Of a stretch of 64,000 nt of DNA, positions 1-64,000 are shown one piece after another. This DNA is from Flammeovirgaceae bacterium (GTDB lineage Bacteria > Bacteroidota > Bacteroidia > Cytophagales > Cyclobacteriaceae): contig CP054185.1 of the NCBI GenBank assembly GCA_015180985.1, positions 434,001 to 498,000 on the forward strand. Reading direction: 5' to 3'. The translations under genes and the position numbers were made by a program. The notes beneath the pieces are model-generated. The model was not told where the DNA came from and did no database searches. It saw only the letters and a list, made by a program, of their open reading frames with translations. Every line of letters begins with the position of its first letter. Positions within the stretch are counted from its first letter, which is position 1.

Positions 1-1360
1 TCAGGCTGTACAATTTTGGCTGCGTAAACTTCGGCTCATCGCTTTCGTTATGCCCGTGCCTGCGGTAGCAGAGCATATCAATAAAAATATCTTTACCAAA
101 CCGCTGTCGGTATTCCACTGCCAGGTTGGCGGCAAAGGTTACAGCCTCGGCATCATCACCATTTACATGCAACACGGGTGCGTCAATAATTTTCGCCACA
201 TCGGTACAATAAATCGCTGTGCGGGCATCATCATAGTCGGTTGTAAAGCCTACCTGGTTGTTGATAACAAAGTGAATGGTGCCGCCTGTAGTATATCCCG
301 GTAAGCCGGACATCTGCACCACTTCATAAACTATGCCCTGGCCGGCAATAGCCGCATCGCCATGAATGAGGATGGCCATAGCCTGCTTCAGGTTGCCATT
401 GTATTCGTCATCAATCTGGCCGCGGGTATAGCCAACCACCAGCGGATCAACCGCCTCAAGGTGCGATGGGTTGGGTGTTAGTTTAACATAAATCTTCTTG
501 CCCGAAGGCGTATCAATACGGCTGGCATAACCCAGGTGATATTTCACATCCCCATCGCCCATGGTGGCATCGGGATTAACCTGCCCTTCGAACTCGGTAA
601 AAATTTGTTCGTAGGTTTTACCCAGAATATTGGCCAGCACATTCAACCGACCGCGGTGCGCCATGCCTATCACAACCTCCTTTACATCCAGTTCGGCTGC
701 CTTATTGATAATGGCCTGCAAACCGGGAATGGTGTTCTCTCCTCCTTCCAGCGAAAAGCGCTTCTGCCCCAAAAACTTGGTGTGTAAAAAATTTTCAAAT
801 ACAACTGCTTCATTCAGTTTACCAAGAATGCGTTTCTTCTCTTCCAGATCAGGATTATGATTGTAGTACTCCGTTTCGCACTTATTGAAAAACCATTGGC
901 GAATATCATCGTTGCGGATGTAGTTGTATTCAAACCCGATGGTGCCGAGATAAACCTTTTTGAGCTTTTCAACAATGTTCCGCAACGTGGTGCGCTTCAT
1001 GCCGATTTCAGCGGCCACATCAAACTCGGTATCCAGATCAGCATCCGACAATCCAAAAAACTTCAGGTCGAAGTGAACATTGTGATTCCTTCGCTCCCGC
1101 ACCGGGTTGGTTTTAGAAGCCAGGTGCGCAAATGATCGATAGGCAAAAATCAGGTTCCGTACCTGGGTTTCTTTTATCGAATGCGTGTCGGTGCCCGCAA
1201 CAGCACCACCGTTTTCACCATACCGTTGGATTGAAAATTCATATCCTTCAAAAAATTTCTGCCAGGTGAGGTCGACTGAAGTGGGATCGGATTTATAATT
1301 CTGGTAGAGCTGGTCAAGGTAGCTGACATCAGCATTGGAGATATAAGAATACTTATCCAT
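1..1360 (-). CDS. sucA: 2-oxoglutarate dehydrogenase E1 component, 5' part (gene runs off the left edge)
   Basis: Thiamine-diphosphate E1 subunit of the 2-oxoglutarate dehydrogenase complex (TCA cycle, cytoplasm). The frame is open from an ATG at 1360 to the window edge, giving about 453 of the roughly 900 residues usual for the family. The start has the typical E1o beginning MDKYSYISNADVSYLDQLY followed by FFEGYEF. Downstream are the family signatures GMAHRGRLNVL, NPSHLEAVDP, HGDAAIAGQG (cofactor-binding region) and CYRRHGHNESDEP. The C-terminal half lies outside the window, so intactness cannot be judged. A TAnnTTTG element lies just upstream at 1385-1392. The assignment is firm. Confidence 0.95.
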   Translation of the reverse strand, partial: MDKYSYISNADVSYLDQLYQNYKSDPTSVDLTWQKFFEGYEFSIQRYGENGGAVAGTDTHSIKETQVRNLIFAYRSFAHLASKTNPVRERRNHNVHFDLKFFGLSDADLDTEFDVAAEIGMKRTTLRNIVEKLKKVYLGTIGFEYNYIRNDDIRQWFFNKCETEYYNHNPDLEEKKRILGKLNEAVVFENFLHTKFLGQKRFSLEGGENTIPGLQAIINKAAELDVKEVVIGMAHRGRLNVLANILGKTYEQIFTEFEGQVNPDATMGDGDVKYHLGYASRIDTPSGKKIYVKLTPNPSHLEAVDPLVVGYTRGQIDDEYNGNLKQAMAILIHGDAAIAGQGIVYEVVQMSGLPGYTTGGTIHFVINNQVGFTTDYDDARTAIYCTDVAKIIDAPVLHVNGDDAEAVTFAANLAVEYRQRFGKDIFIDMLCYRRHGHNESDEPKFTQPKLYSL

Positions 1361-1384
1361 AGTTGCAGGATTTGGATGGGGTAT

Positions 1385-1392
1385 CAAATGTA
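1385..1392 (-). promoter_or_regulatory. -7 promoter element for sucA
   Basis: On the minus strand this reads TACATTTG, a perfect match to the Bacteroidota -7 consensus TAnnTTTG, 24 bases before the sucA ATG. I see no clear TTG at the usual 17-19 base spacing, so only the -7 box is claimed. Confidence 0.5.
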
Positions 1393-1480
1393 TCGAACCC
1401 AATCAGCAATTAAAAATTGAATACTCGTTTGAGCAATTATTTATTCATAAAAATGCTTTAGGCCCTTTCGGGGATACGGG

Positions 1481-1510
1481 TTGGCATAACTGAAAAAAGG
1501 CCTATATTTG
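1481..1510 (+). promoter_or_regulatory. Promoter of the rpsP operon (TTG-N19-TATATTTG)
   Basis: TTG at 1481-1483 is followed after 19 bases by TATATTTG at 1503-1510, an excellent match to the Bacteroidota sigma-A promoter. Transcription should begin near 1516, giving a leader of about 35 bases before the rpsP ATG at 1552. Confidence 0.75.
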
Positions 1511-1551
1511 CAGCCTTTATTAACCGGACGAGATCCAAAAACAAGTAAAAA

Positions 1552-2085
1552 ATGGCAGTTAAAATCAGATTGGCCCGCAGAGGCCGCAAAAAACTGGCCC
1601 GCTTTGATGTTGTCATTGCCGATGCCAGGGCACCACGTGATGGTCGCTTTATTGAGAAAATTGGTACGTATAACCCTTTAACAGTTCCGGCCTCCATTGA
1701 ACTGGATGAGGAAAAAGCCTTTCAATGGCTTATGAACGGGGCACAGCCCTCGGAAACCGTTAAAGCGATGCTCTCCTACCGGGGCGTTATGCTGCGCAAG
1801 CACCTGCAGATTGGCGTTATTAAAGGCGCCTTTTCACAAGAAGAAGCCGACCGCAGACTGGCTGAGTGGAAACAGGCTAAAGAAGCTAAGATCCAGGCCA
1901 AGCGCGAACGGGTTGTTGATACGAAGAAAGCGCAGGCCCAGGCACGTAAGGAAGCTGAGGCTAAAATCAAGGAAGCACGTGCTGAGGCTATTCGTAAGAA
2001 GGCCGAAGCAGCGGCTGCTACCGCAACGGAATCTACCCCTGCCGAAGGCGAAGCGCAAACCACAGACACTGCTACTGAAGGTTAA
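1552..2085 (+). CDS. rpsP: 30S ribosomal protein S16, with long C-terminal extension
   Basis: Small-subunit ribosomal protein S16. The first 80 or so residues are canonical: MAVKIRLARRGRKK, then DARAPRDGRFIEKIGTYNP, then a stretch ending YRGVMLRKHLQIG. At 177 residues it is about twice the bacterial minimum. Residues from about 95 onward are a highly charged, Ala/Lys/Glu-rich, probably helical tail ending in an acidic Thr/Glu segment, an extension familiar in Bacteroidota S16. It heads the classical rpsP-rimM-trmD-rplS set and has a consensus promoter 42 bases upstream. A strong hairpin follows the gene at 2135-2169. Confidence 0.97.
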   Translation: MAVKIRLARRGRKKLARFDVVIADARAPRDGRFIEKIGTYNPLTVPASIELDEEKAFQWLMNGAQPSETVKAMLSYRGVMLRKHLQIGVIKGAFSQEEADRRLAEWKQAKEAKIQAKRERVVDTKKAQAQARKEAEAKIKEARAEAIRKKAEAAAATATESTPAEGEAQTTDTATEG

Positions 2086-2134
2086 TACCTTACCGTAAAA
2101 ATTTAGGTGAGGTAACAAACCTCAATCTCTTCAA

Positions 2135-2169
2135 CCCCCTCTCCTTTAGTAGGAGCGGGGGCTTTTTTT
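2135..2169 (+). terminator. Terminator-like hairpin between rpsP and rimM, T-run touching the rimM ATG
   Basis: An 11-base arm of five C then TCTCCT (2135-2145) pairs, with one mismatch, with AGGAGC then five G (2151-2161), followed by C and seven T (2163-2169). The T-run ends directly at the rimM start codon (2170). It may act as an attenuator that lowers rimM-trmD expression relative to S16. The arms also match the dispersed C-rich repeat family described in the findings. Confidence 0.75.
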
Positions 2170-2685
2170 ATGAAAGCGAAAGATTTCTACAAAGTGGGGT
2201 TTATTATGAAACCACATGGCCTTAAAGGCGAGGTAACCGTTTCGCTTGATATAGACTCACCTGCTGATTGGAAAAATCTTCAAACAATTTTTATTGACAT
2301 TAAAGGGCAACACATTCCTTACTTCATTGAAAGTATCTCGTTAAAAGGCGATAAGGCATTTATAAAACTTGAGGATGTTTCTTCATTCGATGAAGCTAAA
2401 AAACTGCAAAAGCATAGCTTGTACCTTCAGAAAACCGAGCGTCCGAAACTCCAGCGCGGGGATTTTTATAATGATGAGATAATTGACTTTGTTGTAGAAG
2501 ATGCGACTACAGGCATACTCGGAAAAGTACTGACGGTAGAACAAACCGGCCAAACCCGGTTTTTAATTGTTAATCATGCTTCAAAAGAACTGATGATTCC
2601 GGTAACCGGGCCGTTTATTACCAACATTAGCAAATCAAAACGAAAAATAACCGTCAGCCTTCCCGATGGTTTTTTGGATATTTGA
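2170..2685 (+). CDS. rimM: Ribosome maturation factor RimM
   Basis: 16S rRNA processing factor that binds S19 in the 30S head during assembly. At 171 residues it has normal length. The N-terminal RimM domain has VGFIMKPHGLKGEVTV, and the C-terminal PRC-barrel region contains RGDFYNDEIIDF, a GKVL turn, then KELMIPVTGPFI and a LPDGFLDI ending. The ATG at 2170 directly follows the T-run of the preceding hairpin, so there is no room for a Shine-Dalgarno sequence. It lies 3 bases before trmD and downstream of rpsP, the standard context. Confidence 0.95.
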   Translation: MKAKDFYKVGFIMKPHGLKGEVTVSLDIDSPADWKNLQTIFIDIKGQHIPYFIESISLKGDKAFIKLEDVSSFDEAKKLQKHSLYLQKTERPKLQRGDFYNDEIIDFVVEDATTGILGKVLTVEQTGQTRFLIVNHASKELMIPVTGPFITNISKSKRKITVSLPDGFLDI

Positions 2686-2688
2686 CTC

Positions 2689-3372
2689 ATGCACCTCTCC
2701 ATCATCACCTGTCTTCCTCGCCTGCTCGAAAGCCCCTTAAATGATTCTATTCTTAAACGGGCGCAACAAAAAAATCTGGTTACTATTGATATTATTGATC
2801 TTCGCGATTACGCCACCGACAAACACCAATCGGTTGATGACTACGCCTTTGGCGGAGGGGCCGGCATGGTGCTGATGATTGAACCTATTGACCGGTGCAT
2901 TACTGACCTGAAATCGAAGCGCCAGTATGATGAAGTAATTTACATGAGCCCGGATGGCGAGTTGTTTACGCAACCCGTTGCCAATGAGCTGAGCCTGAAG
3001 AAAAACCTCATTCTTTTGTGCGGTCATTACAAAGGCGTGGATGAACGCGTTCGGGAGCATCTGATTACCCGCGAAATCAGTATCGGCAACTATGTGCTAT
3101 CGGGAGGCGAGTTGGCGGCAGCCGTGGTGGCTGATGCGGTTATCCGTTTACTGCCCGGTGTGTTAAACGATGAAACCTCAGCCCTAAGTGATTCCTTCCA
3201 GGACGGGCTGGTGGCACCCCCGGTGTATACCCGGCCGGCCGACTACAAAGGCTGGAAAGTGCCTGATATTTTATTATCGGGGGATCACGCCAGAATTGAA
3301 GAGTGGCGACATGCCCAGGCTGTTGATCGAACAAAGAAAAGAAGACCTGGTCTATCCGGATCGTTATATTAG
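2689..3372 (+). CDS. trmD: tRNA (guanine-N1)-methyltransferase TrmD
   Basis: SAM-dependent knotted (SPOUT) methyltransferase making m1G37 in tRNAs. At 227 residues it has usual length. Visible motifs are [11 protein letters not shown] near the N-terminus, the cofactor-knot region [13 protein letters not shown] and [15 protein letters not shown], and the linker YTRPADYKG. The C-terminus ends in a few basic residues and overlaps the 3' end of the convergent vapC gene by 9 bases. Co-directional with rimM, 3 bases apart. Confidence 0.96.
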
Positions 3373-3762
3373 TTGTAGCGATGTGTGGGTGGCCATTACC
3401 TCAAAATCCTTATCGTTGTGCAACAGCATTACATTATGCGAAATGGCATACCAGGCAATCAGGCAATCGCTGCTTTTGCGAATAGTAACTCCTTTCTTTC
3501 GCAGGTTCCTGTACAGTTGAGCGGCCTCTATAGCCGACTTAAGCGGATCTGAAATCAGAATGGTGTATCCGAATAGCAACTCGTAAATGCGTTCGTACTG
3601 CTTATCACTCTTAATTCCTTGCAAAATTTCCTGAAGTATCGTGGGCGACAGGCAGATTGTCTCATCCCGCTCCATGAACTCAACCAATCTTTTAACCTGC
3701 TCCGTGCTTTTGCCATTAAAATAATCTACCCAAACGGTGGTGTCAACGAGTATCCTTTGCAT
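3364..3762 (-). CDS. vapC: PIN-domain ribonuclease toxin, VapC family
   Basis: Probable Mg-dependent RNase toxin of a type II toxin-antitoxin pair. At 132 residues it is a single PIN domain. The four acidic residues expected at the active site are present: D7 (in [11 protein letters not shown]), E45 (in LQEIL), D99 (in SSDCLIA) and D117 (in LLHNDKDF). It lies 9 bases downstream of its presumed antitoxin (3772-3963) and its stop overlaps trmD on the other strand by 9 bases. RNA target unknown. The catalytic set is intact, so it is probably active unless neutralised. Confidence 0.9.
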
Positions 3763-3771
3763 AACCGGGAA

Positions 3772-3963
3772 TCAATCCGCTCGCATAGCTGTTAAATCTC
3801 CTTCCCATACTACTTTGCCAAAGAGTTGGCTCATCTCTTTTCGTTTAAGGTATTTTATCAGCTCAGCAATTGCCTCTTCAATGGCTTGCCGTTGCGAGCG
3901 GGTTTGAGCCAGTTTTTCAATCTGTACCAACAATTCCTTTTCAACCTCAATGTTAGTACGCAT
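3772..3963 (-). CDS. vapB: VapB-type antitoxin (second of two, with toxin-binding tail)
   Basis: A 63-residue antitoxin of the VapB/DUF2191 type. The ribbon-helix-helix-like N-terminus begins MRTNIEVEKELLVQIEKLA, followed by a helix with QRQAIEEAIAELI. The C-terminus carries the VapC-binding signature FGKVVWEGDL typical of the family. I chose the ATG at 3963 because AAGGAG lies 7-8 bases upstream and the extra upstream residues do not match the family. The start lies inside the end of the preceding antitoxin gene, in a different frame (11-base overlap), so translation is probably coupled. Confidence 0.85.
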   Translation of the reverse strand: MRTNIEVEKELLVQIEKLAQTRSQRQAIEEAIAELIKYLKRKEMSQLFGKVVWEGDLTAMRAD

Positions 3964-4123
3964 CTTTTCTCCTTTTAGTCCGTTCACCCGATTTTTGACG
4001 GAGCAGCAGGTCGCGGTAATAGCGTAAGGCTGTGTTTACAAGGTCCTTTTTTGTTTTCGCACCACTCATCCGCATGCCTGTTTCCATAAGCTCATCATCG
4101 ATGTCGACATTTATCCGCACCAT
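3953..4123 (-). CDS. Second VapB-like antitoxin (DNA-binding part only)
   Basis: A 56-residue protein beginning MVRINVDIDDELMETGMRM and containing AKTKKDLVNTAL, the pattern of the VapB/DUF2191 N-terminal DNA-binding region. It ends in a basic stretch (ERTKRRKD) and lacks the WEGDL-type toxin-neutralising tail seen in its neighbour. The ATG at 4123 is preferred over one at 4138 because a TATTTTTG promoter box ends at 4142, leaving no leader for the upstream ATG. It probably acts as a repressor of the three-gene unit or is a partial duplicate. Confidence 0.75.
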   Translation of the reverse strand: MVRINVDIDDELMETGMRMSGAKTKKDLVNTALRYYRDLLLRQKSGERTKRRKDAY

Positions 4124-4141
4124 CTTTTGCTTCGTCATACA

Positions 4142-4149
4142 CAAAAATA
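4142..4149 (-). promoter_or_regulatory. -7 promoter element of the toxin-antitoxin unit
   Basis: On the minus strand this reads TATTTTTG, matching TAnnTTTG. A TTG lies 22 bases further upstream, slightly long spacing. Transcription would begin near 4135, twelve or so bases before the chosen ATG at 4123. Confidence 0.5.
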
Positions 4150-4211
4150 GATGATTTTATACACATTAAATCAAAGCATCACCCAGGTTTCCTAATTTCA
4201 GGTTGTTTCCA

Positions 4212-4219
4212 TACATTTG
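4212..4219 (+). promoter_or_regulatory. -7 promoter element of rplS
   Basis: TACATTTG is a perfect TAnnTTTG match 28 bases before the rplS ATG at 4248. It gives rplS its own promoter, consistent with its separation from trmD by the inserted toxin-antitoxin module. Confidence 0.55.
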
Positions 4220-4247
4220 CAGTCCATTTTTGAAAAACATGCTTTAT

Positions 4248-4601
4248 ATGGCCGATTTAATCAAAGTTGTAGAGCAGGAATTTGCCTCCGTTCGCGAAAA
4301 AATGCCTGATTTTAAGGCTGGCGACACGATTAACGTACACGTTAAAATCAAAGAAGGTAACAAAGAACGAGTACAGCAGTTCCAGGGTGTTGTTATCCAG
4401 CGCAGGGGCTACGGCACCAATGGCGAGACCTTTACCGTGCGCAAGGTTTCCAATGGCGTAGGTGTAGAGCGTATTTTCCCCATTACCTCACCCAGTATTG
4501 ATAAAATTGAGGTGGTAAAAGAAGGCAGCGTACGCAGGGCAAAACTTTACTACATGAAGGGCCGCCAGGGTAAGTCTGCCAGGATTAAAGAAAAAGTCTG
4601 A
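4248..4601 (+). CDS. rplS: 50S ribosomal protein L19
   Basis: Large-subunit protein at the 30S-50S interface. At 117 residues it has normal length. It begins [18 protein letters not shown] and contains [47 protein letters not shown] and a basic C-terminus with [11 protein letters not shown]. Two upstream in-frame starts exist (4203, 4239), but homologues start at the MADLIK-type sequence. A compact terminator follows at 4625-4647. It is the last member of the usual rpsP set, here displaced by about 880 bases from trmD. Confidence 0.96.
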
Positions 4602-4624
4602 ATTGCTTTTGCGAAGGTATAATG

Positions 4625-4647
4625 AGCCACTGAAAAGTGGCTTTTTT
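4625..4647 (+). terminator. Intrinsic terminator of rplS
   Basis: AGCCACT (4625-4631), loop GAAA, AGTGGCT (4636-4642), followed by T-rich sequence. A perfect 7-base stem. Confidence 0.85.
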
Positions 4648-4695
4648 ATTGGCTTGGGGCAGTTTTTCAAGGTTAGCATCCTATTAAATTATTGA

Positions 4696-4703
4696 TAACT
4701 TTG
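4696..4703 (+). promoter_or_regulatory. -7 promoter element of fbaB
   Basis: TAACTTTG, a perfect TAnnTTTG match 20 bases before the fbaB ATG. The -33 region has only a weak TTA at about 4673. Confidence 0.5.
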
Positions 4704-4723
4704 TTGCCCCACAGTTGAAATTT

Positions 4724-5797
4724 ATGGCAAAAATTAACATTTCGAAGATTCTCGGGAAGGACGCCAAATACCTTCTCAGCCACAAAAGCAAAACTATTTC
4801 AACCAACCAGATACATGCCCCGGGGCCTGATTTTGTCGAGCGGGTGTTCGCGCAATCCAACCGTAACCCACAAACCTTACGCAGTCTGCAAACTTTGTTT
4901 GACAACGGCCGTTTAGGCGGTACGGGTTATCTGTCAATCTTGCCTATTGATCAGGGCATTGAGCACAGTGCGGGGGCGTCATTTGCCAAAAACCCGATCT
5001 ACTTCGACCCCGAAAATATTGTAAAACTTGCCATTGAAGGCGGATGCAATGCCGTAGCGACTACGTATGGTGTGTTGGCTTTGATGTCGAGAAAATATGC
5101 CCACCGCATTCCTTTCATTGTAAAGATCAATCATAACGAACTGCTCACCTATCCGAATAAGTTTGATCAGATTATGTTCGGTTCGGTGGAAGAAGCCTGG
5201 AACTTAGGCGCGGTTGCTGTGGGTGCAACCATCTATTTCGGGTCGGATAATTCTACCCGACAGATTCAGGAAGTGGCAGCCGCCTTTGAACGTGCCCATG
5301 AACTGGGCATGGCCACCATATTGTGGTGCTACATCCGCAACAACGCCTTTAAACAAGGCGGAAAAGACTATCATGTTTCGGCCGATTTAACCGGCCAGGC
5401 CAACCACCTTGGCGTAACCATTCAGGCTGATATCATCAAACAAAAGCTGGCCGAAAACAACGGAGGCTACAAAGCGCTCAATACCGGGGGCAGCAGCTAC
5501 GGCAAACTTGACGAACGCATTTACACACAACTTACCTCCGACCACCCGATTGACCTGTGCCGTTACCAGGTAGCCAACTGCTATATGGGCCGGGCCGGGT
5601 TGATCAATTCGGGCGGTGAATCAAAAGGTACAAGCGATCTGGCCGATGCCGTGCGCACGGCTGTTATCAACAAACGGGCAGGCGGTATGGGCCTGATTTC
5701 CGGACGAAAAGCCTTTCAACGACCAATGAAGGAAGGTGTTGAGATATTAAATGCTATACAAGATGTCTATCTCGACAAAAGTATTGACCTGGCTTAA
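4724..5797 (+). CDS. fbaB: Fructose-bisphosphate aldolase, class I (FbaB/DhnA type)
   Basis: Schiff-base aldolase interconverting fructose 1,6-bisphosphate with glyceraldehyde 3-phosphate and DHAP. At 357 residues it closely follows the E. coli FbaB pattern: [70 protein letters not shown] and [16 protein letters not shown]. The Schiff-base lysine is probably K239 in ADIIKQK, by alignment with E. coli from memory. I start at 4724 ([18 protein letters not shown]), not the ATG 9 bases earlier. Followed 41 bases later by accD. Confidence 0.94.
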
Positions 5798-5838
5798 GCT
5801 GTATGGCGGTAGTCTATTCCATTTAAACTGATAAAGAC

Positions 5839-6681
5839 ATGTCGTGGTTTAACCGTACCGATAAAGGCATTCTCACACCCACCGAAGCCAAGCGCGAAGT
5901 TCCCGATGGGTTATGGTTCAAATCGCCCGGTGGAAAAATAATCCACACCCGCGAACTGAAGAACAATGCCTACGTGGTGCCGGAAGAAGATTACCATGTT
6001 CGCATCGGCTCAAAAGAGTATTTTGAAATCCTGTTCGACAATAACGAGTTCACCGAGCTTGACCCTAACATGGAGTCGGCCGACCCGTTGAAATTCAAAG
6101 ACACCAAGCCCTACCCGAAGCGCATTAAAGAAACCCAGGAAAAAACCGAACTGAAAGATGCCGTGCGCACCGCGTATGGCAAGATGAACGGGCTCGATAT
6201 TGTTATCGGTTGTATGGATTTCAGTTTTATTGGCGGCTCCATGGGCTCGGTGGTGGGCGAAAAAATTGCCCGCGCCATGGATTATTCCCTGAAAAACAAA
6301 ATACCCTTCCTCATGATTTCACGCTCGGGCGGTGCCCGCATGATGGAGGCCGGGCTTTCGCTGATGCAAATGGCCAAGACATCGGCCAAAATAGCTCAAC
6401 TGGATGAAGCAGGGATACCATACATCTCCTTGATGACCGACCCGACCACAGGTGGCGTTACGGCTTCTTACGCCATGCTTGGCGATTTCAACATTGCAGA
6501 ACCCGGAGCACTTATAGGCTTTGCCGGTCCGCGCGTTATCCGCGAAACCATTGGTAAGGATTTACCAAAGGGATTTCAGAGTGCTGAATTTGTTTTGGAA
6601 CACGGCTTTCTGGATTTTATTGTTGACCGGAGGAATCTTAAAAACCGGTTAACGACCCTGTTGAAAATGCTTAAGGACTAA
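5839..6681 (+). CDS. accD: Acetyl-CoA carboxylase carboxyltransferase beta subunit, lacking the zinc-ribbon cysteines
   Basis: Carboxyltransferase subunit that moves CO2 from biotin to acetyl-CoA to give malonyl-CoA in fatty-acid synthesis. The crotonase-fold core is intact (280 residues): [49 protein letters not shown] and [14 protein letters not shown]. The N-terminal region that normally binds zinc through four cysteines keeps its spacing but has S29, G32, V47 and E50 instead. The partner accA is not in the window. Co-directional with fbaB. Confidence 0.93.
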
Positions 6682-6691
6682 ATCTGTTTCC

Positions 6692-6712
6692 GTCCGCCTG
6701 CGGACAATTTTT
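6692..6712 (+). terminator. Possible weak terminator after accD
   Basis: GTCCGC (6692-6697) and GCGGAC (6700-6705) form a short palindrome followed by AATTTTT. The hairpin is small with a tight loop, so this is a weak call. Confidence 0.35.
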
Positions 6713-6830
6713 CCCTTAATCGAACAATCAGTAGAATACAGCCCGCTGGAATCAACCTGATTACGGTGTTTAAATCACTGCTTAAAGAGGCATGAGTATT
6801 GACTTGGATTGGTTTGTTAACCGGCCGATC

Positions 6831-9272
6831 ATGTTAAAAAACTATTTAAAAGTTGCATTTCGCAGCCTCATCAAGCAGCGTGTCTATTCCTTCATTAATA
6901 TTTTTGGCTTATCCGTAGGAATTGCCAGTTGCCTGTTGATTACGCTGTTTGTAACCTCGGAGTTTTCATACGATACCTTTCACCCGTATGCGGACCGCAT
7001 TTACAAAATAGCCCTCGAACGAAAGTACCCTAATCACTCAACATATTACGCCATTATTCCTCACTCCTATGCTGAAGTAATACCCGAGGACTTTCCTGAG
7101 GTTGAATCCGTTGTGCGTATGGGGGGTCCGTTTAATGATGTTGTGGTAACCTACGAAAAGGGTGATGAAAAAATTCAGTTCGAAGAAGATTACATCATGG
7201 CAGCAGACTCCAATTTCTTTAATGTGTTTAATATCAAACTACTGCAAGGAAACGTTAATTCAATTTTTACCACAGTTAACGATATTGTACTTACCGAATC
7301 TGCTGCCAAACGTTATTTCGGAACGGAAGATCCTATTGGCAAAACACTTAAATTTTTCAACAACGATTTCAAGGTAACCGGAATCTGTGAAGATGTACCT
7401 CACAATTCGCACATGAAGTTTGATTTCCTCACCAAATGGAACGAACAATTCTTCGGTGACAGAAGAGTCAATTTCATCACATTTTCAGCGCATGTTTACC
7501 TGGTGCTGAAACCGGGAACAAACCCGATTGAGTTGGAAGCAAAATTCCCGAAAATGGTCGATACGTATGCTTCCGCCCAGATTGAATCGGACCTGGGAAA
7601 ATCGTGGGAGGATTACAAAAAAGAAGGCAATGGGTATCGTTATTTCTTACAACCACTCCCATCCATTCACCTGGATCCAACCAACATCGAAGCGAAAATG
7701 CAGCCCGGAGGAAACATCAATTACGTGTATTTCCTAATTGGCATTGCTGTACTGATTGTGGTTATAGCCAGTATCAACTTCATGAACCTTGCCACGGCAC
7801 GTTCAGCCGAGCGGGCACGCGAAGTAGGTGTTCGTAAAACCATGGGTTCTATGAAAAACCAACTCATCTTCCAATTTCTAATTGAGTCAATACTCATTTG
7901 CTTTATTGCAACACTACTGGCTTTATTATGGGTACAACTGGCATTACCCGGATTCAATTTACTTGCACAGAAAAGCCTGAGTCTTCAAATTACACCACTT
8001 ATTATTCTAAGCCTTGCTTTGTTAATACTGGGTGTGGGTTTCCTGGCCGGCAGCTACCCTGCCTTTGTACTTTCGGGGTTTAACCCGGTAGCCGTAATGA
8101 AGGGCAATTTTACCGGAAGTGCCAATGGTTCGTGGCTGCGCAGCGGGCTTGTGGTTTTTCAGTTCATTATTTCTATTTCACTTATTGCCGGAACGTTGAT
8201 TATTTCACGCCAAATGAAGTTTATGCAGAACAAGTCGCTTGGTTTTGATAAAGAACAGATATTATTAATTGAGCGGGCTTTTGTACTTCAGGATAAAACA
8301 AAGACCTTTTTAGAGGAGGTTCGGAAACTGCCCGAGGTTGAAAAAGCAGGCGGCTCCTTTGCGATGCTGGGTCGCCAGGGTGATTTTTTCGGGGCTCAAT
8401 TTATAGGAAAGGGCTCCTCAGAAATTCTTACCACAAAAAGCATGGTGATTGACGATGAACTGGCAGAAACGATCGGGTTTGAATTTGTTGACGGCAAAGG
8501 ATATTCAAAGGAAACGAGTGATTCGCTGTCCATCATACTCAACGAAACAGCCGTAAAAACAATGGGATTGGTAGATCCGGTAGGCCAAACACTTAACCAG
8601 ATACAACGCGGCCCGAACGGAACACAAACCGTTACCTTCACTATTATAGGGGTAATCAAAGATTTCAATTTTCAATCGCTTCGTGACCCCATAACACCGC
8701 TGACCATTCAAAGTACTGAAACGTTTGGTCCGGCAATCGGGTATGCCTACATCCGGATCAAAGGGAATGGCATTCAACGTGGTGTTGAAAAAATTGAAGG
8801 GTTATGGAAAGAAATGGTACCAGGCCAACCCATGAAATATTCTTTCCTTGATCAAAACCTGAATGCAAATTATGAAACCGAGCAACGGGCAGGTGCCGTA
8901 TTTGCAACCTTTTCAGCACTGGCTATTTGCATTGCGTGTGTGGGTTTGTTTGGATTGGCCGCCTATACAGCCAGCTTGCGCACCAAAGAAATTGGTGTAA
9001 GGAAAGTTATGGGGGCCTCTGTTGGGAGTGTGGTGTTTCTTCTTTCGAAAGACTTTACAAAACTTATTTTAATTGCCTTCGTGATTGCGGTGCCGCTTTC
9101 GTGGTACCTCATGAACAACTGGTTAAATGGATTTGCTTATCGGATAAACCTTGATGTCGGAACTTTTCTATTGGCCGGATTCATAGCTGTTGCTATTGCC
9201 TGGGTTACCGTGAGTTACCAATCGATAAAGGCTGCCATTGCTAATCCGGTAAGGTCGCTAAGGAGCGAGTAG
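6831..9272 (+). CDS. FtsX-family ABC transporter permease
   Basis: Inner-membrane protein of the MacB_PCD/FtsX permease class greatly expanded in Cytophagales. From the ATG at 6831 it has 813 residues. A first membrane helix is in YSFINIFGLSVGIASCLLI, then a periplasmic domain, then a helix bundle with IVVIASINFMNLATARSAERAREVGVRKTMGS. A second copy of the layout follows, ending in CVGLFGLAAYTASLRTKEIG and a VRKVMGAS repeat of the same cytoplasmic motif. No ATPase gene is adjacent, so its partner is unknown. Its last 32 bases overlap the 3' end of the convergent arylsulfotransferase-like gene. Confidence 0.88.
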   Translation: MLKNYLKVAFRSLIKQRVYSFINIFGLSVGIASCLLITLFVTSEFSYDTFHPYADRIYKIALERKYPNHSTYYAIIPHSYAEVIPEDFPEVESVVRMGGPFNDVVVTYEKGDEKIQFEEDYIMAADSNFFNVFNIKLLQGNVNSIFTTVNDIVLTESAAKRYFGTEDPIGKTLKFFNNDFKVTGICEDVPHNSHMKFDFLTKWNEQFFGDRRVNFITFSAHVYLVLKPGTNPIELEAKFPKMVDTYASAQIESDLGKSWEDYKKEGNGYRYFLQPLPSIHLDPTNIEAKMQPGGNINYVYFLIGIAVLIVVIASINFMNLATARSAERAREVGVRKTMGSMKNQLIFQFLIESILICFIATLLALLWVQLALPGFNLLAQKSLSLQITPLIILSLALLILGVGFLAGSYPAFVLSGFNPVAVMKGNFTGSANGSWLRSGLVVFQFIISISLIAGTLIISRQMKFMQNKSLGFDKEQILLIERAFVLQDKTKTFLEEVRKLPEVEKAGGSFAMLGRQGDFFGAQFIGKGSSEILTTKSMVIDDELAETIGFEFVDGKGYSKETSDSLSIILNETAVKTMGLVDPVGQTLNQIQRGPNGTQTVTFTIIGVIKDFNFQSLRDPITPLTIQSTETFGPAIGYAYIRIKGNGIQRGVEKIEGLWKEMVPGQPMKYSFLDQNLNANYETEQRAGAVFATFSALAICIACVGLFGLAAYTASLRTKEIGVRKVMGASVGSVVFLLSKDFTKLILIAFVIAVPLSWYLMNNWLNGFAYRINLDVGTFLLAGFIAVAIAWVTVSYQSIKAAIANPVRSLRSE

Positions 9273-10617
9273 CCGCTTGAATATAATTCTTAAACGGGTT
9301 CTTAATAAAATAAGCCCTATAAGAAGCGTTATCGGCTGTTATCTTCCACAAAATTTGGCCTGAATCATTAACAACGGTTACTGTTGCATCTTTCCGGGTA
9401 GTACACACCAGGTATCTTCCTTCACCAATCATTTCGGCACTGCACATCCTGTAGGATGACAGGGCCCGTGGCAACTCTATATAAATAGCCGGGGTCACTG
9501 TGTGTTCGCGTTCATTAATTTGAAAGGACAACACCCTTGAATTTGGCCGGGCCTTTAATTCGCCATTATCAAACATCATTAACTCGCCCCGCGGGTTGAA
9601 ATGAATACTGTGCTGGCGTATAAAATTGTATTGTGGATCAGAAGGCCTAAGAGTTCCTCCTTCACCAAATTTCCATATCACTTCACCTGTATTTTTATCG
9701 ATTTTCCAAACCTGGTTAAAATCTCTGAAGGAGATAAGGTAATTCCCATCCGCATCCAGCGCTATAGAATTTGCATGACCCCAATTTTCATGTAAATTAA
9801 TTTTGCCTTTAAATTGTAAAGGATCCTCAACCTGCAGCAGGTTCCATTTCCAGATTATTTTACCCGTTCTTGATAACACCAAAATACCATCGGCAGTAAG
9901 GTACTGTTCTCTCTCTCCACCGAACTTTCGCAAATCATAACGGGCAGAATCATGCGTGATCGTAACGATGTTTCCGGCAGGATCATAGAATACCTCGTGA
10001 TGCACTTTATACGGCAATCCCAATTTTTCCAAATCAAGATCAAGAATCACATTACCAAGTAAATCGGTTTCCATAATCCTGGCCGAATCATAAATGGATA
10101 AAATGGTGTTATTGTTAGTCCACGAAAATGCCCTGCGAACGGCTGTATCATATTCATGGTACCATACAATATCACCATTTTGGTTAAGCAGCACATCGGC
10201 CCCCTGTTTAAAAAACCTGCGAATCAGGATATACCCGTTAAAGAGTGTGGTATCAATAATATCTTTTTTTACGCGCACAATATGCCCCGGCACCGAATCG
10301 GTTGTAAAAGTATACTCCTCCGAAGTGGTCTGGCCCCTTTCATTAACCAGGTGGTACGCATACTGTGTATTGGGCTTAAGATTAACAAGGATTACTTCAT
10401 GATACTTACCCAAACTGGCCTTTGATGCGTGTTTTAAGCGCGTGTTGTGCACCGGCCAATATTCGATACAAACCGAAACACTATCGGTAGTACTGAACCG
10501 GATTTGCGGAAGTAAAACATTACCATTTAAAAAGGTAATTTCAGGTTCAGAGTACCAGGACGACTGACATGCCCATGCAATCAGCGCCAGCATCAGCAAT
10601 ATAAAATGTACTCTCAT
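9241..10617 (-). CDS. Arylsulfotransferase (ASST)-like lipoprotein
   Basis: A 458-residue envelope protein: signal peptide with a lipobox-like LIAWAC (C17), an N-terminal beta/Fn3-like region (about 25-110), then repeated WKWN/WKID/VIWKFG strands of a propeller. Three histidines and an arginine fall in the order known for the PAPS-independent arylsulfate sulfotransferases: H207 (KVHHEVF), H281 (WGHANSI), R298 (SFRDF) and H336 (RQHSIHF). The H281-R298 spacing nearly matches that of the E. coli enzyme as I recall it. Its ATG overlaps the stop of the upstream sulfotransferase (ATGA), so it is co-translated. Substrate unknown; it could instead be a non-catalytic propeller. Confidence 0.8.
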   Translation of the reverse strand: MRVHFILLMLALIAWACQSSWYSEPEITFLNGNVLLPQIRFSTTDSVSVCIEYWPVHNTRLKHASKASLGKYHEVILVNLKPNTQYAYHLVNERGQTTSEEYTFTTDSVPGHIVRVKKDIIDTTLFNGYILIRRFFKQGADVLLNQNGDIVWYHEYDTAVRRAFSWTNNNTILSIYDSARIMETDLLGNVILDLDLEKLGLPYKVHHEVFYDPAGNIVTITHDSARYDLRKFGGEREQYLTADGILVLSRTGKIIWKWNLLQVEDPLQFKGKINLHENWGHANSIALDADGNYLISFRDFNQVWKIDKNTGEVIWKFGEGGTLRPSDPQYNFIRQHSIHFNPRGELMMFDNGELKARPNSRVLSFQINEREHTVTPAIYIELPRALSSYRMCSAEMIGEGRYLVCTTRKDATVTVVNDSGQILWKITADNASYRAYFIKNPFKNYIQAATRSLATLPD

Positions 10618-11633
10618 CGGATAATGCGGTTTTTTATTTCCTTTAGAAGACTTTCCTGCGGTTCACGTTTTAATACATCTGTCGGATCGGCTTTGCGTAA
10701 AGCTTCCTGAATTCCCCTGGCATTTTCCTGATTATACAATTCCACATCTTCCTCGCTTAACCGAAAGCTACTTGCATCCGTAAACAACGGGTACCCCAGC
10801 CGGGTCAGCATCTCATGGGCCACGCCTTCAAAAATACCGATTTGTGTCAGGGTGAGCTCGCGCAAATATTTATGATGGTTGTTACGTAAGATTGGCTTAA
10901 CCACATTTTTCCACATCTCACCGGAGCTGGCTGTATTAAGCGATTCTTCTGAATGGAAATAATCCATCATGGCTTCATCAAATTTCAGTTGAAGTTTGTT
11001 ACATATACCCTCCAAAACCTCACGGGGATGCGCCAGTAATTCCTCATATTGAACCTCAATAAATCGTGCGTCCGGCACCTGACCTTTCAATTTTAATGAA
11101 AGTTCCTGTTCTGTTTTCCATTTCCGGGCAAGATGATACACATGCTTGGGGCCTACAATTGCCTTTAAAAAAGACAATGCTACATCGCGGCCATCGCGAT
11201 AAATAAAAATATAATAGGGGTGAATGCCCGCATTTTCTATTTCGTCTGTATAATAAACACTCTCCATGCTTTTGCAGCACCAGTATCTGGCGCCCTCTTT
11301 GCGGGCTTTCATTTCATAAATTCTTCTGAAAATTTCTACAAGATTCCGCTGTTTACACGCCCGAAACACAGTTTCTGTATCAAACACAATATCCTGCCAG
11401 GGTACCGGATTTCTGTTTACCCATTTACAAACATCGGCTACCAGCAAACGGAAATTCTTCTCCTCGGCTAAATCTCCGTATAGTTCGAGTAATGGAAAAA
11501 ATGTTTTAAGTATATGCGGAGGATGAGGGGCCGATATTTCAGGCAATTGGTTAAGCATTACCCGCAGCAGGTTTGAGCCTGACCGTTGAGTACCTACAAA
11601 TTGAATGGCTGATAAGGATACTGAATTAATCAC
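10614..11633 (-). CDS. PAPS-dependent sulfotransferase family protein
   Basis: A 339-residue cytoplasmic protein with the two PAPS-binding signatures: 5'-phosphosulfate loop GTQRSGSNLL (residues 14-23) and 3'-phosphate-binding segment IFIYRDGRDVALSF (142-155). Such enzymes transfer sulfate from PAPS to hydroxyl or amino groups of sugars, lipids or small molecules. The acceptor is not evident. It sits between a ChrA-type transporter and an ASST-like lipoprotein with 4-base ATGA overlaps at both ends, a strong sign that the three proteins share one job. Confidence 0.85.
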   Translation of the reverse strand: MINSVSLSAIQFVGTQRSGSNLLRVMLNQLPEISAPHPPHILKTFFPLLELYGDLAEEKNFRLLVADVCKWVNRNPVPWQDIVFDTETVFRACKQRNLVEIFRRIYEMKARKEGARYWCCKSMESVYYTDEIENAGIHPYYIFIYRDGRDVALSFLKAIVGPKHVYHLARKWKTEQELSLKLKGQVPDARFIEVQYEELLAHPREVLEGICNKLQLKFDEAMMDYFHSEESLNTASSGEMWKNVVKPILRNNHHKYLRELTLTQIGIFEGVAHEMLTRLGYPLFTDASSFRLSEEDVELYNQENARGIQEALRKADPTDVLKREPQESLLKEIKNRIIR

Positions 11634-12811
11634 TGCGAGTAAAATAGGTAGCCTGCTAAGCCTGAAATTGCCACAAGAATAACAGGATTTATCTTAAACC
11701 GAAAAATTAATAAAAAAGAAACTACAAGAATGATAATCGTTGCAAATGGGTTTGCACCCGGCCAGTAATTACCAAGAACTGAAAATGCGGCTGCCAGAAT
11801 AAGACCAACAACAACCGGCTTAATACCGGCAAGTGCAGCCTGAACAAACCGGTTTGATTTGTACCGACTAAAAAATTTTGAAACCAAAATCATCAGGAGT
11901 GAAGAGGGAAGAAAAATGGCTATTGTGGCGATAACGGCACCGGTTACTCCCTTTATTTTGTAGCCAAAGAAGGCCGCACTAATCAGTATAGGCCCCGGTG
12001 TAATCTGCCCCGCAGAGATACCCGCCAGAAATTCGGTCAGTGTAAACCATTGGGTTTTATCAACAAGAATACTCTTAAGAATCGGAACCATAACATACCC
12101 CCCTCCGAAAAGTGTAAGGCTGACTGAACTAAATATTGAGAACAGACGAACACCACTGTCTTCCGGAAAGAAATAGAGCACGACACTGTATACAAGTAGG
12201 CCCATCAGGAAAACAAATACAATAATCAAAACATGGCTAAACCGTACGGAAGACGCTTGCTGCTCTGTAACTGATGATTTTTTGTTAGTCAAAACTATGC
12301 CTTTGAAAGCGCCCAGCAAGAAAAGGCCAACAATACTGCCATAGCCTGGGAAGAGAAGAAAAACGGATGCGGCCAATGCCACTATAACCCACTCAGAAAT
12401 TTTCCTGATGTTGTTTAAGCCCATGGTTACCGCCACAGCTAATAATAAAGCAACAATAACCGGTATAACTCCTTTTAAAACAGCATTGGCACTAACTATT
12501 TCGCCATAGTTAAAATATAAAACAGCAAATGCGGTAATCAGAAAAAATGACGGAATCAAAACAGCTATAACCGACACTATTGCCCCCGCCACACCTGCCA
12601 ATACATAGCCGGTATAGGCAACCACATTTACCGCAACCGGTCCCGGCAATACAGAAGCGATAGCAATACCTTCAGTAATTGCTGCGTCATCAATAAGTTT
12701 CTCCTTGGTTACAAACCTGTTGCGAACCATGGCAATCAAGGCCATGTATCCTCCGAAGCTAGTCGAGCCGATCAATAAAAACCTCCAGAATAATTTTACA
12801 AGATTGGGCAT
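11630..12811 (-). CDS. chrA: ChrA-family (CHR) anion transporter
   Basis: Polytopic inner-membrane protein of the chromate transporter family, 393 residues, two homologous halves. The first half begins LFWRFLLIGSTSFGGYMALIA and contains ITEGIAIASVLPGPVAVNV. The second repeats the pattern with FSSVSLTLFGGGYVMVP, then FLAGISAGQITPGPIL. Family members export chromate or move related oxyanions. Here the overlap with two sulfotransferase genes suggests sulfate or a sulfated compound. The ATG at 12811 is used because an upstream in-frame ATG (12838) lies within the preceding terminator hairpin, whose T-run ends 6 bases before this start. Confidence 0.88.
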   Translation of the reverse strand: MPNLVKLFWRFLLIGSTSFGGYMALIAMVRNRFVTKEKLIDDAAITEGIAIASVLPGPVAVNVVAYTGYVLAGVAGAIVSVIAVLIPSFFLITAFAVLYFNYGEIVSANAVLKGVIPVIVALLLAVAVTMGLNNIRKISEWVIVALAASVFLLFPGYGSIVGLFLLGAFKGIVLTNKKSSVTEQQASSVRFSHVLIIVFVFLMGLLVYSVVLYFFPEDSGVRLFSIFSSVSLTLFGGGYVMVPILKSILVDKTQWFTLTEFLAGISAGQITPGPILISAAFFGYKIKGVTGAVIATIAIFLPSSLLMILVSKFFSRYKSNRFVQAALAGIKPVVVGLILAAAFSVLGNYWPGANPFATIIILVVSFLLIFRFKINPVILVAISGLAGYLFYSQ

Positions 12812-12816
12812 ACAGT

Positions 12817-12850
12817 TAAAAAAAAAGCCCTGATGCAAGTCACCAGGGCT
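12817..12850 (-). terminator. Terminator ending the susCD operon, abutting chrA
   Basis: AGCCCTGATG (12826-12835) pairs with CACCAGGGCT (12841-12850), 10 pairs with one wobble and a 5-base loop, followed on the minus strand by nine T. It ends 6 bases before the chrA ATG, leaving no space for an ordinary promoter in between. Confidence 0.85.
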
Positions 12851-12869
12851 TTTATGCTAATTCAAAAAA

Positions 12870-13808
12870 TTAAATCGGAGTCAAGACTGTACGGCCATAT
12901 TCGGCAAATACATTCTCCCAGAAAATAGTAATGACGCCTGTGCCTGGGTTAACGTTTGAGTCGTTCCCAAACGTATTGGCAGGGCCGTTCATAAGATAAC
13001 CGTAAATATACGGAGCTGAGACAAGATTAAGTTTGCCGCAAACATCTTCAAATACAGCCGGTACTGGCGGATTTCCCCAGATAATGGGCTCCATTCCCCC
13101 GCTTAAGTCATCCAGGTTATACTGACCAATACCTGACGCAGCAGTAAGGTTAACCGTGTAGGCATTAACATCCGGTGCACCGTAATAATCAACCCAGTCA
13201 GTTACCGCATTGTAATTGCCTTCCAGGTCGGAAGGACAAAGCACCGAAACCGTACTGAACATGGGAGCATTGAAAAATGCACCCCCTGTAACCACACCAT
13301 TGGTATTGGTGTTGGTAAATTCACGGCCATCTTTTAACCTGAGGATATGCCTGATTTCAAACACATCGCCACCATTTACATCGGTGGCTGTCAGCCCCAG
13401 GGCGGTAAGAATAGTAGCCGATTCGATGGTAATGGTAGCCCGCGGATAACCGGTATCCGGATCCTTTGTAAAAGCTGAAGCGGGAACCGTTGCTACAGAA
13501 GTCTCAGCCGGTTCCAATATAGGGGCATTGTTGTCCTTGAACTTTACCGCGAACTCCATCTCCTCAAGCAACCCGCCTTTTTTAGCATCACGCACTTCAA
13601 GCACAATAGTAAACCGCGAAACCGCAGGGTTCAGAGGATACCCGGGAGCATCCTGAGCAAGAAACGAACCGGAAGGAACTTCAATCACAGTGGCGTAAGC
13701 GCCATACTCCAGCTTTTCATAATCAAACGGGAGCTTACTCTCATCTTTACAGGCTACGGTTGCAATAAGCAACAGGGCCGTTATCGAAAGGAATTTTATG
13801 TATTTCAT
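12870..13808 (-). CDS. Lipoprotein of unknown function, third gene of the susCD operon
   Basis: A 312-residue outer-membrane-type lipoprotein. The start MKYIKFLSITALLLIATVAC gives a signal peptide with the lipidated cysteine at position 20. The rest is beta-rich, Asp/Asn-rich and without a motif I recognise. Its place directly after susD (13 bases) suggests a surface accessory protein of the nutrient-uptake complex, as SusE-like proteins are elsewhere. This is inferred from position only. A terminator follows. Confidence 0.8.
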   Translation of the reverse strand: MKYIKFLSITALLLIATVACKDESKLPFDYEKLEYGAYATVIEVPSGSFLAQDAPGYPLNPAVSRFTIVLEVRDAKKGGLLEEMEFAVKFKDNNAPILEPAETSVATVPASAFTKDPDTGYPRATITIESATILTALGLTATDVNGGDVFEIRHILRLKDGREFTNTNTNGVVTGGAFFNAPMFSTVSVLCPSDLEGNYNAVTDWVDYYGAPDVNAYTVNLTAASGIGQYNLDDLSGGMEPIIWGNPPVPAVFEDVCGKLNLVSAPYIYGYLMNGPANTFGNDSNVNPGTGVITIFWENVFAEYGRTVLTPI

Positions 13809-13821
13809 AATTCGGTATCTT

Positions 13822-15465
13822 TTAGTCAATAAAATTTTCAGGATTTGTATCCCAGAAAACCTGTACTTTATTGCTCGGCTTCTGCGTTACAGTATTGTTA
13901 CGCGTCACGTACACACTCGGGTATGTAAATGAGCGATAGGCATTACCACCATTGGGTTGTAGTGTGGGCTGCAGATCGGCCGGTTTACCTGTTCTGCGGT
14001 ACGTGTTGAATGCATCAATGCCGTTTCCATACAGCGCTATCCAGTATTCTTTAATAATCACCTGCAACCGCTCGTTATCAGTACCAGCAGCATCATACAA
14101 GGCAAGCACATCATTAACGTAGTTGTTAATGGCTGTTGTGCCAGGAATAAGCGGGGAGGTCCCGGCAACCGGTGCGCCCACTGCTTTCACTTTATCAATT
14201 GATTTGCGGATACCAGCTTCAAGAAGTGTCCGGGGGTTTCCAACAATAGCTGAATTAAGTGTTAGAGCGGCCTCGGCCTTCATAAACTCGGTAAATGCGG
14301 CATTCATAATTGGCAGAATACCTGCGCCCCGAAGCCCCATGTTTTGATTGACTGCAGTGAACGAACTGTTGTCAAAATTTCCTCCGGCCGGATAGACGCC
14401 AAAAGCTGTGCGTTTAAAGTTATCCGGTGGAATACCGCTGAAATCGCCAAAGTCGCGACCCCAATAGCCATCGCCTACAGCACAGAAGGGAAAGCCTGCA
14501 TAGTGCGGTGGCGGACTTACGTTAATGCAAAACAACTCATTTACATCAGTTGTCGTAGCCGATACCTGACGATAGAAGTAATAGCGGATACGCGGGTCAA
14601 CAAAGTTTTTTCCGTTATACATCTGATCCATCAGGTAATTGCTTTGGTAGTAACCGGCCCCATTCAGGTAATCACCGGTAAAGTACGGATGCCGGCTATC
14701 CGGATTAGCATTTGTGGTAGAATACCTGAAGTTAAAGTCTTCAGCATTCGACCCTGCATCAATCAAATCATTCTCGGTTACCAAGGCTTCTATATTTGCT
14801 TTGGCGCTGGCATCCACCAATCGGGTTTGCAGATATGCTCTCAACTTCAGTGTTTTTGCAAAGGTGCGCCAACGCGTTCCGTTACCTCCATAATAGAGAT
14901 CGTTTTTCGGAAACGCCAGCGAATTGTTATCCGGATCAGCATCCAAGTCTCGGGTAAAGTCGGCAATGGCATCATCCAATATGGATATAGCCTCGGCATA
15001 CATAGCGGCTTGGTCGTCTTGAGGGGGATTGAAATTGGCCGGATCAAAAGCCTGTGAATAAGGCACTGAACCAAAATAATCAATCAGGGTCATCATGGTA
15101 TAGGCCTGAATCACCCGGGCCATACCGGCATGGAAATACAATTGCCTCTCTTCGAATACAGGCAATGTATTTACAATGTTTATAAGGATGCTTGAATACG
15201 CACCGCTCCAAAGCCCGTCAAAACTGCTGGCGTTGTAACCGTTTTCATAGGTAGGCCCATAGAAATGGATCAACCGCGTCATCTGCATACCGAAATCACT
15301 GGCTTCCCAAAAGAAGTCAGCAAATTCAAGCTGAATTCCATTCAGGATAAAATCCGGATCAGCCTGGCCGGGCGTCAACGTGCTGGGATTTTCCAGCTTG
15401 TTCAGGTCGCATGAAAGTGCACCGACCAGAAGCATTGACAACAATATTTTTTTAATCAGTTTCAT
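13822..15465 (-). CDS. SusD/RagB-family surface lipoprotein (SusD-like_2 type)
   Basis: Nutrient-binding lipoprotein that caps the SusC channel at the cell surface. 547 residues; signal peptide with lipobox GALSC (C19). Family features include NPSTLTPGQADPDF near the N-terminus, helical TPR-like segments such as GMARVIQAYTMMTLIDYFG with PYSQA, and RTFAKTLKLRAYLQTR. The C-terminal part has KEYWIALYGNGIDAFNTYRR and ends with the VQVFWDTN pattern usual in this subfamily. It sits 27 bases downstream of susC. Ligand unknown. Confidence 0.93.
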   Translation of the reverse strand: MKLIKKILLSMLLVGALSCDLNKLENPSTLTPGQADPDFILNGIQLEFADFFWEASDFGMQMTRLIHFYGPTYENGYNASSFDGLWSGAYSSILINIVNTLPVFEERQLYFHAGMARVIQAYTMMTLIDYFGSVPYSQAFDPANFNPPQDDQAAMYAEAISILDDAIADFTRDLDADPDNNSLAFPKNDLYYGGNGTRWRTFAKTLKLRAYLQTRLVDASAKANIEALVTENDLIDAGSNAEDFNFRYSTTNANPDSRHPYFTGDYLNGAGYYQSNYLMDQMYNGKNFVDPRIRYYFYRQVSATTTDVNELFCINVSPPPHYAGFPFCAVGDGYWGRDFGDFSGIPPDNFKRTAFGVYPAGGNFDNSSFTAVNQNMGLRGAGILPIMNAAFTEFMKAEAALTLNSAIVGNPRTLLEAGIRKSIDKVKAVGAPVAGTSPLIPGTTAINNYVNDVLALYDAAGTDNERLQVIIKEYWIALYGNGIDAFNTYRRTGKPADLQPTLQPNGGNAYRSFTYPSVYVTRNNTVTQKPSNKVQVFWDTNPENFID

Positions 15466-15492
15466 TTTAATACAAGTTTTACGATTTAACCA

Positions 15493-18400
15493 TTAGAGAT
15501 TGATTCGCAAGCTGACACCATACCGTCTGGATGACGGACCCGTGATGAGTTCAAGGCCCAGGCCGTTGCTAACACCCGTGCTCAATACATCAGTATCAAA
15601 GTTTACATACTTCGGGAAGTTTACCGCACGATACCACAGGTTCTGACCCAGGAACGTAATAGTGGCTCCCTTTACAGGGGTTTTGCTAAGTAGCGACTTG
15701 GGTAATGTATACCCCAGGCTCACTTCACGAAGGCGAATGGTGGTACCATCAAATATGGAAACTTCAGAAGGTCCAAATCCGATGTTGTTAAAAAAGCCAG
15801 TGCTAATCGAGGTCTGAATGGTATTGGGTGTTCCATCCTGGAGCACACCGGGAAGAATCATGGTTTGATCACGGTCAAAATCAGTGTCTTTGGTTATACC
15901 CCGGGCCAACATGGTACGGGTAGTAGCCGAGTAAATATCACCTCCATGGCGATATTCAAGTTGAGCGGATAATACAAACCCTTTCCACGAGAAATTATTA
16001 ATTAACGCGGATACCCAATCCGGGTTCGGGTTTCCAATGATGCCAATATCATCGCTAAAGAGCCAGTCGCCATTGGAGTCAACCACCCGTTGTCCGTTCA
16101 AACGCTCAATCCGACTTCCCTGGATAACGTTAAACGGTTTACCTACAATGGCGTAGTTGCCTGGATCGATAAAGCCATCAACCTGAATTTGCGAAAGTCC
16201 GCCACCTAACTCTTTAATAATACTACGATACAGTGACCAGTTTAACTTCACGTCCCATGTAAATCCGTTTGCCATCTGAACCGGTACACCATCCAGCGTT
16301 AACTCAATACCTTTTGTATTCAGCCTGCCGATGTTAATACGGGTTACTCCAAAACCGGTAGCCGGGTCAAGGGGAGCATCGGTAATCAGATCTTCGGTGT
16401 CGCGGGTGTAAAGGGTAAGGTCAACACCAACCCGTTTGTTGAAGAATTGCGCCTCTGTACCAACCTCAAATTCCTTCTGAAGTTCAGGCTTCAGGTTGGG
16501 GTTCCCTAATCGTGAACTTGCCGCATTAACGGTAATTACGTTTCCATTAACATCAACAAATGAACGCGCATCAGAAAACAATGTGTTACGTGTACTGTAT
16601 GGCGGAGGGAATCCTGCTGAAGTTCCATAGCCTACACGTACTTTCCAATAGTTCAGGAAGTTTGATTCAATACCAAAAGCGGTAGCCGGCAGGAACGACA
16701 CACTGGCACTTGGATAAAAAATTGAACGATTTGCTTTTTCCAGTGTAGATGACCAGTCATTTCTGGCCGCCAGCTTCAGGTACAGGTATTCGTTGTACCC
16801 CAGCGTGGCTTCACCATAAATACCCTGGCGTATGTTCTCTTCCTGATACTGTATTTGAAATCCCTGGAAGGTTGTTGACGCATGGTTGATAAAGTTGTTG
16901 TGATTAATCAAACCAAACACAACCTGGTTCTGGCTTTCCATGCCGTCCTGCTCATAGGTGTCCTGACGAATCTGCGCGCCAGCTACAATACCCAATGACA
17001 AAACCTCAGATAATTTAGTGTTGTAGTTAGCGATAAAGTCATGGTTCCAAATGGTGTTCTTACCGCTTACCGACTGATAAACGCCTTGCTGGGAGATTAC
17101 TCCCTGAACACCGCCTTTATTGCTCCAGTATTGCTGGTACTCATTGTAGGTGTCCAATCCAACACGATACAACACGCTGAATTCATCCGTGATGTTGTAG
17201 GTGAAGGAGGTTTGTCCATAAAATCGCGAAACCTCATCGGTTTGACGGGAGTATTTAGTCGTCCAGCGTGGGTTCTGAATATCATTACCTGAACGGTAAT
17301 AAACACTGCGGTGATCAGCAGGCGCTTCAAAAGGAAGTCCCATCAGGTCAACGCTGCGTGGCGTGTACAGTACATCAGCCAAAACAGAAATACCGGAGCC
17401 GCTGGGTCCACTGCCACCACCCGTGCTTATGGGGGGTGTCATCATTTCCGTTCTGGCAATGTTCATTGTGGTATTAATGTTGAATTTGGGTGTTACGTTG
17501 GCATTAATACCAACACCGCCATTAATTTTTGATAATGTATTGTTTGGAACAAAACCCTCTTCATCGGTAAATGAAAAGTTGGCGTTATAACTCAGGTTAT
17601 CGCGTGAACCTCCGATGTTAAGGGAGGTAGTGGAAATTGTACCGGTGCGGAAAAAGTTAGAGGGATCAGGATATGCCTTATACTCATATTGAGCGCCCTG
17701 GAATTCAGGGAACTGCGCCCGAAGGGTTGGATCGGCAAACCGGTCGTAAGGGTGTTGAACAAATTCAGGACCGAATAACCCTGTGCCACCGGCACCCGGA
17801 AAGCGCGGTCCCCAGTTGCTGAAGAAAAAGCCGAAGTTCTGGTCAAAACCATTTCCATAGTTATCCTGATACGTAGGGATTGAAGCAATCTTGTTCAAAA
17901 AGAACGACTGACTCACATCAATAGAAAAAGGTTTGGCCTTTTTTGAACCATTTTTAGTTGTGATAAGAATTACCCCATTTTTTCCCTGCTCACCATAAAG
18001 TACCGCTGCAGCCAGACCTTTCAAAACAGAAACGTTTTCAACGTTGTTAGGATCCAAATCCAAAAAACGGGATGAAGTTCCAAGTCCGCCACCGGTAAAG
18101 GTGCCCTGAGTATTTGTAGAGGTGTTAAAAGGAACACCATCAACAACGAATAAAGGTTGGTTGCTACCGGATATAGTAGTATACCCACGAATAACGATGC
18201 TTGCCCCGCTACCGGAAACACCACCAGTCGGTGTAATATTAACACCGGGGATTTTACCCATCAGCAGGCGGCCGATGTCTGCCTCTGCTTTCTGAGCTAC
18301 CAACGAACCGGAAATTGAAGTTACGGCATAACCAAGAGCTTTTTTCTCAGTTTGAGCTCCAAGTGCAGTTACCACCACCTCTGAAAGCTGGGTAATATCA

Positions 18401-18690
18401 GCCGCCATCGAAACATCAACAACGGATCGCTCACCGACTGCAACCTCCTGCGTTTGCAAACCGATAAATGAAAAGACCAGAACAGCTCCGCTGGATGGAA
18501 CCCCCGTTAACCGGTAATTTCCTTCCGAATCTGTAACTGTTCCTACACTGGTTCCTTTAAGAACCACGTTAACACCGGGCAAGGCTGTTCCGTCTTCAGC
18601 TGACGTAACCTTACCGGTTATCGTTCGCTCTTGTGCCCAAACCTGGAGCGCAAGAACCAACGAGAAGCTTAGTAGTAAAAACTTCTTCAT
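15493..18690 (-). CDS. SusC/RagA-family TonB-linked outer-membrane receptor
   Basis: TonB-dependent outer-membrane transporter, 1065 residues. In order: signal peptide ending in QVWAQ, a carboxypeptidase-like regulatory domain (about 23-110, ITGKVTSAEDGTALPGVNV), a TonB-box-like segment with SEVVVTALG, a plug domain with RGYTTISGSNQPLFVVDGVP and KGLAAAVLYGEQGKNGVI, and a long beta-barrel ending in an aromatic-poor RYGVSLRINL strand. It imports oligosaccharides or peptides with its SusD partner. There is no N-terminal transmembrane-signalling extension and no adjacent anti-sigma factor or carbohydrate enzyme, so the substrate cannot be guessed. Confidence 0.95.
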   Translation of the reverse strand: MKKFLLLSFSLVLALQVWAQERTITGKVTSAEDGTALPGVNVVLKGTSVGTVTDSEGNYRLTGVPSSGAVLVFSFIGLQTQEVAVGERSVVDVSMAADITQLSEVVVTALGAQTEKKALGYAVTSISGSLVAQKAEADIGRLLMGKIPGVNITPTGGVSGSGASIVIRGYTTISGSNQPLFVVDGVPFNTSTNTQGTFTGGGLGTSSRFLDLDPNNVENVSVLKGLAAAVLYGEQGKNGVILITTKNGSKKAKPFSIDVSQSFFLNKIASIPTYQDNYGNGFDQNFGFFFSNWGPRFPGAGGTGLFGPEFVQHPYDRFADPTLRAQFPEFQGAQYEYKAYPDPSNFFRTGTISTTSLNIGGSRDNLSYNANFSFTDEEGFVPNNTLSKINGGVGINANVTPKFNINTTMNIARTEMMTPPISTGGGSGPSGSGISVLADVLYTPRSVDLMGLPFEAPADHRSVYYRSGNDIQNPRWTTKYSRQTDEVSRFYGQTSFTYNITDEFSVLYRVGLDTYNEYQQYWSNKGGVQGVISQQGVYQSVSGKNTIWNHDFIANYNTKLSEVLSLGIVAGAQIRQDTYEQDGMESQNQVVFGLINHNNFINHASTTFQGFQIQYQEENIRQGIYGEATLGYNEYLYLKLAARNDWSSTLEKANRSIFYPSASVSFLPATAFGIESNFLNYWKVRVGYGTSAGFPPPYSTRNTLFSDARSFVDVNGNVITVNAASSRLGNPNLKPELQKEFEVGTEAQFFNKRVGVDLTLYTRDTEDLITDAPLDPATGFGVTRINIGRLNTKGIELTLDGVPVQMANGFTWDVKLNWSLYRSIIKELGGGLSQIQVDGFIDPGNYAIVGKPFNVIQGSRIERLNGQRVVDSNGDWLFSDDIGIIGNPNPDWVSALINNFSWKGFVLSAQLEYRHGGDIYSATTRTMLARGITKDTDFDRDQTMILPGVLQDGTPNTIQTSISTGFFNNIGFGPSEVSIFDGTTIRLREVSLGYTLPKSLLSKTPVKGATITFLGQNLWYRAVNFPKYVNFDTDVLSTGVSNGLGLELITGPSSRRYGVSLRINL

Positions 18691-18732
18691 AGAAATTGGT
18701 TTAGGTTAATACAAGTTTCAAATTAAGGTAAA

Positions 18733-18749
18733 ATTCAATTCGATTGAAT
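18733..18749. promoter_or_regulatory. Perfect 7-base inverted repeat upstream of susC
   Basis: ATTCAAT-TCG-ATTGAAT, 43 bases upstream of the susC ATG in an AT-rich region of about 145 bases. It could be an operator or part of the 5' leader; no known regulator motif is recognised. Confidence 0.3.
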
Positions 18750-18836
18750 GACTTTTATTGAAATTTTAAAATCTCATTTTAATAAATTGAAAATCAGAAA
18801 AATTTTATACTGAAATCATAACGTCTTTACAAAAGA

Positions 18837-18869
18837 AAAGGCCCCCGTGAAATCACGGAGGCCTTTAAA
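18837..18869 (-). terminator. Terminator of the rplU-rpmA operon
   Basis: On the minus strand AAAGGCCTCCGTGA is followed by a TT loop and TCACGGGGGCCTTTT, a long, nearly perfect stem, then T-rich sequence. It separates rpmA from the susC promoter region. Confidence 0.85.
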
Positions 18870-18893
18870 ATCATAAGGGAATTGACCTGTTTA

Positions 18894-19157
18894 TCAGGCT
18901 TCAGCTTTGGGCTCAACCGATACAAATGACCGGTTTTCACGACCTTTTTTAAACACCACCACACCGTTTGTGAGTGCAAAAAGCGTGTGATCTTTGCCTA
19001 TCCCTACGTTTTTGCCCGGATGGTGCTTCGTACCACGCTGACGCACAATAATATTGCCCGCTACAACCGTTTGGCCGCCAAAAACCTTAATGCCTAACCG
19101 TTTACTTTCTGACTCGCGGCCGTTTTTTACTTTACCTTCTCCTTTTTTATGTGCCAT
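18894..19157 (-). CDS. rpmA: 50S ribosomal protein L27
   Basis: Large-subunit protein near the peptidyl-transferase centre. 87 residues beginning [22 protein letters not shown], with [22 protein letters not shown] and a C-terminus of [14 protein letters not shown]. It starts directly with MAHKKG, without the cleavable N-terminal extension found in Firmicutes. Five bases downstream of rplU, the usual pair. Confidence 0.97.
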
Positions 19158-19162
19158 ATATC

Positions 19163-19471
19163 TTAGCCTATTTTTTCAATTAAAACCTTGGTAAACTGCT
19201 GGCGATGCCCGTTTTTAACGGCATAGCCCTTTCTGCGCTTTTTCTTAAACACAGTAACTTTTTCACCTTTTACGTGCTCAAGAATCTTGCCGGTAACCGA
19301 TACACCCTTTACCGTGGGGGCGCCTACCTCAATTTTTCCCTTATTATCTACCAGCAAAACCTGATCAAACGTTACTGCCGAACCAGCCTCACCTTCCAGC
19401 CTGGGCGCATAGATGTACTGGTCTTTAGCCACTTTGTATTGTTTGCCGGCTACGTCAACAATTGCGTACAT
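19163..19471 (-). CDS. rplU: 50S ribosomal protein L21
   Basis: 102-residue L21 starting [23 protein letters not shown] and ending in the family signature [19 protein letters not shown]. The ATG at 19471 is chosen over a start 60 bases earlier because the sequence from MYAIVD matches homologues and a TACCTTTG promoter box lies at 19491-19498, leaving a short leader. Co-transcribed with rpmA. Confidence 0.96.
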
Positions 19472-19490
19472 AGTTTCAAAAATTGGACTG

Positions 19491-19498
19491 CAAAGGTA
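19491..19498 (-). promoter_or_regulatory. -7 promoter element of rplU-rpmA
   Basis: Minus-strand TACCTTTG, a perfect TAnnTTTG, 20 bases before the rplU ATG. No clean TTG at standard spacing. Confidence 0.5.
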
Positions 19499-19712
19499 AA
19501 AAAAGTCAACAGATTTCAGCCTATACGCCAAGGAAATTAAAGAATAGGCTTAAAAACTACTCAATTTAGGGCCTAAAAAATATTTCATTTTTTTTCACTG
19601 CCTATATACCTCCGTAACCAAGGCCAATCAAACGGCTATAACACAACCATTTATAATTATAGAAATAGCGTAAATCGGGTTGAAAAACGCTATTTCCCAA
19701 AAATGCCAGTCC

Positions 19713-19743
19713 TTTGAATTATTGGCCTCATTTCAAATATTTG
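19713..19743 (+). promoter_or_regulatory. Promoter of nrdBA (TTTG-N19-AATATTTG)
   Basis: TTTG at 19713-19716, 19 bases, then AATATTTG at 19736-19743, one base from the Bacteroidota consensus. Start of transcription would be near 19750, leaving a leader of about 150 bases before nrdB. The remainder of this 431-base gene-free stretch (19472-19902) has no open frame I would support, only the rplU promoter, this promoter and the structured leader. Confidence 0.5.
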
Positions 19744-19749
19744 TACGCA

Positions 19750-19902
19750 CTCAAGCAAACCCGGGCCGGAAAGGAAACCTTCCGGTCGGATTTAATTAAC
19801 AGAGACATTTTTTAACCTGGTGAAGCCAGTTCAATTCCCGTGCATTGCCCGGGGCAACTTGTTGTCACCTTAAATTAATAACAACCCTAAACGCACATTG
19901 CC
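19750..19902 (+). ncRNA. Structured 5' leader of nrdBA, candidate cis-regulatory RNA
   Basis: The leader holds a strong hairpin (CCGGAAAGG at 19766-19774, loop AAA, CCTTCCGG at 19778-19785). A second domain is closed by GGTGA (19819-19823) with TCACC (19865-19869). A small CTGG/CCAG hairpin (19817-19829) competes with GGTGA for the same bases, so two exclusive folds are possible. The stretch from GGTGAA to GCCCGGGGCAACTTGT loosely resembles the conserved core of cobalamin riboswitches, which are known upstream of ribonucleotide reductases in other bacteria. The match is partial, so the ligand assignment is speculative. Confidence 0.35.
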
Positions 19903-20889
19903 ATGAGTACTACTCTACAGGAGCCTATTTTAATTGAAAACAAGGACCGTTTCGTTCTTTTCCCCATCCGCCACCACGATATCTGGAAATTCTATAAACA
20001 GGCTGAGGCCAGTTTCTGGACAGCCGAAGAAATTGACCTGAGCCAGGACCTGACCGACTGGGAAAACATGAATGACGGGGAACGCCACTTCATTAAACAC
20101 GTTCTGGCCTTTTTTGCCGCCAGCGATGGTATTGTAAACGAAAACCTGGCCGAACATTTTGTTTCGGAGGTGCAATACACCGAAGCCAAGTTTTTCTATG
20201 GCTTTCAGATTGCTATTGAAAACATCCACTCCGAAACGTATTCCTTACTAATTGACACGTACGTAAAAGACCCGAAAGAAAAAGATTCGCTGTTTCATGC
20301 AATCGAAACCATCCCCTGTGTAAAGAAAAAGGCCGACTGGGCCCTTCGGTGGATTTCAAACGGAAATTTCCAGGAGCGACTCATTGCCTTTGCGGCCGTT
20401 GAAGGAATTTTCTTTTCGGGGTCTTTCTGCTCCATCTTTTGGTTAAAAAAACGCGGTCTGATGCCCGGCTTGAGTTTTTCCAACGAACTCATTTCGCGCG
20501 ATGAGGGCCTGCACTGCGATTTTGCCTGCCATCTTTATACCAAGCACGTCATTAACAAACTTCCGGAAGAAACCGTAATCAACATCATTAAAGATGCTGT
20601 TGAAATTGAAAAAGAATTCGTAACCGATGCCCTGCCGGTAAACCTTATCGGCATGAATGCCGAACTCATGCGTCAGTACATTGAATTTGTGGCCGACCGC
20701 CTGCTCAATGAACTGATTGGCAAAAAAGTGTATGGTGCTACCAATCCGTTCGACTTTATGGATATGATTTCGCTGCGCGGAAAAACCAATTTCTTCGAAA
20801 AGCGGGTAGCTGAGTACCAGAAAGCCGGGGTAATGAGCAGTTCGGAAAAAGAAACTGCTCCGAAGTTTTCGTTGAACGAAGATTTTTAA
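19903..20889 (+). CDS. nrdB: Ribonucleoside-diphosphate reductase, class I small (radical) subunit
   Basis: Di-iron, tyrosyl-radical subunit of aerobic ribonucleotide reductase. 328 residues with the ferritin-like ligand set visible: D75 (AASDGIV), E106 and H109 ([10 protein letters not shown]), plus the radical tyrosine Y113 in the position of E. coli Y122. Later ligands fall in [13 protein letters not shown] and [12 protein letters not shown]. Because the radical tyrosine is present, this is a tyrosyl-radical enzyme, not a Tyr-less Mn/Fe variant. nrdA follows 51 bases downstream. Confidence 0.96.
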
Positions 20890-20940
20890 TTACCTTCATC
20901 ACACGTTTTACATTTTTTAAACTAAACAACCCTAGTCTAC

Positions 20941-23379
20941 ATGCTTGTCATTAAAAGAGACGGACACCGTGAGTCCGTGAAGTTCGACAAAATCACTGCC
21001 CGCATCGAAAAACTCTGCTACGGACTTGACATGAAATATGTAAGCCCGGTAGAAGTGGCCATGAAAGTCATTAACGGTTTGTACGATGGCGTAACCACCG
21101 TTGAGCTGGATATCCTGGCGGCCGAAACAGCCGCCACATTAACCACCAAGCATCCGGATTATGCCCGCCTGGCTGCCCGCCTGGCCATTTCAAACCTGCA
21201 CAAGGTTACCAGCAAGTCGTTCTCTAGCACAATGAAACGACTCTATACCTATGTGGACCCCAAAACAGGCGAAAATGCACCCCTTATTTCCAAAGAAACC
21301 TGGCGGGTTATCCACCAGCATGCGGCCGAACTGGACGAAGCCATTATTTACGATCGAGATTTCGGGTATGACTATTTCGGCTTCAAAACACTGGAGCGCT
21401 CCTACCTGATGAAAATTGACGGCAAAGTGGTTGAACGCCCCCAGCACATGCTGATGCGTGTTGCCGTTGGGATACACGGTGAAGATATTCCGGCAGCCAT
21501 CGAAACCTATAACCTGCTTTCTGAAAAGTGGTTTACACACGCCACACCCACACTCTTTAATGCCGGCACACCAAAACCACAGCTTTCATCATGCTTCCTG
21601 CTAACCATGCAGGATGACAGCATTGACGGCATCTATGACACGCTGAAACAATGCGCAAAAATATCACAGTCGGCAGGTGGCATAGGCCTGAGCATCCATA
21701 ACATTCGGGCAAAAGGAAGCTACATTAAAGGAACAGGCGGCACATCCAACGGCATCGTACCCATGCTGCGCAACTTCGACATGACCGCGCGTTATGTGGA
21801 CCAGGGAGGCGGCAAACGCAAAGGCAGTTTCGCTATTTACCTGGAGCCCTGGCATGCCGATATTTTTGACTTCCTCAACCTGAAGAAAAACCACGGCAAG
21901 GAAGAAATGCGCGCCCGCGACTTGTTCTATGCACTGTGGATTCCGGACCTGTTTATGAAACGTGTGGAGAACAACGAAACGTGGTCGTTGTTCTGCCCCA
22001 ACGAAGCACCCGGCCTGGCCGATGTATGGGGCGAAGAGTTTGAACGCCTCTATGAAAAGTATGAGAAAGAAGGCAAGTACCGCAAACAGGTAAAGGCTCA
22101 GGATTTATGGTTCGAAGTGCTGGAGTCGCAAATTGAAACCGGAACACCGTACATTTTATATAAAGACTCGGCTAACCGGAAATCAAACCAGAAAAACCTG
22201 GGCACCATCAAGTCCAGCAACCTCTGCACGGAAATCATTGAGTACACCTCAAAAGATGAAGTAGCGGTTTGTAACCTGGCTTCCCTGGCGTTACCCAAAT
22301 TCGTAAGTGACGAAGGTAAGTTCGATCACCAGAAGTTGTATGAGATTACCAAGGTGGTAACCCGCAACCTTAATAAGGTAATTGATATAAATTATTATCC
22401 GGTTGAAGAAGCCCGCAACTCCAACATGCGCCACCGCCCTATTGGCTTAGGGGTGCAGGGACTTGCCGATGTGTTTATTATGCTGCGCATGCCGTTCGAC
22501 TCGGAAGAAGCCCGCAGGCTCAACGAAGATATTTTCGAAACCATCTATTTCGGTGCCATGGAGGCCTCGATGGAACTGGCCAAACAACACGGTCCTTACG
22601 AAACCTTCAAAGGGTCGCCTGTTTCAAAAGGCATCTTCCAGTTCGACATGTGGGGGGTTACACCAAAAAGTGGCCGCTGGAACTGGGAACAACTCAAGCA
22701 GGACGTAAAGAAGCATGGCGTGCGCAACTCCCTGTTGCTTGCTCCTATGCCAACCGCTTCCACTTCACAGATACTCGGTAACAACGAATGTTTTGAGCCC
22801 TACACCTCAAACATCTACACCCGCAGAACCCTGTCCGGTGAATTTATCATCGCCAACAAACACCTGATGAAAGATTTAATTGACTTGGGTTTATGGAGCG
22901 AAACCATGCGCCAGAAACTGATTGCCACCAACGGTTCAGTGCAGCCCATTCCGGAAATTCCTCAGAACATCAAAGACATCTACAAAACAGTTTGGGAAAT
23001 TTCGCAGAAGGCCATCATCGATATGTCGGCCGATCGGGGTGCCTATATCTGCCAGTCGCAAAGCCTGAATATACACCTGAAAGACCCCAACTTCGGCAAA
23101 CTTACCTCCATGCACTTCTATGCCTGGAAGAAAGGGTTAAAAACCGGCATGTACTACCTGCGTTCAACCGCAGCAGCCGATGCCATCAAGTTCACCCTGG
23201 ATAAATCAGCCATACAACAGCCGGCTACGGCTGCTGTTCCGGCTGAGGTTCCATCAGGCGCCGCCACCGCACAGCAAACGCTAACCTACAACGAGCCGGT
23301 GGCCGACTATGAACAGAAGAAAGCCGACATGGCCTGCTCGCTGGATAACCCCGATGCCTGCGAGGCATGCGGAAGTTAA
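20941..23379 (+). CDS. nrdA: Ribonucleoside-diphosphate reductase, class I large (catalytic) subunit
   Basis: Catalytic subunit reducing ribonucleoside diphosphates to deoxy forms. 812 residues. An N-terminal ATP-cone ([28 protein letters not shown]) implies dATP feedback control. The barrel has [19 protein letters not shown] with a redox cysteine, then [14 protein letters not shown]. Catalytic-site residues are in [13 protein letters not shown], and [21 protein letters not shown] is the substrate-phosphate segment. The C-terminal tail ends in CEACGS, the swinging CxxC pair reduced by thioredoxin or glutaredoxin. A good terminator follows. Confidence 0.97.
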
Positions 23380-23400
23380 CCGGAGCATGAACCCATAACC

Positions 23401-23434
23401 GAACCCTGGCCTCATCCGTCAGGGTTCTTTTTTT
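23401..23434 (+). terminator. Intrinsic terminator of nrdBA
   Basis: GAACCCTG (23401-23408) and CAGGGTTC (23420-23427), a perfect 8-base stem, followed by seven T. Confidence 0.85.
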
Positions 23435-23465
23435 ATTCCTATTTTTCGAATTCAACCCCCGGCTT

Positions 23466-24815
23466 ATGAACCGCAGAAATTTTGTAAAGAACACCGGCCT
23501 GGCAACCGCGGCCTTTTCCATACTACCACCAGCACACTTGTTTGCGCAAAACAGGAATGTGCGGTTAGGATTGATCGGTGTAGGTTTGCGCGGACAGAAT
23601 CACCTCGACCTGGCCCTGCGCAGAAAAGACACAGACGTAATTGCCATCTGCGACATCAACGATCGCATGCTGGAAAGTTCAATAAACATGATTAAAAAAT
23701 CAGGCAAACCGCAGCCCAAAATCTACAAAGGCGATGTAAATGCCTGGCGAAAAATGCTGGAGTTGAAAGAACTTGACGGGATCATTATCTCCACACCGTG
23801 GGAATGGCACGCACCCATGATCATCGGATGCCTGGAGGCGGGTATCAAATACGTAGGTACTGAAGTAGTGCTTGGCATCACGTTACAAGATCACTGGGAT
23901 GTGGTAAAAGCAGCCGAGAAGTACCGCGCCCAGGTAATGATGCTCGAAAATGTTTGCTACCGCAGGGATGTACTGGCTGTGCTGAACATGGTGCGGCAAG
24001 GATTATTTGGCGAACTGATTCATTTGCAGGGCGGCTACCAGCACGATCTGCGCGAAGTAAAATTCAACGATGGCAAAAACCCTTATGGAGGCGGGGTTGA
24101 GTTTGGCGAAAAAGGATTTTCGGAAGCCGCCTGGCGTACACATCATTCAGTACATCGAAATGGTGACCTCTATCCCACTCATGGCATTGGGCCGTTAGCC
24201 CAAATGATCAACATCAACCGGGGTAACCGTTTTCTTTCGCTCAACTCGTTTGCCTCCAAAGCGCGCGGCCTGCATGAATACATTATTAAAAATGGCGGAG
24301 CTGATCACCCCAATGCCAAAATTGAATTTAAGCTGGGCGATGTGGTGACTACTCAAATCCGCTGCGCCAATGGCGAAACCATTCTGCTGCAGCACGATAC
24401 CAACCTGCCTCGACCGTATTCGCTGGGCTTTCGTGTACAGGGTACCAAAGGCATCTGGATGGACGTAAATAAATCCATCTACCTGGAAGGAACCAGCCCG
24501 CAGCCGCACCGGTGGGAAGATGCCAAATCCTACCTGGATAAGTACGACCATCCCCTGTGGCAACGCTGGACGAAAGATGCCGAAGGTGCCGGGCATGGCG
24601 GTATGGATTTCTTTGTGCTTCATGCTTTTGTAGAATCCATCAAAGGCGGGGTGGCCACACCCATGGATGTGTACGATGCCGCAGCCTGGAGCGCGATTAC
24701 TCCGCTCAGCGAAAAAAGCATTGAACTGGGCAATGAAACCGTAGAATTTCCGGACTTTACCAGCGGCCAATGGATGTATCGAAAAAATGATTTTGCACTT
24801 ACCGATGCGTATTAA
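23466..24815 (+). CDS. GH109-type NAD-dependent glycosidase (Gfo/Idh/MocA fold), Tat-exported
   Basis: 449 residues. A twin-arginine signal (MNRRNFVKNTGLATAAF) and an export end LFAQ suggest periplasmic location. A Rossmann motif LGLIGVGLRGQNHL follows (about 35-48), then CDIND, PWEWHAP and GTEVVLG. The GH109 family signature is in YPTHGIGPLAQMININRGNR and RPYSLGFRVQGTKG. GH109 enzymes remove alpha-N-acetylgalactosamine through an NAD-assisted oxidation/elimination. Other Gfo/Idh/MocA oxidoreductases share the fold, but the adjoining hexosamine-kinase-like gene supports GH109. The stop is immediately followed by the next ATG. Confidence 0.82.
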   Translation: MNRRNFVKNTGLATAAFSILPPAHLFAQNRNVRLGLIGVGLRGQNHLDLALRRKDTDVIAICDINDRMLESSINMIKKSGKPQPKIYKGDVNAWRKMLELKELDGIIISTPWEWHAPMIIGCLEAGIKYVGTEVVLGITLQDHWDVVKAAEKYRAQVMMLENVCYRRDVLAVLNMVRQGLFGELIHLQGGYQHDLREVKFNDGKNPYGGGVEFGEKGFSEAAWRTHHSVHRNGDLYPTHGIGPLAQMININRGNRFLSLNSFASKARGLHEYIIKNGGADHPNAKIEFKLGDVVTTQIRCANGETILLQHDTNLPRPYSLGFRVQGTKGIWMDVNKSIYLEGTSPQPHRWEDAKSYLDKYDHPLWQRWTKDAEGAGHGGMDFFVLHAFVESIKGGVATPMDVYDAAAWSAITPLSEKSIELGNETVEFPDFTSGQWMYRKNDFALTDAY

Positions 24816-25874
24816 ATGAATGTGCAGGTCATACGCAGGGCAGCCCAGGCCTTTGGATATAATCAGCCTGAACTGGAATTACTCACTTCGGGCCTGATCC
24901 ATACTACCTACAAAGTAACCGAAGGCAACAAAGCCCTGGTGCTCCAGCAAATCAATACGGCTGTATTTACCGAGCCTGATAAAATTGTGAACAACTACAA
25001 AATCTTGTTCGACTACCTCAACAGGCAATCAGCGTTCAGGATACCCGAACCCGTTCAAACCACCGCAGGTAATTTTCTATTCTTTGATGAAGGCGGCCGC
25101 GTATGGCGGGCTACGCAGTTCATTCCCAACTCGTACATCGAAAACAATAACATGCCACCCGAACAGGCGTATAAAGCAGCCCACTGTTTTGGTGCGTTTT
25201 CAAATGCAATAGCCGATCTGAACGCCCAATCAATTGAAGTGGTCATTCCCGGATTCCATAACCTGGCCTGGCGGTATGAGCAGTTTGAAAATGCCTTGCC
25301 CAAGGCTTTACCTGAACGATTGGCACGGGTAAAAACAATCGTTGAAGGGCTGCAAAACAGAAAATGGCTGGTTGATTTTTACAATGCGCTTCAAGCCAAC
25401 CCGCAATTCCGGTTGCGCATCATGCACCACGATTGCAAGGTGAGCAACATCCTGTTTGATGTGAAAACAAAAAATCCCATTTGTCCGATTGACCTGGACA
25501 CGGTAATGCCGGGATATTTTTTTTCCGACATCGGTGACCTGGTGCGGAGTGTAGCCGGCAACGTTAACGAAACGGTTACCAGCGTGAGTTCAATGCAAAT
25601 CAGAAAACCGTATTACGATGCCTTAATTAGCGGATACCTGGCCGGCCTGGGCGATACGTTTACCGAAACCGAAAAACGGTTCATCCATCATGCGGGCCTG
25701 CTGATGATTTACATGCAGTGCCTGCGCTTTACAACCGATTACCTGTTGGGCGATGTGTATTATAAAGTAGCTTACCCTGAACAAAATTTTCACCGCAGCA
25801 ATAACCAGTACCACCTGTTGTTGCGGCTTGAGGAGTTTTTGGCCGACCGGCTCAAGGAACACCCACCACGTTAA
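24816..25874 (+). CDS. Phosphotransferase resembling N-acetylhexosamine 1-kinase (NahK)
   Basis: 352-residue kinase of the aminoglycoside-phosphotransferase fold. Its layout follows NahK: an N-lobe with GLIHTTYKV and LVLQQINTAVF, the catalytic loop MHHDCKVSNILFD (HxDxxxxN), the metal-binding DLDTVMPGYFFSDIGD, and a C-terminal DYLLGDVYYKVAYPEQNFHR. NahK makes GalNAc-1-P or GlcNAc-1-P. It begins at the base after the GH109 stop, suggesting release and phosphorylation of one sugar. Its last 23 bases overlap the convergent PLP-enzyme gene. Sugar specificity is inferred. Confidence 0.78.
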   Translation: MNVQVIRRAAQAFGYNQPELELLTSGLIHTTYKVTEGNKALVLQQINTAVFTEPDKIVNNYKILFDYLNRQSAFRIPEPVQTTAGNFLFFDEGGRVWRATQFIPNSYIENNNMPPEQAYKAAHCFGAFSNAIADLNAQSIEVVIPGFHNLAWRYEQFENALPKALPERLARVKTIVEGLQNRKWLVDFYNALQANPQFRLRIMHHDCKVSNILFDVKTKNPICPIDLDTVMPGYFFSDIGDLVRSVAGNVNETVTSVSSMQIRKPYYDALISGYLAGLGDTFTETEKRFIHHAGLLMIYMQCLRFTTDYLLGDVYYKVAYPEQNFHRSNNQYHLLLRLEEFLADRLKEHPPR

Positions 25875-27057
25875 GGCAACCGAGGATTTTTTTGTACGTG
25901 ATTTCCGGATCATGATCCAATCCTACACTCATCCGTATCAGCCCATCCGTCATACCCATGGCGTAGCGTTCTTCTTCAGGTATTTCCGATGAGGTGCTTC
26001 CTCCGGGTGAACTGAACAGGGTTTTATAGAAACCCAAACTTACCGCCAGATAGCCCACATTCTGGCGTTGCATTTCCTCCATCAGAGTAAATGCCTTTTC
26101 GGTTGTTCCCATATCCATTACAAGCATACCGCCATTACCAAATTCAGCATGACGCATACTTTTCAGAAGCTGGTGTTGCGGATGACTTTCAAGACCGGGA
26201 TAAATGACACGGATACCCGACCTGCTTAACTTGTCGGCAAGGTAGAGTGCATTTTCACTGTGCTTCATCATACGCACAGGTAAACTGTGAAGATTTTTAA
26301 GGACCGATGCCGCACGCAAACTATCCATCACCGGTCCCAGCAACATCAGCGCCCCGGAATTGACATCAGTTAACTGATGCGTAAATTCATGGCTGCCGCA
26401 AATGGCCCCGGCAACTGTATCGCTGGTGCCGTTGATAAATTTAGTAAGGCTGTGAATTATCACATCGGCTCCGAATTGCGCAGGGCTTACGATAAGCGGT
26501 GTAAACGTATTGTCAACAACCAGTTTCAGCTTATGCTTTTTACAGATGGCAGAAACAGTTTTCAAATCTGTAACTTCTAATAATGGATTACTAACCGTTT
26601 CGCAGTAAACAACCCGCGTGTTTGGCGTAATTGCCTTTTCAATCAAGGCCGGGTTGCGCATATCAATAAAGGTGGTGGCAATGCCAAACCGGGGAGCTAC
26701 ATTTTTTAAAAAGGCGTATGTGCCACCATAAATCATGCGGCTGGAAATAACCTCATCACCGGCACTGCACAACTGAAGCAGCGTACACGTGATAGCCGAC
26801 ATGCCCGAAGCAGTAACCAAAGCCGATTCGGTACCCTCCATCCTGGCCAGTGCCTGCGACAGGTACCGGTTGGTCGGGTTCATGTGGCGTGAGTAGAGAT
26901 AGCATCCTTCAATCTCCTTTTCAAAAAGCTCACTCATTTTCTTGGCCTGAAGAAAGGTATAGGTCGAAGAATCCTCAATAGACGGATTAACTCCACCGAA
27001 CTCTCCGAAGAACTGGAGGTTCTGAATTTCCTGGGCCGGATCAAATTTTTTACTCAT
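25852..27057 (-). CDS. Cys/Met-metabolism PLP-dependent enzyme (methionine gamma-lyase / cystathionine synthase family)
   Basis: 401 residues from the ATG at 27057 (an upstream in-frame start at 27087 adds unconserved residues). Family marks are YSRHMNPTNRYL, SALVTASGMSAI, the aspartate of VVDNTFTPL and the PLP lysine in IHSLTKFINGTSD, followed by GAICGS and SSPGGSTSSE. These enzymes carry out gamma-elimination or replacement on methionine, homocysteine or O-acylhomoserine. The motifs do not settle which. Convergent with the kinase gene at its 3' end. Confidence 0.88.
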   Translation of the reverse strand: MSKKFDPAQEIQNLQFFGEFGGVNPSIEDSSTYTFLQAKKMSELFEKEIEGCYLYSRHMNPTNRYLSQALARMEGTESALVTASGMSAITCTLLQLCSAGDEVISSRMIYGGTYAFLKNVAPRFGIATTFIDMRNPALIEKAITPNTRVVYCETVSNPLLEVTDLKTVSAICKKHKLKLVVDNTFTPLIVSPAQFGADVIIHSLTKFINGTSDTVAGAICGSHEFTHQLTDVNSGALMLLGPVMDSLRAASVLKNLHSLPVRMMKHSENALYLADKLSRSGIRVIYPGLESHPQHQLLKSMRHAEFGNGGMLVMDMGTTEKAFTLMEEMQRQNVGYLAVSLGFYKTLFSSPGGSTSSEIPEEERYAMGMTDGLIRMSVGLDHDPEITYKKILGCLNVVGVP

Positions 27058-27160
27058 AAGGCTTATTACAGTGAACGGATTCGTCAAAAAAATAAAAGAA
27101 CATTTATTATAAATGAATGACTTCTGTCAGCCCGGGGAATGCGCAATTAAAAAAGAACAC

Positions 27161-27508
27161 TTAAAACGGCAAATCATCAGTAGCACCTGCATCCGCGACA
27201 AACCGATCATCGACTGAGGAATTGGAACTGGATGGTGTGCCCTGGTTTTGTATTACCACTTTCCAGGCCCGCACATCGGTATACCACCGTCCATTGTATT
27301 CACGGCTTTCGATATTAACAGATGCGGTAATTTTATCGCCTGTAGAAATTTTTATTTCATCAACCTTATCGCCCCACAAATGCATAAGCACTTTTTTCGG
27401 GTATTGACCCGGTGTTTCCAGAATAAATTCCTGTTTCCTCCATGTTCCGTTTTTGCCCTGGCCGGTTTGAAGCGGCAACAGGCTTACTACTGTTCCTGAT
27501 ATTTCCAT
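27161..27508 (-). CDS. DUF3127-family OB-fold-like protein
   Basis: 115-residue cytoplasmic protein. It has the DUF3127 pattern: MEISGTVVSLLPLQTGQGKNG, WRKQEFILETPGQYPKKV, then GDKITASVNIESREYNGRW followed by YTDVRAWKV. A flexible Ser-rich linker and acidic ending DDLPF resemble the C-terminal tip of single-stranded DNA-binding proteins, where such tips recruit partners. A nucleic-acid role is therefore plausible but unproven. It lies 11 bases downstream of acs. Confidence 0.85.
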   Translation of the reverse strand: MEISGTVVSLLPLQTGQGKNGTWRKQEFILETPGQYPKKVLMHLWGDKVDEIKISTGDKITASVNIESREYNGRWYTDVRAWKVVIQNQGTPSSSNSSVDDRFVADAGATDDLPF

Positions 27509-27519
27509 GTTATTAATTT

Positions 27520-29412
27520 TTACAAAACTCCGTTTTTAATCTCTTCGACCACACCCGGATCAAGCAACGTAGTCACATCGCCCAGGTTGGTGGTATCACC
27601 TTCGGCAACTTTACGCAAAATCCTCCGCATTATTTTGCCCGATCGCGTTTTTGGTAGCCCGCTCACAAACTGAATCTTGTCGGGCTTAGCAATGGGGCCA
27701 ATAATCTTTGAAACAATCTCCCGAATTTCGTTGCGCAGGTTTTCTTCCTCATGCGGTTTATCGTAACAGATTACAAAAGCATAAATGCCCTGCCCTTTTA
27801 TATCGTGGGGATAGCCCACCACAGCCGATTCGCACACGGCCGGATGTTCATCAATGGCGCTTTCTATTTCGGCAGTACCCAGGTTATGACCTGAAACAAT
27901 AATGATATCATCCACCCTTCCGGTAATGCGATAGTACCCCTCGCTGTCGCGCCTGCAACCATCACCCGTAAAATATTTTCCGGGAAATGTTGAAAAGTAG
28001 GTATCCTTAAACCGCTGGTGGTCGCCATAAATGGTGCGCGCCATAGCAGGCCAGGGAAATTTTATAGCCAGGCGGCCTTCCACTTCATTCGTTGCCAGTT
28101 CGTTACCTTGTTCATCCATCACGGCAGGTTGCACGCCCGGCAGGGGCAGTGTAGCAAAAGCCGGTTTAAGTTTGGTAATGTTGGCAATGGGCGAAATCAT
28201 AAATCCGCCTGTTTCGGTTTGCCACCAGGTATCAACCACCGGGCAGCGCTTTTGCCCGATTTGCTCATGGTACCAGTGCCAGGCTTCTTCGTTGATGGGC
28301 TCGCCCACGGTGCCAAGAATTTTCAGGGAATGCAGATCGTGCTGTTTAACAAAACTGAGCGGTGCTTTTTCGAGCGAACGAATGGCGGTTGGTGCCGTAT
28401 AAAAAATGTTTACCCGGTGCTTTTCAACCACGTGCCAGAAGCGGCCCCAGTCGGGCCAGGAAGGAATGCCTTCGAACATCAGTGTGGTTGCTCCTGCCGA
28501 AAGCGGTCCGTAAATAATATACGAGTGCCCGGTTATCCAGCCCACATCGGCAGTACACCAGTACACCTGACCGTCCTGATATTGAAACGCGGTGCGGAAT
28601 GTATAATTGGTGTACACCATGTAACCTCCGCAGGTATGCACCATTCCTTTTGGTTTACCCGTGGAGCCGGAGGTGTAAAGTATAAATAACAGATCTTCGG
28701 CATCGGTTTCAACAGCCGGACAGTTAGCGCCTGCTTTGCTGATTTCTTCACTCCACCAAAAATCGCGGCCGGCTTTAAGTTTTGGTTTCGAATTAATTCG
28801 TTCAGCCACAATTACCTTTTCAACAGTCGGGCATTTTTCAAGCGCTTCATCAACTATGCCTTTCAGGTTAATGGTTTTATCTCCGCGATAGGCGCCATCG
28901 GCCGTCAAAACCATTTTGCATCCTGCATCATTAATGCGGTCGATGAGTGAACCGGCTGAAAAGCCGGCAAACACCACCGAGTGCACCGCTCCGATTCGTG
29001 CGCAGGCCAGCATGGCATAGGCCGTTTCCGGGATCATCGGCATGTAAATGCAAACGCGGTCGCCTTTCTGTACGCCATGCGCCTTGAGCATATTGCCTAC
29101 CCGGCAAACATTTTCCAACAACTCCTTGTAGGTAATGTATTTTGATTCATCCTGCGGATGGTTGGGCTCCCAGATGAGGGCCGTTTGGTTAGCACGTTGC
29201 GGTAAATGCCGGTCAAGGCAATTTTCGGTGATATTCAGTTTACCGTTTATAAACCATTTTACTTCGGGCTTATGAAAATCCCATTGTAAAACTGTATCCC
29301 ATTTTTTTCGCCATGAAAAATCACTCGCAACTTCAGCCCAGAAGGCCTCTGGATTTTCAACGCTTTGTTTGTACTGGTTTGAATAATCCTGAAATGATTG
29401 AACAATTTTCAT
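27520..29412 (-). CDS. acs: Acetyl-CoA synthetase (acetate-CoA ligase, AMP-forming)
   Basis: Adenylate-forming enzyme making acetyl-CoA from acetate, ATP and CoA. 630 residues from the ATG at 29412 (MKIVQSFQDYSNQY); in-frame residues further upstream lie in the neighbouring gene and are unlikely. Motifs: CIYMPMIPETAYAMLACARIG, the P-loop-like YTSGSTGKPKGMVH, VDTWWQTETGG, YFTGDGCRRDSEGYYRITGR, and the C-terminal PKTRSGKIMRR with the lysine usually controlled by acetylation. The intact lysine motif suggests post-translational control is possible. Confidence 0.96.
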   Translation of the reverse strand: MKIVQSFQDYSNQYKQSVENPEAFWAEVASDFSWRKKWDTVLQWDFHKPEVKWFINGKLNITENCLDRHLPQRANQTALIWEPNHPQDESKYITYKELLENVCRVGNMLKAHGVQKGDRVCIYMPMIPETAYAMLACARIGAVHSVVFAGFSAGSLIDRINDAGCKMVLTADGAYRGDKTINLKGIVDEALEKCPTVEKVIVAERINSKPKLKAGRDFWWSEEISKAGANCPAVETDAEDLLFILYTSGSTGKPKGMVHTCGGYMVYTNYTFRTAFQYQDGQVYWCTADVGWITGHSYIIYGPLSAGATTLMFEGIPSWPDWGRFWHVVEKHRVNIFYTAPTAIRSLEKAPLSFVKQHDLHSLKILGTVGEPINEEAWHWYHEQIGQKRCPVVDTWWQTETGGFMISPIANITKLKPAFATLPLPGVQPAVMDEQGNELATNEVEGRLAIKFPWPAMARTIYGDHQRFKDTYFSTFPGKYFTGDGCRRDSEGYYRITGRVDDIIIVSGHNLGTAEIESAIDEHPAVCESAVVGYPHDIKGQGIYAFVICYDKPHEEENLRNEIREIVSKIIGPIAKPDKIQFVSGLPKTRSGKIMRRILRKVAEGDTTNLGDVTTLLDPGVVEEIKNGVL

Positions 29413-29428
29413 GGTTTGAAAATAGCGG

Positions 29429-29785
29429 TTATTTGGTTTCTCCGCCATTATCAACATGAAGGATGTGAAGCAGCCGGTGTATAATGGGTGCAAAGAAAAC
29501 AGCGGTGATGCTCAGAAATGCAACTCCGCTGTAAAGCGCATAAAATGATGAAAACAGTTTAGCCTCATCAGTCGGCATGTCGGCAACAGGGCCCATGCCG
29601 GTTAGTATCATGCACGCCATATGGAAACTGTCTACCCATTGAAGATCCGCTATAGAATGATAACCTATGGTACCTATGGCAACCGAAAAGAAAATAAGGG
29701 CGAGTGCAAAGAGAAAGTAACGCCCCAGGCGTACGAGGAAGCTGGAAAAAGAAGCCACCTTTTGTTTACGACTTTCCATTTTCAT
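29429..29785 (-). CDS. Small two-helix membrane protein resembling a K+-channel pore module
   Basis: About 118 residues, two strong membrane helices (YFLFALALIFFSVAIGTIG and FYALYSGVAFLSITAVFF) separated by a hydrophobic re-entrant-like segment MACMILTGMGPVADM, then a His-containing C-terminus. This is the layout of a 2-TM ion-channel pore domain, but the filter TVGYGD is replaced by TGMGPV, so potassium selectivity cannot be claimed. The start is uncertain: 29785 avoids overlap with the ZIP gene, while 29806 would overlap by 17 bases. It lies between zip and acs on the same strand. Confidence 0.6.
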   Translation of the reverse strand: MKMESRKQKVASFSSFLVRLGRYFLFALALIFFSVAIGTIGYHSIADLQWVDSFHMACMILTGMGPVADMPTDEAKLFSSFYALYSGVAFLSITAVFFAPIIHRLLHILHVDNGGETK

Positions 29786-29789
29786 TTTA

Positions 29790-30545
29790 TCAGAGTATGT
29801 ATTCAACCGTTACAGCAGCCAGGGCACCAATAATGGCCACGGCCAGTTTGCGCGCATTAAAATGATGCTCGGGGCTGCTTTCAAAAACAATGGTAGTTGA
29901 AATGTGCAGAAAGTTGCCGCTCACCAGTGCATACAGAAAAGTAAGGCCGGAGGTAGTGAGCACTTCTGCTTCCGTCAGGTACGTGCTTATCAGCAAGCCC
30001 ACGGGTGCAGCAACGGAAAAAACCATCAAATAAGGCAGTGCCTTGGATTTAGAATGAAGTTGAAACGAGAGCACCGTCATCAGGGCAAAAGCTGCCGGGG
30101 CGCGGTGTAAGGCAATGCCCAGCAGGATGGCATTTACATCGTAATTAAACCCCATGGCTGCCGGTTGCGCCAGCATGGCGCCTTCTAAAAAAGCATGCAC
30201 ACACAACGCCAGCAACAGCACAATTGCAGAAACCTGTTGATGATAATGCGCATGGGTGTGCGCATGATCATGCGTATGAATATGACCGTGCTCAACCCCT
30301 GAAGTAAAGTACTCCAGTAGTTGCTGCAGAAAAAAACCGGCCAGCACAAATAGGCCTATCAATTCCACTTCACCATTGTTCCGGTAAAGTTCAGGCAGGA
30401 TGTGCACCACCGTAATGCCGAACAAATACGAACCTGCAAAAACCAACAGTAACCGATAGTTTCGGTTACGGCCTTCGGGTAAGGAATAAATCAGTAAGCC
30501 GGCAAGCAGGGGCGTGAAAAAAAGAACAGAAAGTTTCAGTGCCAT
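29790..30545 (-). CDS. ZIP-family metal transporter
   Basis: 251-residue polytopic membrane protein. The His-rich cytoplasmic loop HGHIHTHDHAHTHAHYH (about residues 85-103) and the metal-site helices HAFLEGAM and ALHRAPAAFAL are characteristic of ZIP importers (zinc, perhaps iron or manganese). It lies 2 bases downstream of apbE, so the two are probably co-transcribed. Metal specificity cannot be read from the sequence. Confidence 0.88.
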   Translation of the reverse strand: MALKLSVLFFTPLLAGLLIYSLPEGRNRNYRLLLVFAGSYLFGITVVHILPELYRNNGEVELIGLFVLAGFFLQQLLEYFTSGVEHGHIHTHDHAHTHAHYHQQVSAIVLLLALCVHAFLEGAMLAQPAAMGFNYDVNAILLGIALHRAPAAFALMTVLSFQLHSKSKALPYLMVFSVAAPVGLLISTYLTEAEVLTTSGLTFLYALVSGNFLHISTTIVFESSPEHHFNARKLAVAIIGALAAVTVEYIL

Positions 30546-30547
30546 GC

Positions 30548-31576
30548 TTACTTTTTTAACGTTACCTGATCTTTTATTCCTGGAGTAATGAATACTTCTG
30601 TCTTTCCCTCTTCACCGGAGTACATCAACACGGCATCAAGGTCAGGTTGCTGCTCAAGTACTTGTTTCGCCTTTTCAACACCCATCACCATAAGGGCAGT
30701 TGCCCAGCCATCGGCCGAGGTGGCATCGGCCGAAAAAACAGATACACTCAGCAGCGGATTGTTTACCGGGTAACCCGATTGCGGGTCGATGGTATGCGAA
30801 AATTTCTTGCCGTCAATTTCGCGGTAGTTAAAATAATTTCCGGACGTAGTGAATGATTTGTTTTCGAGCCCGACATAGGCTTTAAAAAACTGATTTTCAC
30901 GGGTAGAATTCGGATCGAGTATACCGATTTCCCACGGCCGGCCGGTTTTCCGGTTCTTACCCAGGGCCATACCCTCACCTCCTATTTCCACCAGCATATC
31001 GGTAATGCCTTTGCTTTTCAAAAATTCGGCCACCACATCGGCTCCGTAACCCTGGCCGATGCCGCCAAAATCAAGCTGGGTGCGGGCATCGGTTTTCCAC
31101 ACGCTGTCGGCATTGAAGCCAACTTTTTCAAAACCGATAAACTCACGGATGGAGTCAATCTCCAGGTTATCGGGATTAAGCGGTTCTGCCGGCCCGAATC
31201 CCCATGCATTTACCAACGGCATTACGGTCGGATCGAACGCTCCGGAAGAAGCGCTTACAATTTCCTTTGAACGTTCAAGTAACTGACGCAAATAAGGCAA
31301 TTGAAACTTTACAGCCCCGCTACCATTATTAAAGCGCGTTACTTCAGCCTGCGGCAAATAGGTATTGATAGCCTGGTTGACCTGGTTAAGAATCGAATCA
31401 ACCTGTTGTTTAAAGTCTCTCCGTTCGCCATCAAAATAAGTAATGTGATAGGTAGTGCCCATGGTTTTTCCTTCAATGAAAACCGGGTTTTGTGATCGAT
31501 TCCGGTACTGGTAAACAATAAATACACTTATCAGAAGGATAACCGTGTAAAGAATGTTTTTGGTGCGATTGCTCAT
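30548..31576 (-). CDS. apbE: FAD:protein FMN transferase (ApbE)
   Basis: 342-residue envelope protein with an N-terminal membrane anchor (ILYTVILLISVFIVYQY). It has MGTTYHITY, the catalytic-region GAFDPTVMPLVNAWGFGP, LDFGGIGQGYGADVV, GGEGMALG and the FAD/Mg signature FSHTIDPQSGYPV. ApbE attaches FMN to threonines of NQR/RNF-type or other extracytoplasmic proteins; no target gene is adjacent. Divergent from ruvB. Confidence 0.94.
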   Translation of the reverse strand: MSNRTKNILYTVILLISVFIVYQYRNRSQNPVFIEGKTMGTTYHITYFDGERRDFKQQVDSILNQVNQAINTYLPQAEVTRFNNGSGAVKFQLPYLRQLLERSKEIVSASSGAFDPTVMPLVNAWGFGPAEPLNPDNLEIDSIREFIGFEKVGFNADSVWKTDARTQLDFGGIGQGYGADVVAEFLKSKGITDMLVEIGGEGMALGKNRKTGRPWEIGILDPNSTRENQFFKAYVGLENKSFTTSGNYFNYREIDGKKFSHTIDPQSGYPVNNPLLSVSVFSADATSADGWATALMVMGVEKAKQVLEQQPDLDAVLMYSGEEGKTEVFITPGIKDQVTLKK

Positions 31577-31647
31577 AAGCGGGCAGCAAGTTAGCCCAAT
31601 TCAGCTAATGCAACAATGTTGCTTATTAAGGAAGTTCATGAAATACG

Positions 31648-31655
31648 TACTTTTG
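31648..31655 (+). promoter_or_regulatory. -7 promoter element of ruvB
   Basis: TACTTTTG, a perfect TAnnTTTG, 13 bases before the ruvB ATG at 31669, implying a very short leader. The 92-base gap to apbE holds no other clear signal. Confidence 0.5.
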
Positions 31656-31668
31656 TAAAACTTACACT

Positions 31669-32700
31669 ATGCGTGAAGACTACCTGAAGGGCGACAGCGA
31701 ATCATTAACAGCGGCTGATAAGGAAATGGAGAAGGCCCTGCGCCCGCTCACCTTTGCTGATTTTACCGGCCAGCACAAAACTGTTGAGAACATTCGCGTG
31801 TTTGTGCAGGCTGCCAAACAACGGGGTGATTCGCTCGACCACGTATTGTTGCACGGCCCCCCCGGACTCGGTAAGACCACGCTTTCCTATATCATCGCCA
31901 ACGAATTAGGCTCAAACATTAAAATCACGTCAGGCCCTGTGCTCGATAAACCGGGCGACCTTGCCGGGTTGCTTACTAACCTGGAGCCTAACGATGTGCT
32001 GTTTATTGATGAAATCCACCGCCTAAACCCGGTGGTGGAAGAGTACCTCTATTCGGCCATGGAGGATTTTAAAATCGACATCATGCTCGACTCCGGTCCG
32101 AGTGCACGGTCTATACAAATTGGGCTCAACCCTTTTACATTAATCGGTGCCACCACGCGTGCAGGGCTGCTTACCTCGCCCTTACGCGCCCGGTTTGGCA
32201 TCAACTCGCGGCTGGAGTATTATGATTCATCGCTGCTCACCAAAATCATTCACCGTTCAGCCGGTATTCTCAATGCGCCTATTGAAAAGGAGGCTGCCTT
32301 TGAGATTGCCCGCAGAAGCCGCGGCACACCGCGCATTGCCAACAACCTGCTGCGCAGAACCCGCGACTTCGCCCAGATTAAAGGCGATGGCACCATTACA
32401 CTTAGTATTGCCCAGTTGGCTTTAAAGGCATTGGACGTGGATGAAAACGGATTGGATGAAATGGATAACCGCATACTGCTCACCATCATCGAAAAATTTA
32501 AAGGCGGGCCGGTGGGTATTTCTACCATTGCAACTGCGGTGGGCGAGGAGGGCGAAACCATTGAAGAAGTGTACGAACCCTTTTTGATTCAGGAGGGCTA
32601 CATCAAACGAACATCACGCGGAAGAGAAGTTACCGAACGCGCGTATAAACACCTGAAAATTATTCAACCCCGAGGCAAAGGACCGGGATTGTTTGATTGA
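31669..32700 (+). CDS. ruvB: Holliday junction branch-migration DNA helicase RuvB
   Basis: Hexameric AAA+ motor that drives branch migration with RuvA. 343 residues. Walker [10 protein letters not shown], Walker [11 protein letters not shown], sensor [19 protein letters not shown], arginine-finger region [14 protein letters not shown], and the winged-helix domain with [13 protein letters not shown] and YLQ-like ending [14 protein letters not shown]. Complete and ordinary. The following queG start is preceded by a C-rich hairpin repeat. Confidence 0.98.
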
Positions 32701-32709
32701 AAACTTTAA

Positions 32710-32758
32710 CCCCTGCCCTTCTCCCCGGGAGAGGGGTGTCCGAAGGACGGGGAGAGGG
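32710..32758 (+). repeat. Dispersed C-rich/G-rich hairpin repeat, copy before queG
   Basis: C-rich arm with TTCTCCCC pairs with GGGAGAGGGG, followed by GTCCGAAGGAC and a GGGGAGAGGG end. The last G-rich segment stops 3 bases before the queG ATG at 32762 and may serve as its ribosome-binding region. The GTCCGAAGGAC part itself is a small palindrome shared in altered form with the copy at 49722. Confidence 0.65.
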
Positions 32759-32761
32759 AAA

Positions 32762-33691
32762 ATGAAAATCAACGCCACAAACTTCATCAAACAAACTGCT
32801 TCCCAACTGGGCTTCAGTTATTGCGGTATTTCCAAAGCCGAATTCCTTGAAGACGAGGCTCCCAAACTGGAAGAGTGGCTGAAGCGCAACTACCACGGCA
32901 AAATGGCTTATATGGCCAACCACTTTGAAAAGCGCCTCGACCCGACCAAACTTGTTCCGGGAGCAAAATCAGTAATCAGCCTTATCTACAATTACTTTCC
33001 CGAAAAAGACCTCACAGCTAAGCAGAACCTGAAAATTGCACGGTATGCCTATGGCGAAGATTATCACTTCGTGATTAAAGACAAGCTGAAAGAATTTTTA
33101 TTCCGGTTGCAGGAAAAACTGGGCCCTATAAACGGCCGCGCTTTTGTTGACTCAGCTCCGGTACTTGAACGGGCCTGGGCAAAACGTTCGGGCATCGGGT
33201 GGATCGGAAAAAATTCACTCTTGCTAAACCGGTCCATGGGTAGTTTCTTTTTCCTGGCCGAACTGATTGTTGACCTTGAACTGGAATACGATGGCCCCAT
33301 AAAAGATTACTGCGGCACCTGTACGGCCTGTATGGATGCCTGCCCTACAGAGGCTATCCCCCAGCCGTATGTGGTGGACGGCAGCAAATGCATATCGTAT
33401 TTCACCATCGAATTAAAAGAAGAAATCCCGGCCGAAGTAAAAGGCAAATTCGGAAACTGGATTTTCGGGTGCGACATCTGCCAGGAGGTGTGCCCATGGA
33501 ACCGCTTTGCACAGCCGCACCGCGAACCGCGCTTCAACCCGCATCCGCAAGCAGGCGGCATGGATAACTCCGATTGGCTGGAGCTAACCGAAGAAGTGTT
33601 TCAAAAACTGTTCAAAAAATCGGCCGTTAAACGAACAGGCTTCAAAGGCTTAAAGCGCAACATCCGATTCGTTTCCACATCATCACATTAA
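32762..33691 (+). CDS. queG: Epoxyqueuosine reductase QueG
   Basis: Cobalamin- and Fe-S-dependent enzyme making queuosine from epoxyqueuosine in tRNA. 309 residues from the ATG at 32762 ([20 protein letters not shown]). Two ferredoxin-like clusters are visible: [16 protein letters not shown] and [11 protein letters not shown], preceded by the cobalamin-domain segment [24 protein letters not shown] start 69 bases upstream would translate the hairpin repeat, so it is rejected. The final codons (STSSH) are already part of the CACATCA-type tandem repeat that follows. Confidence 0.95.
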
Positions 33692-33820
33692 CACATCGGC
33701 ACATCAACGCATCGGCACATCAACACATCAACTCATCGGCATATCAGCACATCAACTCATCGGCATATCAGCACATCAACTCATCGGCATATCAGCACAT
33801 TACCACATCGGCACATTATC
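33676..33820 (+). repeat. Short tandem repeat between queG and an esterase gene
   Basis: A run of 12-base-like units built from CACATC, AACTCATC and GGCATATC. Within it three perfect tandem copies of a 24-base unit occupy 33727-33750, 33751-33774 and 33775-33798. The array starts inside the last codons of queG and ends at the stop of the esterase gene. No spacers, so not a CRISPR. Confidence 0.9.
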
Positions 33821-34628
33821 GTCCAAACGCCCACTTTAAAAACTCAGGCAAGGCCTGCCTCCAGGTTTCGAGATTATGCTTGCCCCCTTCTATTTCGTAA
33901 TACTGAATATCCTGAAACGGACGATATCCTTTTTTTGTTAATTCGGCAATCAGATCCAGTGTATCGTCAATAGAATCAATCGTTCCATTTTCATTGCGGT
34001 CACTAAACTCATCAAGAGTGCCCGTCTGAAACCAGAACTTTAATCCGGGCTTAAACTTTCCTCTTCGAATCTGCAAATGCATCAGCCTGTCCCGTTTATC
34101 GGTATAAAACATGCTTTTAGTATCGCGCTTGCGCCACCAGAATGATCCGCTGAAGGCCCCTGCCTTTCCAAAATAGTCGGCATTATTCCAGGCAATATCA
34201 ACGGCCGACAGGCCACCCATTGAAAATCCGGCAATAGCGTGATTGGTCTTACTTTCCGAAACAGGATACCGGTAATGAATATAGGGTACCAGTTCTGTCA
34301 TGATAAACCGTGTATATTCTTTTGCTTTGGAACCGCGGCCCTTATAATCTTTTTGTGCTGCAACCCCGTATTCCTGCAGGCGATCTCCGGCATGCACAGC
34401 CACCACGATTATTTCACGGATAGAATTTGACTTACTCAAATCTTCAAGGCATTCCTTCAGTTCAATAGCTTTACCATCCTGGCCGTCATTGAGAATCAGC
34501 AAAGGATATGGCGTATTCGCCTTTTCAAACGCTTGCGGAACATAGATATCCACAATCGTATCGCGCCCCAGTAATTTAGAATGGACATCAGTTAATTGTT
34601 CAAGATGGTACAATTGCGGGGTGTCCAA
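33816..34628 (-). CDS. Esterase-D-like alpha/beta hydrolase
   Basis: 270-residue putative esterase (PF00756 type). Nucleophile elbow GFSMGG (about residues 144-149), a core of LLILNDGQDG, and a C-terminal GGKHNLETWRQALPEFL supplying the histidine. No signal peptide, so probably cytoplasmic. An acidic segment DRNENGTIDSIDDTL resembles a calcium-binding loop. It is divergent (76 bases) from a second esterase that heads the ATP-grasp/GCS2 operon, so it may act on the same product. Substrate unknown. Confidence 0.82.
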   Translation of the reverse strand: MDTPQLYHLEQLTDVHSKLLGRDTIVDIYVPQAFEKANTPYPLLILNDGQDGKAIELKECLEDLSKSNSIREIIVVAVHAGDRLQEYGVAAQKDYKGRGSKAKEYTRFIMTELVPYIHYRYPVSESKTNHAIAGFSMGGLSAVDIAWNNADYFGKAGAFSGSFWWRKRDTKSMFYTDKRDRLMHLQIRRGKFKPGLKFWFQTGTLDEFSDRNENGTIDSIDDTLDLIAELTKKGYRPFQDIQYYEIEGGKHNLETWRQALPEFLKWAFGR

Positions 34629-34704
34629 AACCGATATTGAGTTGAATTGCTTATTTTAAGGCAGCAAAAATAGAATTTTATCAAAACCCTCCACAGCCGC
34701 TGCC

Positions 34705-35415
34705 ATGCCCCACGAACATTTTCATAAATGGTACAGCCCCAACCTGGGCCGCGAAATCGGCACCCTCGCGTTTGGCACACGCGGATACCCGGTAATGCTG
34801 TTCCCAACGTCCATGGGCAGCTATTACGAAAACAAAGATTTTAAACTCATCGATAGCGTTGCCTGGTTCCTGGATGAAGGCCTTGTGAAAATCTATTGTC
34901 CGGATGGGATTGATTCAATGAGCTGGTACAACAAAAACATTCATCCGGCCGATCGGGTAAAGAATCATATCTGGTACGATCAGTTTTTATTGCACGAACT
35001 GGTGCCCCTTATGCAACAGGAAACCGGTTTACAACGCATTGCCACGGCCGGTTGCAGTTTTGGCGGTTACCATGCCACCAATTTTGCGTTTCGCCACCCC
35101 GAAGTAGTGAAGTATGTATTCAACATGGGTGCAGCCTTCGACATAAAAAGCCAGCTTGACGGTTATTACGATGACAACGTGTACTTCAATAACCCGCCCG
35201 ATTTTCTGCCTGGTGCACAAAACCCGTTCTTCAGCGACATGTTTGTAGTACTCGGCACCGGCACCCACGACATGTGCTGGGAAGCCAACGAAAAAATGGC
35301 AGTCATCCTGAAAAACAAAGGCATCAGCCACTGGCTGGATGTGCGCCCCGAACGCCCGCACGACTGGCCCGCGTGGCGCGAAATGTTCCCGCATTACCTC
35401 TCACTGATAAAATAA
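34705..35415 (+). CDS. Esterase-like alpha/beta hydrolase heading the ligase operon
   Basis: 236-residue protein of the same broad fold. Nucleophile elbow AGCSFGGYHA, an acidic candidate in GTGTHDMCWEAN, and His in RPHDWPAWREMFPHYL. The beginning HKWYSPNLGREIGTLAFG is typical of short cytoplasmic esterase-D relatives. It ends 5 bases before the ATP-grasp gene and is probably the first gene of the 34705-39567 operon. It could hydrolyse an ester, thioester or amide of the product. Confidence 0.8.
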   Translation: MPHEHFHKWYSPNLGREIGTLAFGTRGYPVMLFPTSMGSYYENKDFKLIDSVAWFLDEGLVKIYCPDGIDSMSWYNKNIHPADRVKNHIWYDQFLLHELVPLMQQETGLQRIATAGCSFGGYHATNFAFRHPEVVKYVFNMGAAFDIKSQLDGYYDDNVYFNNPPDFLPGAQNPFFSDMFVVLGTGTHDMCWEANEKMAVILKNKGISHWLDVRPERPHDWPAWREMFPHYLSLIK

Positions 35416-35420
35416 AACCT

Positions 35421-36416
35421 ATGAAAAAAATCGGAATCCTGTTTGGCATGGAACGCTCTTTCCCCGAAGCATTCGTTGAGCGCGTAAATAAAGCCGGCCT
35501 GAAAGACGTTAAGGCCGAACCGGTATTGATCGATAAAGTTCAGCAAGGCGAACCGACAGATTATGCCGTGATTATCGACCGCATTTCGCAGGATGTTCCC
35601 TTTTACCGGGCCTACCTGAAAAATGCCGCCATCTCCGGAACAGCCGTAATCAACAACCCGTTTTGGTGGAGTGCCGATGAAAAATTCTTTAACAACGCAC
35701 TGGCTGTAAAAATCGGGGTGCCCGTACCGAAAACAGTTATCCTTCCCTCGCACGATAAACCAACCGACACTACCGACTCCTCGTTCAGCAACCTGAAGTT
35801 TCCACTCTCGTGGGAAAAGATCTTTGAGTACATCGGCTGGCCGGCTTACATGAAGCCCCATGCCGGTGGCGGCTGGAAGAGCGTATACAAGCTCAACAAC
35901 ATGGATGACTTCTTCAGGGCCTACAAAGAAACCGGCCAATTGGTAATGATGCTGCAGGAAGAAATTATTTTTGAAGAGTACTTCCGCTGCTACTGCCTCG
36001 GCCGAAAGTATGTGCGTGTAATGCAGTATGAGCCGAGAAACCCCCATCATTTGCGCTACGTGGTAAATAGTAGCCCGGCATCGGAAAAAATGGTTAAGAA
36101 AGTGCATGACTATGTTTTACAATTAAACCACGCGCTCGGCTATGATTTTAACACCGTAGAGATGGCTGTGCGCGGAGGCGTACCCTACGCTATTGATTTT
36201 TGCAACCCCGCCCCCGATGCCGATGTCAACTCCGTTGGCCAGGAAAATTTTGAGTGGGTAGTTGAACATGCCGCGAAAATGGCTATCGAACGGGCCCGGC
36301 TACAAAAACCCGGTAAGGATAATCTTAGCTGGGGTACGTTTGTGTCCGATTCGGTAGCGGCTTTTCTTAAAGGAAATTCCAGGGCTGCGTCAAAATCAAA
36401 AACAAAATCTAAATAA
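35421..36416 (+). CDS. ATP-grasp carboxylate-amine ligase
   Basis: 331 residues from the ATG at 35421; earlier in-frame sequence overlaps the esterase gene. ATP-grasp marks: ATP-binding lysine K145 and glycine loop in YMKPHAGGGWKS, the EEIIFEEYFRCYCLGRKY strand region, and the metal ligands E247 (NTVEMAV), D259 and N262 (AIDFCNPAPDAD). Such enzymes join a carboxylate to an amine through an acyl phosphate. The C-terminus is a Lys/Ser-rich tail. Substrates unknown; the neighbours suggest peptide or amide formation. Confidence 0.82.
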   Translation: MKKIGILFGMERSFPEAFVERVNKAGLKDVKAEPVLIDKVQQGEPTDYAVIIDRISQDVPFYRAYLKNAAISGTAVINNPFWWSADEKFFNNALAVKIGVPVPKTVILPSHDKPTDTTDSSFSNLKFPLSWEKIFEYIGWPAYMKPHAGGGWKSVYKLNNMDDFFRAYKETGQLVMMLQEEIIFEEYFRCYCLGRKYVRVMQYEPRNPHHLRYVVNSSPASEKMVKKVHDYVLQLNHALGYDFNTVEMAVRGGVPYAIDFCNPAPDADVNSVGQENFEWVVEHAAKMAIERARLQKPGKDNLSWGTFVSDSVAAFLKGNSRAASKSKTKSK

Positions 36417-36420
36417 TTTT

Positions 36421-36461
36421 TCTCCCCTCTCCGCTGGAGAGGGGCCGGGGGGGTGAGGTCT
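36421..36461 (+). repeat. Dispersed C-rich/G-rich hairpin repeat, copy before the GCS2 gene
   Basis: CCCCTCTCC (36424-36432) pairs with GGAGAGGGG (36436-36444), followed by a run of G and GTGAGGTCT. The element fills the whole gap between the ATP-grasp and GCS2 genes and its last base touches the GCS2 ATG at 36462. Confidence 0.75.
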
Positions 36462-37559
36462 ATGGAAAAATTTACATTAGGCGTTGAAGAAGAGTACATG
36501 GTGGTTGACCCGGTGAGCCGGGAACTCACCTCGCACGACCAGAAAATTGTTGAGGCCGCCCAACAGGTGCTAAAAGACCATGTAAAAGCCGAAATGCACC
36601 AGGCTGTAGTTGAAGTAGGTACCGGCATTTGCCGCACCATTGAAGAAGCCCGCAACGACATCAGCAAACTGCGCAAACTGGTTAGCGATATTGCCCGTTC
36701 CATGAACCTGCGCATTGGTGCTTCGGGTACTCATCCGTTTTCACATTGGTCAAAGCAACTCATTACGCCCAACCCGCGCTACGATGAAATTGTAAATGAA
36801 ATGCAGGAGGCGGCCCGTTCAAACCTCATCTTCGGTTTGCATGTACACGTGGGCATTTCGGATAAAAACATGGCCATTCACATTGTGAATACCATCCGCT
36901 ATTTCCTGCCCCATGTGTATGCGCTGTCGTGCAACAGCCCGTTTTGGGAGGGCCGAAACACCGGCTTTAAATCCTTCCGCACCAAAGTGTTCGATAAATT
37001 TCCGCGCACCGGCTTACCCGACTATTTCAACGATTGGGACGACTTCAAAAACTATGTAAACCTGCTTATTAAAACCGGCTGTATAGACAACGCCAAGAAA
37101 ATCTGGTGGGATATCCGAGTACATCCTTTCTTCAATACGATTGAATTTCGGATATGCGATGTTCCAATGAAGGTAGAAGAAACCATCGCCATAACAGCCT
37201 TATTCCAGGCACTGGTGGTAAAACTGTATAAGCTGCGCAAGCAAAACATGAGTTTCATTGTGTACAACCGCGCGCTTATTAACGAGAACAAGTGGCGCGC
37301 AAGTCGGTATGGTATTGATGGCAAGCTGATTGACTTTGGCAAGCAGGAAGAAGTGGAAACCCGCGCACTGATTAACGAGTTGCTTGAATTTGTAGATGAT
37401 GTGGTGGACGAACTGGGAAGCCGCCAGGCAATTAATTATGTTTACACCATGCTGAAACAAGGTACCGGGGCCGACCGGCAACTGGCCGTGTTTCAGCAAA
37501 CCGGCAGCCTGGAAAAAGTTGTTGATTACATTACCGAACAAACCATAGAAGGATTATGA
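36462..37559 (+). CDS. GCS2-family carboxylate-amine ligase (YbdK type)
   Basis: 365 residues related to gamma-glutamate-cysteine ligase type 2. It starts MEKFTLGVEEEYMVVDP (the GVEEEY nucleotide/metal motif), then EMHQAVVEVGTGIC, GASGTHPF, FGLHVHVGI and TIEFRICDVPM, all family marks. These enzymes make a gamma-glutamyl or other amide bond using ATP. The true amine and acid substrates are not visible. The ATG directly follows a hairpin repeat; the stop overlaps the next ATG (ATGA). Confidence 0.88.
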   Translation: MEKFTLGVEEEYMVVDPVSRELTSHDQKIVEAAQQVLKDHVKAEMHQAVVEVGTGICRTIEEARNDISKLRKLVSDIARSMNLRIGASGTHPFSHWSKQLITPNPRYDEIVNEMQEAARSNLIFGLHVHVGISDKNMAIHIVNTIRYFLPHVYALSCNSPFWEGRNTGFKSFRTKVFDKFPRTGLPDYFNDWDDFKNYVNLLIKTGCIDNAKKIWWDIRVHPFFNTIEFRICDVPMKVEETIAITALFQALVVKLYKLRKQNMSFIVYNRALINENKWRASRYGIDGKLIDFGKQEEVETRALINELLEFVDDVVDELGSRQAINYVYTMLKQGTGADRQLAVFQQTGSLEKVVDYITEQTIEGL

Positions 37560-38377
37560 ACACCATCCGCATTGCCATATTGGATTTATACGAGGGTGAA
37601 GAAAACGAAGGAATGCGCTGCATTGTGCAACTGGTTGAGCAATTTAAGGCCGAATCATCATTGCCGGTTGAATACGAAGTGTTTGATGTGCGCCTGAAAA
37701 ATCAAATCGCTTCACCCGAATTCGATATCTACATTTCATCGGGCGGCCCGGGCAGCCCGCTGGCCAGCGAAGGCTCTGAATGGGAAGCTGATTATTTCGG
37801 GCTGATGGATGCCATCCGGGAACACAACAGGCAGCACCCGCAACAAAAGAAATTTGTTTTTCTCATCTGCCACTCCTTCCAGATTTACTGCAGGCACTAT
37901 AAATATGGTAAGGTAAGCAAAAGACGCAGCGAGGCTTTCGGCATTTTTCCAATACATAAAACCAAAGAGGCCCGGCACGAACCGCTTTTTAAAAACCTGG
38001 ACGATCCGTTTTATGCTGTGGATTCGCGATTTTACCAGGTTACCGAGCCCAGTGCCCGCATGCTGGCCACCGGTGCACATGTATTATGCATTGAAAAAGA
38101 ACGGCCCCATGTTGACCTGGAGCGGGCCGTGATGGGCATCCGGTTTGACGATGCCATCGTGGGTATGCAGTTTCATCCGGAAGCTGACTATGACGGCATG
38201 TTTAAATACCTGCTGCGCGAAGACAAGAAAAAAGGAATTATCGAACGGCATGGCGAAAAGAAATACGTAGAGATGCTTAAGTACCTCAACGATCCCGATA
38301 AAATCAAGCGAACTTATAAAACCATAATCCCTGCGTTTCTTCGCCAGGCAGCTGCAACACGACTGACCGTGTTATGA
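37556..38377 (+). CDS. Class I glutamine amidotransferase-like protein
   Basis: 273 residues. Oxyanion-strand motif SSGGPGSP (61-68), nucleophile C105 in LICHSFQI, and the H207/E209 pair in MQFHPEAD. The catalytic triad is complete, but the usual GxCxGxQ around the cysteine reads IxCxSxQ-like (ICHSFQ), so it may cleave gamma-glutamyl bonds instead of supplying ammonia. It has an extra C-terminal helical region of about 55 residues. Four-base overlaps with both neighbours. Confidence 0.8.
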   Translation: MNTIRIAILDLYEGEENEGMRCIVQLVEQFKAESSLPVEYEVFDVRLKNQIASPEFDIYISSGGPGSPLASEGSEWEADYFGLMDAIREHNRQHPQQKKFVFLICHSFQIYCRHYKYGKVSKRRSEAFGIFPIHKTKEARHEPLFKNLDDPFYAVDSRFYQVTEPSARMLATGAHVLCIEKERPHVDLERAVMGIRFDDAIVGMQFHPEADYDGMFKYLLREDKKKGIIERHGEKKYVEMLKYLNDPDKIKRTYKTIIPAFLRQAAATRLTVL

Positions 38378-39567
38378 TTAAAACTGCCCGCGAACGATAC
38401 AATGCCTTTTTTTCAGAGGAGAAGTACAATCGCTTCATTGAGTCCCTCGATCGGCATTTTAACTTCCCGATTAAATTCAGGGTAGCAGAAACACCCGTTT
38501 TTGTTGACCGGGTACTTAAGCAAAAACTGGTGCAGGCGGCCGAAAGCATTGTTGACTTCATTATCAGACCAGACTTTAAGAGTTTGACCGAACGTGCAAT
38601 TCCGGAAAATCTTCGGGTTCCTAATGAAGACAGTCACACACTTTTTCTGGCGCTCGACTTTGCCCTTGTAAAGGATGAGGACGGGCAATTACAGCCCCGC
38701 CTGATAGAAATGCAGGGATTTCCTTCGCTGTTCCTCTGGCAGGATTTTCTTTCGGAACAATACCGCAAGCATTTTCCGGTACCCGATAATGTTCAATCGC
38801 ATTTCAGATTAAGCCCGGAAGAATACCGATCACTTTTAACATCCGTTTTACTGAACGGTCATGATCCGAATGAGGTCATTCTGCTTGAAATTGATCCACT
38901 GCAACAAAATACCGCTATTGATTTTGTTATCACTAAACACGTAACCGGCATAGAACCCGTACACATTGGTGATATTAAGCGCACCGGCTCCAAACTCTTT
39001 TATAAAAAAAACGACCAAGAAATACAGATAAAACGAATTTACAACCGCGTTATCTTCGATGAACTGATTGCCCGTAAGGATTTGACTTTACAGTTTAACC
39101 TTACCGAAGAAGCGGAGGTGGAATGGGCCGGACATCCTAACTGGTTTTTCCGGATTAGTAAATTCACGATGCCTTTTATTAAAAGCGAGTTTATTCCTGA
39201 ATGTCGTTTTCTTAATAGCTACAACACTTTCCCTGAAGACCTTGAAAATTACGTACTGAAGCCCCTGTTCTCCTTTTCAGGCAGCGGCATCATCTTTCAT
39301 GTTACGCAAGCAGACCTGGAGGCCATACCGGAACATGATCGTCATAACTATATGCTCCAGCGAAAAGTGGTCTATGAGCCTGTTATTCAGGCACCCGATG
39401 GCCTTGTGAAAACAGAAATACGGCTGCTCTACATTTGGGAGCCGGGGAAACCGCGGCCAACACCGGTTACCAACCTGGCCCGGTTAAGCCGGGGCGAAAT
39501 GATTGGTGTGAAGTTTAACAAGAACAAAACCTGGGTGGGTGGTTCGGTTTGTTTTTTTGAACAATAG
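38374..39567 (+). CDS. Probable circularly permuted ATP-grasp protein of unknown function
   Basis: 397 residues, no close family recognised. Two segments suggest a permuted ATP-grasp ligase as in glutathionylspermidine-synthase relatives: near residue 112 RLIEMQGFPSLF, resembling the metal-binding ExN with following proline, and near 295 YVLKPLFSFSGSGIIF, resembling the Gly/Ser ATP loop. The C-terminal KTEIRLLYIWEPGKP and GEMIGVKFNKNKTW complete the active-site-like region. It overlaps the amidotransferase gene by 4 bases and ends the operon. Confidence 0.6.
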   Translation: MIKTARERYNAFFSEEKYNRFIESLDRHFNFPIKFRVAETPVFVDRVLKQKLVQAAESIVDFIIRPDFKSLTERAIPENLRVPNEDSHTLFLALDFALVKDEDGQLQPRLIEMQGFPSLFLWQDFLSEQYRKHFPVPDNVQSHFRLSPEEYRSLLTSVLLNGHDPNEVILLEIDPLQQNTAIDFVITKHVTGIEPVHIGDIKRTGSKLFYKKNDQEIQIKRIYNRVIFDELIARKDLTLQFNLTEEAEVEWAGHPNWFFRISKFTMPFIKSEFIPECRFLNSYNTFPEDLENYVLKPLFSFSGSGIIFHVTQADLEAIPEHDRHNYMLQRKVVYEPVIQAPDGLVKTEIRLLYIWEPGKPRPTPVTNLARLSRGEMIGVKFNKNKTWVGGSVCFFEQ

Positions 39568-39598
39568 AGTCGTAGCTAAAAGCCATTTAAAAATTAAC

Positions 39599-39640
39599 AT
39601 AACCGCAAAGGCCACTAAGTACACACAAAGAACACAGAGT
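39599..39640. repeat. CACAAAG-type low-complexity intergenic sequence
   Basis: A stretch of CGCAAAGG, CACTAAG, CACACAAAG, AACACAG words, of a kind often seen scattered in Bacteroidota intergenic DNA. The remainder of the 39568-39677 gap shows nothing else. Confidence 0.35.
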
Positions 39641-39677
39641 GTTACAATTTACTGACCCCTGACTTTAAAGATAGCTT

Positions 39678-40019
39678 CTAAATAATTGCAGCTACTTCGT
39701 TAGCCTTTTTCTGATTGTATTCAAAAGCCAGCTTCTGATAGTTTACCAAATCGATGATGGTTCCGATGAAACACAGACCTGCCGTAAAAAAATACAGAAG
39801 CCCCATCCCTATCTGATCGGTAATAAAACGCTGAACACCGGCTACACCCAAAAACCCGATGATTGTAAGAATCAGAATCATTTGCGGGTCGCGCCTGCGG
39901 GTGCGGTACACATTGGCAAAGTTGCGGGCTTTATCGTCCGTCCAGTCTTTCATCAGATTCTGAACGTATACCATTTCTTCACCGGCTAATTCAGGTAATA
40001 CATCAGTTACTTTTGCCAT
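39678..40019 (-). CDS. TM2-domain membrane protein
   Basis: 113 residues. A cytoplasmic N-terminal helix region with DWTDDKARNFANVY, then basic RTRRRDPQ, and the TM2 pair: ILILTIIGFLGVAGVQRF, a short GQ/GMG loop, LLYFFTAGLCFIGTIIDL. TM2 proteins are small, poorly understood inner-membrane proteins. Its start overlaps the end of the DUF2752 gene by 17 bases, a pairing common in this phylum. Confidence 0.85.
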   Translation of the reverse strand: MAKVTDVLPELAGEEMVYVQNLMKDWTDDKARNFANVYRTRRRDPQMILILTIIGFLGVAGVQRFITDQIGMGLLYFFTAGLCFIGTIIDLVNYQKLAFEYNQKKANEVAAII

Positions 40020-40290
40020 AGGGTTTAAGGGCGTTTAAGAAAAGTGAAACAATCCGATAAGATAAGACAATTACCGCAAAAATTCCCAACGGATGTATGT
40101 TCCAGGATGCTGCAAAATCACCATGAAACAATAATGTTATTGAACGACCCAGCCCGCAACCCGGACAAAACGTAGCACCTGCCTGGGCCAACGGGCAAAG
40201 TGTGAAATGCCCCGCGACACATGGATCGGTCAAAGCCAAGACCAGTAATGCCACCAGCCAGAGTACAGCTTCACGGGGTATTTGTTTCAC
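40003..40290 (-). CDS. DUF2752 membrane protein
   Basis: About 95 residues with the DUF2752 motif CPGCGLGRSITLLFHGDF and HPLG, flanked by two membrane helices (VLWLVALLVLALTDP and GIFAVIVLSYRIVSLFL). Start choice: an ATG at 40341 would translate the terminator hairpin at 40308-40329, so a GTG at 40290 just after the T-rich tract is preferred; this is uncertain. Function unknown; the conserved cysteines could bind metal or form disulfides. It overlaps the TM2 gene. Confidence 0.75.
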   Translation of the reverse strand: MKQIPREAVLWLVALLVLALTDPCVAGHFTLCPLAQAGATFCPGCGLGRSITLLFHGDFAASWNIHPLGIFAVIVLSYRIVSLFLNALKPYGKSN

Positions 40291-40329
40291 CGGATATAAA
40301 AATAAAAGGTCCCGCTCTTTAGCGGGACC
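40291..40329 (-). terminator. Terminator hairpin of the small gene at 40348-40533
   Basis: GGTCCCGCT (40308-40316), loop of four, AGCGGGACC (40321-40329), a perfect 9-base stem followed on the minus strand by a T-rich run. The run ends at the proposed GTG of the DUF2752 gene. Confidence 0.8.
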
Positions 40330-40347
40330 CGGGTTAAACATTCTGTT

Positions 40348-40533
40348 TTACGCTACCACGAAGCACCGGTTAAGGATGGCTTCGTGTTGATTCCCAAACC
40401 GGGCATAACACCACTGTTTGAGTTCCTGCACTTCTTCGCGGATTAAAACTTTCAGGGCCTTGCGCAACTCTTTCTCAAAGAGCCGGGCATCAAAACTCAC
40501 CTTGGTGAGGATGGACTTGAAGTAATTCAGCAT
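40348..40533 (-). CDS. Small conserved hypothetical protein (61 residues)
   Basis: Starts MLNYFKSILTKVSFDARLF and contains KELRKALKVLI, EVQELKQWCYARFG and a C-terminal ILNRCF. It looks like a small, mostly helical cytoplasmic protein of a type I have seen in Cytophagales, with no assigned function. An in-frame start 69 bases earlier is less likely because homologous sequence begins at this ATG. A perfect terminator follows. Confidence 0.7.
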   Translation of the reverse strand: MLNYFKSILTKVSFDARLFEKELRKALKVLIREEVQELKQWCYARFGNQHEAILNRCFVVA

Positions 40534-40610
40534 GTCAGCAGTTTTTAACAGGTTGGTTATTTTAAAAAATTGCTGCGTTCTTGAAACAGTTAAATTTAAC
40601 ACCCTACTAA

Positions 40611-40638
40611 TTGAACTGAAAGAACATTTTTAGTTTTG
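40611..40638 (+). promoter_or_regulatory. Promoter of the BatD gene (TTG-N17-TAGTTTTG)
   Basis: TTG at 40611-40613, 17 bases, TAGTTTTG at 40631-40638. Both elements match the Bacteroidota consensus, 27 bases before the ATG at 40665. Confidence 0.75.
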
Positions 40639-40664
40639 TAACGACAAATCTGGTACAGAGATTG

Positions 40665-42098
40665 ATGTTTAGGCGATTTTTTTTAACAGGCGTGGTTCTA
40701 CTTACCATGCCGGCCCTGACTGGCCGGGCACAGAACATCCAGATTGTGCTGGGACCTGACGAAATTGGCGAAAATCAAACCTGGACCATCACGGTTACCG
40801 TACAAAACGACCGATTGAAGAATTTTGATAACTTCCCTGAAATTGCCGGCTTTCGCAAGCGCGGGCAGTCCACCTCCTCACAAACCAACATTGTAAACGG
40901 TCAGGTTTCCTCATCGCAAAGCGTTATCATGACCTACGCCCCGCTGAAACAGGGTGTGGTGGTTGTTCCGCCTTTTAAGATGACCGTAAACGACCAGGTA
41001 CTATCTTCACCGGGCAAGCGGGTAAAAGTAGGACCCCCGGTACAGCAGCAACGCGATCCGTTCAGAAGTTTTTTTGAACGTGACGATTTTATGGGCAATC
41101 CGCCCACCGAATTCATTGACATAAAAGAAGACGCCTTTTTTGCACTCACTACCAACAAAGATGAGGTGTACGTGGGCGAAGGTTTTAATACCACACTCGC
41201 TTTTTATGTTGCTGAATCGAACCAGGCGCCCTTGTACTGGTACCAAATCAGCAAGCAGGTTTCTGAAATTGTTAAAAAGATAAAACCACAAAACTGCTGG
41301 GAAGAAAATTTCTCCATCGAAAACATTGAAGGCACCCGGGTTGAACTGAACGGCAAAGGCTATACACAATATAAAATTTACCAGGCTACGTATTTTCCAT
41401 TAAACACCGAGCCTTTTCACTTCCCGAGTGTACCGCTTGAAATGATTAAATACAAAGTAGCCAAGAACCCTTCCTTTTTTGGCCAAAACCGGCAGGAAGA
41501 TTTTAAAACCTTTTACAGCAAACCCAAAACTGTTACCGTAATAGAACTGCCCCCACACCCGTTGCGCGACCGCGTTGCGGTGGGCGATTACCATCTTGAC
41601 GAAAAGATAAGCAACACAAGTCCACAAACCGGTAAAAGCATTTCATACGAATTTAACATATATGGCGAGGGCAACATTTCGGGGATTAATAAGCCGGATG
41701 CCGAATCAAACAGTTACTTCGATTTTTATGAACCCAATGTACGGCAAAGCATCAGCCGCAACGGCAACCGCGTAACCGGATCCAAGTCGTTTACGTATTT
41801 TATTATCCCAAAAGAACCGGGCCACTATAACCTGGGTGATTATTTCCGGTGGGTATTCTTTAACCCTGCTAAAAAATCATACGACACCCTTATTGCTGAA
41901 ACAACCGTGCACGTTGAAGGTGAGAGCCTTAAAAATGAAGCCATTGAGTCGGTAGATGACGGATCTTTCTATGATAAAATAAACACGGCCGATAATGCAC
42001 TGAAAAACGCTGCGGAGCCCGATGGGATGAAATGGGTAATTAATGCCTTTATTTTGGTAATCATGTCCGGTTCGGCTTATCTTGTCTTCCGGAAGTAA
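40665..42098 (+). CDS. BatD-family protein
   Basis: 477 residues: signal peptide (FRRFFLTGVVLLTMPALTGRAQ), a long beta-rich periplasmic region with repeated immunoglobulin-like domains (DEIGENQTWTITVTVQND; KTVTVIELPPHP; GKSISYEFNIYGEG), and a single C-terminal membrane helix WVINAFILVIMSGSAYLVF. This is the BatD (oxygen-tolerance) layout. The usual batA-E neighbours (vWA-domain and TPR proteins) are absent, so this is a stand-alone paralogue. Role probably in envelope stress or protein-complex assembly, inferred from family. Confidence 0.85.
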   Translation: MFRRFFLTGVVLLTMPALTGRAQNIQIVLGPDEIGENQTWTITVTVQNDRLKNFDNFPEIAGFRKRGQSTSSQTNIVNGQVSSSQSVIMTYAPLKQGVVVVPPFKMTVNDQVLSSPGKRVKVGPPVQQQRDPFRSFFERDDFMGNPPTEFIDIKEDAFFALTTNKDEVYVGEGFNTTLAFYVAESNQAPLYWYQISKQVSEIVKKIKPQNCWEENFSIENIEGTRVELNGKGYTQYKIYQATYFPLNTEPFHFPSVPLEMIKYKVAKNPSFFGQNRQEDFKTFYSKPKTVTVIELPPHPLRDRVAVGDYHLDEKISNTSPQTGKSISYEFNIYGEGNISGINKPDAESNSYFDFYEPNVRQSISRNGNRVTGSKSFTYFIIPKEPGHYNLGDYFRWVFFNPAKKSYDTLIAETTVHVEGESLKNEAIESVDDGSFYDKINTADNALKNAAEPDGMKWVINAFILVIMSGSAYLVFRK

Positions 42099-42101
42099 TT
42101 T

Positions 42102-42178
42102 CAGGTTCAAGGTTCAGGGTTCAATATTGAATTTTGAATCGCTAACTTAAAACCTTGAACCTCCAACCTTGAACTTCA
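42102..42178. repeat. TTCAAGG-type inverted repeat between batD and aroC
   Basis: GGTTCAAGGTTCAGGGTTCAA on the left is mirrored by CCTTGAACCTCCAACCTTGAAC on the right, giving an imperfect long hairpin that fills the 81-base gap. It may serve as a terminator for batD or be a dispersed element. It ends 2 bases before the aroC ATG. Confidence 0.65.
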
Positions 42179-42179
42179 G

Positions 42180-43250
42180 ATGAATTCTTTCGGTACGCTC
42201 TTCCGCATCACCACGTTTGGCGAATCGCACGGCCCCGCCATTGGTGTGGTAATTGACGGCTGCCCGGCCGGATTGGGGATTGATGAGGATTTCATTCAAT
42301 CCGAACTTAACCGGAGAAAGCCGGGGCAATCAAAAATCACAACACAACGAAAGGAGGACGATTCATTTCAAATCCTATCAGGAGTATTTGAAGGAAAATC
42401 AACAGGTGCACCGATCACCCTGCTAATCGAAAATACCGATCAGCGCAGCAAAGACTACAGCCACCTGGAAAAAACTTTTCGCCCCTCGCATGCCGACTAC
42501 ACCTACCAAACCAAATACGGCCTGCGCGATTACCGGGGCGGTGGACGCAGCTCGGCCCGCGAAACAGCAGCACGGGTTGCTGCCGGGGCCATCGCTAAAC
42601 TGTTGCTCAACAAAGCCGGCATCGAAATACAGGCTTATGTTTCGCAGGTTGGCGAAATAAAAGCGCCCCCTTACACCCAACTTGATTTATCGGATACCGA
42701 AAGCAATATTGTGCGCTGTCCCGATCCGGCTACAGCCGAAAACATGATTGCCCTCATTGACCGGGTGCGGCTTGACCGTGATACAATTGGTGGCATTGTT
42801 ACCTGTGTAATTAAAAACACTCCGGTAGGATTGGGCGAACCGGTGTTCGATAAACTGCATGCGCAACTGGGCAAGGCTATGCTAAGCATTAATGCCGTGA
42901 AAGGTTTTGAATATGGCAGCGGATTTGACGGAGTAACCCTTCGCGGCTCACAGCACAACGATGAATTTGTGAATGACAAAGGAACCATCCGAACGAAAAC
43001 CAACCACTCGGGCGGCATCCAGGGGGGCATCAGCAATGGCGAAGATATTTACTTTAACGTGGCGTTTAAACCGGTAGCCACCATCATGCAGGATCAGCAA
43101 TCCGTAGATTCGGAAGGAAATGAGGTTACAGTTTCCGGTAAAGGCCGGCACGATCCATGCGTAGTGCCCCGTGCCGTACCGATAGTTGAAGCCATGGCCG
43201 CGTTGGTACTGGCCGATTTCCTGCTCCTTTCAAAACTTTCAAAAATCTAA
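42180..43250 (+). CDS. aroC: Chorismate synthase
   Basis: FMN-dependent last step of the shikimate pathway, 356 residues. Starts [20 protein letters not shown] (signature 1), then [14 protein letters not shown] with [22 protein letters not shown] (signature 2), and [18 protein letters not shown] with [17 protein letters not shown] (signature 3). Complete. Directly followed, without a gap, by the TPM-domain gene. Confidence 0.97.
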
Positions 43251-44654
43251 ATGAAAAAAATAGTTACGCTTTGCGTTGTAGCCGCACTTGCCATTGCCGG
43301 TTATGCCCAAACCTATACTGTTGAAACCGTACCCAACACCAAACTGGTTAACAACAGCTACGTGAGCGATCCGGCTCGTATCCTCCATGACACCACGGTT
43401 GCACGCATTAACCAACTGCTTACCAACCTGGAAAAAAGTGCAACCGCCCAGGTAGCCGTAGTCATGCTTCCTTCCATTGGCAGTGACGAGCATGTTGATT
43501 TTGCCCAGCGGTTATTTCGGCATTGGGGCATCGGGCAGGCCAGCAACGACAACGGGTTATTGATTCTCTTCATCCTCGACCAGCGCACCATCCGCTTTCA
43601 TACCGGCTATGGTGTTGAGGGCATTTTAACCGATGCCACCTGCAAGCGCATTCAGCAACGACACATGGTGCCCCACTTTAAAAATGGCGATTACAACACG
43701 GGCATGCTGCGTGGTATTGAAGCTACTGTAACTATTTTGCAACAACCCGAAGCGATTGAAGAAATCACGGCACAAAATGATGCTGTTGCCGGAATTGGCG
43801 GCCTGTACTTTTTTCTGGGCGGAATTTATGGAATCATTTTAATTATCGTTGTAATCAGTAGGTTGATTAAAAGTTCATCACGGTCAACCGACCGGTTTAG
43901 GCTGTCGTGGAAGCGGTGGTTTTTGTATTACGCGTTGGTGCCCGGTTTATATGTTATCATCACCACCGTGCTTGAACCTCCGTTTTTTGTTTTCATTGCG
44001 GGGTTTTACATCCTGATGGTTACTCTTTTTATTGAGCGCTATTTCAGGGCCATGCGGGTTTCTGAATCTATATTGAAGGAACTGGGCCAACAGGATGCCT
44101 ACAATTTTCTTAACCGGCAGAAATCGTATTGGATAAGCGCTTTGGTGGTGGCCTTTATCCCGATGATTTTTATTTACCTGAACTGGCGTAAGAAAAAAAA
44201 TTATTACCGGAACCGTCCGCTGATCTGCAAAAAATGCCAGTCAACCATGCGGAAATTATCGGAGGCAGAAGAAGATGAATTTATGCACACGGGCCAGATT
44301 GCCGAAGAAAAAGCAGGCACGGTTGATCATGACGTATGGCAGTGCGCAGCCTGCGGCTCCACTGAGTCGCTGCGTTACCCAAACGCCACTACAAAGTTTA
44401 CCCATTGCCCGAAGTGCAACTTTTTAACATATTACTTTGGTGCCAGGCGAACCATTCAAAGCGCCACCTACACCGCTGCCGGCTACGGTGAAGAGGAGCG
44501 CACGTGCCTGCACTGCGGCCATCACCACATCGATAAGTACATCATTCCCATGCTGGTTGCTTCCTCTTCCGGCAGCAGTTCATCCTCCAGCAGCAGTGGC
44601 GGAAGCTGGGGCGGAGGCAGCTCGGGTGGTGGCGGTGCCAGCAGCAGTTGGTAA
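43251..44654 (+). CDS. TPM-domain envelope protein with C-terminal zinc-finger-like Cys pairs
   Basis: 467 residues: signal peptide (MKKIVTLCVVAALAIAGYAQ), TPM domain (about 25-170; ARINQLLTNLEKSATAQVAVVML, DNGLLILFI, GYGVEGILTD), then three membrane helices, then a cytoplasmic region with CKKC, CAAC, CPKC and CLHC pairs that could bind two zinc ions, and a Ser/Gly tail ending GGASSSW. TPM proteins have been linked to photosystem repair and to bacterial phosphatase-like activity, but no function is assigned here. The zinc-finger part is an unusual addition. The ATG follows the aroC stop directly. Confidence 0.82.
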   Translation: MKKIVTLCVVAALAIAGYAQTYTVETVPNTKLVNNSYVSDPARILHDTTVARINQLLTNLEKSATAQVAVVMLPSIGSDEHVDFAQRLFRHWGIGQASNDNGLLILFILDQRTIRFHTGYGVEGILTDATCKRIQQRHMVPHFKNGDYNTGMLRGIEATVTILQQPEAIEEITAQNDAVAGIGGLYFFLGGIYGIILIIVVISRLIKSSSRSTDRFRLSWKRWFLYYALVPGLYVIITTVLEPPFFVFIAGFYILMVTLFIERYFRAMRVSESILKELGQQDAYNFLNRQKSYWISALVVAFIPMIFIYLNWRKKKNYYRNRPLICKKCQSTMRKLSEAEEDEFMHTGQIAEEKAGTVDHDVWQCAACGSTESLRYPNATTKFTHCPKCNFLTYYFGARRTIQSATYTAAGYGEEERTCLHCGHHHIDKYIIPMLVASSSGSSSSSSSSGGSWGGGSSGGGGASSSW

Positions 44655-44709
44655 GGTTTACATTTGATTGTGTGCCGCTTCTTTGACAAATACTCTTATT
44701 TTTAAGGGT

Positions 44710-45990
44710 ATGAAGTTTCCGAAACTTCCCCTCTACGGAAAAATTCTTATCGGCATGGCACTGGGCATGATCTGGGGCCTGAGTGCCACGAGCCTGGGGC
44801 TTGCGGAATTTACAGCCTTATGGATAAAGCCATGGGGAACCATTTTTATCAACTGCCTCAAACTCATTGCCATCCCACTCATCATCTTCTCCCTCATTGA
44901 CGGCATCTCCAACCTTTCGGATGTATCCAAACTATCGCGCATTGGCGGCCGAACCATAGGCCTTTACCTGGCTACAACCGTTCTCGCTGTAACCATCGGG
45001 CTGGTGTTGGTTAACATTATTCAACCGGGAAAATTTTTAACGCCAGAAAAACGAGAAGAACTCAGTAAAGCGTATGCCTCCGATATCGGTAACCGGATTT
45101 TCTCTGCGCATGATTTGAAAGAAGAAGGCCCGCTGCAGATACTTGTTGATATTGTGCCTGACAACATTTTTGGTGCGGTATCGAACAACACCAACATGCT
45201 GCAGGTTATCTTCTTCGCTATCCTGTTTGGTATCGCCATGATTCTGGCCAAGCCCGATAAGATCAAACCGGTAAAGTCCTTTTTTGAGGGCAGCAATGAA
45301 GTGATCCTGAAAATTGTGGATCTGATTATGCGTTTCGCACCGGTTGGTGTATTTGCCTTGCTCGCCAGTCTGAATATTGATTTACAACTCATAAAGGCGC
45401 TGGGGGTGTATAGCCTGAATGTAATACTGGGCCTGGCAGTGATGGTTTTCATTACCTATCCGCTCATCCTGAAAATTTTTACCAACATGCCGTACCTGCG
45501 GTTTATCAGGGGTATTTTTCCCGCCCAGGTTCTTGCATTCTCCACCAGTTCGAGTGCAGCCACTTTGCCGGTAACCATCGATTGTGCCGAAAAGCGGCTT
45601 GGCATCTCCGATGAAGTTTCCAGTTTTGTTTTGCCGCTCGGTGCCACCATTAACATGGATGGTACCAGTATTCACCAGGGCGTGTCGGCTGTATTTATTG
45701 CGCAGGCCTTTGGGCTTGATTTAACCCTGGGCCAGCAGTTAACCATCCTGATGACGGCTGTACTCTCTTCCATTGGTGCCGCGGCCGTGCCTGGCGCTGG
45801 CATTATTATGCTGATTATTGTATTGGAAGCCGTAGGCCTTGACCCCACCGGCCTGGCCCTCATCCTGGCTGTTGACAGACCCCTGGATATGTTGCGCACC
45901 GTAGTTAACATCACCGGAGACTCCACGGTGGCCACCGTTATTGCCGGGGCTGAAGGCGAATTGAAACCGGATATTTCAGGTACTAAATAA
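44710..45990 (+). CDS. Dicarboxylate/amino-acid:cation symporter, copy 1 (GltP/DAACS family)
   Basis: 426-residue polytopic membrane transporter of the glutamate/aspartate (GltPh) fold. The first hairpin-loop serine motif FSTSSSAATLPVT, the GATINMDGTSIHQGVSAVFIAQ segment and the C-terminal RPLDMLRTVVNITGDS with its aspartate are all present. The ATG at 44710 is used; earlier in-frame residues lack family match. Substrate could be glutamate, aspartate or C4-dicarboxylates, with Na+ or H+. A paralogue follows 66 bases downstream. Confidence 0.93.
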   Translation: MKFPKLPLYGKILIGMALGMIWGLSATSLGLAEFTALWIKPWGTIFINCLKLIAIPLIIFSLIDGISNLSDVSKLSRIGGRTIGLYLATTVLAVTIGLVLVNIIQPGKFLTPEKREELSKAYASDIGNRIFSAHDLKEEGPLQILVDIVPDNIFGAVSNNTNMLQVIFFAILFGIAMILAKPDKIKPVKSFFEGSNEVILKIVDLIMRFAPVGVFALLASLNIDLQLIKALGVYSLNVILGLAVMVFITYPLILKIFTNMPYLRFIRGIFPAQVLAFSTSSSAATLPVTIDCAEKRLGISDEVSSFVLPLGATINMDGTSIHQGVSAVFIAQAFGLDLTLGQQLTILMTAVLSSIGAAAVPGAGIIMLIIVLEAVGLDPTGLALILAVDRPLDMLRTVVNITGDSTVATVIAGAEGELKPDISGTK

Positions 45991-46056
45991 ATCTGTTGAC
46001 CGGTAGCTTGTTTGGCCAATCAAACCCATAAATTGCGGGGATAGGGTTTTTGCTTT

Positions 46057-47355
46057 ATGAAAAAATTTCCGCTGCACATCCGCATTTTTATCGGCATGTT
46101 TCTGGGTATTGTGCTGGGCACCATCGCCATCTTCTTTAACCTGGGCCCGTTTATCACCGACTGGGTAAAGCCGTTCGGAACCATCTTCATCAACCTGCTC
46201 AAGCTTATTGCTATCCCGCTTATCCTGGTTTCGCTGATCAGCGGCATATCAAACCTGAAAGATATTTCTAAACTCTCCCGCATCGGTGGCAAAACCATGG
46301 GCCTGTATCTCATTACCACTGTTCTTGCCATCACAATTGGTTTACTTACAGTGAACACCATCAAGCCTGGCAACTTTCTGTCGAAGGAAAAACAGGTTGA
46401 ACTTTCAGGCGAATATGCGCAGGATGCTAACCTGAAAGTTTCTGATGCGCAGAAACTGAAAGAGTCGGGGCCCCTGCAGGTGATTGTTGATATTGTACCC
46501 GATAACATTTTCGGTGCGGCCGCTTCAAACCGCAACATGCTTCAGGTTATCTTCTTTGCCATCCTGTTCGGCATTGCGCTGATTATGGCACCCGAACAAA
46601 AAGGTTTACCCGTAAAAGGTTTTTTTGACGGCACCAATGAAGTAATATTAAAAATTGTAGACATGGTAATGCAATACGCACCTATTGGCGTATTGGCCTT
46701 GCTGGCTTCATTAATGGTGGATGTTGCCGGTAACAATCCGAAACAAGCCCTTGAATTGTTTAGCGCACTGGGCGTTTACGCTTTTACCGTGCTGCTCAGT
46801 TTAGCTCTGATGGTGGCAGTTGTTTATCCGTTGTTTATGCGGCTTTTTACACACATTAAATACAAAACTTTTCAGAAAGGAATTTTGCCGGCCCAGATTA
46901 TGGCCTTCTCCACCAGCTCAAGTGCAGCTACACTGCCGGTAACCATGGAGTGTGCCGAAAAGAACCTCGGCATCAAAGATGAAATAACCAGCTTTGTGCT
47001 TCCGCTTGGTGCTACCATTAACATGGACGGCACCAGCATTCACCAGGCCGTATCGGCTGTGTTTATTGCCCAGGCGTTCGGACATGATTTAACCATGGTT
47101 GACCAGTTAATTATTGTGCTTACTGCAACGTTGTCCTCTATCGGGGCAGCGGCCGTACCCAGTGCCGGGCTGATTACCCTGGTTATCGTACTGGGAGCAA
47201 TTGGCGTATCCCCCGAAGGACTTGCGCTGATAATTGCTATTGACCGTCCTTTGGACATGTGCCGCACCATTGTAAACATCACAGGCGATGCGGTTGTGGC
47301 GAGCATTGTGGCAACTACAGAAGATGGCTTTCGAAAAGAGGCTGCGGTGAACTAA
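46057..47355 (+). CDS. Dicarboxylate/amino-acid:cation symporter, copy 2 (GltP/DAACS family)
   Basis: 432 residues, the tandem paralogue of the preceding gene, with the same motifs: FSTSSSAATLPVT, GATINMDGTSIHQAVSAVFIAQ and RPLDMCRTIVNITGDA. Both copies share PFGTIFIN or PWGTIFIN and LKLIAIPLI near the N-terminus. It carries a short insertion (VAGNNPKQALELF) before the middle helices that copy 1 lacks. Both copies appear intact, so they likely differ in substrate or expression. Confidence 0.93.
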   Translation: MKKFPLHIRIFIGMFLGIVLGTIAIFFNLGPFITDWVKPFGTIFINLLKLIAIPLILVSLISGISNLKDISKLSRIGGKTMGLYLITTVLAITIGLLTVNTIKPGNFLSKEKQVELSGEYAQDANLKVSDAQKLKESGPLQVIVDIVPDNIFGAAASNRNMLQVIFFAILFGIALIMAPEQKGLPVKGFFDGTNEVILKIVDMVMQYAPIGVLALLASLMVDVAGNNPKQALELFSALGVYAFTVLLSLALMVAVVYPLFMRLFTHIKYKTFQKGILPAQIMAFSTSSSAATLPVTMECAEKNLGIKDEITSFVLPLGATINMDGTSIHQAVSAVFIAQAFGHDLTMVDQLIIVLTATLSSIGAAAVPSAGLITLVIVLGAIGVSPEGLALIIAIDRPLDMCRTIVNITGDAVVASIVATTEDGFRKEAAVN

Positions 47356-47360
47356 ATTTG
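47353..47360 (+). promoter_or_regulatory. -7 promoter element of the nfu gene
   Basis: TAAATTTG, a perfect TAnnTTTG, overlapping the stop codon of the second symporter and 32 bases before the nfu ATG. Confidence 0.45.
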
Positions 47361-47392
47361 CCCGTAACTGTTTAACCTGCTAAATACCAGCC

Positions 47393-47962
47393 ATGACCGC
47401 CCAAAAGCATATTCACATTTACCTCGAATCGAACCCTAACCCCAATTCACTAAAATTTGTGGTGAACGAAATGCTGGTGCCTGATGGTATGAGTTTCGAT
47501 TTCCCCAATCGCGAAAGCGCTGCCAATGCGCCCCTGGCCCAGGAACTTTTTGATTATGCATTTGTTGACCGGGTGTTTTACATGAGCAACTTCGTTACGG
47601 TTACAAAAAAAGAGGGCATTGAGTGGATAGAAATTCAGGATAAGATCAAAAATCACATCAAACATTTCCTGGAATCCGGCCGGTTTATCATTGAGGTAAA
47701 TCAGGAAGAGCCAACTTCGTCCGAAGAAGAAACCGAAACGGTAAAGAAAATCAAGACGATTCTGGAAGAATACATCCGCCCGGCTGTTGAACAGGACGGA
47801 GGCGCTATTACCTATCATTCGTTTACTGATGGCGTAGTGAAAGTAAAATTGCAGGGCTCCTGCAGCGGTTGTCCTTCATCCATGATTACGCTTAAATCCG
47901 GCATAGAAAACCTCTTCACCCGCATGATGCCCGGTGAAGTAAAAGCAGTTGAGGCCTTTTGA
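47393..47962 (+). CDS. Nfu-family iron-sulfur cluster scaffold/carrier
   Basis: 189-residue protein with the two-domain Nfu layout. The N-terminal Nfu_N domain carries ESNPNPNSLKFVVN; after an acidic linker, the C-terminal NifU-like domain has EYIRPAVEQDGGAITY and the cluster-binding CSGCPSS pair. It would deliver Fe-S clusters to client proteins in the cytoplasm. No other Isc/Suf genes are nearby. Confidence 0.93.
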   Translation: MTAQKHIHIYLESNPNPNSLKFVVNEMLVPDGMSFDFPNRESAANAPLAQELFDYAFVDRVFYMSNFVTVTKKEGIEWIEIQDKIKNHIKHFLESGRFIIEVNQEEPTSSEEETETVKKIKTILEEYIRPAVEQDGGAITYHSFTDGVVKVKLQGSCSGCPSSMITLKSGIENLFTRMMPGEVKAVEAF

Positions 47963-48020
47963 ACAGCGTAATACCCGAACAAAACTTTACAATGGCCCAA
48001 AGGAATTCCTAACTTTAGGG

Positions 48021-48911
48021 ATGCTGCGAATATTGGTGTTGAGTTTAGTGGCCATTCAGGCAATTTTTGCATTAACACCCCCCTCAATCCCCCCTCGAGG
48101 GGGGAAGAAAGATGGGAGTTTTTTCTCCACGAGTGTTACCATCATGTCGTGGAATATCCGGTATGACAACCCCAACGATGGCGTAAATGCGTGGCCGAAC
48201 CGCATACAGAAAGTGGCCGGAGTTATCCAGAAATATAATCCAGATATTATTGGCGTGCAGGAAGCATTGCACCATCAAATTCAGGATTTACTGAAAGTGT
48301 TGCCTGAGTACTCGTATGTGGGTGTGGGGCGCGATGATGGAAAAGAAAAGGGCGAATACAGTGCCATTCTTTACCGCAACAGCCGGTTTGGGGTGGTGCG
48401 TTCAAAAACCATCTGGCTTTCTCTATCGGGCGAGCCAGGCTCCATTGGGTGGGATGCGGCCATTACCCGTATTGCTACCTGGGCCTGGTTGTACGACAAA
48501 GAACTGAAACAGGAATTTGTGGTTGCCAACACCCACTTTGATCACATTGGCAAACAGGCACGCATAGGAAGTGCCCATTACCTTTCTGGATATTTTTCTG
48601 GGATGATGTTCAAAGAAAGCCGGCCTTTATTGCTTACGGGTGATTTTAACTGTGAACGCTCGGAAGAAACCTACACCCACCTGTTGAAAATTGCCAATGG
48701 TTTAACCGATACCAAACCCGCCAACGATGCCACCGGCACCTACTGTGGTTTTGAAGTAGGCGCTATGGAATGCAAAGCCATTGATTATATTTTTTATTCG
48801 GCTGAATGGATACTGCGCAACTACAGGGTAATTCAAGATAATGATGGTAAATACTACCCTTCTGACCACTTGCCGGTATTGGCGGAGTTTGAGCTGAGCA
48901 GCGCTAAGTAA
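48021..48911 (+). CDS. Secreted endonuclease/exonuclease/phosphatase-fold hydrolase
   Basis: 296 residues. Signal peptide MLRILVLSLVAIQAIFA, then a repeat-derived linker, then the EEP domain: MSWNIRYDNPNDG, VQEAL, VVANTHFDHIG, LLTGDFNCE, CKAIDYIF and the catalytic SDHLPV. Family members hydrolyse phosphodiesters of nucleic acids, lipids or sugars; substrate not determinable. The ATG at 48021 is chosen as it starts the signal peptide; an earlier in-frame TTG lies within nfu. The linker after the signal peptide is encoded by a hairpin repeat (48075-48108). Confidence 0.88.
   Translation: MLRILVLSLVAIQAIFALTPPSIPPRGGKKDGSFFSTSVTIMSWNIRYDNPNDGVNAWPNRIQKVAGVIQKYNPDIIGVQEALHHQIQDLLKVLPEYSYVGVGRDDGKEKGEYSAILYRNSRFGVVRSKTIWLSLSGEPGSIGWDAAITRIATWAWLYDKELKQEFVVANTHFDHIGKQARIGSAHYLSGYFSGMMFKESRPLLLTGDFNCERSEETYTHLLKIANGLTDTKPANDATGTYCGFEVGAMECKAIDYIFYSAEWILRNYRVIQDNDGKYYPSDHLPVLAEFELSSAK
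48075..48108 (+). repeat. C-rich/G-rich hairpin repeat inside the EEP hydrolase gene
   Basis: Two C-runs (48078-48083 region and CCCCCCTC) pair with GAGGGGGG around a central TCGA. It encodes the Pro/Gly-rich stretch TPPSIPPRGGKK right after the signal peptide and keeps the reading frame. Confidence 0.7.
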
Positions 48912-48960
48912 TTCTTTTTTGAATGAACCAGCAATGGATGATTAAAAAAGTGGCATGACC

Positions 48961-49410
48961 TTAATGATCATAACTGATTACCCTTGAAATCTTCCAGGTG
49001 CCCTTGTCTTTCTTCCACACGTGGACAAACTTAAATGTTCCGCAATCTTCCCTGCCCTTCTCAACATGGCAAAACCGGTGTGATGCAATCTGCACGGCTC
49101 CGAAATCGCCAATCGGATAAACTTCCATACTGCCGGATACAAGGGTACGCGTAAGCCCGAGTTTGCGTTCGCAATTTTCTTTTATGGCATTAATTGTATG
49201 TAAGTAATCTGTTAACCCACCTTTATCATGGTAAAACTCCAGATCCTCCGTGAACATGGAACCAAATGTCTTAATATCGCACCTGTTAAAGGCGGTAAAA
49301 ACAATGCTGTCAAGAACACTAATTTCTTTATAAAGTTCATCGGGTTGCTGTGCAGATGCCGTTACAGAAATTACTAAACCAACCAGCGCAACGTAACATA
49401 AACCTTTCAT
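48961..49410 (-). CDS. Exported SnoaL-like/DUF4440 protein
   Basis: 149 residues: signal peptide MKGLCYVALVGLVISVTASAQ, then one cone-shaped NTF2-like domain with SIVFTAFNRCDIKTFGSMF, EDLEFYHDKGG, a central helix, HRFCHVEKG and the ending FKFVHVWKKDKGTWKISRV usual for DUF4440. Such proteins bind small hydrophobic ligands or act as simple enzymes; no substrate is known. It stands alone on the minus strand after the convergent EEP gene. Confidence 0.85.
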   Translation of the reverse strand: MKGLCYVALVGLVISVTASAQQPDELYKEISVLDSIVFTAFNRCDIKTFGSMFTEDLEFYHDKGGLTDYLHTINAIKENCERKLGLTRTLVSGSMEVYPIGDFGAVQIASHRFCHVEKGREDCGTFKFVHVWKKDKGTWKISRVISYDH

Positions 49411-49573
49411 AAGCAGTGTTAATTATTTCTGCATGCTAATCGTTAAAAATTGTGCCACACACTAAACATCCTCTTAATTAGTCCCTTTCACAATTGACAA
49501 ATCTTGTTTTGTACAAAAGCGAACAGTGCTGTTCAAAAATCCGTCATCCCAATCAATTGGGAAAAACAACTGG

Positions 49574-49673
49574 CCCCTCATTCCCCTCCCTGGGGGCAAA
49601 GGAGATGTCAGCTGTAGATGACGGGGGCGAATCACTATTAACTACTTAACCCCAAACGCGTCTGCATCGCGCA
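49574..49673. repeat. Direct repeat unit 1: hairpin repeat plus copy of the nitrilase 3' end
   Basis: Starts CCCCTCATTCCCC, has a GGGGG arm, a GATGTCAGC segment and a GGGGGCGA box, and ends in sequence matching the last dozen codons of the nitrilase gene on the minus strand. It aligns along most of its length with unit 2 at 49722-49831. Together with unit 2 it explains most of the gene-free stretch 49411-49799; the rest (49411-49573) shows nothing I can name. Confidence 0.75.
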
Positions 49674-49683
49674 AGGATGGCAT
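49642..49683 (-). pseudogene. Duplicated 3' tail of the nitrilase gene
   Basis: Reads MPSLRDADAFGVK then stop. The intact nitrilase gene ends FPAWRDADAFEVK then stop, and the DNA around both stops is nearly identical. Upstream of the matching codons homology stops, so this is a fragment. Confidence 0.7.
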
Positions 49684-49721
49684 GGGTAAATAAAATTCAA
49701 AATTCAGGTAAGCGGCTCTCC

Positions 49722-49831
49722 CCCCTCATTCCCCATCTCTATTCATAGAGAGGGGGGATGTCGGCCGAAGGACGACTGGGGGTGAGTCCACCCTATTAAC
49801 TACTTGACCTCAAACGCGTCTGCATCGCGCC
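49722..49831. repeat. Direct repeat unit 2: hairpin repeat overlapping the nitrilase 3' end
   Basis: CCCCTCATTCCCCATCTCT pairs partly with AGAGAGGGGGG, then GATGTCGGCCGAAGGAC and CTGGGGGTGAG, then the stop and last codons of the nitrilase gene (49800-49831). The GCCGAAGGAC and GGGGGTGAG parts recur in other copies (32710, 36421). Confidence 0.75.
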
Positions 49832-50672
49832 AGGCAGGGAATTTTTCGCGGTAGGCTGTTAGTGTTTCGGCATCGAGTTCAATGGTTATAACCCTTTCGT
49901 TATCCGCTTCAAAAAACAGTGTCTCCCCTTTCGGGGAATACACAGCTGAGTGCCCGTTGTAGGGTATGCCGTTGCCGTCATTGCCTGTGCGGTTTACGCC
50001 CACCGTGTAACAGAGGTTTTCAATAGCGCGGGCTTTGAGCAGTGTATCCCATGCCTCTATTCTTGCTGATGGCCAATTGGCTACATAAACAAGCGCGTCA
50101 TAGTCCATGCGGCCTGTTGCTTTATTATAGCCGTTGCGGCTCCACACCGGAAAGCGCAAATCATAGCATACCAGCGGGCAAATGCGCCAGCCTTTCCACT
50201 CGCCTGTTAATCGGGTTTCGCCCGAAGCATAGGTTGCATGCTCTTCGGCCATCCGAAAGAGATGGCGCTTGTCGTATGTTTTAAAATTTCCGCTGGGCTC
50301 CATCCACAGCAGGCGATTATAGTACCGGTTGTTTTCCTTAACAATAAAACTACCCAGCATCAACGCCTGCGTTTGCGCGGCCATCTGTTTCATCCACTTA
50401 AATGTGGTCATGTTCATGGGCTCAGCCAGCCTTGCTGCATTCATGGTAAACCCGGTGGAAAACATTTCGGGCAGCACAATCACATCGGTGTTCTGCCCGA
50501 TAGTCCAGATCTTTTCCTCAAACATGGAGAGGTTGGAGGCAATTTCTTCCCAATAGAGATTCGACTGGATTAGGGTAATTTTCAGCTTGTGGTTCAATGT
50601 GAAGAATTTAACACTTGTTGCTGTTAGATTTACGATTGTAGCATTACCGCTATAGCAATCAAAAATCGTCAA
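49800..50672 (-). CDS. Nitrilase-superfamily amidohydrolase (omega-amidase-like)
   Basis: Carbon-nitrogen hydrolase related to YafV/omega-amidase. The Glu-Lys-Cys triad is visible: E in VIVLPEMFSTGFT, K in TYDKRHLFRM and C in CPLVCYDLRFPVW. Omega-amidases hydrolyse 2-oxoglutaramate or 2-oxosuccinamate made by glutamine-type transaminases; the transaminase gene is 19 bases upstream. The ATG at 50672 gives 290 residues, but conserved sequence begins near LKITLIQSNLYW, so a TTG at 50597 (265 residues) may be the real start; the upstream DNA is an ATTGATG-type repeat. Confidence 0.85.
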   Translation of the reverse strand: MTIFDCYSGNATIVNLTATSVKFFTLNHKLKITLIQSNLYWEEIASNLSMFEEKIWTIGQNTDVIVLPEMFSTGFTMNAARLAEPMNMTTFKWMKQMAAQTQALMLGSFIVKENNRYYNRLLWMEPSGNFKTYDKRHLFRMAEEHATYASGETRLTGEWKGWRICPLVCYDLRFPVWSRNGYNKATGRMDYDALVYVANWPSARIEAWDTLLKARAIENLCYTVGVNRTGNDGNGIPYNGHSAVYSPKGETLFFEADNERVITIELDAETLTAYREKFPAWRDADAFEVK

Positions 50673-50691
50673 TCATCAATCATCAATCAAC

Positions 50692-51837
50692 TTAAAGCCT
50701 TCTTAAAATTTCCATTGCTTTATCCAGCGTTTGCTCATTTTTAGCAAAGCAAAAGCGTAACAGGTGGTTATCGGTTTTGTCGTTATAAAAAACAGAAACC
50801 GGAATAGAGGCAACCTTATGCTTAACTGTTAGTTCTTCGGACATCTGGCGATCGGGCAATGATGAAATTGCCCGGTATGACAACGTTTGAAAATACGATC
50901 CATGGCAGGCGATGGGCTCAAAAGAAGATCCTTTTATTCCCTCAAGAAAGTAATCGCGTTTGGTTTGGTAAAATTTTCCCAGGTTCAGGTAATGCTGTGG
51001 CTCTTTCATGTACTCGGCCAGGGCCAGTTGCACAGGTGTGTTTACCGAAAAGGTAATGAACTGGTGGGCCTTACGGATTTCGCGGGTGAGTTCTTCAGGA
51101 GCAACGGTATAGCCCACCTTCCAGCCGGTAGCGTGAAAGGTTTTACCAAACGAGAACACAGCCACACTGCGTGCCGCCAGTTTCGGATAATGGAGCACGC
51201 TTTCATGCCTTATGCCATCGAAAATAATACGCTCATACACCTCATCGCTCAGCACAATCAGATCGTTTTCGTCTGCAACCTTTTCAAGATGCTTCAAATC
51301 TGCAACGGTCAATACCGCACCGCTTGGATTGTGCGGGGTGTTGATCATAATCAGTCGTGTACGCGGGGTAATTTTTGATTTTACAAGATTCCAGTCAATC
51401 GAAAAATCCGGATAGGTAAGGTTGATGTGCACGGGCACTCCGCCATTGAGGCGTATAGCCGGGTTGTACGAGTCATAGGCCGGGTCAAACACAAGTACTT
51501 CATCGCCCGGGTGGATGAATGCGGCAATGGAAGCAAACAGGGCCTGGGTTCCGCCAGCGGTAACGGTAATTTCCGTTTCAGCGTTTATCGTTCGGTTGTA
51601 AGTTTTTGAAACTACATCAGCCACTATGGTGCGCAAAGCGGGTGTGCCCGGCATGGGTGCATACTGATTGTGGCCCTCCTTCATAAACCGGTGAATCAGG
51701 TCAATCAGTACCGAATCAACCTGAAAATCAGGGAAGCCCTGTGACAGATTAATGGCACCCTGCTCAGCCGCCATCTTCGACATGATGGCGAAGATGGAGG
51801 TTCCTGTATCGGGAAGGCGTGAAAGAATCGGTCTCAT
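50692..51837 (-). CDS. PLP-dependent methionine/glutamine-type aminotransferase (YbdL-like)
   Basis: 381-residue class I aminotransferase. Marks: INLSQGFPDFQVDSVL, NQYAPMPGTPALR, TAGGTQALF, MINTPHNPSGAV, SDEVYERIIFD and the PLP lysine in FSFGKTFHATGWKVGY. This subgroup converts the methionine precursor 2-oxo-4-methylthiobutyrate (or aromatic oxo-acids) using glutamine or other donors. With the adjacent omega-amidase-like gene it forms a plausible salvage pair. Its ATG shares one base with the hicA stop (TAATG), so translation is coupled to the toxin gene. Confidence 0.9.
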   Translation of the reverse strand: MRPILSRLPDTGTSIFAIMSKMAAEQGAINLSQGFPDFQVDSVLIDLIHRFMKEGHNQYAPMPGTPALRTIVADVVSKTYNRTINAETEITVTAGGTQALFASIAAFIHPGDEVLVFDPAYDSYNPAIRLNGGVPVHINLTYPDFSIDWNLVKSKITPRTRLIMINTPHNPSGAVLTVADLKHLEKVADENDLIVLSDEVYERIIFDGIRHESVLHYPKLAARSVAVFSFGKTFHATGWKVGYTVAPEELTREIRKAHQFITFSVNTPVQLALAEYMKEPQHYLNLGKFYQTKRDYFLEGIKGSSFEPIACHGSYFQTLSYRAISSLPDRQMSEELTVKHKVASIPVSVFYNDKTDNHLLRFCFAKNEQTLDKAMEILRRL

Positions 51838-52040
51838 TACAGCGCGTTCTTGTCGATACCTGCCTGCTTCAGAATTCCAAAGAAAGTACCCTTTGGCATG
51901 TCTTTATTTCCATGAACAAGCACAACTGCAATCTTTCGGGTGGTTGAATTTTCGTAGATGTGATGACTGCCCTTTGACCGTTTGAATTCGAACCCATTCC
52001 TTTCCAAAATAGCTATTATATCTTTGGCCGTATAGCTCAA
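51837..52040 (-). CDS. hicA: HicA-family mRNA-interferase toxin
   Basis: 67 residues with the small dsRBD-like HicA fold: DIIAILERNGFEFKRSKGSHHIY (the active-site histidine lies in GSHH, 24-27), then VVLVHGNKDMPKGTFFGILKQAG. It would cleave mRNA during stress. Overlaps hicB by 4 bases (ATGA) and the aminotransferase by 1 base. Order here is antitoxin first, then toxin. Confidence 0.88.
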   Translation of the reverse strand: MSYTAKDIIAILERNGFEFKRSKGSHHIYENSTTRKIAVVLVHGNKDMPKGTFFGILKQAGIDKNAL

Positions 52041-52273
52041 GCCGTTTTGAGGTTCAGATTGATGGAGTACTCCAGCGTTTGACTGTCATCTGGAATGGAT
52101 TCGCCCCTCGCCTTCAGGTGTTCTATATACAATTCAATAGCTTCTTTGGCCATAGCAATAGCGTGGTCAACATCATTTCCATAGGTAATACAACCCGGTA
52201 AAGCCGGAACGGTTGCCGTATACGCACCTTCAGGTTCTTTTGTAAGCAACACCTTGTAGGTCAGGTTTCTCAT
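52037..52273 (-). CDS. hicB: HicB-family antitoxin
   Basis: 78 residues starting MRNLTYKVLLTKEPEGAYTA, with VPALPGCITYGNDVDHAI and AIELYIEHLKARGESIPDD, the HicB signature (partial RNase H-like fold). There is no C-terminal DNA-binding domain. A start 9 bases upstream is possible. It lies 25 bases downstream of def and overlaps hicA. Confidence 0.88.
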   Translation of the reverse strand: MRNLTYKVLLTKEPEGAYTATVPALPGCITYGNDVDHAIAMAKEAIELYIEHLKARGESIPDDSQTLEYSINLNLKTA

Positions 52274-52298
52274 ATTGTTCAAAGTTACAAAAACGTAT

Positions 52299-52868
52299 TT
52301 ACTTCCTTAGTGGTGCCAGAATGCGGTACTCGGTATCCACCTCACCCCGGCTGATGTCATTTAGCTTCCCTTTAAGCAGCCGTTTCTTCAATGGCGACAG
52401 GTAGTCGATGAATAATTTTCCTTCGATATGATCATACTCGTGCTGGATGATACGGGCTTTCATCCCATCAAAGGTTTCTTCTTTTAAATTCCAGTTCTCA
52501 TCATAATACCGAATGCGCAGGGTATCTTTGCGCGAAACCTTTTCACGGATGTTTGGAATACTCAGGCAGCCTTCTTCAAATTCCCAGGGCTTACCCAGTT
52601 CTTCGATCATCACCGGGTTTACAAATGCTTTCTTAAAGTCTTCCATACCGGGTTCGGCTTCCTCGGCATCCTTGCTGAGCGTGGTACCGTCAACTACAAA
52701 CAGGCGCACACTTTTTCCTATCTGAGGGGCAGCCAGGCCAATGCCATTAGCCGCGTGCATGGTCTCGAACATGTCGTTAACCAGTTCGGTAATGTCGGCC
52801 CCTTGTTCAATTTCCCGCGCCCGTTGCCGCAGTACAGGGTCGCCATAGACTACAATGGGATGGATCAT
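52299..52868 (-). CDS. def: Peptide deformylase
   Basis: Metallo-hydrolase removing the formyl group from nascent proteins. 189 residues with all three family motifs: GIGLAAPQIG (42-51), EEGCLSIP with metal ligand C101, and QHEYDHIEG with H143, E144 and H147. Standard bacterial type. It heads the def-hicBA-aminotransferase-nitrilase run on the minus strand, after a 60-base gap to ruvX. Confidence 0.97.
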   Translation of the reverse strand: MIHPIVVYGDPVLRQRAREIEQGADITELVNDMFETMHAANGIGLAAPQIGKSVRLFVVDGTTLSKDAEEAEPGMEDFKKAFVNPVMIEELGKPWEFEEGCLSIPNIREKVSRKDTLRIRYYDENWNLKEETFDGMKARIIQHEYDHIEGKLFIDYLSPLKKRLLKGKLNDISRGEVDTEYRILAPLRK

Positions 52869-52928
52869 TAAATGGTGTTAAACTGACTGCAAAGGTATAA
52901 AATATTGAAACGGCATACCTTCCGCGAA

Positions 52929-53342
52929 TTACCGGGTTGAATCCATAAACGCCTGCAAGATCAGCACCGCACTTATCTTATCCACGTTTCCTTTCACCTG
53001 TCTGTCTTTCTTTTTCATCCCACCCTCAATCATTGCTCGCTGAGCCAGGGTACTGGTAAAGCGTTCATCCGCTTCATGAATTGGGATACCGGGAAACTCC
53101 GTGCGGAGTGTTTGAATAAACCTCCTGACCTCAGGCGCTGTAGCCGAATCCTGGTTGCTGAGTGTTTTGGGCATCCCAATCACAAAAGCATCTACCGATT
53201 CATTCTGACAATAGACTTTCAGATATTTTAGTAAACCGGATGTAGGTACCGTCTCCAGTGCTGTTGCAATTATCTTCAACGGATCAGTAACAGCCAGGCC
53301 GGTTCGTTTCACTCCGTAATCAATGGCCAGTATTCTGCCCAT
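52929..53342 (-). CDS. ruvX: Putative pre-16S rRNA nuclease / Holliday junction resolvase RuvX (YqgF)
   Basis: 137-residue RNase H-like protein. MGRILAIDYGVKRTGLAVTD, then VIGMPKTLSNQDS, and DERFTSTLA are the YqgF signatures. The family processes pre-16S rRNA ends and has been described as a Holliday resolvase. The ATG at 53342 overlaps the hemerythrin gene stop by one base (TGATG). Confidence 0.94.
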   Translation of the reverse strand: MGRILAIDYGVKRTGLAVTDPLKIIATALETVPTSGLLKYLKVYCQNESVDAFVIGMPKTLSNQDSATAPEVRRFIQTLRTEFPGIPIHEADERFTSTLAQRAMIEGGMKKKDRQVKGNVDKISAVLILQAFMDSTR

Positions 53343-54097
53343 CAATTCAGGCGGATGCGTTCAAAAAACTGTTGTTTCACTTTAGTTTCCAGCACCATCG
53401 CTTTGGGGAAGAGAATGTCATTCTCAATGCGCGCATGGGTAACGAGGCTCTTTTCAAATTCCTTCAACTCGTTGTAAATAACCTTTACGTGCAGGGGAGC
53501 CTGGGCAGGCAACGTGTAATTGTTGGTTATCCTGCGGATGCCTTCCATCTCATCATCATGTACCTCGTGCTCAATGGCAAACTTCTGTACGGAATGTTTT
53601 TCAATAAGGTAGTACAGGCGGGTGGGGATGTACTTTCCTTTTGCAGCACGATCCAAGGCAAGAATATACCGAAAGAGGGTATCCTCTTCTTCGTAGATGT
53701 GATGAATAAAATCTTCAACAAAAAGCGGGAACACCACTTTTAAGTCGCGTTCCACCAGGCGGTAGTCATCATGCGAGGCCTTAAAATCGTTTACCAGCCT
53801 GGCAATGTAGGGCAGTTTATGTTTAATGAACATAAAATGCGCGTGCTTCAGATATTCGATAATCAAATCGACCGGGTAAGTACCCAGGGGCACATGCTCT
53901 TCGCGAAGTAACCCGGGGTTTTCCAACTCTTTTACCACCTGGTGCAGGTTCAGGCCTTTATCAGCACATACTTTTTCAAGGGTTTGCTCAGGGTAGTCAT
54001 CGAACCGGATGCCGAAATAGTACAGCACATACGCATGCACATAATTCTCCTCCACCAATTGGGTAATGCGTTTTGACGGTAATGCCGATGTACTCAT
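53342..54097 (-). CDS. Hemerythrin-domain protein related to iron-sulfur repair factors (RIC/YtfE-like), cysteine-less N-terminus
   Basis: 251 residues. The N-terminal 60 residues follow the ScdA_N pattern (YYFGIRFDDYPEQTLEKVCADKGL, ending VVKELEN), but the usual CCGG is DDYP at 33-36. The C-terminal four-helix domain has the di-iron ligand pattern: HAHFMFIKH, HHIYEEEDTLF, EKHSVQKFAIEHEVHDDEM and HARIENDILFP. RIC proteins repair nitrosative damage to Fe-S clusters; the N-terminal change suggests a modified mechanism. Divergent from the protease gene (132 bases). Confidence 0.82.
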   Translation of the reverse strand: MSTSALPSKRITQLVEENYVHAYVLYYFGIRFDDYPEQTLEKVCADKGLNLHQVVKELENPGLLREEHVPLGTYPVDLIIEYLKHAHFMFIKHKLPYIARLVNDFKASHDDYRLVERDLKVVFPLFVEDFIHHIYEEEDTLFRYILALDRAAKGKYIPTRLYYLIEKHSVQKFAIEHEVHDDEMEGIRRITNNYTLPAQAPLHVKVIYNELKEFEKSLVTHARIENDILFPKAMVLETKVKQQFFERIRLN

Positions 54098-54229
54098 GCT
54101 CCGTCAAATATAGATATTCAAACTGTAAAAAAGGCACATACCATACCGTTCAATTGATTTTTACCATTTTTGCGCACATGCGAACTATTTAACCTGTAAG
54201 CCGTTAACCGATAAGATCGTAAAACTTCT

Positions 54230-55858
54230 ATGAGCGAAAACATTCACAACTCCCCCAATCAAATCCGATTACCATTTGTGTTATTCTTTGGCCTGGCGGC
54301 CGGCATTTTTCTGGGTGCCAGTTTTGGCTACCGTAAGCCTTCGGGCGATGTGGGCAAAGACGTGCAGAAACTCCGCGAGGTGCTTACCTACATCCAGGAT
54401 AAATATGTGGATGACATAAAAACCGACAAGCTGGTGGATGAGTCCATCAAGCACCTGCTTACCAAACTCGACCCGCATTCGGCCTTTATTCCGGCTTCCG
54501 ACCGGATAGCTGCCAACGAGGATTTGAGAGGAAACTTTGACGGCATCGGCATTGAGTTTAATGTTTTTCAGGATACCATTGTGGTGGTGGCTCCGCTGAG
54601 CGGGGGCCCTTCCGAAGCGCTGGGTATCCGCTCGGGCGATAAGATTATTGAAGTGGATAATAAAAATGTAGCCGGCATCGGCATTACCAATGCCGATGTA
54701 ATGAAACTGCTTAAAGGCCCGCGGGGCACCGAAGTTAAAGTAACCATTAAACGCAGTGGCGTCAACGAACCACTTACGTTTACCATCATCCGCGATAAAA
54801 TTCCACAATATTCGGTGGACGTGGCCTACATGGTTGACCCAGAAACCGGCTACATTAAAATAAGCCGCTTTGCCGCCACTACCTACGAGGAATTTGCTAA
54901 AGCCTTTAAGGAACTTCAGCAAGCCGGCATGAAGAAGCTGGTACTCGACCTGCAGGGTAACCCGGGTGGATACATGAATGTGGCCATTGAAATGGCTGAT
55001 GATTTTCTGAAAGAAGGCAAAAAGATTGTTTATACCAGCGGCAAGGACAAGCGCCTTAACACCAATGCCACGTCAACCAGGCGGGGCATCTTCGAAGAAG
55101 GGGCGTTAATTATTCTGGTGAATGAAGGCAGCGCTTCGGCATCAGAAATTGTTGCCGGTGCCCTTCAGGATAATGACCGTGCACTGATTGTGGGGCGCAG
55201 AACCTTCGGCAAAGGGCTTGTGCAACATCCGTTTGACCTGAGCGATGGTTCTGAGCTGCGCCTGACAATTTCACGCTACTATACACCCAGCGGACGCAGC
55301 ATTCAAAAGCCCTATACCGATGAAGATGAGTATGCCCTCGACATTATGGAACGATACAAAAAAGGCGAATTCTTCCATGCCGACAGCATCAAGTTCAACG
55401 ATTCGCTGAAGTACACCACAGCCAACGGCCGTACCGTTTACGGTGGCGGAGGCATTATGCCCGATTACTTTGTACCACTGGATACCACCCTGAACAGCCA
55501 CTATCTGAATGAATTGTACACCTCCACCTCGTTGCAGGAATATACGTTTACCTATGCCGAGAAAAACAAAGCTGAACTGGAGAAAAAGGGATTTGAATAT
55601 TTCTTAACCAAATTTGTGGTAACCGACCAGATGCTGAACGACCTTGTAAAAGTAGGGCAGCGCAATAAAGTAAAGCCCGACCTGAAAGAACTGAACACCA
55701 AAAAGAAACTTTTTCAGATCCATGTAAAAGCCCAGATTGCCCGTAAAATCTGGAACAACAAAGGCCTATACCCCATTCTGAACGAGACCAACGAAATATT
55801 TTTGCAGGCATTAAAACTGTTCGACCGCATTCCTGAATTGGATCGGTCAGCAATGTAA
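54230..55858 (+). CDS. C-terminal processing peptidase (S41 family)
   Basis: 542-residue membrane-anchored protease: helix LPFVLFFGLAAGIFLGAS, PDZ domain (about 105-185; FDGIGIEFN, LGIRSGDKIIEVD), then the S41 domain with DLQGNPGGYM, catalytic S305 in GSASASEIVAG and K328 in RTFGKGLVQ. A C-terminal helical extension follows. Likely trims or degrades periplasmic proteins. Immediately upstream is a divergent promoter region. Confidence 0.94.
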   Translation: MSENIHNSPNQIRLPFVLFFGLAAGIFLGASFGYRKPSGDVGKDVQKLREVLTYIQDKYVDDIKTDKLVDESIKHLLTKLDPHSAFIPASDRIAANEDLRGNFDGIGIEFNVFQDTIVVVAPLSGGPSEALGIRSGDKIIEVDNKNVAGIGITNADVMKLLKGPRGTEVKVTIKRSGVNEPLTFTIIRDKIPQYSVDVAYMVDPETGYIKISRFAATTYEEFAKAFKELQQAGMKKLVLDLQGNPGGYMNVAIEMADDFLKEGKKIVYTSGKDKRLNTNATSTRRGIFEEGALIILVNEGSASASEIVAGALQDNDRALIVGRRTFGKGLVQHPFDLSDGSELRLTISRYYTPSGRSIQKPYTDEDEYALDIMERYKKGEFFHADSIKFNDSLKYTTANGRTVYGGGGIMPDYFVPLDTTLNSHYLNELYTSTSLQEYTFTYAEKNKAELEKKGFEYFLTKFVVTDQMLNDLVKVGQRNKVKPDLKELNTKKKLFQIHVKAQIARKIWNNKGLYPILNETNEIFLQALKLFDRIPELDRSAM

Positions 55859-55928
55859 GTACACCCGAACACAGGCGAAAGACGAGGTTAAATTTTTAGT
55901 AACTTGACCTCGCTAAAACTAAGTTGCT

Positions 55929-57128
55929 ATGTATTACCACCGTCTTGGAAAAATCCCACCGAAGCGCCACACCCAATTTCGCCAGCCCGATGGCAGCCTG
56001 TACAAAGAAGAGTTGGTCAGTTCTGAGGGCTTCTCCGGCATTTACTCCAACCTGTACCACATCAACCCGCCCACCCGCATCAAGCAACTGAAAGACCCGG
56101 TAAAATACGGGCCGAAACTTGTTGACGATTACGGGCTTCGCCAAACCCACCTCAACACATCGAAAGTTGGCACCACCGGTGAAGATTACCTGGATGCACG
56201 CAAGGTGCTGCTTAAAAATACCGATTGTTCCATTGCCATCTGCTCGCCAAGAAAAAGGAAGATGGCCTATTTCTATAAAAATGCCGAAGGAGATGAAGTT
56301 CTGTTTATTCATGATGGCAAGGGTGTGCTCATTTCGCAATTCGGTAAACTCGAAATCCGGCAGGGCGACTATGTGGTTATTCCACGCACGGTAATTTATA
56401 AACTCGAGTTTGAAGAACAGGGCCCCCTGCGCCTGCTCATTGTAGAGGCGGCATCTCCGGTTGAAACTGTTAAGCGATACCGCAACGACCTGGGCCAGTT
56501 ATTGGAACACTCGCCCTACTGCGAACGCGACATCCGGCCTCCGCATGAACTGATTACCGATACCAGCAAAGGCGAGTTTCTGATGAAAATAAAAAAACAG
56601 GGATACCTGCATCAGTACGTGTACGACTACAGTCCGCTGGATTTGGTGGGCTGGGACGGCTTCCTGTGGCCCTATGCCTTCTCCATTCACGACTTCGAAC
56701 CGATAACCGGGCGCATCCACATGCCTCCGCCCATACACCAAACGTTTCAGGCGCACAATTTCGTTATCTGCTCATTCGTACCGCGGCTGTTCGATTACCA
56801 CCCGCTGGCCATCCCTGCGCCCTACAACCACAGCAACATCGACAGCGATGAAGTGCTGTATTATGCCGAAGGAAACTTTATGAGCCGCAGGGGTATTGAG
56901 CGCGGATCGTTCACCCTGCACCCGGGCGGTTTGCCTCACGGCCCGCACCCCGGTACGGTAGAAAAAAGCATTGGCGCAAAAGAAACGCACGAACTGGCGG
57001 TGATGATTGATACCTTTAAACCGCTGTACCTCACCACCGATGCACTGGAGTTTCTGGACAAGAACTACCCGATGAGCTGGACGGATGTAAATCCGAATGA
57101 CGGGTTTAATGAGGTGAATACGCCTTAA
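55929..57128 (+). CDS. hmgA: Homogentisate 1,2-dioxygenase
   Basis: Non-heme iron ring-cleaving enzyme of tyrosine/phenylalanine degradation. 399 residues with the bicupin layout: YYHRLGKIPPKRHTQFRQPDGS at the start, PHELITDTSKGEFLMKIKK in the middle, and the iron-site region YNHSNIDSDEVLYYAEGN (H301, E308) with HPGGLPHGPHPG (H337). The protein is somewhat shorter than eukaryotic enzymes, as is normal for this phylum. No other genes of the pathway are adjacent. Confidence 0.9.
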   Translation: MYYHRLGKIPPKRHTQFRQPDGSLYKEELVSSEGFSGIYSNLYHINPPTRIKQLKDPVKYGPKLVDDYGLRQTHLNTSKVGTTGEDYLDARKVLLKNTDCSIAICSPRKRKMAYFYKNAEGDEVLFIHDGKGVLISQFGKLEIRQGDYVVIPRTVIYKLEFEEQGPLRLLIVEAASPVETVKRYRNDLGQLLEHSPYCERDIRPPHELITDTSKGEFLMKIKKQGYLHQYVYDYSPLDLVGWDGFLWPYAFSIHDFEPITGRIHMPPPIHQTFQAHNFVICSFVPRLFDYHPLAIPAPYNHSNIDSDEVLYYAEGNFMSRRGIERGSFTLHPGGLPHGPHPGTVEKSIGAKETHELAVMIDTFKPLYLTTDALEFLDKNYPMSWTDVNPNDGFNEVNTP

Positions 57129-57155
57129 ACAGTTTACCTGCTACTTGCCGGGCGG

Positions 57156-57635
57156 ATGAAGTGTAAAGGCACTGTCATGACTTTTCGTACCATTTTATTT
57201 CTTGGCGTCTTCATCGCATTTCTTCTGGTGGCATATTTCAGCAGGATTACTTCTGTAACAATTTGCGGAAACAGGTTTAATGTGCCCGCTGATTGCTCGG
57301 CTCAATCGCCAACCTACCTGAAGTGTGAAAATTATGATTTGAGTTGGCTTCATGTTGATGACAACACACACGATTACATTGTGCAGGATCTTCTGCTTAA
57401 ACGTGAAAAAGAGAAACGTTACAAAAAAACCGAAATCCGTTGTTTGCTCCTGAATACCGAATCAAAAGGGTTTAAGCTGACGGCCACAACATCTTTTGAA
57501 AAATCCTGTATACTTATTGTTCACGGCAAAGTGAATGACCAGTCCGTAATAGTTAATCTCTCAATGCCATACGAACCTAAAACAACAAAAGAACTTCCTA
57601 AACTGATCAGACAGATTATTCAGTTAAACGATTAA
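57156..57635 (+). CDS. Membrane-anchored protein of unknown function
   Basis: 159 residues (152 if the ATG at 57177 is used). One N-terminal membrane helix FRTILFLGVFIAFLLVAYF, then a soluble domain with cysteines in TICGNRFNVPADC, LKCEN, IRCLLL and SCILIV, which may form disulfides, pointing to a periplasmic location. No family recognised. It stands between hmgA and the convergent rodA, 2 bases from its stop. Confidence 0.65.
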   Translation: MKCKGTVMTFRTILFLGVFIAFLLVAYFSRITSVTICGNRFNVPADCSAQSPTYLKCENYDLSWLHVDDNTHDYIVQDLLLKREKEKRYKKTEIRCLLLNTESKGFKLTATTSFEKSCILIVHGKVNDQSVIVNLSMPYEPKTTKELPKLIRQIIQLND

Positions 57636-57637
57636 CC

Positions 57638-58912
57638 TCACAGCCGTTGCAGCACCTGGCCTCGGTGTGCATCCAGCTTGAGCAGGATAAACAGCAAAAT
57701 GGTAAAGCCCCAAAGTGCGGAGCCTCCGTAGCTGAAGAAGGGTAAGGGTATGCCAATAACCGGGAACAAGCCGATGGTCATACCGATGTTGATGGCGAAG
57801 TGAAAAAAGAAAATGCTGGCTACACTGTAGCCATATACACGGGAAAACCGGTTTTTCTGCCGCTCGGCCAGGTAAACAATCCGCAGCAGCAGCGTAACAA
57901 ACAACCCTATTACCACCAGGCTGCCCAGCCAGCCGTGTTCTTCGCCAATGGTGCAGAAAATAAAGTCGGTGCTCTGTTCGGGCACAAAATCGAACTTGGT
58001 TTGTGTGCCCTCCAGAAAACCCTTTCCTGTAAACCCTCCGCTGCCGATGGCAATTTTTGATTGTGTTACATTCCAGCCGTAGCCCAATGGGTCGGCATCG
58101 GGATTAATTAGTGCGCGGATACGATTTTGCTGATGCGGTTTAAGCACATCAGTAATTACGTAATCCACACTTTGAATAACCCCTGCCACAGCCAGCGCAC
58201 CCAGGGTAAGCAGGGCAATGCGTTTAAATTTTCTCTTTCCGGCCAGGATAGAAATAATCAGAATAACACCAATACCTGCGTATAAGTAAAGTTCATTTTC
58301 AACCAGTAGCGTGAGAATAAAAATAAATGCCGAGGCAATACCAACAATCATCAGGAAAGGCGACATGCCCTCGCGGAAGAAAACCAAAACAAAAGCGGTA
58401 AACACCAGCGCGGTGCCGGTATCTTTTTGGGCCAGAATGATCACCATCGGAATGCCGATCATAGCAAACAGGATAACCTGGTTACGCAGGTTATCCATAC
58501 GAAACCCGATAGAGCCGATAAATTTTGCCACTACCAATGCGGTGGCGAACTTGGCGAACTCCGAAGGTTGGCCGCCAAATGAACCAAACCCCAGCCACGC
58601 TTTATTGCCGCCCACTTCTTTACCCACCACCAGCACCAGCACCATCAGAAAAAGAACCACACCGTAGATAAGGTAAGCAGCCGCTTCATAAAACCGCATG
58701 TCCACTACCAGGATGGCCAAAATGATGATGCCCGATACGGCAATAAAAATCAGTTGCCGGCCGCTGTTAAGCGATAAATCAAAAATGTTGGGATGTACGG
58801 TCTCATCATATACGGCAGCATAAATATTCAGCCAGCCCAGCAACACCATAACCAGGTAAATCAGCACGGTAAGCCAATCCATTTTGCCTGATATATCTTC
58901 CTGCCTGTGCAT
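57638..58912 (-). CDS. rodA: Rod-shape peptidoglycan polymerase RodA (SEDS family)
   Basis: 424-residue polytopic glycosyltransferase of the elongasome. SEDS marks: GGNKAWLGFGSFGGQPSEFAK, AQKDTGTALVF, the loop with IALSGG-like IAIGSGGFTGKG and FVPEQSTDFIF, and LPFFSYGGSAL near the C-terminus. It works with the class B PBP encoded just upstream (1-base gap). Convergent with the unknown gene at 57156. Confidence 0.95.
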   Translation of the reverse strand: MHRQEDISGKMDWLTVLIYLVMVLLGWLNIYAAVYDETVHPNIFDLSLNSGRQLIFIAVSGIIILAILVVDMRFYEAAAYLIYGVVLFLMVLVLVVGKEVGGNKAWLGFGSFGGQPSEFAKFATALVVAKFIGSIGFRMDNLRNQVILFAMIGIPMVIILAQKDTGTALVFTAFVLVFFREGMSPFLMIVGIASAFIFILTLLVENELYLYAGIGVILIISILAGKRKFKRIALLTLGALAVAGVIQSVDYVITDVLKPHQQNRIRALINPDADPLGYGWNVTQSKIAIGSGGFTGKGFLEGTQTKFDFVPEQSTDFIFCTIGEEHGWLGSLVVIGLFVTLLLRIVYLAERQKNRFSRVYGYSVASIFFFHFAINIGMTIGLFPVIGIPLPFFSYGGSALWGFTILLFILLKLDAHRGQVLQRL

Positions 58913-58913
58913 G

Positions 58914-60743
58914 TTACTCGGTTGAAGGTGTTTTTGTAACCTTATCCAGAAAGTCGCCCTTCAAAACATAATCCTGTAATGCCAGGCGTTTCACCTCACC
59001 GGTCAGGTAGCGTTCAATCATCAGGCTGGCAATGGAGGCTGCGGCCCGGCCGCCCCATCCGGCATTTTCTACATACACCGCAATGGCGATTTTCGGATTA
59101 TCCTTCGGGGCAAACGCCATAAATACCGAGTGATCATACCCGTGCGGATTTTGGGCCGTGCCGGTTTTGCCGCATAATTCTATACCCGGAATTACCGCGC
59201 GCTGGGCTGTGCCGTAAATGGCATCGCTCATGGCATCCTGCACAAATGTGAAATACTCGGGCTTAATACCTGTTTCATGTTTGGTCACTGCCGGCTGCTG
59301 CTCACTGCCCCGGATTTCCTTTACCAGGTGCGGGGTAAAGTAGTATCCTTTGTTGGCCATAATGGCTGCCAGGTTAGCCATCTGCACAGGCGTTATCAGC
59401 ATTTCGCCCTGGCCGATAGCCAGCGAGTAAATGGTTGAAAACTTCCAGCGACCCTCTCCATAAATACGGTTATACAAGGTACTGCTGGGCATCTGGCCGC
59501 TCTTTTCGCTGGGCAAGTCAACACCCAGTGGTTGCCCTAAACCGAAACGGGTAACATAGCGGTGCCAGTTTTCAAGCCCGATGCGCGAATCAATGAATGT
59601 ATTTGGCGATTTATTCTGATTGATAATGCGCCTGAAGGCCTGGTGAAAATACGGGTTGCACGAATACTGTACGGCCATGTGCAGGTCGCACGGGTTGGGG
59701 TGGTCATGACAATTCACCACGGAGCGGTCGCACGGAAAACGGGTATCCGGGTGCAACACACCTTCCTGCAACCCGATTAATGTCTGCACAATTTTAAATA
59801 TCGAACCGGGCGGATACATGGCCATCAGCGGCCGGGTAAACAATGGCTTGGTGGTGTCGCTGCTCACAAGCAAAAAATTAGAACTGAACTTCCGGCCCGT
59901 CAGCAAAGTCGGATCATACGAAGGACCTGAAATCATCGATAGTATTTCGCCCGTTGACGGCTCAATGGCTACGAGGCTACCCACCTTGCCTTTGAGCAGT
60001 TGTTCACCATATTCCTGCAGATCAAGGTCAATGGTGGTAACCAAATCGTTGCCGGGTACAGAAAGGGTATCGAATTCGCCATTTTTAAATGATCCCTTTT
60101 CAATGCCACTTACATTACGCAGTTTAAACCGAACACCCCGTTTGCCGCGCAGCACATGTTCATACTGTGCCTCAATTCCGCTTTGCCCGATGTAGTCGCC
60201 CTGGCGGTAAATTTTTGTTGAGTCGTTTTCCAGTTGTGTTTTGCTGATTTCGCTGACATAGCCCAGGGCATTAGCCAAGGAGCGGGTGGTGTATGCGCGC
60301 GTGGTACGGGGTTGGATGTAAAAGCCGGGGAACTCATCAATGTGTTCCTGAATTTTGGCAAAATCGTAATTCGATAACTGGCGGATAAACACAGTGGGTT
60401 TTACGGGTGAGTATTCTTTTCGGGCGCGCAGTTCTTTGAATTTTGCGCGCAATTCATCACGGGTCAAATCGAATACCTTACAAAAGGCAGCAGAATCAAA
60501 ATTGCCAATCTCCTTTCTAACAATCAGCAGGTCATATTCCGGTGAGTTATATACCAATAACTTCCCGTTCCGATCGTAAATTAATCCGCGAAAAGGGTAC
60601 TCCACCTCTTTTAAAATGGAATTGCTGTCGGCCAGTTGCGCATAACGGTCGTCAACTATCTGAATGAAGAATAACTTAACCAGGAATACCAGCCCGGTTA
60701 ATACCACAAGGGCGCGGATAATTTCTTTTCTCCCTTCGTTCAT
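58914..60743 (-). CDS. mrdA: Penicillin-binding protein 2 (class B transpeptidase)
   Basis: 609 residues: N-terminal membrane helix, dimerisation region with YPFRGLIYDRNG, and transpeptidase domain with the three motifs S314-x-x-K317 (PPGSIFKIV), S361-C-N363 (YSCNP) and K526-T-G (CGKTGTAQN). Cross-links peptidoglycan during elongation with RodA. Start overlaps mreD by 4 bases. Confidence 0.95.
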   Translation of the reverse strand: MNEGRKEIIRALVVLTGLVFLVKLFFIQIVDDRYAQLADSNSILKEVEYPFRGLIYDRNGKLLVYNSPEYDLLIVRKEIGNFDSAAFCKVFDLTRDELRAKFKELRARKEYSPVKPTVFIRQLSNYDFAKIQEHIDEFPGFYIQPRTTRAYTTRSLANALGYVSEISKTQLENDSTKIYRQGDYIGQSGIEAQYEHVLRGKRGVRFKLRNVSGIEKGSFKNGEFDTLSVPGNDLVTTIDLDLQEYGEQLLKGKVGSLVAIEPSTGEILSMISGPSYDPTLLTGRKFSSNFLLVSSDTTKPLFTRPLMAMYPPGSIFKIVQTLIGLQEGVLHPDTRFPCDRSVVNCHDHPNPCDLHMAVQYSCNPYFHQAFRRIINQNKSPNTFIDSRIGLENWHRYVTRFGLGQPLGVDLPSEKSGQMPSSTLYNRIYGEGRWKFSTIYSLAIGQGEMLITPVQMANLAAIMANKGYYFTPHLVKEIRGSEQQPAVTKHETGIKPEYFTFVQDAMSDAIYGTAQRAVIPGIELCGKTGTAQNPHGYDHSVFMAFAPKDNPKIAIAVYVENAGWGGRAAASIASLMIERYLTGEVKRLALQDYVLKGDFLDKVTKTPSTE

Positions 60744-61252
60744 CGTTTTCTTCCGGCAAAGAGCACTTCAACCATTACCAGCACAAGCAACGTATACAGA
60801 ATACTAGCTGTGATTTTACCTGCCGTCAGCCAAAAATAATCAAACCCGCCTGCTTCGGTAAAGAACAATACGCTATGATGAAGTAAAGCAAGCGGTACTG
60901 CATAAACAAGGAACCACTGTACGCTGAACTGCGCAACGCCCGGCATGGCTCCTGAATCATAACCTCCCTGGGGTGTAAGAACCGAAAGCCAGTAGGGCCG
61001 AAGGTACATTATCAGTACACAGGTCAGGGTATGCAGGCCGAGGCTGTCGTAAAATAGGTCGACCAGAAAGCCCATGACGAAGCCCACGCCCATTAGCGCC
61101 ATGTGGTTGGTTTCTACGGGTAACCGCAGCAGGTAGCCCAGGTAGAAAAAACAAAATGCAGTGTGAAAGAACACGGCATTTTTAAACAGCATGACCTGTA
61201 CCAGCAGGTAAACGAAAAATAATACACCCTGAAATATGCCAAAGCGGTTCAT
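60740..61252 (-). CDS. mreD: Rod-shape-determining protein MreD
   Basis: 170-residue membrane protein with four to five hydrophobic helices; FMGFLVDLFYDSLGLHTL is the most conserved MreD segment. Position between mreC and mrdA with 4-base overlaps on both sides settles the call. Confidence 0.9.
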   Translation of the reverse strand: MNRFGIFQGVLFFVYLLVQVMLFKNAVFFHTAFCFFYLGYLLRLPVETNHMALMGVGFVMGFLVDLFYDSLGLHTLTCVLIMYLRPYWLSVLTPQGGYDSGAMPGVAQFSVQWFLVYAVPLALLHHSVLFFTEAGGFDYFWLTAGKITASILYTLLVLVMVEVLFAGRKR

Positions 61253-62082
61253 TGAAAGTTGGGTACACGAAGTTCAAGCGAATCTAATTCAGGTAGCAAC
61301 CGGTTGCGGATTACCGTAACCCACGCTAACCTGCGGAAGTCCTGCGCCAGTTTTACTGTTACCAGGTTAAAGGGTGCCTCTTTGCTTAATTGCACATCCG
61401 ATACGGTGCCGATCAATATCCCCTCCGGAAAAACACCGCTGTATCCTGAGGTAAGTACGGTATCTCCTCGTACCGGCTTAACATGTCGCGGAATGTATTT
61501 CAGCAGAACAAAATCCGGGTTGGTTCCATCCCACTGTACGGTACCAAAATGGCCCGTGCGCTTTAGCACCCCCGACACCATCACATCGACATTGAGTAGC
61601 GATGTAACAACACTGTAATGCCGACTGGTTACTTTTATTTTACCCACTACACCGGCCTGGCTGATTACCGCCATACCCGGCTCCAGGCCATCATCACTTC
61701 CTTTATTTATTGTGAGGAAGTTGGTAAACCGGCTTACCGAGTTGTTTACCACTTTTGCACTCACAAAAGTATACTGGTTAATAACGGCCGAATCCGTAAC
61801 AGCGGCATACTTGCTTTCGAGTTGCCGGTTTCGCTTTTCAAGCTCGTAACGCAGCATGGCATTTTCTTCCGCAAGCGCCTGGTTCGTCTGCCGAAGGCTG
61901 AAATAATCCGCCATGTTTTTCGAAAACCCGTTGATGGCGGCCACCACTCCGTTTGCCGAGTTAAAAAAACGAGCGCCCTGATACTGGTTGTTTTGAAGAA
62001 ACAACCACACGGCTACCAGTTCCAGTACAAGAAAAGTAAAGAAGGCGCGGTATTGATAGATGAATAAAAATATCCGCTCCAT
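61249..62082 (-). CDS. mreC: Rod-shape-determining protein MreC
   Basis: 277 residues: an N-terminal membrane helix (FFTFLVLELVAVWLFLQ), a coiled-coil with NQALAEENAMLRYELEKRNRQL, and the beta-barrel domain with NKGSDDGLEPGMAVIS, GVVGKI, SGVLKRTGHFG and PVRGDTVLTSGYSGVFPEGI. Links MreB to periplasmic synthases. Ordinary length, between mreB and mreD. Confidence 0.95.
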   Translation of the reverse strand: MERIFLFIYQYRAFFTFLVLELVAVWLFLQNNQYQGARFFNSANGVVAAINGFSKNMADYFSLRQTNQALAEENAMLRYELEKRNRQLESKYAAVTDSAVINQYTFVSAKVVNNSVSRFTNFLTINKGSDDGLEPGMAVISQAGVVGKIKVTSRHYSVVTSLLNVDVMVSGVLKRTGHFGTVQWDGTNPDFVLLKYIPRHVKPVRGDTVLTSGYSGVFPEGILIGTVSDVQLSKEAPFNLVTVKLAQDFRRLAWVTVIRNRLLPELDSLELRVPNFQ

Positions 62083-62086
62083 GGAA

Positions 62087-63112
62087 TCACGTCATGAGCA
62101 CCGAACGATAGTGATGCAGATTTTTTAACGCAGCACCGGTGCCGCGAACAACGGCACGAAGCGGGTCATCAGCCACATGAATGGGTAGCTTGGTTTTCAG
62201 TGCCAGGCGTTTGTCCAGGCCGCGAAGCAAAGCACCGCCACCGGTTAAATAAATTCCCCGTTCGTAAATATCGGCCGATAATTCAGGGGGCGATGTTTCC
62301 AGGGCTTTTAATACCGCCTCTTCAAGTTTTGAAACAGACTTATCGAGTGCAAAGGCCACTTCGGAATACGATATGCGGATGGTTTTTGGTATGCCGGTCA
62401 TCAAGTCGCGGCCGCGGATTTCGTAATCATCGGGCCCATCATCCAACTCAGTTAACGCAGAGCCCACTTCAATCTTGACTTTCTCGGCCGACCGTTCGCC
62501 AATCAGCAGGTTGTGCTGCCTGCGCATGTAATCCAGGATGTCGCGGTTAAACGTATCACCGGCAACACGGATGGACTGGTCGGACACAATACCCGACAGG
62601 GCGATAACGGCTACTTCGGTGGTTCCTCCGCCAATATCCACAATCATATTGCCAACAGGCTGCTCAATATCAATGCCGATACCGATAGCCGCTGCAATGG
62701 GTTCGTGTATCATATACACTTCTTTTGCACCGGCATGTTCGGCACTGTCGCGCACGGCCCGTTTCTCCACTTCGGTAATACCCGATGGAATACAGATGAC
62801 CATACGGTACGATGGCGGAAAGAACCTGCGGCCGGTATCAATCATTTTAATGAGGCCGCGAATCATCATTTCGGCTGCCTGAAAGTCGGCAATTACGCCT
62901 TCTTTAAGCGGGCGGATGGTTTTAATATGCTCGTGGGTCTTTTCGTGCATTTGCATGGCCTCGCGCCCAATGGCCAACACCTTGTTGTGTTGTTTGTCAA
63001 TAGCAATAATGGAGGGCTCATCCACCACTATTTTGTCTTTATATATAATAAGGGTGTTGGCCGTGCCCAGGTCTATAGCCACATCGGAAGTGAAGAAATC
63101 GAAAAGCGCCAT
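62087..63112 (-). CDS. mreB: Rod-shape-determining protein MreB
   Basis: 341-residue actin-like protein. IDLGTANTLIIY (phosphate 1), KEVYMIHEPIAAAIGIG, DIGGGTTEVAVI (phosphate 2) and LTGGGALLRGLDK (adenosine) are all present. Forms filaments guiding lateral wall synthesis. First gene of the mreBCD-mrdA-rodA block. A perfect inverted repeat lies in the 95-base gap to purH. Confidence 0.97.
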   Translation of the reverse strand: MALFDFFTSDVAIDLGTANTLIIYKDKIVVDEPSIIAIDKQHNKVLAIGREAMQMHEKTHEHIKTIRPLKEGVIADFQAAEMMIRGLIKMIDTGRRFFPPSYRMVICIPSGITEVEKRAVRDSAEHAGAKEVYMIHEPIAAAIGIGIDIEQPVGNMIVDIGGGTTEVAVIALSGIVSDQSIRVAGDTFNRDILDYMRRQHNLLIGERSAEKVKIEVGSALTELDDGPDDYEIRGRDLMTGIPKTIRISYSEVAFALDKSVSKLEEAVLKALETSPPELSADIYERGIYLTGGGALLRGLDKRLALKTKLPIHVADDPLRAVVRGTGAALKNLHHYRSVLMT

Positions 63113-63154
63113 CAGGTAATCTTAATAAATGAACTTTATTTCGGGCTGAATTTA

Positions 63155-63195
63155 CCAAAATATTGTGTTGAACCTCTTTACCCGTAATATTTTGG
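63155..63195. promoter_or_regulatory. Perfect 10-base inverted repeat between purH and mreB
   Basis: CCAAAATATT (63155-63164) and AATATTTTGG (63186-63195), separated by 21 bases, 43 bases upstream of the mreB ATG. Could be an operator for the rod-shape operon or a long-loop RNA hairpin after purH. Confidence 0.4.
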
Positions 63196-63207
63196 ATGTT
63201 TTTACCT

Positions 63208-64000
63208 TCAATGCTTAAAGTGCCGGGTGCCGGTAAACACCATGGCCATGTGGTGCGCATCGCAGTAATCAATCGAGTCCTGGTCGCGCACCGAGCCACC
63301 CGGTTGAATAACGGCCGTGATACCGGCCAGGTGTGCCAGTTCAACACAATCAGCAAACGGAAAGAATGCATCGGATGCCATCACCGCACCGTTCAAATCA
63401 AACCCAAACGATCGGGCCTTTTCAATGGCCTGCTTCAGTGCATCTACGCGCGAGGTTTGCCCGACTCCGCTGGCCAGCAACTGGCCATCAACTGCCAGCA
63501 CAATGGTGTTTGATTTGGTGTGCTTGGCAATTTTTGCTGCAAAAAGCAGGGCATTGGTTTCCTGCCCGGTGGGCGCGCGTTTTGTTACAGCTATGAGGTC
63601 GGCAACGGTGTCAGTTTTCGAATCCACGTCCTGCTCAATAACTCCATTGAGCAAACTTTTGAATTGTTTGGTTTCGTTCAGTAGTTTTTTCTGCACCAAT
63701 ATCATCCGGTTCTTTTTGCTTTTAAGCAACTCAAGCGCTGCAGCATCATAGCCGGGCGCTATAAGGATTTCGAAAAAGAGTTTATTGATTTCCTCAGCTG
63801 CTTCTTTATCCACCGGCCGGTTGGTTGCCAGCACACCTCCGAAGGCCGAAGTGGTATCGGCCTGGTAGGCCTTCAGGTACGCTTCTTTAACAGTTCTGGC
63901 GGTGGCCACTCCGCAGGCATTGGTATGTTTTATGATTACAAAGGCTGGTCCATTGTTAAATTCCTGAACGAGGTTCAGCGCAGCATCTGCATCAACCAGG
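63208..64000 (-). CDS. purH: Bifunctional purine biosynthesis protein PurH, C-terminal part (gene runs off the right edge)
   Basis: AICAR transformylase domain (IMP formation). The frame is open to the window edge; about 263 C-terminal residues are present. Marks: IIKHTNACGVA (the KHxNxCG active-site motif) near the edge, TTSAFGGVLATNR, LRYGENPHQ lies outside, KRAPTGQETNALLFA, VGQTSRVDALKQAIEKA and ASDAFFPFADCVE with VIQPGGSVRDQDSI at the end. An internal ATG at 63909 is not the start. Confidence 0.95.
   Translation of the reverse strand, partial: LVDADAALNLVQEFNNGPAFVIIKHTNACGVATARTVKEAYLKAYQADTTSAFGGVLATNRPVDKEAAEEINKLFFEILIAPGYDAAALELLKSKKNRMILVQKKLLNETKQFKSLLNGVIEQDVDSKTDTVADLIAVTKRAPTGQETNALLFAAKIAKHTKSNTIVLAVDGQLLASGVGQTSRVDALKQAIEKARSFGFDLNGAVMASDAFFPFADCVELAHLAGITAVIQPGGSVRDQDSIDYCDAHHMAMVFTGTRHFKH

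What the first reader, a model, noticed from the sequence alone, without database searches (positions are those of the whole stretch)
33816..39567. Uncharacterised peptide/amide-forming operon: two esterases, ATP-grasp, GCS2 ligase, amidotransferase-like protein and permuted ATP-grasp
Seen: six adjacent genes, five on one strand with gaps of 5 and 45 bases and two 4-base overlaps, the sixth divergent. Known: ATP-grasp and GCS2 enzymes form amide bonds; class I amidotransferases supply ammonia or cleave gamma-glutamyl bonds. Inferred: up to three bond-forming activities plus one amidase and two esterases would build and trim a small peptide-like metabolite or modify a protein tail. Related amidoligase clusters have been predicted by comparative genomics, but I cannot tell whether this exact set has been described. 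There is no transporter, carrier protein or obvious precursor peptide inside it.
Basis: partly seen in the sequence, partly recalled or inferred. Interest (0 to 1): 0.78.

Follow-up and report, generated by a model that had tools for sequence, protein, structure and literature searches.

The report
Bacteroidota amide-ligase operon, product unknown
Six neighbouring genes in this bacterium belong to a widespread, apparently undescribed pathway that probably stitches small building blocks together with amide bonds and trims the product, but what the product is remains unknown.

Summary
In detail: six genes at 33816-39567 with the stated gaps and overlaps. They are a real system, not chance neighbours. 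The full order, including the divergent esterase, recurs in 35 of the 80 closest loci by tblastn (28 of 80 by a stricter ORF count). Across 247 Bacteroidota genomes the ligase genes go together even when unlinked: P3 in 84, P6 in 73, both in 70; the link holds within 13 families where presence varies.

P6 reaches no Pfam or NCBIfam family; its model (pLDDT 92.8) has the glutathione synthetase / glutathionylspermidine synthetase fold. P3 has a D-Ala-D-Ala/ArgX-like ATP-grasp fold. All 13 P3+P5 genomes lacking P6 carry another permuted ATP-grasp, X, between P3 and P5. A further ATP-grasp, Z, occurs in 51 genomes, all with P3, but not here.

Best reading: stepwise, NRPS-independent assembly of a small, probably gamma-glutamyl-type, amide metabolite, trimmed by P5 and two alpha/beta-hydrolases. 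Substrates and product are inferred. Bacillithiol gene bshC is near-universal (242 of 247), so this is not its replacement. My searches of open-licence papers listed no description of it.

The parts
33816..34628 (-). P1: PF00756 esterase (enterochelin-esterase/feruloyl-esterase-like alpha/beta-hydrolase), divergent from the operon
   Evidence: Pfam 1.3e-33; Ser136, Asp206, His251 invariant in 38 of 38 rows; strong orthologues (E<1e-59) in 20 of 247 genomes, all of them P3-positive
34705..35415 (+). P2: small alpha/beta-hydrolase of the PF00756 family
   Evidence: Pfam 1.2e-6, 29 bits against cut-off 22; Ser118, Asp189, His219 invariant in 50 of 50 rows
35421..36416 (+). P3: non-permuted ATP-grasp ligase, Ddl/LysX-ArgX/graspetide-ligase-like fold; the most frequent of the four ligase/amidotransferase genes
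   Evidence: no Pfam; sub-threshold LysX/RimK; AF2 pLDDT 85.4; Foldseek E about 1e-12 to Ddl, ArgX, PsnB; Lys145, Gly149-151, Asp259, Asn262 invariant in 32 of 32
36424..36444 (.). GC-rich palindrome in the 45-bp P3/P4 gap (repeat; probably not functionally part of the system)
   Evidence: second copy at 32716-32736; none in any of 100 shuffles
36462..37559 (+). P4: GCS2/YbdK-type carboxylate-amine ligase
   Evidence: Pfam 2.5e-64, NCBIfam PRK13515 553 bits, YbdK structure 1r8g 2e-52
37556..38377 (+). P5: class-I glutamine-amidotransferase-fold protein with intact Cys105/His207/Glu209
   Evidence: Pfam 5.4e-8; triad invariant in 30 of 30; profile match to homoserine O-succinyltransferase 1.2e-5
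38374..39567 (+). P6: glutathione-synthetase/glutathionylspermidine-synthetase-fold (permuted) ATP-grasp ligase, no Pfam family
   Evidence: AF2 pLDDT 92.8, pTM 0.91; Foldseek 1m0w 7e-14, 3n6x 9e-14, YgiC 7uk8 7e-13, Cp1B 9cjn 8e-10; Lys296, Ser300, Gly303, Gly305, Glu348, Arg350, Asn382 invariant in 30 of 30

Best explanation
The six genes encode a dedicated pathway that builds one small amide-linked metabolite by successive ATP-dependent ligases, without an NRPS or a ribosomal precursor, and trims or recycles it with three hydrolase-fold enzymes. Proposed order: P4 (GCS2/YbdK type) joins the side-chain carboxyl of an acidic amino acid, most likely glutamate, to an amine; P6 (glutathione-synthetase fold) activates the remaining carboxyl of that pseudo-dipeptide and adds a second amine or amino acid; P3 (Ddl/ArgX-type ATP-grasp) adds a third unit or makes one of the building blocks. 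P5 (Cys-His-Glu, class I amidotransferase fold) cleaves the gamma-glutamyl-type amide or transfers its acyl group. P1 and P2 remove ester or thioester groups. In other lineages X stands in for P6, and Z adds to or replaces P4. Shown: conservation, co-occurrence, predicted folds, conserved catalytic-type residues, X/P6 alternation. Inferred: that the product is a small molecule (about 0.5), and every substrate and the order of steps (about 0.15-0.2).
For: Order conserved in 35 of 80 named loci with all six genes (28 of 80 in the ORF-based count); small gaps, e.g. P5/P6 under 100 bases in 60 of 72 loci and overlapping or abutting in 21. Co-occurrence in 247 genomes: P3&P4 70, P3&P6 70, P4&P6 68, kept within 13 families polymorphic for the set (P3 v P6-or-X stratified z 8.1; 42 and 42 genomes, 41 shared). 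24 genomes have P3+P4+P6 without P5, and in 20 of these the three are not all within 10 kb (positions; total), so they are kept together without linkage. P6 fold is that of enzymes that add an amine to the free carboxyl of a gamma-glutamyl peptide: yeast glutathione synthetase, glutathionylspermidine synthetase, YgiC (substrates recalled), and of Cp1B, which joins a dicarboxylic acid to an amino acid in E-64 synthesis (passages of PMC12568646). P4 is YbdK-like. Catalytic-type residues are invariant. P6 and X alternate: 13 of 13 P6-less P3+P5 genomes have X between P3 and P5; 18 of 22 P6 genomes tested have no X match and 4 only weak ones of 18-24 bits. Operon gaps leave no room for a precursor peptide.
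Against: No substrate, product, phenotype or expression datum. P4 is missing from 14 of 84 P3 genomes and P5 from 26 of 84, so neither is indispensable; P6 is present without P3 in 3 of 73 genomes. P4 belongs to a family whose best-known member has only weak gamma-glutamylcysteine synthetase activity (recalled). P6 and P3 are too far in sequence from any characterised enzyme to borrow a substrate. The glycines that usually flank the nucleophile of class I amidotransferases (recalled motif) are not kept in P5, which reads ICHSFQ.
Confidence: 0.5

Rival explanations
1. P5 and P6 (or X) work as a pair: P5 releases ammonia from glutamine and P6/X uses it to make a primary amide, as carbamoyl phosphate synthetase or GatD-MurT do; P3 and P4 build the acid that is amidated.
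For: P5 and P6 are the tightest gene pair and share a contig away from P3/P4 in G091, G150 and G190. P5 has PF00117 and an intact triad. X is also next to P5.
Against: P6 occurs without P5 in 27 of 73 genomes, and P5 and P6 share a contig in only 36 of the 46 genomes with both. The glycines normally around the nucleophilic cysteine are lost in P5, and its best structural profile match is an acyltransferase.
Confidence: 0.15
2. Protein or peptide tail modification: P3 (RimK/LysX/R2K-like) and the other ligases add amino acids to a target protein, as RimK or LysX/ArgX do, and P5/peptidases remove them.
For: P3 fold matches ArgX and graspetide ligases; 2 of 32 P3 members touch the R2K (CDC123-clade) ATP-grasp model, best 3e-4; sub-threshold LysX/RimK.
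Against: No acceptor protein is as conserved as the operon: apart from the six genes no ORF family is in more than 21 of the 80 loci (ORFs of 80 aa or more only, and not every smaller cluster was annotated). GCS2 and glutathione-synthetase-type ligases act on small molecules (recalled).
Confidence: 0.12
3. Amine utilisation or detoxification: P4 gamma-glutamylates an amine, later steps process it, P5 releases glutamate, in the manner of the Puu pathway.
For: A class III aminotransferase (ArgD-like, below NCBIfam cut-offs) lies near P6 in 17 of 80 loci and within 200 bases after it in 10; P5 shares the fold class of PuuD (recalled).
Against: The aminotransferase link is confined to Spirosoma/Dyadobacter-type and a few Cytophagales MAG loci; I identified no oxidase or aldehyde dehydrogenase among the recurrent clusters, though not all clusters were annotated; three ligases are more than such a pathway needs.
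Confidence: 0.1
4. An alternative low-molecular-weight thiol (a glutathione analogue) that replaces bacillithiol or glutathione, with the esterases acting like S-formylglutathione hydrolase.
For: GCS2 plus glutathione-synthetase fold; P1 (2e-4) and P2 (0.05) touch the S-formylglutathione hydrolase model weakly.
Against: bshC is found in 242 of 247 genomes, this one included, so no gap needs filling; of the five without a match two (G109, G237) carry the set and three do not. 8 of 13 X-type genomes lack P4. Glutathione genes were not searched; an additional thiol is not excluded.
Confidence: 0.1
5. Chance neighbours or separate housekeeping genes.
For: The genes are dispersed in some lineages.
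Against: Pairwise co-occurrence p 2e-19 to 3e-48 (related genomes are not independent), and stratified z 6.6-8.1 within 13 polymorphic families.
Confidence: 0.02

Closest known systems
Glutathione / glutathionylspermidine synthesis (GCS ligase followed by eukaryotic-type glutathione synthetase or Gss; E. coli YbdK and YgiC/YjfC)
   Same: P4 is in the YbdK family; P6 has the fold of yeast glutathione synthetase, Gss and YgiC.
   Different: P6 is not in their sequence families (no Pfam family for the window protein, 1 of 30 members at 3.7e-4 to GSP_synth); an extra ATP-grasp (P3), P5 and two alpha/beta-hydrolases are added.
NRPS-independent ligase-built small peptides (E-64 Cp1B/Cp1D, dapdiamide DdaF/DdaG, tabtoxin TabS, cystargolide CysC/CysD)
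   Same: Logic of stand-alone amide ligases in a gene cluster; Cp1B is a Foldseek match of P6. Seen as passages of PMC12568646.
   Different: Those are single natural-product clusters; this set is in about a third of the sampled Bacteroidota genomes (P3 84 of 247). No warhead-forming enzyme was seen here.
Amidoligase gene neighbourhoods predicted by Iyer, Abhiman, Burroughs and Aravind (2009)
   Same: Recalled to catalogue ATP-grasp and glutamine-synthetase-like ligases and linked peptidases; the general kind fits.
   Different: The paper is not held, so whether this exact set is in it is unknown.
LysX/ArgX and RimK (ATP-grasp ligases acting on a carrier or ribosomal protein)
   Same: Same ATP-grasp fold class as P3.
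   Different: P3 far below the curated cut-offs (LysX_arch 25.8 against 275.6; rimK_fam 24.2 against 143.4); no LysW-like carrier gene inside the operon; none was searched for elsewhere.

Membership tests
YbdK/GCS2 carboxylate-amine ligase (P4) | score over curated cut-offs of PF04107, TIGR02050 and PRK13515 | tested here: met
   217.9/21, 322.2/176.4 and 553.3/371 bits
YbdK/GCS2 carboxylate-amine ligase (P4) | glutamate + amine ligase activity | not testable with these tools
   needs assay
Class I glutamine amidotransferase (P5) | fold family over cut-off and Cys-His-Glu triad | tested here: met
   33.2/22.8 bits; C105, H207, E209 invariant in 30 of 30
Class I glutamine amidotransferase (P5) | glycine-flanked nucleophile (GxCxG, recalled) | tested here: not met
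   ICHSFQ instead; H106 and S107 invariant in 30 of 30
Glutathione synthetase / GspS family (P6) | three-dimensional fold | tested here: met
   Foldseek E 7e-14 to 1m0w, 9e-14 to 3n6x, on a predicted model
Glutathione synthetase / GspS family (P6) | membership of the sequence family (PF03738 and kin) | tested here: not met
   no family over cut-off for the window protein; 1 of 30 members at 3.7e-4; profile to YgiC only 0.055
RimK/LysX family (P3) | score over curated cut-off | tested here: not met
   24.2/143.4 and 25.8/275.6
RimK/LysX family (P3) | ATP-grasp fold with conserved lysine, Gly-rich loop and Asp/Asn metal ligands | tested here: met
Graspetide (RiPP) cluster | precursor peptide gene next to the ATP-grasp gene | tested here: inconclusive
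   no room inside the operon (gaps 76, 5, 45, -4, -4); small ORFs (below 90 aa in the window, below 80 aa in relatives) outside it were not examined
Permuted ATP-grasp + permuted GS-like + NTN-hydrolase tagging system (recalled from Iyer 2009) | alpha-helical domain and NTN hydrolase genes | tested here: not met
   no such Pfam match among the six and two downstream genes; other places in the genome not searched
Substitute for bacillithiol | anti-occurrence with bshC | tested here: not met
   bshC in 242 of 247 genomes, 237 over cut-off

The most novel reading that the evidence does not exclude
A phylum-wide, undescribed metabolite pathway of Bacteroidota: a core ATP-grasp (P3) coupled to interchangeable ligase modules (P6 or X for one bond, P4 and/or Z for another) makes a previously unseen gamma-glutamyl-type or polyamine-type cofactor, osmolyte or signal, kept or lost as one unit and present in about a third of sampled genomes.
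Probability: 0.35. Interest if true: 0.8.

Novelty: new variant of a known kind. Interest (0 to 1): 0.56.

Why it matters
Ligase-built peptides are best known from individual natural-product clusters or from a few very common cofactors such as glutathione (recalled). This set is present in about a third of the sampled Bacteroidota genomes, keeps its catalytic-type residues, and behaves as one unit in presence and absence, so its product is likely useful to the cell. P6 belongs to a ligase family without a Pfam or NCBIfam name, and the X/P6 and possible Z/P4 alternations give a way to deduce which step each enzyme performs. It can be tested directly in culturable hosts that carry it (Algoriphagus, Pedobacter, Dyadobacter, Hymenobacter).

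Tried and rejected
Replacement thiol: the bshC search showed bacillithiol synthesis is near-universal. Sequence look-up of P6, P3 and P5 in solved structures gave no close characterised relative. Phage families: no PHROG match for P3, P5, P6. Plasmid carriage: no match for P6 in 72,556 plasmid records. Promoter/terminator scan: not above shuffled background (promoter-like 6 against 10.0; terminator-like 10 against 9.8). Profile comparison P6 v X: a collinear alignment over the ATP-grasp motifs but probability only 1.4%, E 0.037, so their common fold class is inferred (one X protein is CP_ATPgrasp_2), not from that alignment. Literature: nine searches, of which I saw the listings with titles and starts of abstracts; no listed paper is about this gene set. 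They cover open-licence PMC papers only; the most specific one (at least 4 of 5 terms) returned 0. Passages were read in PMC4431377 and PMC12568646, abstract and outline in PMC13338154. Neighbours that looked promising but are confined to one or few lineages: ArgD-like class III aminotransferase (17 of 80 loci), aromatic amino acid lyase next to P3, Amidohydro_3 next to P6 and an S10 carboxypeptidase next to P4 in one family, an AMP-binding enzyme in another, and a beta-aspartyl-peptidase-like gene 2.4-3.9 kb upstream of P1 in seven Hymenobacter-type loci and next to Z in one deep genus.
Full report
WHAT IS THERE. The window is part of a complete 3.38-Mb genome. The flanking genes look unrelated: RuvB and a queuosine-type reductase upstream, TM2-domain and DUF2752 proteins and chorismate synthase downstream (names by eye, except TM2 and DUF2752); none of them is among the six most recurrent families of the relatives.

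FAMILIES. P1 and P2 are PF00756 alpha/beta-hydrolases; P4 is a YbdK-type GCS2 ligase over three curated cut-offs; P5 is over the PF00117 cut-off; P3 and P6 reach no Pfam cut-off. Pfam scans of 30 P6 members and 32 P3 members gave only 1 (GSP_synth, 3.7e-4) and 2 (R2K_2, 3e-4) weak hits. YbdK (1r8g, 2e-52) and the related 1tt4 (1e-53) are the close solved relatives of P4.

FOLDS. P6: AlphaFold2 on the 30-sequence alignment A1 gave pLDDT 92.8, pTM 0.91; the 20 Foldseek matches with E below 0.001 are glutathione synthetase, homoglutathione synthetase, glutathionylspermidine synthetase or its putative relative, YgiC/YjfC, nematode glutathione-synthetase-like proteins and the fungal ligase Cp1B. 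TM-scores are moderate (0.48-0.62 by query). P3: pLDDT 85.4; 519 matches with E below 0.001, led by D-Ala-D-Ala ligases, with LysX/ArgX and the graspetide ligases PsnB and 7mgv among the first 50 listed. So P3 is an ordinary ATP-grasp and P6 one of the glutathione-synthetase class (that this class is circularly permuted is recalled, not tested).

CATALYTIC-TYPE RESIDUES. P6: Lys296, the loop 300-305 (Ser300, Gly303, Gly305), Glu348, Arg350 and Asn382 invariant in 30 of 30. P3: Lys145, Gly149-151, Asp259, Asn262 invariant in 32 of 32. P5: Cys105, His207, Glu209 invariant in 30 of 30. P1: Ser136, Asp206, His251 in 38 of 38; P2: Ser118, Asp189, His219 in 50 of 50. Roles of single residues are assigned by analogy.

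CONSERVED ORDER. Among these 80, by tblastn at E<1e-8: full order with divergent P1 35; P2-P6 without a P1 11; P2-P6 with a distant esterase (25-35% identity to P1) downstream on the other strand 10; P4-P6 8; P5-P6 7; P6 alone 6; three other arrangements 1 each. A stricter count on called ORFs (E<1e-20) gives all six in 28, P2-P6 in 20. Some short arrangements are cut by contig ends (e.g. L035, L077). Gaps: P5/P6 under 100 bases in 60 of 72, P3/P4 43 of 57, P4/P5 41 of 64, P2/P3 32 of 49 (ORF-caller starts).

CO-OCCURRENCE. In 247 genomes of the phylum, after dropping weak relatives, P3 is in 84, P4 in 73, P5 in 59, P6 in 73; all four in 41, within 10 kb in 25 of those; P3+P4+P6 without P5 in 24; P6 without P3 in 3. 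Related genomes are not independent, so I also stratified by family: in 13 families (90 genomes) where presence varies, P3 and (P6 or X) agree in all but two genomes. P1 orthologues with E below 1e-59 are in 20 genomes, all with P3. P2 has paralogues and was not counted this way.

MECHANISM. The best-supported reading is a small-molecule assembly pathway, because P4 and P6 resemble two successive enzymes that in glutathione and glutathionylspermidine synthesis make a gamma-glutamyl amide and then extend its other end (recalled biochemistry; relatives). P3 would add a third unit. P5 would cleave or transfer. P1 and P2 would act on esters or thioesters. The order and chemistry are inference. The paper on E-64 (passages only) shows the same fold class joining a dicarboxylic acid to an amino acid, so P6's electrophile need not be an amino acid. 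The abstract and outline of PMC13338154 contrast glutathione's simple ligases with an NRPS and replace the latter by stand-alone ligases; I use it only as an analogy.

AGAINST AND LIMITS. P4 and P5 are absent from some genomes that keep the rest; no functional data exist here; the thiol rival is weakened but not excluded by near-universal bshC (two of the five genomes without a bshC match carry the set), and glutathione genes were not searched; X was not searched for in all genomes; the literature check is limited to listings of open-licence papers, and the most relevant older comparative-genomics paper could not be read. Novelty is therefore stated as a new variant of a known kind, not as categorically new.

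Noticed in passing
33692-33816: Tandem array of a 24-base unit, 5.2 copies, between the upstream reductase gene and P1.
   Followed up: no
36424-36444 and 32716-32736: GC-rich palindrome present twice in the window (second copy with 2 mismatches), once in the P3/P4 gap; none in any of 100 shuffles. Looks like a dispersed repeat.
   Followed up: partly
L130, L140, L142, L145-L147 (P3); L159, L160, L162-L167 (P6); L140, L145, L147 (P4): In one set of small genomes P3 is next to an aromatic amino acid lyase gene, P6 next to an Amidohydro_3 gene and P4 next to a serine carboxypeptidase gene (positions; one member of each tested with Pfam).
   Followed up: partly
L135:4347-9893: P3, TetR regulator, HlyD-type and MFS transporter genes and P4 in one same-strand run.
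   Followed up: no
L096:12472-16280 (and 9 similar loci): ATP-grasp Z, an M17 aminopeptidase and a PF00756 esterase form their own conserved block beside the operon.
   Followed up: yes
L036:2075-3313, L037:2339-3577, L038:2701-3930, L040:2522-3760: An ornithine aminotransferase-type gene (one tested: TIGR01885, 661 bits against 378) lies 0.6-2.1 kb upstream of P1 in four Cyclobacteriaceae-type MAG loci.
   Followed up: no
G000:C1:99162-99950 (L002): A second, weaker GCS2-family gene elsewhere in this genome (79 bits).
   Followed up: no
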